Shown here piece after piece: positions 1-25,129 of a stretch of 25,129 nucleotides of DNA (positions are counted from its first letter, which is position 1; each line of letters starts with the position of its first letter). Made by a program: the position numbers and the translations under genes. The notes beneath the pieces are model-generated. The model had not been told where the DNA came from, ran no database searches, and saw only the letters and a list, made by a program, of their open reading frames with translations. This DNA is from a virus: positions 1 to 25,129 of IMG/VR virus record IMGVR_UViG_3300044522_000764; one strand, given 5' to 3'.

Positions 1-31
1 CTTGGTATCTCATTCCTGACTTCGATAAACT

Positions 32-283
32 ATGAAACACACAGACAACGTGGGCTCGCTCTCGCGCAATAAACGCAAGGAGACGGAGAAGCAACCGCCC
101 TACACGGGCTCGGCGATCATTGAGGGGAAGGCGTATTGGGTGAGCGCGTTCATTAACGAAAGCAAAGAAAATGGGGAAAAATATTTTCGTCTCTACTACA
201 AACTCAAGGAGGGTGTGGCGGCTGCTGCGACTCCTGCTTCCACGAATCCGAACGATATTGAGGGGCCGGATATTCCTTTCTGA
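32..283 (+). CDS. Small phage protein, DUF736-like with SSB-like acidic C-terminal tip
   Basis: An 83-residue protein. Seen: a basic N-terminus, then a segment around residues 23-60 (YTGSAIIEGKAYWVSAFINE, followed by GEKYFRLYYKLKE) that resembles the small beta-barrel-like DUF736 and phage single-strand-binding-related proteins. The last residues are DIEGPDIPF. Bacterial SSB proteins end in a comparable acidic tip (DDDIPF) that recruits replication and repair enzymes, so a role at phage single-stranded DNA is inferred. There is no Shine-Dalgarno sequence before the ATG. Its TGA overlaps the ATG of the next gene by one base, which suggests coupled translation. The family assignment is by pattern only, and it could be an unrelated small phage protein. 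Confidence 0.6.
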   Translation: MKHTDNVGSLSRNKRKETEKQPPYTGSAIIEGKAYWVSAFINESKENGEKYFRLYYKLKEGVAAAATPASTNPNDIEGPDIPF

Positions 284-525
284 TGGGCGCTGATATTGAT
301 CCTGCGGTGTGGTGCGTGGGGCCGGATGAGCCTTGGTATCGCGCGGTGCTGGCGAAGGTGGATGACCATCTCGCGGATGCAAACTACCTTGTGCGCAATT
401 TCCAGACGGCGCAGCAGCATGGCTTCATTGCTCATGCGGCGGGGCAGCTTGAGGCTTTGTCGCTACTGCGTGAGGAGATGGAGCGTATGCGTGCGGAGGC
501 GATGGAAACTTCCCTTCAGTCGTAA
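283..525 (+). CDS. Small hypothetical phage protein
   Basis: An 80-residue protein not recognised as a known family. It starts at the TGATG overlap with the gene at 32-283, so it is probably made by reinitiation. The sequence is mostly helical in character: an N-terminal part with WCVGPDEPWYRAVLAKVDDH and a C-terminal amphipathic helix rich in Glu, Met and Arg (LREEMERMRAEAMET). No signal peptide or membrane segment is apparent. It is the last gene before the control region that precedes the capsid module, so it may belong to the end of the preceding (packaging or replication) block. No function is proposed. Confidence 0.6.
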   Translation: MGADIDPAVWCVGPDEPWYRAVLAKVDDHLADANYLVRNFQTAQQHGFIAHAAGQLEALSLLREEMERMRAEAMETSLQS

Positions 526-532
526 AGTTTTA

Positions 533-562
533 TCGTCCCATTTCGTCCCGTTTCGTCCGGTT
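533..562. repeat. Triple decamer direct repeat (TCGTCC core, 10-bp period)
   Basis: Three adjacent decamers, TCGTCCCATT, TCGTCCCGTT and TCGTCCGGTT, start at 533, 543 and 553. The 10-bp period places the TCGTCC cores on one face of the helix. They lie in the 196-base gap before the scaffold gene, about 30 bases upstream of the candidate promoter motif at 595. A protein-binding operator is a reasonable inference, but the sequence shows no regulator. Confidence 0.5.
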
Positions 563-594
563 AAGGCCCGTTTTGCCAATACCCTATTGCGCCT

Positions 595-613
595 TTGAAA
601 AAGCTCCCGCATA
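595..613 (+). promoter_or_regulatory. Candidate phage promoter motif, copy 1
   Basis: TTGAAA at 595-600 and CTCCCGCATA at 604-613. The same arrangement occurs at 6292-6309 and 11531-11548 with TTGACA. This copy has one extra base between the two halves and lies ahead of the scaffold and capsid genes. The gap between TTGAAA and a TATA-like box is too short for an ordinary sigma-70 promoter, so the factor that reads it is unknown. Confidence 0.45.
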
Positions 614-721
614 TCACGTTCACACACGGGGGCTGAACTGCCTGTGGCGACTTCTCAATGGTTGCGGAGCCGCATAAAAACTCAGTTCTGGAGCAGTTAC
701 TTGGAGACGTTAGAAAATTCC

Positions 722-1744
722 ATGGAAGACAATACAGCAGGATTTAGCATCGGCGACGTGCTGGATGAGCTAGGGGTAAATATCCCGACCTCGGACGAGC
801 AGATTCCCGACACCGGCGAAGTGACCGAGCAATCGGAAGCGGAGGTGCCAGAGGAGGCGGTCGCAGATGGAGCAGACAATACAAACGAAGACACCGAAGA
901 GATCGAGGAGGAGCCTACCGAAGACGCCGATGAGGAGTCTGAGGATCCCGAGGCGGATGAGGATGAGCCGGAGGCGGAGGACCGCACGGTTAAAAAACTC
1001 AATCGCCGAGTGGATAAACTCACTGCCCGAGCGAAGACGGCTGAGGAACGCGCTGCGTCCCTGGAGTCGGAACTCGCTATGGCCCGCGATGCGGTGACGA
1101 AGGCGCAACCGATCGTGCTGCAAAGCGCGAACGACCCGTTGAGCAATGTCACTACGGCGGATGATCTGGATGCAAGGTTAGCAAGTGCCAACGTCATCAT
1201 CGACGATGTGCCGGAGCTGATCGCGCGTGCGGACTATGAGGGCGGCGAGGTGGAGCTACCGATGGGCGATGGCACGACGAGGAAGTTCACGAAAGCGGAA
1301 CTCCAAGAGCGCCTACGCTTGGCTAAGAGCATCATCAAAAATGAACCCGTGCGCCGGAAATATCTAGCGGAAAGGGACTCATTCGTAAATGAGGCGCAGC
1401 ATACCTACCCCGAGTTTTTTAAAGAGACGCCCCAGCGGCAGATGATGGTGGAAACCCTCAAGACCTACCCTGAGCTATCTCGCTTGCCGAATATCGAACT
1501 CATCATTGGTGATGCGATACGAGGCCAGCAAATACGCTTCTCTCAATACGAGGCCCTTCAAAAGAAGGCCGCTGGTGCCAAGGTCAGTCCCGCAACAGCT
1601 ACCGCCAAGCCGACGTTGGCCCCGAAGGTGATCTCTCCGAACTCTGCTCCGAAAAAGAAATCTAAACCCGACGCGCTGGATGCCTTGAAAAAATCCGGAA
1701 ACCGCGAGGCGGCTGAACAATTCATGTCCAGCATCTTCGATTAA
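722..1744 (+). CDS. Capsid scaffolding protein
   Basis: A 340-residue protein directly upstream of the major capsid gene, the usual place for a scaffold. Seen: a strongly acidic region at about residues 23-87, a charged coiled-coil-like helix at about 89-125, a mixed middle, and a basic Lys-rich C-terminal segment (KKKSKPDALDALKK) ending in FMSSIFD. Acidic, helical scaffolds with a basic C-terminal capsid-binding tail are typical of tailed phages. The frame stays open back to a GTG at 644, which would add 26 residues. The ATG at 722 is preferred because it has GGAG at 703-706, although that spacing is long, and because the extension is compositionally different. The role is inferred from position and composition, not from a recognised family. 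Confidence 0.7.
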   Translation: MEDNTAGFSIGDVLDELGVNIPTSDEQIPDTGEVTEQSEAEVPEEAVADGADNTNEDTEEIEEEPTEDADEESEDPEADEDEPEAEDRTVKKLNRRVDKLTARAKTAEERAASLESELAMARDAVTKAQPIVLQSANDPLSNVTTADDLDARLASANVIIDDVPELIARADYEGGEVELPMGDGTTRKFTKAELQERLRLAKSIIKNEPVRRKYLAERDSFVNEAQHTYPEFFKETPQRQMMVETLKTYPELSRLPNIELIIGDAIRGQQIRFSQYEALQKKAAGAKVSPATATAKPTLAPKVISPNSAPKKKSKPDALDALKKSGNREAAEQFMSSIFD

Positions 1745-1787
1745 ACAACACCCAATCAAACCCCAGAACTAACCCCCCAATAACATT

Positions 1788-2798
1788 ATGGCAGCTACAA
1801 GCATACTCACAATCAAAGGTCAGAAAGAAGACCTCTCCGACGCAATGGTCCTCATCGAGCCAGGCGATACACCCCTTTTCTCGATGTGCAAAAAATCCAA
1901 AGAACCAACCAACGTGTTGTTCTCTTGGCCCGCCGATAAATACAACGACCCGCAGACCGCAGGCGTGATGGCGAACGACGATGTGACAACCTTCGACGAC
2001 GAGCACGCTAACCGCGAACTCCTCTCGGGCCGCATCCAAAAAGTGCGCCGTTCCTTCCAGGTCGATGACCTCGTTGAGAATGTCGCCGACGTGGCTGGAG
2101 TTGGCCGCAAGCAGGCTTTCAATAAATCCGCCGCCAAAGCTCTTGTGGAGCTGAAGATCGACATCGAGGCTATCCTCGGTTCCGATAACGATTCCCAAGT
2201 GGCGACCGGCTCTGTCCCTTACAAGACTCGCGGTGTCGGAAGCTGGATCGCTAGTGGCGCTCAAGCCGATACAGCGACAGCAGTTCCTGCTACCTTCCGC
2301 ACCCCAGCGGCCTCGATCAACGCGACTGCGACTGCTTCCCTCACAGAAGCTAACGTGATCGACGTGATGGAGAGCATCTTCAAGGTCCGCCGCGCTCGTC
2401 GCAACTACGACCTCGTTTGTGGCACTAGCCTCAAGCGTGCCTTCACGAACTTTATCCGCACCCAAACTGGCTCGACCAACGTCATGTCCAGCGTGCGCAC
2501 GTTCAATACGAACCTCGAGAGCAAGAAGATCGTGAACACGATCGACATCTACGAGTCCGACTTCGGTACGGTCTCCCTGCACGTCTCGACCTACCTGGCG
2601 AATGGTGCGGCCGCAGCGGTCTCCGCTGCCCGTGGCTATGTGCTCGACATGGATCTGGTCTCGATCGGGTTCAACCGCAAGCCTCGTATGGAAGAGCTCG
2701 AAGACCGTGGCGGTGGACGCCGTGGATTCTGCGACGCCATCTTTGGCGTGGCGGTGAGCAATCCTTCTGTGCTCGGCAAGTTCGCAGCGACGACTTAA
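1788..2798 (+). CDS. Major capsid protein, SU10-type HK97 fold
   Basis: A 336-residue protein that forms the icosahedral head. The N-terminal pattern (GQKEDLSDAMVLIEPGDTPL at about residues 11-30), a central helix-rich region (LVENVADVAGVGRKQAFNKS), the IDVMESIFKVRRARRNYDLV segment and the C-terminal LDMDLVSIGFNRKPRMEELE segment match the SU10 major capsid family (formerly DUF5309). Length is in the usual range. The leader contains TAACCCCCC and AATAACATT but no Shine-Dalgarno sequence. A strong terminator starts 15 bases after the stop, which would cap an abundant capsid transcript. A long antisense frame across this gene is a codon-bias shadow. Confidence 0.88.
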   Translation: MAATSILTIKGQKEDLSDAMVLIEPGDTPLFSMCKKSKEPTNVLFSWPADKYNDPQTAGVMANDDVTTFDDEHANRELLSGRIQKVRRSFQVDDLVENVADVAGVGRKQAFNKSAAKALVELKIDIEAILGSDNDSQVATGSVPYKTRGVGSWIASGAQADTATAVPATFRTPAASINATATASLTEANVIDVMESIFKVRRARRNYDLVCGTSLKRAFTNFIRTQTGSTNVMSSVRTFNTNLESKKIVNTIDIYESDFGTVSLHVSTYLANGAAAAVSAARGYVLDMDLVSIGFNRKPRMEELEDRGGGRRGFCDAIFGVAVSNPSVLGKFAATT

Positions 2799-2813
2799 TT
2801 CCCCGTCCCCCCA

Positions 2814-2874
2814 GTGGCCCGCCGGTGGCCTCCGCAATGGAGGCCGCCGGATAACGGGCTACCCCCTTTTTTTT
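2814..2874 (+). terminator. Rho-independent terminator after the capsid gene
   Basis: A long hairpin: outer stem GTGGCCCG (2814-2821) with CGGGCTAC (2855-2862), one G-T pair. The inner stem is CCGG and GGCCTCC (2822-2833) with GGAGGCC and CCGG (2839-2850), loop GCAAT and an ATAA bulge. It is followed by CCCCC and eight T residues (2867-2874). The next gene starts only 5 bases after the T run. Confidence 0.85.
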
Positions 2875-2879
2875 AATCT

Positions 2880-3230
2880 ATGGATGCTATCTCGGAAATA
2901 CTCGACGAAATCCCAAGTGAGACGGCGGATGCGGCGAAGGCGGCGATATTTGAAAACTGGAATGCTAAGGCGGAATCCGCCATGGATCGCCAGCGCGTGA
3001 TCGCCAAGCAGAATGCCTCGGAGAATTTCAAATCCGTGAATGGCATCGGCGAGATGGTTCTCTCCATAGACCCGCAGATATATCACTTCTGGAATTGGAA
3101 GGTGCCTGGATGCTGGCGCGACAGCGATTTCATTCGCTGGTTCAAGCGCAGTTTCCCCGAGTGCGTCGTGAAGTGCGGCGGCACGGGTAAATCTATGTTC
3201 CTCATGCCTGGTCTTCTTAAGACGGCCTAA
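2880..3230 (+). CDS. Small conserved phage head-region protein
   Basis: A 116-residue protein between capsid and portal. The N-terminal half is charged and helical (residues 1-50). The C-terminal half has the pattern SIDPQIYHFWNWKVPGCWRD, then FIRWFKRSFPECVVKCGGTG. This resembles small proteins that follow capsid genes in other phages (a Tyr-His-Trp motif, then Cys-Trp-Asp and a Phe-Pro-Glu turn), recalled from memory and without a known function. There is no signal or membrane segment. It starts right after the terminator T-tract, with the leader CCCCCTTTTTTTTAATCT. A minor head or decoration role is possible but not shown. Confidence 0.7.
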   Translation: MDAISEILDEIPSETADAAKAAIFENWNAKAESAMDRQRVIAKQNASENFKSVNGIGEMVLSIDPQIYHFWNWKVPGCWRDSDFIRWFKRSFPECVVKCGGTGKSMFLMPGLLKTA

Positions 3231-3238
3231 CTTCCTTT

Positions 3239-3254
3239 CCCCCTTTTTTTAATA
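3239..3254 (+). promoter_or_regulatory. Pyrimidine-tract leader of the portal gene
   Basis: CCCCCTTTTTTTAATA stands directly before the portal ATG. It nearly repeats the leader at 2862-2879 (CCCCC, T8, AATCT), but there is no hairpin of note before it, so here it is unlikely to be a terminator. There is no Shine-Dalgarno sequence. A pyrimidine-rich ribosome-loading tract is one possible reading. Confidence 0.35.
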
Positions 3255-5348
3255 ATGCACGACGACGATGAAATCCGCGATTCCAAATACTGGGTCGGCC
3301 AGCTAACGCAAGCGGCGACCGATGGGTCTTGGTTTTCTAGCCTTCGTTCTAAGAACTACGACACCCGTATGTCGCTCTGGGATGGGCAATCCTCGGACGG
3401 CAAGAAGTGGGCGAGTAACTACGGACGCAAAGTTTTCCCATGGGAAGGTGGAGCGGACTGCCGTATCCGGCTGGCGGACCTTATCTGCAACCGAGATGCG
3501 CAGCTCTGCCTCACCGCCACTTTTGCTTCCCGCCTCCAGATGCTACCCGTGGAGAGCAGCGATGCGCTGGCCCGCACGGCAGCAGAGTCGGTGCTGAAGT
3601 GGATGCTTTTTACCCATTGCGCAGATGACCTCCGCCGCGAGCTTGAGCTAGCACTTAACATACGAAACACCTACGGCCTTGCTGTGATGGGGGTCTTCTG
3701 GCGCACTACTACTCGCACGGAAACCAAGACGTTCACGCTCGAGGAGCTCATGGCTATGGCGGCGGAGACGCAAGACCCCGCGCTCGGGGCCTTGATCGGC
3801 GCGATACTCGATCCTCTCCAAGAGGAAGTGGCGGCTGAGATCATCAATAGTATGTACGAAGGCGCTGGCACGTCGGCAAATATCCGCACGCTCCGCGAGG
3901 GCGGCACGGTGGAAGTGCCGGTGCCATACATCTTCGAGTCTAAGCCGGAGTGGACGGCGCTGGAGCCATTCAATGATGTGATCTTCCCTACGGCGACGTA
4001 TGACCTTCAACGTGCCCCGTGGATCGCCCGCCGCGAGATGATCTCCTGCGAGGAGCTGGAGGAGCGTGTGACGACGGAGGGCTACCCTTATAAATTTTAC
4101 GAAGAGTGCGAGAAGCACAAGGGCGCGAGCCTCTGGCCGCTCTACTCGCAACAGAATAACAACCGACGGGATAATATCCTGTGGCAAGACTACCGCGACC
4201 TCATTGAGATCTGGCACGTTTACTCGAAAGAGATCGACGAGAAGACGGGCGCGACCAAGGTGATGTGCCGCATCATGCACCCGAATGTGGAAGAGTGCGC
4301 GAAGGAAGAAATCTCTCCCTACACGCATGGCAACTACCCATTCATTGAGCTGCCGCGCGAGCGGGTGAGCCGGTGCTTGCTGGAGAGTCGCAGTATTCCT
4401 GAGATCGTCTCGACGATGCAGGCGGAGATCAAGACGCAGCGCGACTACCGCAGCGACCGTGCTGGCATTGCCATCCTCCCGCCCATGCGTGTGCCTGCGA
4501 ACCGTGGCAAGCTGGACATCGTGCTCGGGCCTGCCGTGCAGATACCGGAGCGTAGGCCGAATGAGTTTGGCTGGATGCAACCGCCGCCCTTTGACCAAGG
4601 AACCATCGAAGTCGAGCGGGCCGTCCGCCGCGATGTGAATGAATACTTTGGGCTGAATGGTGACGGGGTGGACCCGAACTATGTGGCCCTTGTGCAACAG
4701 CACACCGTTGACCGCTGGCTCCGCGACTACAAAGCTATCGTCACTCAGACCTACCAACTCATGCAGCAATACATGCAGCCGGTGGAGATCCTTCGCATCT
4801 CGGGTGGGCAAGCTCTGCCTTTCTCTGCGGCGCGTGAAGACATCCAAGGGAAGTTTGATCTCACCATTGATTTCGATGCAAAGAATCTCGATGCCGAGGC
4901 GCTGGGCGTGAAGCTCGACTACATCTCGAAGGCGGTCGTGCCGCTGGATACGGCGGGCGTGATCGACCGTGCTGGCCTTGTGAAATTCATTATGGGTGCC
5001 GTGGATCCGGTGCTGGCACAAATGCTGGTGCGCGACCCTGGCCCCGCTGCGGCGATGGAGGCAAACGAAGAACAACTTGCCTTCACAAAGATCGCGGCAG
5101 GCACCGAGCCGGAACTCCCAGGCGAAGGGGTGAATCACCAACTCCGCGCCCAAGTGCTCCAAGGCATCATCCAAGCCAACCCTGCAGTGCAGCAACGCTA
5201 CGGGCAGGATGAAATCTTCAAGGGCATGATCGACGCCCGCATGAAGGCGCTTCAGTTCCAACTTCAGCAACAACAAAACGCACAGATCGGCCGCATGGGA
5301 ACCATGCCCGCCTTGCAGCAACAGCAAATGCAATCCCCCCAACAATGA
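3255..5348 (+). CDS. Portal protein
   Basis: A 697-residue portal, the ring at the head vertex through which DNA is packaged and ejected. Seen: KVFPWEGGADCRIRLADLIC at about residues 59-78, matching the common portal pattern of Phe-Pro-Gly-x-x-Asp-x-Arg-Ile-Pro-Leu. A mid-region follows with PYIFESKPEWTALEPFNDVI and HGNYPFIELPRE, then a long helical stretch (STMQAEIKTQRDYRSDRAGI) typical of the crown and stem. The C-terminus is very Gln-rich. The size suits podovirus portals. The stop overlaps the start of the adaptor gene by 4 bases (ATGA). The assignment rests on motif pattern, size and position after the capsid. Confidence 0.85.
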   Translation: MHDDDEIRDSKYWVGQLTQAATDGSWFSSLRSKNYDTRMSLWDGQSSDGKKWASNYGRKVFPWEGGADCRIRLADLICNRDAQLCLTATFASRLQMLPVESSDALARTAAESVLKWMLFTHCADDLRRELELALNIRNTYGLAVMGVFWRTTTRTETKTFTLEELMAMAAETQDPALGALIGAILDPLQEEVAAEIINSMYEGAGTSANIRTLREGGTVEVPVPYIFESKPEWTALEPFNDVIFPTATYDLQRAPWIARREMISCEELEERVTTEGYPYKFYEECEKHKGASLWPLYSQQNNNRRDNILWQDYRDLIEIWHVYSKEIDEKTGATKVMCRIMHPNVEECAKEEISPYTHGNYPFIELPRERVSRCLLESRSIPEIVSTMQAEIKTQRDYRSDRAGIAILPPMRVPANRGKLDIVLGPAVQIPERRPNEFGWMQPPPFDQGTIEVERAVRRDVNEYFGLNGDGVDPNYVALVQQHTVDRWLRDYKAIVTQTYQLMQQYMQPVEILRISGGQALPFSAAREDIQGKFDLTIDFDAKNLDAEALGVKLDYISKAVVPLDTAGVIDRAGLVKFIMGAVDPVLAQMLVRDPGPAAAMEANEEQLAFTKIAAGTEPELPGEGVNHQLRAQVLQGIIQANPAVQQRYGQDEIFKGMIDARMKALQFQLQQQQNAQIGRMGTMPALQQQQMQSPQQ

Positions 5349-6283
5349 GGACGACCTCTTACAAATCCATTCGTGATGGCGTGATCTCCCGCATGGGCAT
5401 TGATCCCGCGCAGACGCTTATGGATTCGCAGGCGACGGCTCTGGCGGAGTATTTGACTACCGCTGCCGCGACATCGTGGACGTTCTTCGATTGGCCGGAA
5501 ATTTATCTCACCGAGGAACGCACGCCGAATGGCTCGGCTTGGTTTGCGACCGGCTATGTTTACCTCTCCGATTATGTCGGCACCGTTGCCTACTTTGGCC
5601 GTGCTCCGGCTAACTCGGAGACGACAGACTTGCTGTGGCGGGTGAAGAAGATCACGACGAATAACAACGGCGATGTGCTCTCGGTCGAGACGGCGGTGAA
5701 TGTGGCGTGGGATGACCGTGCCTCGGCGACCTATGCCGTTTCCACTAATAACGACGCCGAGATTCCGTACATCCTTTTTGACCAGGATAACCTCTCTCCC
5801 ATCGGCGAGATCATGGCTATATGGGACGCTGACCCGACGAGCGGAGTCTATGCCCGCAAGGTGCGGTATCTGCTCAACGAGGACCGTGTGCTGCTCATCG
5901 ACGCGACGAGCGAGACGGGCAATGTGTGGGTGCAGTTCCTGCTTCCGCAGCCGCGCTTCACTACGGTCGAGTACTCTGCCGGTGCCGCTTACTCTGCCGG
6001 AGATGTCGTGTATTACAACACGACCGGCGATTGCTATGTCGCCCGCAAAGCCACGACCGGCAACCTCCCGAGCGATTCGGAATACTGGCGCCGCTACCGC
6101 GTGCCTTCGTTCCTTTCCGACTATCTGAAATTCTACGCCCTCGCGGAGACACTTTCGGAGGACGGCCAGACGGACAAGGCTAACTTCCAGTTCGCCCGTG
6201 CTGAGGGCATCCTACAGCAACGCATGGACGACGCCTGGCTGCGCAAAGGCGAGGTACGCACTTGGACTGCTCGCTTCAACTAA
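5345..6283 (+). CDS. Head-tail adaptor or tail protein with an embedded CBM-like module
   Basis: A 312-residue protein overlapping the portal stop by 4 bases. The N-terminal part (residues 1-60) and the C-terminal helices (LKFYALAETLSEDGQTDKAN, then FARAEGILQQRMDDAW at about 261-298) resemble adaptor proteins that follow the portal. Between them, at about residues 207-254, lies YSAGAAYSAGDVVYYNTTGD, then YVARKATTGNLPSDSEYWRR. This is close to chitin- or cellulose-binding CBM5/12 modules (Trp/Tyr, Gly-Asp-Val-Val, Tyr-x-Ala, Thr-x-Gly-x-x-Pro, Trp). An adaptor with a surface carbohydrate-binding module is inferred; a pure tail or baseplate role is the alternative. Confidence 0.62.
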   Translation: MRTTSYKSIRDGVISRMGIDPAQTLMDSQATALAEYLTTAAATSWTFFDWPEIYLTEERTPNGSAWFATGYVYLSDYVGTVAYFGRAPANSETTDLLWRVKKITTNNNGDVLSVETAVNVAWDDRASATYAVSTNNDAEIPYILFDQDNLSPIGEIMAIWDADPTSGVYARKVRYLLNEDRVLLIDATSETGNVWVQFLLPQPRFTTVEYSAGAAYSAGDVVYYNTTGDCYVARKATTGNLPSDSEYWRRYRVPSFLSDYLKFYALAETLSEDGQTDKANFQFARAEGILQQRMDDAWLRKGEVRTWTARFN

Positions 6284-6291
6284 CCCCCCAC

Positions 6292-6309
6292 TTGACACCC
6301 TCCCGCATA
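6292..6309 (+). promoter_or_regulatory. Candidate phage promoter motif, copy 2
   Basis: TTGACA (6292-6297) and CTCCCGCATA (6300-6309), followed by an A/T-rich stretch and the ATG at 6324. It is identical to the copy at 11531-11548 except for one base between the halves, and both are preceded by CAC. It sits in the only gap between the adaptor and the fibre block. Confidence 0.55.
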
Positions 6310-6323
6310 ATAAAAATAACGAT

Positions 6324-6611
6324 ATGAGTAATCCCACAATCCAGATCGCCGCCCGCAGTTCCGCTGGCATAGTGCAACCCGTGCAAGCTACACCAGATGG
6401 GGCTCTGCGAGTCACGACAGGTTTTGCGCTACCGCTCTACGACAAATTCCAAATCTATAAAGTCGGAGCTACGAACAACACCGACTACACGGAATACAGC
6501 TTTAGCGGAACCGCCGTCGCCCGCATTCGCATGACTTATTTCGGCGGCGTCCCCACCACCGACAACGCCCAGCTTCAAACCTCCTTCATCCAGTATCCCC
6601 CCTTCGCATAA
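6324..6611 (+). CDS. Small tail-region structural protein
   Basis: A 95-residue protein. An upstream in-frame ATG at 6198 would run far into the adaptor gene, so the ATG at 6324, 14 bases after the promoter-like motif, is chosen. The sequence is beta-rich, with small and polar residues (GIVQPVQATPDGALRVTTGF, then DYTEYSFSGTAVARIRMTYF). It resembles small phage proteins with alternating Thr, Val and Tyr that are encoded beside fibre genes, recalled from memory and without a defined function. The stop overlaps the next ATG by one base (TAATG). It may be a minor fibre or baseplate component. Confidence 0.6.
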   Translation: MSNPTIQIAARSSAGIVQPVQATPDGALRVTTGFALPLYDKFQIYKVGATNNTDYTEYSFSGTAVARIRMTYFGGVPTTDNAQLQTSFIQYPPFA

Positions 6612-6883
6612 TGTCGCAAATCGCTTTCGATCCCCTAACAGGAAATATGGTCAGCACGACCGCCCAGGTCGCGCAGCTCGACTCGTCGGGCCAAATCTCG
6701 GGCGCGATGATCCCCGACGACTTCGACGACGTGCAGAGGTTTTCGACGCTTGCCGACTTCCCGCAAGTGGGCGTCGTGGCCCGCATTTATTTTTCGGCAG
6801 ATAACAATGTCCCGCACCGTTGGGACCCCGACACACTTTCCTACATGCCCATCGTCGCCGATTCGGACGGCGGTGAGTTTTAG
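6611..6883 (+). CDS. Small tail-fibre-type protein
   Basis: A 90-residue protein, translationally coupled to the upstream gene (TAATG). Residues 38-82 (DDVQRFSTLADFPQVGVVAR, then IYFSADNNVPHRWDPDTLSY) match a short module common near the ends of phage fibre proteins. Its pattern is Asp-Asp-Val, Leu-x-x-Phe-Pro-x-x-Gly, Ile-Tyr, Asp-x-Asn-x-x-x-Arg-Trp and Tyr. Here the module is a separate small gene instead of part of a long fibre. It could be a fibre cap, linker or chaperone. Confidence 0.62.
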   Translation: MSQIAFDPLTGNMVSTTAQVAQLDSSGQISGAMIPDDFDDVQRFSTLADFPQVGVVARIYFSADNNVPHRWDPDTLSYMPIVADSDGGEF

Positions 6884-6922
6884 GACTAACCCCGCAGATA
6901 CAACAACCCCCCTAAATAATAT

Positions 6923-7693
6923 ATGGCAAATCTAAGAATCAAACGGCGCTTGACCGGCGCAGCCGGAGCCCCATCCAGCTTGCTTTCGGGCGAGCCAGCC
7001 TACAACAAAATCGACGGCATCCTCTATATTGGCGACGGCTCAGCCGTAGTGCCAGTCGGTGGTGCTCATTACGCGACCGCAGCAGCCCTCGCCAGCGAGA
7101 GCAGCGCACGCACATCAGCAGTCTCAGCAGAGGCTTCCCGTGCGACAGCAGCGGAATCGGCCCTCGGAACACGCATCGACAATGTCCTGACAAATGTGGA
7201 CGCCACGGCGCTCAATTCGTTGAGCGAAATCGTCACCGCATTCCAAGGTGCGGACAGCACCCTCAATGGTGCTATCACCAGCCTCGCCACCAGCGCTTCC
7301 AGCGCATTGACCTCAGAGGTCAATCGTGCGACTGCCGCTGAAGGTGTCATCGCCGCGAACCTCGCGACAGAAATCACCGACCGCGCATCAGCGATCACGA
7401 CGGTCCAAGGCAATATCAACACCGTTGCATCGAATCTCGCCAGCGAGACTTCCGCTCGCACCAGTGCTGATTCCACATTGACATCGAACCTCTCGAGCGA
7501 AATCTCGCGTGCGACCGCCGCTGAAGGCGTCGTAGCCGCGAACCTCGCGACAGAGATCACGGATCGTGCCTCAGCAGTGACCGCAGTGACCAGCTCGCTG
7601 AACAGCGAGATTTCACGCGCCACAGCAGCCGAAAATTCTCTCGACGGTCGTCTCGACGCCATCGAAGCAGAAATCGACGGCGGCAGCTTCTAG
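6923..7693 (+). CDS. Tail fibre protein, coiled-coil repeats
   Basis: A 256-residue fibre protein. The N-terminal 45 residues (NLRIKRRLTGAAGAPSSLLS, then GEPAYNKIDGILYIGDGS) are the common phage fibre start with Arg-Arg, Leu-x-x-Gly-Glu-x-x-Tyr and Ile-Gly-Asp-Gly. The rest is Ala/Ser/Thr-rich with heptad character. It contains a 61-residue repeat: units begin at about residues 131 and 192 and share RATAAEG, AANLATEITDRASA and TSSLN-like segments. It ends in a coiled-coil stop (SLDGRLDAIEAEIDGGSF). A trimeric, elongated fibre is inferred. A strong terminator begins 9 bases after the stop. The leader is C- and A-rich without a Shine-Dalgarno sequence. Confidence 0.75.
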   Translation: MANLRIKRRLTGAAGAPSSLLSGEPAYNKIDGILYIGDGSAVVPVGGAHYATAAALASESSARTSAVSAEASRATAAESALGTRIDNVLTNVDATALNSLSEIVTAFQGADSTLNGAITSLATSASSALTSEVNRATAAEGVIAANLATEITDRASAITTVQGNINTVASNLASETSARTSADSTLTSNLSSEISRATAAEGVVAANLATEITDRASAVTAVTSSLNSEISRATAAENSLDGRLDAIEAEIDGGSF

Positions 7694-7702
7694 ACCCTCC
7701 CC

Positions 7703-7755
7703 CTCCGTGCGGTGGTGCGGCTCGTCCGCGCCACCGCTACGGAGCCCCTTTTTTT
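7703..7755 (+). terminator. Rho-independent terminator after the coiled-coil fibre gene
   Basis: Near-perfect hairpin: CTCCGT (7703-7708) with ACGGAG (7739-7744), GCGGTGG (7709-7715) with CCACCGC (7731-7737), and GCGG (7717-7720) with CCGC (7726-7729). The loop is CTCGT. It is followed by CCCC and seven T residues (7749-7755). It lies inside the late gene block, so downstream genes need readthrough or another start. Confidence 0.9.
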
Positions 7756-7773
7756 ATGCATAAATATTAAACC

Positions 7774-8139
7774 ATGCCCACCTTACTGACCAAGCGGACC
7801 TCCGTCGCAGGCCGAGTGCCGACCGCACAGCAACTCGCTGTGGGGGAGTTGGCCATTAACCTCGCCGACCGCCGTCTGTACAGCAAGGACACAGCGGGAT
7901 CTGTCTTCCGCCTCGCCCGACCCCGCGACCCGAGCGACTACCTGTCTCTCAGCGCGACCGACGGCACCACCCTCTACATCGGCCGACTCGCCTGGGACGA
8001 CTACCCCGCCACCGGCCCAGCAGAGGACTCCACCGCTTGGACCATCTACCGCATCACCACCAACTCCGCCGGCAATGTCGTCTCGGAGCAATCCGCCACC
8101 GGCGCGTGGTCAAACAAAACCAATCTCACTTTTTCCTAA
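7774..8139 (+). CDS. Tail-fibre-type protein with GELAIN N-terminal module
   Basis: A 121-residue protein. Residues 1-45 (LLTKRTSVAGRVPTAQQLAV, then GELAINLADRRLYSKDTAGS) match a widespread phage fibre N-terminal module: Lys-Arg, Pro-Thr, Leu-x-x-Gly-Glu-Leu-Ala-Ile-Asn, Asp-x-Arg-Leu-Tyr. The remainder is a compact beta-rich domain (TLYIGRLAWDDYPATGPAED, then STAWTIYRITTNSAGNV). The module begins paralogously to the 6923 gene. It starts 18 bases after the terminator T-run, with an A/T-rich leader and no Shine-Dalgarno sequence. Confidence 0.68.
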   Translation: MPTLLTKRTSVAGRVPTAQQLAVGELAINLADRRLYSKDTAGSVFRLARPRDPSDYLSLSATDGTTLYIGRLAWDDYPATGPAEDSTAWTIYRITTNSAGNVVSEQSATGAWSNKTNLTFS

Positions 8140-8155
8140 CCCAAAAACAAACACC

Positions 8156-8434
8156 ATGAACGCTACAGCACCCATTACCATCGACGGCAAAACCTACGAC
8201 CGCTACGCCATGACGCTCGCCGTCTCTGGACGCTACAACGCGCCCGACCAACCGGACGCCTCTGTTGTCCTCACCCTCACGCCCACGCGCTTTGAAGGCG
8301 ACCAGATCGAGCAAGCCGCCGAATCCCGCACCGTGCTTTTTGGCTCCCTCGCCGTAGCCGACGACGAGGCCCGCACGGCAGTCTCCGCAGTGCAGGCTGC
8401 GTTGCAAAAATTCATCTACTCCAAAGGACTTTAA
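8156..8434 (+). CDS. Small hypothetical tail-region protein
   Basis: A 92-residue protein. The frame opens upstream at 8075, but the ATG at 8156 is chosen because it follows the previous stop by 16 bases and begins a compact domain. Seen: APITIDGKTYDRYAMTLAVS, a Thr/Leu-rich strand region (SVVLTLTPTRFEGDQIEQAA) and a C-terminal helix ending in LQKFIYSKGL. This pattern resembles small proteins in other phage fibre clusters, but I do not recognise a named family. The next gene starts 2 bases after its stop. Confidence 0.58.
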   Translation: MNATAPITIDGKTYDRYAMTLAVSGRYNAPDQPDASVVLTLTPTRFEGDQIEQAAESRTVLFGSLAVADDEARTAVSAVQAALQKFIYSKGL

Positions 8435-8436
8435 TC

Positions 8437-10509
8437 ATGGCCACTATCAAAGCAGCATCATCTGGCAACTGGAGCGCGACAGGGACATGGACGGGCGGCG
8501 TAGTGCCATCGCTCAACGATACCGTCTACGCTAACGGATTTACGGTCGCACTCGACCAAGCTATCGACCTCACAGGCTCAACCGTGGACACATCTGGCTC
8601 GTTTATTCCGGGACAAATCTACATGGTCGTTTCGCTTGGAACGACCAACTTTGCATCGACGGCAAACTGCATTGCTCCAGGAACAAATGCAGGAACTCCG
8701 GTCGCGATCACCTCGGCAGTCGGTAATATTTTCCAAGCCGTGAACGCAGGCACAGCGACCACCGGAACCGCTCGCCGCATGGGTGCGTTGCTAAACTACG
8801 TCAACACGCCGCTGACGATCGCCACAGGCGGGAGCTTCACGCTCGCGGCAAGTTACAACATCACCGGTGCATACATACAGGCAGGCTCCGCAAACTGCTT
8901 GACGGTCTCCTCCGCAGCAAGCTCAACATTGGCCGGATGCCACGCCACAGGATCGGCATTTAACTTGTCGACTCGCGCTATCTCATTTGGTTCAAGCGGC
9001 ACGCTCACTCTCGACGGCATCGTTGCTATCGGCGGAAGGGTTGTAGGAACAACAACTGCGAACGGAGCGCACGCAATCGAATCCACGTCAGCGGCAGGCA
9101 CGGTTGAATTTACGAATGCAAGCACGATCACGGGTGGGAGCGGCGGATTCGCATTTGGTCTCAATAATAACAGCACGGGCGCGGTCACCGTTACATCCGG
9201 TACATTAACAGGAGGAGCTGGATATGCGTACAGCATTAACAACAACAGCACAGGCACGGTCACCATAACATCCAGCTCTGTGACTGCTGGAAGCATATCT
9301 AACGGAATCTGTCTCAATAACGCCAGCACAGGTACGATTACCGTCACCTCCAGCACGATCACGGGCGCAGGCACCCAATGCACAGGTATCACCAACGCCA
9401 GCACAGGAACGATCAACGTCACATCAAGTACGGTTACAGGTGGCAATCAAACCAACGCATTTGGCATCAACAACGCCAGCACAGGAACGATCAACGTCAC
9501 ATCGACCACGCTGACAGGCGGAAGCGGCACAACCGCGTCGGGACTCAACAACGCCAGCACAGGAACTATTGTATCGACAGGCGACATCACCGCCACCAAC
9601 TCGGCAAATGGATTGGCATCGCCCAGCACAACCGCCAGCGTCAAGGTAAGCGGATCGCTCATCGGCAGCGCAAACGGCACAGCCGCCGTCTACTCTATCA
9701 AATTCCTTATCGATCCCACTCCGACAACTGCAACGGTGCGATTTGCAAAAAACGGATCGACAACATACAGCGACTTTTTTACCGCCGACAACTCGCTCGG
9801 CCAAGCCGTCCCCAGCGATGTCCGCAGCGGCACGGTCTACGCCAGCGGAAATCTGACAGGAACTTGTGAAGTTCCATCGGCAGGTTCGGTCGCTTTCGGC
9901 GTGCCTGTAGATGCGACCACTGGCACGGCAGTCCTTACCGCCGCCGCAATTCGGGCCGAGTTAGCAGTGGAGTTAGCCCGCATTGACGCCGCCGTCTCCA
10001 GCGCAGGCAACGCTCCGACAGTCGCCCAGATCCGCACCGAGTTGGACAGCAACTCCACCAAACTCGCAAACCTCGACGCCACCATATCCAGCCGCCTCGC
10101 GCCATCCGGAACGCTGGCCGTTGTGACCACGCTGACCAACTCGCCCGATGTCCCGACCGAAGCCGAAATCGCCAGCCAAGTCCGCACCGAGCTTTCGGTC
10201 GAACTCGGCCGCATCGATGCCGCCATCAGCTCACGCCTCGCGCCATCCGGCACGCTGGCGACCGTCACGACATTGACCAACGCGCCAACCGTGCCTACGC
10301 CGAGCCAGATCGCATCACAGGTAAGAACTGAGCTATCCACCGAACTCAATCGCCTCGACACAAATGTGGGGAGTCGAGCAGCCTCCGGCACGCTGGCCTC
10401 GGACATCACGGCCATAAAAGCTAAAACGGACCTCCTCGAAACCACCCGCCTCGCGCAGTGCAGCACGGTTGCCACCACCGGAGCTCAACTCGCCGCCGCC
10501 CTCAGCTAA
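8437..10509 (+). CDS. Large tail fibre or tailspike-like protein with beta-helix repeats
   Basis: A 690-residue adhesin-like fibre. The N-terminus (ATIKAASSGNWSATGTWTGG, then VYANGFTVALDQ) is a module found at the start of phage fibres and surface proteins. At about residues 55-115 lies a separate module (PGQIYMVVSLGTTNF, then a Gly/Thr-rich GTATTGTARRM end) that appears inserted. Residues about 243-396 carry six 25-26-residue repeats (NNASTGTINVTSSTVTGG type), as expected of a parallel beta-helix. The C-terminal 190 residues have a 47-residue repeat containing SSRLAPSGTLA (about 551 and 598) and IASQVRTELS helices, a likely trimeric shaft. No catalytic motif is recognised. Its TAA overlaps the holin-like ATG by one base. 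Confidence 0.78.
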   Translation: MATIKAASSGNWSATGTWTGGVVPSLNDTVYANGFTVALDQAIDLTGSTVDTSGSFIPGQIYMVVSLGTTNFASTANCIAPGTNAGTPVAITSAVGNIFQAVNAGTATTGTARRMGALLNYVNTPLTIATGGSFTLAASYNITGAYIQAGSANCLTVSSAASSTLAGCHATGSAFNLSTRAISFGSSGTLTLDGIVAIGGRVVGTTTANGAHAIESTSAAGTVEFTNASTITGGSGGFAFGLNNNSTGAVTVTSGTLTGGAGYAYSINNNSTGTVTITSSSVTAGSISNGICLNNASTGTITVTSSTITGAGTQCTGITNASTGTINVTSSTVTGGNQTNAFGINNASTGTINVTSTTLTGGSGTTASGLNNASTGTIVSTGDITATNSANGLASPSTTASVKVSGSLIGSANGTAAVYSIKFLIDPTPTTATVRFAKNGSTTYSDFFTADNSLGQAVPSDVRSGTVYASGNLTGTCEVPSAGSVAFGVPVDATTGTAVLTAAAIRAELAVELARIDAAVSSAGNAPTVAQIRTELDSNSTKLANLDATISSRLAPSGTLAVVTTLTNSPDVPTEAEIASQVRTELSVELGRIDAAISSRLAPSGTLATVTTLTNAPTVPTPSQIASQVRTELSTELNRLDTNVGSRAASGTLASDITAIKAKTDLLETTRLAQCSTVATTGAQLAAALS
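9163..9624 (+). repeat. Six degenerate 75-78-base coding repeats (beta-helix turns)
   Basis: Units start at 9163, 9238, 9316, 9391, 9469 and 9547, with periods of 75, 78, 75, 78 and 78 bases. Each encodes Asn-Asn-x-Ser-Thr-Gly-Thr followed by Val-Thr-Ser and Thr-Gly-Gly. AACGCCAGCACAGGAAC is nearly invariant in the last three or four units. They encode turns of the fibre protein and are not a CRISPR array. Confidence 0.8.
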
Positions 10510-10694
10510 TGGACACGCATCAAGCCACCGCCTCGTTCACCGGCCTCGTCGCTACGGCGAGCGGGATCACGGTCTCGTTGCTGCCGGAGATCGAGGCGTG
10601 GCTGCGCGTCTCCTCACTGGTGATCGGCTGCGCGGTGGGCATCGCATCCTTTATCGTCATCCTCCGAAAGTGGGACGTGCCGCCGAAGGAATGA
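10509..10694 (+). CDS. Holin-like small membrane protein
   Basis: A 61-residue protein starting at the TAATG overlap with the fibre stop. Seen: a hydrophobic N-terminal stretch (about residues 10-27, LVATASGITVSLLPE), a short turn with EIEAWLRV, and a clear membrane segment at about 34-53 (VSSLVIGCAVGIASFIVILR), followed by a charged tail KWDVPPKE. Two short membrane passes plus a basic end suit small phage holins, which form holes in the inner membrane so that the endolysin can act. The lysis cluster context supports this. Which of this protein and the one at 10738 is the holin, and which is an antiholin or accessory, cannot be told. Confidence 0.6.
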   Translation: MDTHQATASFTGLVATASGITVSLLPEIEAWLRVSSLVIGCAVGIASFIVILRKWDVPPKE

Positions 10695-10728
10695 AACTTA
10701 AAACTTAAAACTTTAACCTTAAAACTAA
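10694..10728 (+). repeat. Heptad repeat AAACTTA, five units, partly degenerate
   Basis: Units are AAACTTA, AAACTTA, AAACTTT, AACCTTA and AAACTAA, in the gap before the gene at 10738 and followed by CCTCCCCCC. The first two and a half units recur at 13652-13672 ahead of another gene. Heptanucleotide repeats of this kind are known in some bacterial genomes; the role here is unknown. Confidence 0.6.
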
Positions 10729-10737
10729 CCTCCCCCC

Positions 10738-10908
10738 ATGAACACACTACTCCAACGCCTCAAGGAACCGTCCACCTTTCGCGGTCTGGCGATACTCGCA
10801 GGACTCTGCGGTTACGCCATCGACCCAGCTCAACTCCAAGCGATTTCTAGCGCCGTGGTAGCGGCTATAGGACTGATAGAGCTATTCCGCCGTGAACCCA
10901 AAAATTAA
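10738..10908 (+). CDS. Second holin-like small membrane protein
   Basis: A 56-residue protein. The N-terminus is LLQRLKEPSTFRGLAILAGL, then a turn CGYAIDPAQL and a second hydrophobic segment AISSAVVAAIGLIELF, ending RREPKN. Two membrane passes are likely, at about residues 14-29 and 35-50. The pattern Leu-Lys-Glu-Pro-Ser-Thr-x-Arg-Gly and the Pro-x-x-x-x-Ala-Ile turn are common in small phage lysis-region proteins annotated as holin-like. It is followed by an overlapping lipoprotein frame and then the endolysin, so it is part of the lysis cassette. The leader carries the heptad repeat and a C-tract directly before the ATG, with no Shine-Dalgarno sequence. Confidence 0.65.
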   Translation: MNTLLQRLKEPSTFRGLAILAGLCGYAIDPAQLQAISSAVVAAIGLIELFRREPKN

Positions 10909-11056
10909 CGCCCTCGTCATTATCCTGTCGGTCTTCGCTGGCTTCCTCACCCTGCTTCTAAGCGGGTGCGCGGGCTGGCGTGCGCCGCAAGTGTGTATCC
11001 GTGGAGACTACGGCACCCTGTGCTATGAGCTCCCGATGCCGACATCTTCCAAATGA
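10892..11056 (+). CDS. Small lipoprotein, possible Rz1-like spanin component
   Basis: A 54-residue protein starting at GTG and overlapping the preceding gene by 17 bases. Seen: a hydrophobic signal sequence (ALVIILSVFAGFLTLLLSGC) with a lipobox ending at Cys26, then a short mature part of 29 residues with two more Cys (CIRGDYGTLCYE). Outer-membrane lysis lipoproteins of Gram-negative phages (Rz1, o-spanin) are encoded as overlapping small frames at this place, but no clear Rz partner is visible and the mature part is not Pro-rich. The stop overlaps the endolysin ATG by 4 bases (ATGA). If real, it implies a host with an outer membrane. Confidence 0.6.
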   Translation: MNPKINALVIILSVFAGFLTLLLSGCAGWRAPQVCIRGDYGTLCYELPMPTSSK

Positions 11057-11526
11057 CTTTTGACGAACGCACGGAACGGAACCTAGCGACGTTGCATCCC
11101 GAGGTGCAACGGGTGATGCGCTCTTTTTTAGGTGTAGCCAAAGTGATCGCCGGAAAAGTCGGCTGTGATGTTAAGATCATCAGCGGCACTCGCTCGTATG
11201 CGGAGCAGGACGCGCTCTACGCTAGAGGTAGGACGGTGCCTGGATTAAAAATAAGTAACGCCAAAGGGGGCGAATCAAACCATAATTTTTCATTGGCCTG
11301 TGACATCGCCATCTTTAGGGGCAAAGAATACTGCCCCGAGCACCCGCTCTACAACGAGCTCGGCACGCTCGGTAAAAGCCTCGGACTGGAGTGGGGAGGG
11401 GATTGGAAATTTGTGGACGAACCTCATTACCAACTTCGTCCTGCATGGGCGAAGGGGATGCCCGAGCGTGCCATGCTCGCGGCCCTCCGTGCCCGTGTGG
11501 CCAAAAAGCAGGATGTCTTCGCGTGA
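11053..11526 (+). CDS. Endolysin, M15-family L-alanyl-D-glutamate or D,D-peptidase
   Basis: A 157-residue zinc peptidase that cuts peptidoglycan cross-peptides during lysis. The family motifs are intact: SGTRSYAEQDALYARGR (about 44-60), SNHNFSLACDI (about 75-85) with metal ligands His77 and Asp84, and DEPHYQL (about 122-128) with metal ligand His125 and catalytic Asp122 in a Asp-x-x-His arrangement. This matches the small M15 phage endolysins such as that of T5. There is no separate wall-binding domain and no signal peptide, so it relies on a holin. The start overlaps the lipoprotein stop (ATGA). The Gly of the usual His-x-x-Gly is Ser here (HNFS). Confidence 0.9.
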   Translation: MTFDERTERNLATLHPEVQRVMRSFLGVAKVIAGKVGCDVKIISGTRSYAEQDALYARGRTVPGLKISNAKGGESNHNFSLACDIAIFRGKEYCPEHPLYNELGTLGKSLGLEWGGDWKFVDEPHYQLRPAWAKGMPERAMLAALRARVAKKQDVFA

Positions 11527-11530
11527 GCAC

Positions 11531-11548
11531 TTGACACGCTCCCGCATA
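11531..11548 (+). promoter_or_regulatory. Candidate phage promoter motif, copy 3
   Basis: TTGACA (11531-11536) and CTCCCGCATA (11539-11548), then 11 bases to the ATG at 11560. It matches the copy at 6292 at all but one position. It lies in the gap between the lysis cassette and the nozzle-like gene. Confidence 0.55.
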
Positions 11549-11559
11549 CTTACAACTAG

Positions 11560-13638
11560 ATGCCCGATGACCAAACCATAGTAGAAGGAGATGCCGGATT
11601 CATCGGCATGGCGTCGCGCCTCAACCCGCTCCAGCTCCCGCCAGGGATGGTGCAGTACTCCGAAAATATGCGCCTCGACCGAGGTGTGGCGCAGACGCGC
11701 AAGGGCGCGAAGCGGGTGGCTGAGAATATCAACCCTGCGGTGGATACGTTGCTGTTGAATTTCACGCTCGGGACGAACCGATCTATTGCCGCTCTCACTC
11801 AGGTCGGAGGGTTGGCTACAGCAACCTTTGCCGCACCGCATGGATTTTCCAATTTAAGCTGGGTCAATATCAACGGAGCGACAGCCAGCGAATACAATGG
11901 GGACTTTCAAATCGCCGTGGTTTCCACAACGCAGATCACATTTTCCGTAGTCTCAGGCGCGCCTGGCTCCGCAGGCGGATCGCCTACCGCTAACAACGGG
12001 CCTCTCGTTAAGACGACCTATGGCGGCGACATAATCCAGAGCGGCATCTACTCGTCGCCGCGATTTGACAATGCGCGGGAATACATAGTGCTGGCCGCGC
12101 CGTCCGAGGCTTACTTGTGGCGACATGATGCGGCGACCGTGGAGGAGGTGGCCTACCCGCTCGGAGACACGATGGAGAACGGGGATGATGTCGAGATCGT
12201 GCAGGCTTTTGACAAGCTCTACCTACTACGCACAAGGCCGTCCGATCTCGCGCACCGAGTGGTATCCGTCTCAAATACCAGCAGCACCGCACTGGTGACG
12301 ATGGCTGCCGCTCATGGATACAAGACGGGGGATGTGGTGCGGATCAGCGAATCGGAAACTCTGGGATTCAATGGCGACTTTGAAGTGACCAAGGTGAGCG
12401 CAACCGAGTTCAGCTACACGCTGCCGGTCTCGGTGACTGCCGTCTCTGCCGTTGGTAAAATCTTCGCCCGCCGAGTGCTTCCGGCTTTAGTGTGGGACGG
12501 AGATTTGGTGAATAATTTCGTGCGTGTGGAGCAAGGGGCGCACCCGCTGGGGCTCACCTACTCGCGTCTGCCGAGCACAAGCATTGCCGCCTACCACAAC
12601 AATCAACTCGTCATTGCCCGCAACCGCGACGAGGTGCTGGTGAGCGATGTCTTTGATGCCGAGACTTACGACCCAGTGAGTAAGGCGTTTCGGGCCAATG
12701 CGGGGTCGAATGATTTTATTGTGGGGCTGCACCCATTCAGCGAGTCGCAGATTTTAGTTTTTTGCCGCAAGAGCATCTGGCTGGCCACGGCGATCATCGG
12801 CAACGATGGCACTTCGATAGATCCGGCGGCATCGAGCTTGCAACTACTGACCAATGAGATCGGGTGCAGTGCTCGCCGCACCATCACGACAGCGGGAACG
12901 GCGGTGCTCTTCCTGAGCGACCGAGGCGTTTACCGGCTGGATAGCCAGTTCGACCTTAAGCTGCGGGGGAACACGATGCCTCTAAGCGACCCGATCAGTG
13001 ATCTGGTGGCGACTATCAATAACAGCGCCGTCGAGTTGTCTAATGCGGTGTATTTCGACAACCGCTATTTCTTGGCGGTGCCAACTGGCCAGAGCACAAT
13101 TCCCAATGCGGTCTTCATCTACAACATGCTCAACGCGCAGTGGGAAACAAAGGATGTTTTTCCATTCGGGGTTGACCGATTGCTGGTGAGCGACTACGGC
13201 ACACAGCGCCGTCTCTTTGCCAGCTCGCGATACGGCAACCTCTATCTTGTTGACGAAAATGAGGACGGCAAGGACGACGGGGCTTTTGGCAGCAACCAGA
13301 CGGATGTGACCGGCGAACTCTTAACTCGTCGCTACGGTTGGGGATCTCTCAACTCCAAGCGCCTGCTGCGAGTCAAGGCCAGCACGGTTCTCCCCGCAGG
13401 GGGCGCGTGCGCTCTTGATGCGGTGACGACGGATTTCGACAATGACTTTGTCATCTCCGCTCTCAGCAATGCAACCGGAGCCACCGAGGACTACACGCTC
13501 AAAACGCCGCTGCGCTGCAAAGCCACGGCGCTCGACCTCCGCTACCGCACCACGGCTGGCCGCCCAATCCTACGACAAATCACCGCCGAGGCCGCTCTCT
13601 CTGGCCCTGCGAGCTCCGAAACCCGAACTTTGAATTAG
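11560..13638 (+). CDS. Tail nozzle or stabilisation protein, beta-propeller-like
   Basis: A 692-residue tail protein. The N-terminus (MASRLNPLQLPPGMVQYSEN, then RLDRGVAQTRKGAKRV) has the Leu-Pro-Pro-Gly-Met, Asn-x-Arg-x-Asp-x-Gly, Arg-x-Gly pattern of podovirus tail hub or nozzle proteins (P22 gp10-like and T7 tail tubular B-like). The body shows propeller-like blades: PALVWDG, VIARNRDEVLVSDVFDAETY, RKSIWLATA, SDRGVYRLD and GNLYLVDENEDGK. Two similar inserts, at about residues 83-130 and 235-300 (APHGF and AAHGY, then Asn-Gly-Asp-Phe, then Thr-x-Phe-x-x), resemble the E1 FCCH-type domain seen in phage tail proteins. The leader has the promoter-like motif and no Shine-Dalgarno sequence. Confidence 0.7.
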   Translation: MPDDQTIVEGDAGFIGMASRLNPLQLPPGMVQYSENMRLDRGVAQTRKGAKRVAENINPAVDTLLLNFTLGTNRSIAALTQVGGLATATFAAPHGFSNLSWVNINGATASEYNGDFQIAVVSTTQITFSVVSGAPGSAGGSPTANNGPLVKTTYGGDIIQSGIYSSPRFDNAREYIVLAAPSEAYLWRHDAATVEEVAYPLGDTMENGDDVEIVQAFDKLYLLRTRPSDLAHRVVSVSNTSSTALVTMAAAHGYKTGDVVRISESETLGFNGDFEVTKVSATEFSYTLPVSVTAVSAVGKIFARRVLPALVWDGDLVNNFVRVEQGAHPLGLTYSRLPSTSIAAYHNNQLVIARNRDEVLVSDVFDAETYDPVSKAFRANAGSNDFIVGLHPFSESQILVFCRKSIWLATAIIGNDGTSIDPAASSLQLLTNEIGCSARRTITTAGTAVLFLSDRGVYRLDSQFDLKLRGNTMPLSDPISDLVATINNSAVELSNAVYFDNRYFLAVPTGQSTIPNAVFIYNMLNAQWETKDVFPFGVDRLLVSDYGTQRRLFASSRYGNLYLVDENEDGKDDGAFGSNQTDVTGELLTRRYGWGSLNSKRLLRVKASTVLPAGGACALDAVTTDFDNDFVISALSNATGATEDYTLKTPLRCKATALDLRYRTTAGRPILRQITAEAALSGPASSETRTLN

Positions 13639-13651
13639 TGAGCCCCTTATA

Positions 13652-13672
13652 AAACTTAAAACTTAAAACTCC
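13652..13672 (+). repeat. Heptad repeat AAACTTA, second site
   Basis: AAACTTA, AAACTTA and AAACTCC directly precede the fibre gene at 13676. It shares AAACTTAAAACTTAAAACT with the site at 10694-10712. Both sites lie in leaders of genes that lack a Shine-Dalgarno sequence. Confidence 0.6.
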
Positions 13673-13675
13673 AAA

Positions 13676-15025
13676 ATGGCAACACTCACCCCAGGCTACA
13701 CTTTTACATCCGGCGAAGTCGTCACTCCAGCCAAGCTCAACCTGCTCGGTACGCCATCGGTTTCAAATATCGTCACGGCAGATATTGTAGATAGCGCTTT
13801 GACAACGGCAAAGATTGCCAACGGCAATGTGACGACGGCAAAGATTGCGGACGATAGTGTAACCACGGCGAAAATCGCCGACGCCAATGTAACGACAGCG
13901 AAAATCGCCGACGCCAATGTAACGACAGCGAAAATCGCCGACGGGTCGATAACGACCGCAAAATTGGCTGGCAATGTGGATCAACTGGCCACGGCCTGGG
14001 TATTTTTTGACGGCGACATCGCCGACTCTGCTGTGGCTGGTGCCGTCTTTACACGCCTCACGGCTACCAAAATCCAAGTCACCCGCTCAACCGGACATGG
14101 ATTGTCAAATGGCAACTGGATTACATTTAATAACCTAATCGGCTTCTACGCTTTCCTCAACGGCACATGGGAGGCAGAGAACGCGACGGCGACAACTTTT
14201 GAATTTAATCTTGCTGGCACGGCGCCTTGGAGCTCCACCGTGGCATTTATTGCGAGCAACGCCAATATCACTTGGACAGGGCATACGCTAAAAACCAACC
14301 AAGTCGTCACATTTTCCAATGCGGGCGGCGTGTTGCCAACGGGAATAACTGCTGGCGTAAACTACTATGTGGCCAGCGTTGCCACAAATACCTTTCAAGT
14401 GTCGGCATCATCTGGGGGGGCGGTAATCACTCCGAGCACCGCAGGCACGGGGACACAGACCGCTCTAACGTACATAACGGCTACGACCCCGAGCGCTAAT
14501 GTCAATTTCACCCTTAACTCCGCGAGCATAAGTTACCCCGGGCACGCTTTAGTTGCAGGACAAACGGTGGTCTTCAGTAATGCTGGCGGGGCATTGCCGA
14601 CAAATTTAACTGCTGGCACGACATACTATGTTGTGGCGGTGGTTGCTGGCACGACATTCACGGTGGCACCAACGCTGGGCGGACCGGCTATCACCATTAA
14701 CTCGACAATCGGCACCGGAGTCCATACAGCGACGCTCACGGGCGCGATGACCTCGCAGATTTTCAGCCCTGTCGCGATCAAGCGCAAATACAACATCAGC
14801 AAAATTGCCCGCACGGGATTAGGTATTTATCGAGTTTTTTTTGCCACGCAGCCGCTGACCGTCGATTACATCTCGCTCGGCTCCGCAGCCTCAACAAGCG
14901 GAGCGGCTGTCGGACTCGTAGGCGCAACGACGCAGACTCTCGCCTACGCCCAAATCATAACAACTAATTCCGCTGGGACTGCCGCAAATTTCGACGGCAT
15001 TAGGTTCGTTGTTTTCGGAGGATAA
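13676..15025 (+). CDS. Tail fibre protein with decapeptide repeats
   Basis: A 449-residue fibre. The N-terminus (TLTPGYTFTSGEVVTPAKLN) is a common fibre start. Residues 43-102 are six decapeptides of the type TTAKIADANV, likely a beta-solenoid shaft. A domain at about 128-195 (HGLSNGNWITFNNLIGFYAF, then NGTWEAENATATTFEF) resembles the inserts of the preceding nozzle-like protein. Two related domains follow at about 194-265 and 275-355, each with VTFSNAGG or VVFSNAGG, LPT, YYV and a Gly-Thr-Gly end. The C-terminus (VTTNSAG-like, FDGIRFVVFGG) forms the tip. Host surface binding is inferred. The stop region supplies the Shine-Dalgarno sequence of the next gene. Confidence 0.75.
   Translation: MATLTPGYTFTSGEVVTPAKLNLLGTPSVSNIVTADIVDSALTTAKIANGNVTTAKIADDSVTTAKIADANVTTAKIADANVTTAKIADGSITTAKLAGNVDQLATAWVFFDGDIADSAVAGAVFTRLTATKIQVTRSTGHGLSNGNWITFNNLIGFYAFLNGTWEAENATATTFEFNLAGTAPWSSTVAFIASNANITWTGHTLKTNQVVTFSNAGGVLPTGITAGVNYYVASVATNTFQVSASSGGAVITPSTAGTGTQTALTYITATTPSANVNFTLNSASISYPGHALVAGQTVVFSNAGGALPTNLTAGTTYYVVAVVAGTTFTVAPTLGGPAITINSTIGTGVHTATLTGAMTSQIFSPVAIKRKYNISKIARTGLGIYRVFFATQPLTVDYISLGSAASTSGAAVGLVGATTQTLAYAQIITTNSAGTAANFDGIRFVVFGG
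13802..13981 (+). repeat. Six 30-base coding repeats (TTAKIADxxV)
   Basis: Six in-frame 30-base units encode TTAKIANGNV, TTAKIADDSV, TTAKIADANV twice, TTAKIADGSI and TTAKLAGNVD. The two central units are almost identical in DNA, which points to recent unit duplication. Such repeats change fibre length by slippage or recombination. Confidence 0.85.
15017..15021 (+). promoter_or_regulatory. Canonical Shine-Dalgarno before the gene at 15028
   Basis: GGAGG ends 6 bases before the ATG at 15028 and lies within the last codons of the fibre gene. The next gene (15393) likewise has GGGAGGG at 15379-15385, 7 bases from its start. These two are exceptions in a window where most starts have none. Confidence 0.6.
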
Positions 15026-15027
15026 CT

Positions 15028-15393
15028 ATGACCCCCTTCGACAAAGCCATCGCTTGGCAGCGCGAGCACAGCACCGAGTCCTTCGAGGAGATCCTCGGTT
15101 GGCACCTCGGGCATGGCCTTGTCTACAGCACGCCAACAACATTCCTCCTCGCTCACGAAACCCACTACGACCCCGATACAAACGATATGAACTACGACTC
15201 CCCCCCGAATGCCTGGTTCGTCCAGCTCGCCGCCTCGGTCGGCCACGCGAACCCCGTCCGCGAATTTCTCCGCGTCGCCACGCACCCCCAAGAGTGGGCC
15301 ATCTGGCACCGCCGCAATTCCTTCGAGCCCCACGCCTACCTCTGGCACAAACTCGCCCGCCGCGTTGGTCTCGTTGAAGGGAGGGTGTCCTAA
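15028..15393 (+). CDS. Uncharacterised small phage protein, His/Trp-rich
   Basis: A 121-residue protein with a good Shine-Dalgarno sequence. Seen: TPFDKAIAWQREHSTESFEE, then ILGWHLGHGLVYSTPTTFLL and HETHYD. The C-terminal part has PNAWFVQLAASVGHA, PQEWAIWHRRNSFEPHAYLW and HKLARRVG. Similar proteins (Ser-Thr-Pro after a hydrophobic Tyr-Val, then conserved Trp residues) occur near tail genes in other phages, to my recollection, but no function is known to me. The many His and Trp residues could form a metal or ligand site, which is conjecture. The stop overlaps the following start by one base (TAATG). Confidence 0.68.
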   Translation: MTPFDKAIAWQREHSTESFEEILGWHLGHGLVYSTPTTFLLAHETHYDPDTNDMNYDSPPNAWFVQLAASVGHANPVREFLRVATHPQEWAIWHRRNSFEPHAYLWHKLARRVGLVEGRVS

Positions 15394-16568
15394 TGGGTGG
15401 TTCTTCAGCACAAAAGCCCAAGGAACAAGCCGCTCCTCCCCAAGCGCAGCCGATCGACTACGGCAAGATGATGCGCGAATCCAGCGGTGCTGCTAAAGAG
15501 CAATACCGTGACCAACTCAAAGCCCAAATTGAAACGTATCCTCAAATGGAACGCCTCCAACTTGGCGCGATCAGTAAACTTTCCGATAGCCTGTCTGGCA
15601 ACAACAACGCCTACACCCGCCGCGCCACCGACCAACTCATTGCCGCCGAAGGCCAAGTCGCCGCGCTCGGAACTATCGGCGACTACACGGAGCAGCTCGG
15701 CTACAAGGCCGCAGAAGATCTGCAAGGTACTGGCATCGAGAAAGAACTCCAACGTCAAGCCGAGAGCGATCTCGCTCTGGGGCGAAGCCTGAGTCCAGCG
15801 GAGGCCCGTGCCGCAACACAACAAGCCCGCGCTGGCATGTCTGCCCGTGGACTCGGAGCAGGCACAGGCGCACTCGCGGCCGAGGTGCTCAACCGCGACG
15901 CCTTCGCCAGCCAGCGCGAAGCCGACCGCCGCAACTTCGCAGGCTCCACAAACCAACTCCTCGTCTCCAACCGGCAAAACCGCATCGGCCAAGTCGGCAA
16001 CATCCTCGGCCAATCCGCCAACACCAGGATGAACCAAGCCAACCTCCGCAGCAGCCTCGCCGGAGCTAACATCACCATCGACCCCTACGCCCGCGCCATG
16101 AACCCCGCCCTCGGCATGGGGGCCAGCACCCTCGGCCAAAGCGGCCAGATGATCGGCAATACCTACAACAACGCCAACCAAATGGCCGGAAATGTCGCCG
16201 GAGTCAACGCCTCCATGCTCGATTCCCGCTGGAACACGGTGCAAAACAACAACGCCTCTCTCCAGAGCGCCTACATGGGAGCTAAGGCCAGCGACAACGC
16301 CGCGAATATGGGCCTCCAGGGAGCAGCCATGGGAGCCAGCGCCGTCATAGGAGCCGCAGCTGCCGCCTGCTGGGTAGCCCGCGCCGCATTCGGCACGGCC
16401 ACTACTCGTTGGATGGAATACCGCCGCGCCATGCTCCGCCATGCCAGCGACCGCACGATCCGCCTCTACTGCCAGCACGGCCAATCCATCGCCGCCGCCA
16501 TCACCACCCCCGTCCGCAGATTAATTACCCGATGCCTACTACGTTCGCTGGAACTCGCTTGGAAGTAA
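15393..16568 (+). CDS. Internal virion protein with a C-terminal CFI-box-like domain
   Basis: A 391-residue, mostly helical, Ala/Gln/Asn-rich protein. Residues 20-300 resemble phage internal or ejected virion proteins (AEARAATQQARAGMSARGLG, then READRRNFAGSTNQLLVSNR). A Gly/Ala-rich hydrophobic segment (about 309-325) leads into CWVARAAFGTATTRWMEYRR at Cys326 and continues with LYCQHGQSIAAAI. This resembles the CFI-box C-terminal domain and the Cys-Trp-Val-Ala-Arg ends of other phage virion proteins: Cys, aromatic, Ala-Tyr/Phe-Gly, Arg, Tyr, Ala-x-x-Ile. The function of that domain is unknown. The last 37 bases overlap the YcaO gene. It has a strong Shine-Dalgarno sequence. Confidence 0.68.
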   Translation: MGGSSAQKPKEQAAPPQAQPIDYGKMMRESSGAAKEQYRDQLKAQIETYPQMERLQLGAISKLSDSLSGNNNAYTRRATDQLIAAEGQVAALGTIGDYTEQLGYKAAEDLQGTGIEKELQRQAESDLALGRSLSPAEARAATQQARAGMSARGLGAGTGALAAEVLNRDAFASQREADRRNFAGSTNQLLVSNRQNRIGQVGNILGQSANTRMNQANLRSSLAGANITIDPYARAMNPALGMGASTLGQSGQMIGNTYNNANQMAGNVAGVNASMLDSRWNTVQNNNASLQSAYMGAKASDNAANMGLQGAAMGASAVIGAAAAACWVARAAFGTATTRWMEYRRAMLRHASDRTIRLYCQHGQSIAAAITTPVRRLITRCLLRSLELAWK

Positions 16569-17791
16569 CCAAGGTCCGCCTCGACGGAGCCCAACGCGCC
16601 TGCACACCCGAGCAGACGCTCGCTCGTATGCGCCCCCACTTCCACGCCGCAGGCATCACGCGCCTAGCGGAAGTCACCGGCCTCGACCGGATCGGTGTCT
16701 GTGTCGCCCAGTGCATACGACCCGACGCCATCGTGCTCGCGGTGGATAGCGGCAAAGGAGCTACTCCTGCCGCAGCGAAATGCTCGGCCATGATGGAGGG
16801 CTTCGAGCGCCATGTCGGGGAGACCGCTCCTGTGCGCTATATCATGGCTACCGCCGCGCAGCTCGGCGACGCTGCGGAGATCCGTCTACCGCTCCTCTCT
16901 GGAGCCGTCGTCGATCCCCACATCTCGCAACCTTGGGTGGAGGTCTATGGATTGCAAAGCGGAAAGGCCCGCTACGTCCCTGCGTGCGCGATCTCTCTCC
17001 AGGCACGGCACCCTGCCGGACTCCCGCTCGCGGCGACCCCGTGGGCCTCGACCTCGAACGGACTCTCTTCTGGCAATACCTATGCCGAGGCGGTGGCTGG
17101 CGGGCTCTACGAGTGCATCGAGCGAGATGCGACCGCTATCGCCCAGGGTAAAAATGCGGCGGCCTATTCTGCATCCGCGACTCTCTCCGATGGAATCGGC
17201 AGACCCTATGAGGGAGCTTGCGCCGCATCTCTCCGAGTGGACCTAGATACCGTGACAGACCGTACCGTCGCCCGCCTCGTCCGCGCCATCCGCGATGCCG
17301 ATGTGACTCCTATCCTCCTCGATGTCACCAGCGACATCGGGATCCCCACCTACATCTGCTACCTCATCGACTGCGAGAATGGACACGGTATCAATAAAGG
17401 CTATGCCGCACATCTCGACCCCGCCGTAGCCCAAGCCCGCGCCCTCACCGAGACCATCCAAGCTCGCGCGGTGTGGATCGCTGGCTCCCGCGACGATTTT
17501 CTCCACGAACGATTCGAGAAGGTGAAGGCGGCGGATAACTCCGCCATGCTGGCGCAACTCTACCGCCACCCGATCACGTCGGCCAACGCCCACGCCGACC
17601 GCTCCTGCGATACCTTCGATGCCGACATAGATACCCTCTGTGCCGCGCTCGATGCCGCAGGCATACCGGAGCCGCTCGTGTATGAGTTCGCCCACGACTA
17701 CCCCTGCTCCGTGGTGCGAGTAATCGTGCCTACTCTGGAGGGGTATAAATTTGACTATTCTCAGCGCGGACCCCGCGCCCGCCTCGTATGA
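16532..17791 (+). CDS. YcaO-family ATP-dependent backbone-amide-activating enzyme
   Basis: A 419-residue YcaO protein. Family enzymes use ATP to phosphorylate a peptide backbone amide so that a nucleophile can attack; with TfuA partners the product is a thioamide. ATP-site motifs look intact: SAMMEGFER at about 85-93 (Glu89, Glu92, Arg93), NGLSSGNTYAEAVAGGLYEC then IERDA at about 176-200, GIPTYICYLID at about 270-280, and YAAHLDPAVAQARALTETIQ at about 291-310 with Glu307, Gln310 and Arg312. The C-terminus (VVRVIVPTLEG, then GPRARLV) lacks the PxPxP end of azoline-forming YcaOs. The frame opens at 16409, but the ATG at 16532 is chosen, since the extension is Pro/His/Arg-rich shadow sequence. 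It overlaps TfuA by 4 bases. Confidence 0.92.
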   Translation: MPTTFAGTRLEVTKVRLDGAQRACTPEQTLARMRPHFHAAGITRLAEVTGLDRIGVCVAQCIRPDAIVLAVDSGKGATPAAAKCSAMMEGFERHVGETAPVRYIMATAAQLGDAAEIRLPLLSGAVVDPHISQPWVEVYGLQSGKARYVPACAISLQARHPAGLPLAATPWASTSNGLSSGNTYAEAVAGGLYECIERDATAIAQGKNAAAYSASATLSDGIGRPYEGACAASLRVDLDTVTDRTVARLVRAIRDADVTPILLDVTSDIGIPTYICYLIDCENGHGINKGYAAHLDPAVAQARALTETIQARAVWIAGSRDDFLHERFEKVKAADNSAMLAQLYRHPITSANAHADRSCDTFDADIDTLCAALDAAGIPEPLVYEFAHDYPCSVVRVIVPTLEGYKFDYSQRGPRARLV

Positions 17792-18804
17792 AAATCTTCC
17801 TCGGCCCCACACGCCCCAGCAACATCCCCGCCGATGCCGACCTACGGCCACCCGCCCAGCAAGGCGACATCGCCGCCGCTGCCACGGAGGGGCCGGATAC
17901 GCTCATCCTTATCGACGGACTCTTTCACCAAAGCCTCTCTCCCTGGCATAAGGAAATCCTCTTTGCCCTCGAGCGAGGGTGCCGAGTGATCGGGGCAGGA
18001 AGCCTCGGGGCGCTCCGTGCTGTGGAGTGCGCTCGCTACGGAGCTGAGCCTGTCGGAATCATCGCCGGTTGGTATGCCGACGAGTCTTGCACGGACGACG
18101 CCGATGTAGCCCTCGCCCACGGCCACGCCGAAGACGGCTACCGCGCCCTCTCCATTCCAATCGTCAACCTCCGCGCCACCGCCGAGTGCCTCGTCGCCGA
18201 CGGCCTCCTGCCAGCAGCCGACCTCGCAGGCATCCTCTCCCCCGCCCGCAGCATCTACTATGTCGAGCGCAGTTGGCCTCGCCTACGCCAAGCCCTCGGC
18301 CCCGTAGCAGACCTCCTCCGAGAGAACTACCGCGACCAGAAAGCCCTCGACGCCGAGGAAGCCATCCGCCACGCCCAGCATGTCGCCGCTCCCATCCAGC
18401 GCGACACTCCCCTCAACACGCACAGCGCCTATTTCCTCGCCCTCCTCGCCAACGACCTGCCAACTGGCGATGGCCAACGCCAGCACCACCTCACCAGCGA
18501 AGCCGACCGCACCCTCGCCACCGACCGCCACCTCGTCTCCGAGTTGGCCCAACTCCTCGGCATCGTCACCACCCCCGAAGACATCTTCGCCGCCAGCACC
18601 CGCATGTGGCAGCGCCTCGGCATCACGGACCCCACCGCCGCGCAAGCCTGGCTCACCGACCACGCCTGGACCGACCAGCAATGGTTCGCCCACGCCCAGC
18701 GCGAAGCCCTCCGCCAAGCCGCCCGCGATTGGCACGCCGCCACCGGAGCCTGCTTCGATACCGTCCCACTCACCCTCGCCCACAAACTCCTCAACCCCGC
18801 CTAA
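17788..18804 (+). CDS. TfuA-like protein, YcaO partner
   Basis: A 338-residue TfuA-family protein, coupled to YcaO by an ATGA overlap. The core is clear: LIDGLFHQSLSPWHKEILFA at about 41-60, ERGCRVIGAGSLGALRAVEC at about 62-81, then WYADESCTDDADVALAHGHA and EDGYRALSIPIVNLRATAEC at about 95-134. TfuA works with YcaO in thioamide formation (McrA thioglycine in methanogens, thioviridamide-type peptides), where it is thought to deliver sulfur. The remaining about 190 residues are helical and less conserved. Cys65, 81, 101 and 134 are candidates for sulfur handling, but that is conjecture. GC is high (about 63-72% in lines sampled by eye), above the gene that follows. It is followed by a CCCCCC tract and a virion gene. 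Confidence 0.92.
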   Translation: MKIFLGPTRPSNIPADADLRPPAQQGDIAAAATEGPDTLILIDGLFHQSLSPWHKEILFALERGCRVIGAGSLGALRAVECARYGAEPVGIIAGWYADESCTDDADVALAHGHAEDGYRALSIPIVNLRATAECLVADGLLPAADLAGILSPARSIYYVERSWPRLRQALGPVADLLRENYRDQKALDAEEAIRHAQHVAAPIQRDTPLNTHSAYFLALLANDLPTGDGQRQHHLTSEADRTLATDRHLVSELAQLLGIVTTPEDIFAASTRMWQRLGITDPTAAQAWLTDHAWTDQQWFAHAQREALRQAARDWHAATGACFDTVPLTLAHKLLNPA

Positions 18805-18810
18805 CCCCCC

Positions 18811-19419
18811 ATGCAATACGCCCCCGCCGTCACCGACCGCTCCGCCGAGATTTACGCCCAAGGTGCCAACAACGCCACCAACATCCGCGCCCAAGGCCAA
18901 GCCAACTTTCAGAATTCCCTCACCTCCTCATTCAATACCGCGATGGGAATGGTGAATAAACGCATAGAGAAGAATGAGACTGACAATGCCAAGCTCAAGC
19001 AGACAACAGCAACAGGGCAAGCCATGATGGGGCTTGCAGATAACTATGGTGAGGACGGGCAGAAATTTAAAGTCTCACTGGCAACAGCTCTTACAGATAA
19101 TGCTAAAGACCCTGACAAAATGGCAGGCACCGTCATGGCTTATGCAAATGAACTGGAGAATTTACAGAAGATCAAAACTGCCGAGAAAACCTACGAAGCC
19201 CTCGGCAATGCCTACGCAGGCAAAGCCCAAGCTGCCGCCGATGTGAAAGCGGCCCAGCCCCCCAAGATGAATGCCGAGACAATCCGCGCGTATGCTAACG
19301 ATGCCGCCACTAATGGGGCTACGCCTGATCAAATCAAGGCGGCTTTATTGCAAGGCTATGGATCATGGGCTGTCGATGCGGTTTACCCCCAGCCAAAGCA
19401 AAACTTTTGGGGGCCGTAG
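18811..19419 (+). CDS. Probable internal virion protein
   Basis: A 202-residue protein starting 6 bases after TfuA with the leader TAACCCCCC and no Shine-Dalgarno sequence. It is helical and Ala/Asn/Lys-rich (AEIYAQGANNATNIRAQGQA, then FQNSLTSSFNTAMGMVNKRI), with no Trp until near the end and a C-terminus of YGSWAVDAVYPQPKQNFWGP. The N-terminal Gln/Asn-rich helical style resembles small ejected virion proteins that sit between other internal proteins. GC falls sharply at about 18940, inside this gene (about 70% before, about 48% after by eye), which marks a recombination joint or a change of origin. No family recognised. Confidence 0.62.
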   Translation: MQYAPAVTDRSAEIYAQGANNATNIRAQGQANFQNSLTSSFNTAMGMVNKRIEKNETDNAKLKQTTATGQAMMGLADNYGEDGQKFKVSLATALTDNAKDPDKMAGTVMAYANELENLQKIKTAEKTYEALGNAYAGKAQAAADVKAAQPPKMNAETIRAYANDAATNGATPDQIKAALLQGYGSWAVDAVYPQPKQNFWGP

Positions 19420-19425
19420 TATAAT
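19420..19425 (+). promoter_or_regulatory. Perfect TATAAT box 6 bases before the polyvalent-protein ATG
   Basis: TATAAT lies inside the small inverted repeat AGTATAATACT (19418-19428). If it is a -10 element, transcription would begin at or next to the ATG at 19432, giving a leaderless message. No good -35 box is visible 17 bases upstream, so this is weak. Confidence 0.25.
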
Positions 19426-19431
19426 ACTGCC

Positions 19432-22400
19432 ATGGCGCACAACCCCCTTCTGGACATCATCAATGCTGGCACCTCTACAGAGAGTCAGGGCATAGCGATA
19501 GATCAAGCTACTCCGCTGCCTAGCGACCCTGCGGATTGGACTCCATACCCGCAGAACGACATTATTGGTGAGCTAGATTCAATGGATTTAACTAGAGGGC
19601 AAACACCCCAAGATGAAATCCCTGATGCGCCGGAAGAATCTTCGGGGCCGATGCCGCGCCGCAATCCTCTGCTAGACATAATTAACGGTGGCGCTCCTGA
19701 GCCTACATTGAGGCGGGAGAATCCCTTGCTTGCGTTCATACGTCAGCAAGAGGCCGCCGCCCAGCAAGAGGCCGCCGCCACGCAGGAAGTGGTAGCGCAG
19801 GCAACGACTCCCGATGAGGCGCTGCCCGTCGTGTCGTCTAAGCTGGCCAACGCCCTCGGCGTGCTCGACTACCGCGACCCCGAGGAAGGCGCTCGCCGCT
19901 CGCAGGCCGCCGCCCTGGGAGAGATCCTAGGTCTGCCGGAATACGAGAGGGTCCAACTCGGAGCCGCCCCGACCAATGAGGATGGCACCGTGACCATCCG
20001 CCGCGCCCAAGCCGTGAGCCCCGAGGCGAATGCCGCCGCTGCTGTGAAGCTCCAAGCAGACCAAGCCGCTGCCGCCTCGCGCTACAAAGCCGAGCAAGAA
20101 TCCCTAGAGCCTTCTTTCTTTGAGAAGATCAAGCAACGCTGGAGCCTCGGCCGCGAGCAAGCCGTCGATGACCAGCTCGCCTACCGCGCGATGACGGGGG
20201 AGGTGGACTACGAGAAAGTCAAGGGTCAGCTCGACCCATCTACACGCCCGCTCAAGGGTGGCAACTGGCTCTCCGAAGGCGTGCTCACCGCCTCGCAAAT
20301 GCTGCCCGCCATGGTCGATGGCATCATCTCTGGCAATAAGCTCGGACTGCAAGGCGCTATGGCTGGAGGCTCCGCCGCCGCTATCGCAGGACAAGTCGGG
20401 CCTCAAGTGGTCACGCCCGAAGAGATCGTGACCGTGCCCGCTGCCGCCGCTCTCGGCTACACCGCAGGCACCGCTGCGGGAAGTGCAGAGTATTGGTATA
20501 AGCAAGGCGCGGGATCCATGTATCACGAACTCCGCAAGGAGGGGATACCTCATAATGTCGCCAGCACGGTCGCCGTCGGATTCGGAGCGCCGTATGCCGC
20601 TATCGAGCTTGCCCAAGTCAGCAAGCTCGTCCCTGGTGTGAAGCAAACCGCCGCGCAAGCCGTGGCCGGTGGCATCAAGTCCCGCCTCACCGCGCTCGCT
20701 AAGGAGAAAGGCGTCGAGTATGTCGAGCAGATCGGACAAGAGACCGCTCAAGAACTCCTCAGCATCTCCGGCGAGAAGCTCGCTGAGTGGTCGGCCGGAG
20801 TCACCCCGCCCAAGGATAAAGCCTCGGCGTGGGGTCGGATCGCAAATACCATCCAGCAAACGGCGACATCCATCCCTTTCCTTATGGCCCCCAAGGGAGC
20901 CCTCGATACCTACCAGACCGTGCGTGGCAACGAGCAAGCGCCACCCGCAGCGCCACCCGCAGCGCCACCCGCAGCGCCACCCGCGCAATCTCCAGAGCAA
21001 GCCCCTGCCGAAGTCCCTCAAAACTTCATCCCCATTTCCACCCCCGCCGCAGCGCAGCCAGCTACCCGCCCGCGCTCCCTCGGAGAAGTCCGCGCCCCAC
21101 AGATCGCCCTCGACCAAGCCGCCGTCGATGAAGCCTTCGGCTCCCCATTTGCGCCGCCGCCCGTGGTATCAAATGATACCTTCGCCCCGCCCGCGCCCGC
21201 CACCGAGTTACCAGAAACTTCCCGCACCGCCTCTGCTGCCCCCACGGTAAGCGCACCAACAGCGCCCGAATCGACGGGCTCACCCGAATTGATCAGCGGG
21301 GACGGGACTTCTGTTCTTTCCCCGAACGCCTCTACGGCCCGAGTCGCCGCAAGCGGAGCGCCGGAATTAACCGGCTCACCCGAGATGATCGCCGGAGAGG
21401 GGAGTTCTGTTTCTAATATTCCAGCATTGCAGCCCGTGGATTTTCCGGTCGATCAGATCAAGCTATCCAAAGACGTTCCCAACTTTAAGGATAATGCTGA
21501 TCCCAATACGGGAGTGGTGCAAGGCGAACGACTCGAAGGCCAAGTGGACCGCCGTGGCATGGCTCCGATCCTTGCATGGCGCAGACTCAATGGAGATGTC
21601 GAAGTCATCAGTGGTCGCCACCGGCTAGACCTATTCCGCCGCAATCAAGAGGGGTCAATACCTACCCAAATTTTCAATGAAGCTGATGGCTTCACCCGTG
21701 AAGATGCGCTAACCTTGGACGCAGAACTCAATATACGCGATGGACAAGGAACTACCAAAGACTATGCAAACTACTTCCGAAACGCCTCAATCTCCCATGA
21801 CCAAGCAACAGAGAGAAGCCTTCTTTCAAGGGCTAAGGGCCGTTCCGGCTTCACGATTGGAAACTTTGGGGCGGATGATCTCTACGCGGTACATCAATCC
21901 GGAAAACTCTCCGACGCCAAAGCCGAAGCCATAGCCGCCGCCGCTCCAGGGGATGCAGAGTTGCAGCATGTGGGCCTCACGTTTGCTAAAGACTTTAGTC
22001 CCGAAGCACTCACTCAACTCATCACCGTAAGCCAGCGCGCGAAGTCGCCAACCGCTAAGCAAGGCGATCTCTTTGGGAACTCCGACGAGAATCTGAATAA
22101 AGCCGTCGCCCTAGTAAAAGCTAGCCAGTCGAAAATTTCTGAAATCGACAACGCGATTCTTTCCGTGAAGGGGGCAGTAAAACGGCCTGATGCCGCTCGC
22201 AAAATGGGGGTCGATGTCAAAGACCCTGACTCGATTCGAAACAAGATCGAGCAACTCCAAACCCAGCGCGAAAAGTATGTCAACTTCCTCGACCACCCCG
22301 CCACGCTGGCAGAGGTGCGTGTATTAGCTTTTGGCGAAGAACAGGCACCGCTCTTTTCGCCCGCTCAAGAACCATTTAATCTCACGTCCGATCCCGTATC

Positions 22401-25129
22401 TTCCCCCGCTTCCTTGGATCCAGTGGATCAAGAGGCCGAGCGTGTCGCGGCTATCCGTAAATCTGGATACGATAATACCCCCTCGATGTTTGGCGAGGGG
22501 CCATCTCCGCGCCCAGATATTTCCCCTGCCGCCTCTGCTGCTGTGGCAGGGACATCTGTTCCGACTCCATTTGACTTTGAGCGAGCGTCGGTGTATGCAA
22601 AAGCAAGCGGAGCATATAATCTCCAAGACGCAACAAATGGAATATCCGGAACCCTGGCACAGATACGAGATGAAAGACTGGCCTCGCCTTACCAAAGCGA
22701 TTTCCAGACTCAACTCTTTGCGACGCAGGAAAGGGCTTCCGGTGATTCTTTCAACGGAGCCACCTCAAACAAATTGTCTCAGCCCGGACCCGGTGAGGTA
22801 TCTGAGCAAGATTACGACAGCCTCGTAGAAGAAGGTCTTCGAGGGGATTGGAAATCCCTTGCCGGAGCCGTAGCCATGCGGGGGCGAGCGTCCTCAATTT
22901 TGCCGGACTTGGTGGATGGGAAGCTGCCTGTTTGGAATATCGTTGGCACTCAAATCCTGACTCCTGCCGATCTTGCTGCTACGCTTTTGCCGTTGCGTTC
23001 GCCTTACATGGAGAGCGTCAAAGTCGCCGTGCTTGATTCCAAGAACCGCGTTGTCACAAGCGAAGTCGTCAGTATCGGCACGCTGAACTCCGCTGTGATG
23101 CACGCCCGTGAACTCACTCGTGCATTGGCTCGTATCAGGAAAAGCACCGGTAAAAATTTTGGGAAAATTGTTTTATCTCACAACCATCCCAGCGGCGATC
23201 CTTCCCCAAGCCAGGCGGATATAAATGTGACTCGAAACCTTGATGAAGCTGCAAAAGCTATGGGGTTTCATGTTGTTGATCACATCATCACAAACGGAAC
23301 AAAGTTTTATTCGTTCCGTGAAATGGGCCTCATAAACAGCAACTTTGAAGGCGACGAAACCTCTGCGGATTTTTCAGAAACACAATCTGCTCCGCAGTTC
23401 ACCCCATCCAAAGCTCATTGGGAGCGGGTCTTGCGCGATGAGCTTCCTTTCATGGATTCACCCGAGAAAGCCTCTTCGCTTTTATCGGTTTTGAAACAGG
23501 GGGACGCTAACGCCGGACACATTCTGTATCTCAATAGCAAGATGCGCCTGACGGCCGTGGAGCGGATACCGGACATTTCTTCTTATGCAAATGATTCGGA
23601 AAAATTAAAAATCCTTAAAAGGAAGATCATGGAAACAGCGTCTTTGGATGGCGCTTATGGGTTTATTTTTCAAACGCCAGAACAAGGGTTGCGCAATCCT
23701 AGATTGATGCGCGAGTTGCGCGAGTTTTCCAGCCAAACCAATTTGCCTCTTGTGGATTTTGCCACAACTGATCCAAACGATCCCAATTTATTTTACAGCT
23801 ACAAACAAGCGGGCCTCCTAGAAAAAGCAGGAAATTATCAAGCCAATTCGCTGGCTGAAGATGCTCCTGTTTTTGGCACGCCCAAATCCTCGGGATCAAA
23901 ACCCCGCAAGTTCACGCAATCCGTGCAATCCGCCGAAGGCGTCATGCCGGAGGTGAAGGCGCACCTCAACTCTTTTGAATACGATCCGGTCACTAATGCC
24001 GAGACCGTGGCTCAAGCCCGCGCCCGCATAGATGCCGCAGGGAGCATGGATGCCGCTTTTATTGCACTCATGGGCAAGACGGCAGCGCCAGCATGGCAAC
24101 CCTCCGCCGTGGACTACGCGACTGGCATGGAACTCATGTCGCAACTCCAAAACCGAGGCCGACATGAAGATGCTGGAGCTATCGCAAATATGATGGCCAC
24201 TCGCGCCACCGACCAAGGCCGAGCGATCCAAGCCCTCTCTATGATCTCCCGCCTCGGGCCGCAAGGCATCGAGATCTTCGCCCAACGCCAGCTCACGCAG
24301 GCCGCCACCTCGGGCAAGACAGACAAAGTGCGCACGACCATCCAAGCCAAGATCGACGAGGCCGACCAGCTCCGCACCGAAGTCACGAAGCTGCGCCACG
24401 ATGCCACGACCGCCGCCATCGTCGGCAATAAAGACCTCATCAAAGGCGAACTTCCTACCGGAGCTAACCCCGTGAAGGTGAACCTCGCTATCCGCGATGC
24501 CATCATGGGCTCGCCTACACCGCTCGCCGCCGAGGCCGCTATCCATGCGATCCTCACCGCCGAAGGGCTCTCGGATAAAGGGGCCGTGCGTATCAGCAAG
24601 AGCGTCGTGAAAGATTTCCTCAAGACCACACAGGATGCTCGCGCTAAAGTGCTCCAAGACCTACAAGCCGCCGCTGAGAATGACCGCCGCCTGGATAAAT
24701 CCAAACTCGGCGGGCTCATGCGACTCAACCGCGAGGGCAAGCTCACCGATGCCAGCCTGCACGCAGGCATGGCGAAGATGCTAGGCATCCCACATTGGGG
24801 AGCGGAGCAAAGCGCCAAGGTGCAACGCATCCTCGCGCAGCGCGACAAGGCTACCGATCCCCGTATCAAGCTCGTTAAGGGGGCCGAAGCCCTCGATGTC
24901 GTTTACCGTGAGTTCATGCCTCCTGGATTACTGGCTAAGATAGATACCTACCAGACGCTCTCGATGCTGCTCAATACGAAGACCGTCACCCGCAACGTGC
25001 TAGGCAACTCCATCATGTTCGGCGGCGATCTGGTGGCCGACTCCTTAGCTGTGCCGATGGATGCTGTGATGGGCCTCGCGACCGGAGAGCGCACGCGCAC
25101 GGGATTATCCCTCGGTCAACGTATCGTGG
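19432..25129 (+). CDS. Giant phage polyvalent protein, ParB-like and RadC/JAB domains; 3' end beyond window
   Basis: An uninterrupted frame of at least 1,899 residues, cut by the window end. In order: NPLLDII-type peptides at residues 4, 78 and 97; a Gly/Ala-rich, possibly membrane-active region at about 300-420; a Pro/Ala linker at about 503-525; a ParB-like domain at about 664-830 (VDFPVDQIKLSKD, then ISGRHRLDLFRRN); a RadC-type JAB domain at about 1180-1300 with HNHPSGDPSPSQAD (His1250, His1252, Asp1263); a second JAB-like domain at about 1326-1463 without these His residues; then a long helical region. Such multi-domain proteins are packaged in virions and injected with DNA to act on the host or protect the genome. 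It follows the smaller internal proteins. The C-terminal domains are unknown. Confidence 0.85.
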   Translation, partial: MAHNPLLDIINAGTSTESQGIAIDQATPLPSDPADWTPYPQNDIIGELDSMDLTRGQTPQDEIPDAPEESSGPMPRRNPLLDIINGGAPEPTLRRENPLLAFIRQQEAAAQQEAAATQEVVAQATTPDEALPVVSSKLANALGVLDYRDPEEGARRSQAAALGEILGLPEYERVQLGAAPTNEDGTVTIRRAQAVSPEANAAAAVKLQADQAAAASRYKAEQESLEPSFFEKIKQRWSLGREQAVDDQLAYRAMTGEVDYEKVKGQLDPSTRPLKGGNWLSEGVLTASQMLPAMVDGIISGNKLGLQGAMAGGSAAAIAGQVGPQVVTPEEIVTVPAAAALGYTAGTAAGSAEYWYKQGAGSMYHELRKEGIPHNVASTVAVGFGAPYAAIELAQVSKLVPGVKQTAAQAVAGGIKSRLTALAKEKGVEYVEQIGQETAQELLSISGEKLAEWSAGVTPPKDKASAWGRIANTIQQTATSIPFLMAPKGALDTYQTVRGNEQAPPAAPPAAPPAAPPAQSPEQAPAEVPQNFIPISTPAAAQPATRPRSLGEVRAPQIALDQAAVDEAFGSPFAPPPVVSNDTFAPPAPATELPETSRTASAAPTVSAPTAPESTGSPELISGDGTSVLSPNASTARVAASGAPELTGSPEMIAGEGSSVSNIPALQPVDFPVDQIKLSKDVPNFKDNADPNTGVVQGERLEGQVDRRGMAPILAWRRLNGDVEVISGRHRLDLFRRNQEGSIPTQIFNEADGFTREDALTLDAELNIRDGQGTTKDYANYFRNASISHDQATERSLLSRAKGRSGFTIGNFGADDLYAVHQSGKLSDAKAEAIAAAAPGDAELQHVGLTFAKDFSPEALTQLITVSQRAKSPTAKQGDLFGNSDENLNKAVALVKASQSKISEIDNAILSVKGAVKRPDAARKMGVDVKDPDSIRNKIEQLQTQREKYVNFLDHPATLAEVRVLAFGEEQAPLFSPAQEPFNLTSDPVSSPASLDPVDQEAERVAAIRKSGYDNTPSMFGEGPSPRPDISPAASAAVAGTSVPTPFDFERASVYAKASGAYNLQDATNGISGTLAQIRDERLASPYQSDFQTQLFATQERASGDSFNGATSNKLSQPGPGEVSEQDYDSLVEEGLRGDWKSLAGAVAMRGRASSILPDLVDGKLPVWNIVGTQILTPADLAATLLPLRSPYMESVKVAVLDSKNRVVTSEVVSIGTLNSAVMHARELTRALARIRKSTGKNFGKIVLSHNHPSGDPSPSQADINVTRNLDEAAKAMGFHVVDHIITNGTKFYSFREMGLINSNFEGDETSADFSETQSAPQFTPSKAHWERVLRDELPFMDSPEKASSLLSVLKQGDANAGHILYLNSKMRLTAVERIPDISSYANDSEKLKILKRKIMETASLDGAYGFIFQTPEQGLRNPRLMRELREFSSQTNLPLVDFATTDPNDPNLFYSYKQAGLLEKAGNYQANSLAEDAPVFGTPKSSGSKPRKFTQSVQSAEGVMPEVKAHLNSFEYDPVTNAETVAQARARIDAAGSMDAAFIALMGKTAAPAWQPSAVDYATGMELMSQLQNRGRHEDAGAIANMMATRATDQGRAIQALSMISRLGPQGIEIFAQRQLTQAATSGKTDKVRTTIQAKIDEADQLRTEVTKLRHDATTAAIVGNKDLIKGELPTGANPVKVNLAIRDAIMGSPTPLAAEAAIHAILTAEGLSDKGAVRISKSVVKDFLKTTQDARAKVLQDLQAAAENDRRLDKSKLGGLMRLNREGKLTDASLHAGMAKMLGIPHWGAEQSAKVQRILAQRDKATDPRIKLVKGAEALDVVYREFMPPGLLAKIDTYQTLSMLLNTKTVTRNVLGNSIMFGGDLVADSLAVPMDAVMGLATGERTRTGLSLGQRIV
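20938..20985 (+). repeat. Four 12-base tandem repeats (Ala-Pro-Pro-Ala)
   Basis: GCGCCACCCGCA occurs four times in a row, the last copy with one base changed, encoding Ala-Pro-Pro-Ala units. It forms the start of a Pro/Ala-rich linker that joins the Gly-rich N-terminal region of the polyvalent protein to its ParB-like domain. The length is probably variable by slippage. Confidence 0.85.
21268..21411 (+). repeat. Duplicated 16-codon segment in the polyvalent linker
   Basis: Codons at 21268-21315 (ESTGSPELISGDGTSV) and 21364-21411 (ELTGSPEMIAGEGSSV) are clear copies separated by 48 bases. DNA has diverged at many third positions, so the duplication is not recent. It lies just before the ParB-like domain. 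Confidence 0.75.

What the first reader, a model, noticed from the sequence alone, without database searches (positions are those of the whole stretch)
16532..18804. Complete YcaO-TfuA thioamidation-type pair inside a phage virion operon
Both proteins carry their family cores with ATP-site residues intact, are coupled by a 4-base overlap, and sit between internal virion genes on the same strand. YcaO-TfuA pairs are known for thioamide formation in McrA of methanogens and in certain ribosomally made peptides. I do not recall a characterised phage pair. Its place in the late block suggests modification of a virion protein, or of a host protein late in infection.
Basis: partly seen in the sequence, partly recalled or inferred. 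Interest (0 to 1): 0.92.

Follow-up and report, generated by a model that had tools for sequence, protein, structure and literature searches.

The report
Phage-encoded protein backbone thioamidation module
A family of uncultured bacterial viruses carries, among the genes for the proteins it probably injects with its DNA, an intact enzyme pair of the kind that swaps an oxygen for a sulfur in a protein backbone; I found no earlier report of this in a virus, and the likeliest target is one of the virus's own injected proteins.

Summary
YcaO (16532-17791; PF02624, E 3e-58) and TfuA (17788-18804; PF07812, E 6e-33) are intact, overlap by 4 bp and lie in a late gene block of an uncultured podovirus-like phage. 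The pair is not a stray: 81 further IMG/VR contigs carry the YcaO, and all 60 with enough downstream sequence carry a complete TfuA next to it, under purifying selection. In 14 contigs a ThiS-type sulfur carrier (C-terminal GG) is encoded with the pair. The nearest cellular relatives (Azospirillum) have YcaO-TfuA-ThiS-rhodanese/ThiF. This supports TfuA-type backbone thioamidation with sulfur relayed from the host. Nothing comparable was found in 50,697 GenBank phages, PHROGs, BFVD or the papers held. The pair entered phages at least twice, mostly at one junction inside the ejection-protein genes. In the main clade it travels with a replaced C-terminal 'CWVAR' domain of the protein encoded just upstream: that protein's body can be 98% identical to a phage without YcaO while domain and pair differ. 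That domain is the best substrate candidate, unproven: linkage alone could explain it, two lineages uncouple the two, and the domain is common in phages without YcaO. Chemistry about 85% likely; virion-protein substrate about 55-60%.

The parts
16532..17791 (+). YcaO enzyme, 419 aa (start ATG 16532, or TTG 16559 as in relatives)
   Evidence: PF02624 E 3.3e-58; ATP-site residues invariant or nearly so; fold = M. jannaschii YcaO 6peu
17788..18804 (+). TfuA, 338 aa, sulfide-delivering partner
   Evidence: PF07812 E 5.6e-33; phmmer to TfuA structure 6xp8 E 1.5e-20; 24 residues invariant across phage and cellular TfuA
15393..16568 (+). g19, MGG-starting protein of the probable ejection/internal virion block; best candidate substrate
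   Evidence: encoded immediately upstream of YcaO in nearly all relatives; no family match
16368..16565 (+). C-terminal CWVAR domain of g19 (CWVARAAFG...), predicted helical
   Evidence: travels with the pair; AF2 helices, pLDDT 68
18811..19419 (+). g22, second probable ejection protein, directly downstream of TfuA
   Evidence: same junction g19-g22 without insert in phages lacking YcaO
19432..25128 (+). giant protein (open at window end) with RadC-like JAB domain, third gene of the ejection block
   Evidence: PF04002 E 1.1e-29; syntenic giant protein in YcaO-less L222 matches 'DNA transfer protein' phrog_770
1788..2798 (+). major capsid protein, SU10 type (context)
   Evidence: PF17236 E 8e-41
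11560..13638 (+). head-closure Hc3-like protein (context)
   Evidence: 28% identity to head closure of Phage C75C1

Best explanation
The pair is a working ATP-dependent protein-backbone thioamidation module. By family mechanism, YcaO phosphorylates a chosen amide oxygen of its substrate, sulfide attacks and phosphate leaves, giving a thioamide (+16 Da). TfuA releases that sulfide from a thiocarboxylated ThiS-type carrier, which is phage-encoded in a sister clade and host-supplied here; the activating E1 and cysteine desulfurase come from the host. Expressed late with the ejection proteins, it most likely modifies a phage virion protein, first candidate the C-terminal CWVAR domain of the protein encoded just upstream (g19). 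The proposed effect, wholly inferred, is to stiffen or protect a segment of a protein that must cross or insert into the host envelope. Shown by sequence: both enzymes intact, co-inherited, under purifying selection; carrier in relatives; co-transfer with the upstream domain. Inferred: the reaction itself, the substrate and the benefit.
For: Family and fold matches, intact ATP site. TfuA complete in 60/60 testable relatives. dN/dS 0.03-0.29 for YcaO and 0.06-0.42 for TfuA. ThiS between YcaO and TfuA in 14 contigs, PF02597 over cut-off, ending AGG. Nearest cellular operons are YcaO-TfuA-ThiS-rhodanese/ThiF. Published role of TfuA and ThiS in thioamidation (PMC13063428, PMC8153245). No room for a precursor peptide between the genes. 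At least two phage acquisitions, mostly at the g19/g22 junction, which is normally empty in YcaO-less relatives. The g19 body tree needs 9 label changes (at least 6 forced), the C-terminal domain tree 3. L179 vs YcaO-less L216: body 98% identical over 256 aa, domain not alike. Matching breakpoints at nucleotide level. Motif after CWVAR is EV[YF]G in 25/25 YcaO-less but only 2/51 YcaO-adjacent domains; second scan: nonEV with YcaO 34, nonEV without 2, EV without 28, EV with 0.
Against: No biochemistry. The domain-pair association is confounded by physical linkage and shared ancestry. L045/L046 keep the pair away from the virion genes, and the L046 phage has an EVYG-type domain elsewhere; L174 and L207 have EVYG next to YcaO; the L186/L189/L190 phages have the pair but no CWVAR domain found. 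The domain is common in phages without YcaO (over 500 contigs carry it), so thioamidation is not needed for its basic role. The window contig is a fragment and shows no ThiS.
Confidence: 0.45

Rival explanations
1. Same thioamidation chemistry, but the substrate is a host protein (for example a ribosomal or translation protein, as uL16 for E. coli YcaO), changed late in infection for takeover, competitor exclusion or lysis timing.
For: Known YcaO target of this sort in bacteria (PMC13063428). The pair is portable between phage types and sits outside the virion block in L045/L046. YcaO-positive phage contigs of 41-47 kb without a CWVAR domain.
Against: Placement among late ejection-protein genes in two independent acquisitions. 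Not of the uL16 type: NF040716 37.9 bits against a cut-off of 700, and that type has no TfuA.
Confidence: 0.25
2. A compact RiPP-like system: the pair modifies a small peptide, encoded elsewhere in the phage or by the host, that acts as an antibacterial or signal.
For: Bacterial YcaO-TfuA pairs are known chiefly from thioamidated RiPP clusters (PMC8120280, PMC6511847).
Against: No precursor-sized gene between or beside the pair in the main clade: genes overlap or are 6 bp apart. The small genes seen in one subclade are ThiS and one unidentified protein of about 72 aa. No other RiPP tailoring gene seen in the window.
Confidence: 0.12
3. The pair is a neutral or selfish hitch-hiker (a moron) at a permissive site; the co-exchange of the g19 C-terminus is only linkage.
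For: Several phages lack the pair with otherwise near-identical neighbours. Two lineages uncouple pair and domain.
Against: Strong purifying selection and almost no decay over wide divergence. The junction is empty in most YcaO-less relatives, not a general hotspot. Deviation from EVYG also occurs in the second YcaO clade and in L145.
Confidence: 0.12
4. A YcaO with another backbone chemistry (azoline or amidine formation).
For: The YcaO family as a whole does this; TIGR03604 hit at 92.9 bits.
Against: Below the TIGR03604 cut-off (219); no ThiF/E1-type partner in 19 phage records; TfuA and ThiS point to sulfur; no C-terminal PxPxP in the sequence (a mark of azoline-forming YcaOs, from general knowledge).
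Confidence: 0.06

Closest known systems
Azospirillum YcaO-TfuA-ThiS-rhodanese/ThiF operon (L062 7962-12148)
   Same: Nearest cellular YcaO (39% identity) with adjacent TfuA (about 35%) and ThiS (about 30%)
   Different: Chromosomal; has its own ThiF/rhodanese activator; not in a phage; product not known to me
McrA-glycine thioamidation YcaO-TfuA of methanogens (TIGR03266, NF033432; eLife 2017, PMC5589413)
   Same: Same pair and fold; modifies a large protein rather than a peptide
   Different: Scores well below both equivalog cut-offs (182/365 and 124/235 bits); its substrate McrA is an enzyme of methanogenic archaea; TfuA here is longer than the archaeal one
Thioamitide RiPP pairs (TsaH/TsaI, thioviridamide type; PMC8153245)
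   Same: YcaO and TfuA proteins, both needed for thioamides
   Different: No precursor peptide or other tailoring genes beside the phage pair
E. coli YcaO acting on uL16 (PMC13063428)
   Same: YcaO thioamidating a protein of a large assembly
   Different: No TfuA partner there; different YcaO group (NF040716 37.9/700 bits)
Phages with CWVAR-domain ejection-type proteins but no YcaO (for example L216, L222; HMO-2011)
   Same: Same g19-g22-giant gene block in L216/L222, up to 98% identical g19 body
   Different: EVYG-type C-terminal domain and no enzyme pair

Membership tests
YcaO superfamily (PF02624) | Full-length profile match above curated cut-off | tested here: met
   198 bits vs 25.7, positions 1-325/325
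YcaO superfamily (PF02624) | Conserved ATP/Mg site motifs | tested here: met
   S73GKG76, E89, E92, N176, E194, E197, R303, E307, Q310, R312 invariant in 24 phage sequences
YcaO superfamily (PF02624) | YcaO fold | tested here: met
   6peu E 4e-23, TM 0.75/0.81
TfuA (PF07812) | Full-length profile match above cut-off | tested here: met
   113.7 bits vs 30; 6xp8 match
TfuA-type thioamidation pair | YcaO and TfuA adjacent and co-inherited | tested here: met
   60 of 60 contigs with room
TfuA-type thioamidation pair | ThiS-type sulfur carrier available | tested here: inconclusive
   Encoded in 14 sister contigs; none seen in the window fragment; host carrier assumed
TfuA-type thioamidation pair | Forms a thioamide | not testable with these tools
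   needs mass spectrometry
McrA thioamidation equivalogs (TIGR03266, NF033432) | Score above equivalog cut-off | tested here: not met
   181.9 vs 365 and 124.5 vs 235.2 bits
Thioamidated RiPP cluster | Precursor peptide gene beside the pair | tested here: not met
   genes overlap or abut; no small conserved ORF in the main clade
uL16-type YcaO (NF040716) | Score above cut-off | tested here: not met
   37.9 vs 700 bits
Azoline-forming YcaO (TIGR03604) | Score above cut-off and E1/ThiF-like partner | tested here: not met
   92.9 vs 219 bits; no ThiF in 19 phage records

The most novel reading that the evidence does not exclude
A phage lineage installs backbone thioamides in its own virion: YcaO-TfuA (with a phage ThiS in one clade) modifies the C-terminal domain of a DNA-ejection protein, and enzyme and domain are exchanged between phages as one cassette. 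I know of no viral protein with a backbone thioamide.
Probability: 0.4. Interest if true: 0.93.

Novelty: new variant of a known kind. Interest (0 to 1): 0.82.

Why it matters
Backbone thioamides are known in a handful of proteins (McrA, uL16) and RiPPs. A conserved phage module would be, as far as I could find, the first in a virus. It would show a phage bringing its own sulfur-relay parts and would offer a small defined system for asking what a single O-to-S change does to a protein that must pass through a membrane. The natural with/without pairs of near-identical phages make the question directly testable.

Tried and rejected
(1) CWVAR domain as an obligatory substrate: rejected, because no such domain was found in YcaO-positive contigs L189 (47 kb) and L190 (41 kb), and hundreds of contigs carry the domain, most of those checked without YcaO. 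(2) N-terminal MGG of g19 as a YcaO-specific mark: rejected, also common in YcaO-less phages. (3) Phage-encoded E1 (ThiF): none in 19 records. (4) ThiS elsewhere in phages without the middle gene: none in the 25 other records of 31. (5) Host assignment: the scan of GTDB species genomes found no phage-type YcaO above 39% identity, so no prophage or contaminant names a host. (6) Defence annotation: no PADLOC hit for the pair. (7) The first CWVAR comparison was biased towards EVYG by its query, so it was repeated with the window domain as first sequence. (8) A first alignment of L045/L046 'capsid' was wrong (it was the scaffold) and is not used; the comparisons with the window picked a wrong ORF and are not used.

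Full report
What is there. The window is a 25,129-base virus record. The two genes are as described: YcaO at 16532-17791 and TfuA at 17788-18804, overlapping by four bases. Pfam gives PF02624 over its whole length (E 3.3e-58) and PF07812 over its whole length (E 5.6e-33). NCBIfam gives the McrA thioamidation models TIGR03266 and NF033432 as best hits, but far below their equivalog cut-offs. So the pair is related to, but is not, the McrA type. An AF2 model (pLDDT 78.7, pTM 0.85) matches M. jannaschii YcaO with peptide, E 4e-23. YcaO ATP-site residues are invariant or nearly so in 24 phage sequences. The start of YcaO may be TTG 16559, the codon aligned with the start in relatives, rather than ATG 16532.

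Setting. The late block runs scaffold, SU10-type capsid, portal-like, tail and fibre genes, endolysin, head closure, fibre, g18, g19, YcaO, TfuA, g22 and a giant protein with a RadC-like domain. Phages without YcaO show the same order, g19-type, g22-type, giant, with nothing between the first two in nearly all cases. The syntenic giant of one of them matches a 'DNA transfer protein'. I read g19, g22 and the giant as ejection or internal virion proteins; that is inference from synteny and this one match.

Spread. Close-relative and profile scans of IMG/VR and one domain scan gave 81 contigs with this YcaO besides the window. Of 60 contigs with room after YcaO, all 60 hold a complete TfuA next to it; one YcaO is truncated (L196). 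Pairwise dN/dS is 0.03-0.42. None was found in 50,697 GenBank phage records, in PHROGs or as a fold in BFVD. The paper library gave no phage YcaO-TfuA; it holds open-licence papers only.

Chemistry. In 14 sister contigs a gene of 88 codons stands between YcaO and TfuA; it is a ThiS-family carrier with a C-terminal Gly-Gly (PF02597 E 5e-9 to 8e-8, above cut-off). No ThiF was found in 19 phage records. The nearest cellular pairs, in Azospirillum, sit in an operon YcaO-TfuA-ThiS-rhodanese/ThiF. Published work holds that TfuA hydrolyses thiocarboxylated ThiS to give sulfide to YcaO (cited in PMC13063428 and PMC8153245). The phage set thus has the parts expected for thioamidation, with activation left to the host. 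I rate this chemistry at about 0.85.

History. In a tree of 74 YcaOs the phage ones form two groups, with Azospirillum and other cellular YcaOs between: at least two acquisitions. Both groups hold the pair directly downstream of a g19-type gene. Exceptions: L045/L046 carry it on the strand opposite to capsid, portal and terminase, with replication genes nearby; L186/L189/L190 carry it after a g19-type protein that lacks the C-terminal domain.

The upstream domain. g19-type proteins end in a 65-85-residue domain beginning CWVAR. It is common in phages: over 500 contigs, but only one phage type in GenBank was found with it (HMO-2011), and it matches no Pfam family. The g19 body and this domain have different histories. 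On the body tree the label 'YcaO next door' needs 9 changes (at least 6 forced by well-supported branches); on the domain tree 3, and all 28 main-clade YcaO-adjacent domains form one clade, 100/99 (the two trees do not hold exactly the same rows). L179 (with YcaO) and L216 (without) share a body 98% identical over 256 residues while their domains are not alike. At nucleotide level the identity of L175, L179 and L180 to L216 stops at L216 2934-2936, about 30 codons before CWVAR; in L175 it resumes at the g19 stop/g22 start. YcaO-less domains read CWVAREV[YF]G in 25/25 distinct cases; YcaO-adjacent ones in 2/51. A second scan, started from the window's own domain to undo bias, gave nonEV with YcaO 34, nonEV without 2, EV without 28, EV with 0. 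Domain and pair therefore move together. Functional coupling (the domain is substrate or docking site) explains this, including the deviation seen in the second YcaO clade; plain linkage explains much of it too. The uncoupled lineages show that the domain cannot be the only possible substrate.

Judgement. Thioamidation module: about 0.85. A phage virion protein as substrate: about 0.55-0.6, with the g19 C-terminal domain the single best candidate (about 0.4). Host protein 0.25, small peptide 0.12. The host is unknown: the species-genome scan found no phage-type YcaO above 39% identity.

Noticed in passing
window 16368-16565; L199-L244 and L285-L324: A C-terminal domain starting CWVAR(EVYG) on g19-type phage proteins occurs in more than 500 IMG/VR contigs but has no Pfam model and one GenBank phage type (HMO-2011); widespread unnamed phage domain.
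   Followed up: partly
L019 5188-5410; L034, L049, L053 equivalents: A further gene of about 72 aa between YcaO and ThiS (MTPQLIAYPPTHETTYHYRIDGIEHLSPCDVR...), no family match; possible extra partner of the sulfur relay.
   Followed up: no
L251, L266, L269, L272: Four IMG/VR contigs end exactly at the g19 stop codon, just where YcaO would start; perhaps virus/host boundary trimming that treats YcaO-TfuA as host genes, which would hide the pair in virus catalogues.
   Followed up: no
window 19432-25128 (about aa 1190-1300): RadC-like JAB domain inside the giant probable ejection protein (PF04002 E 1e-29).
   Followed up: no
L062 7005-7832: Upstream of the Azospirillum YcaO lies a strongly repetitive stretch (repeats such as ASAFSAAAQSASAVPAPAFSAVAAP in one frame, partly masked): possible repeat-type substrate.
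   Followed up: no
window 16532-18804 against L001, L002, L007: Mosaic pair: YcaO is 99% identical to L001 but TfuA 81%, while TfuA is 91% identical to L007 but YcaO 75%; the two genes have recombined within the group yet both persist.
   Followed up: no
L196 2230-3141: The only truncated YcaO (213 codons to the stop from the best match) beside an intact TfuA; nature of the lesion not examined.
   Followed up: no
L141 (Phage C75C1) 20149-22830: Nearest GenBank phage by capsid lacks the pair but carries an annotated gamma-glutamyl cyclotransferase and an amidoligase.
   Followed up: no
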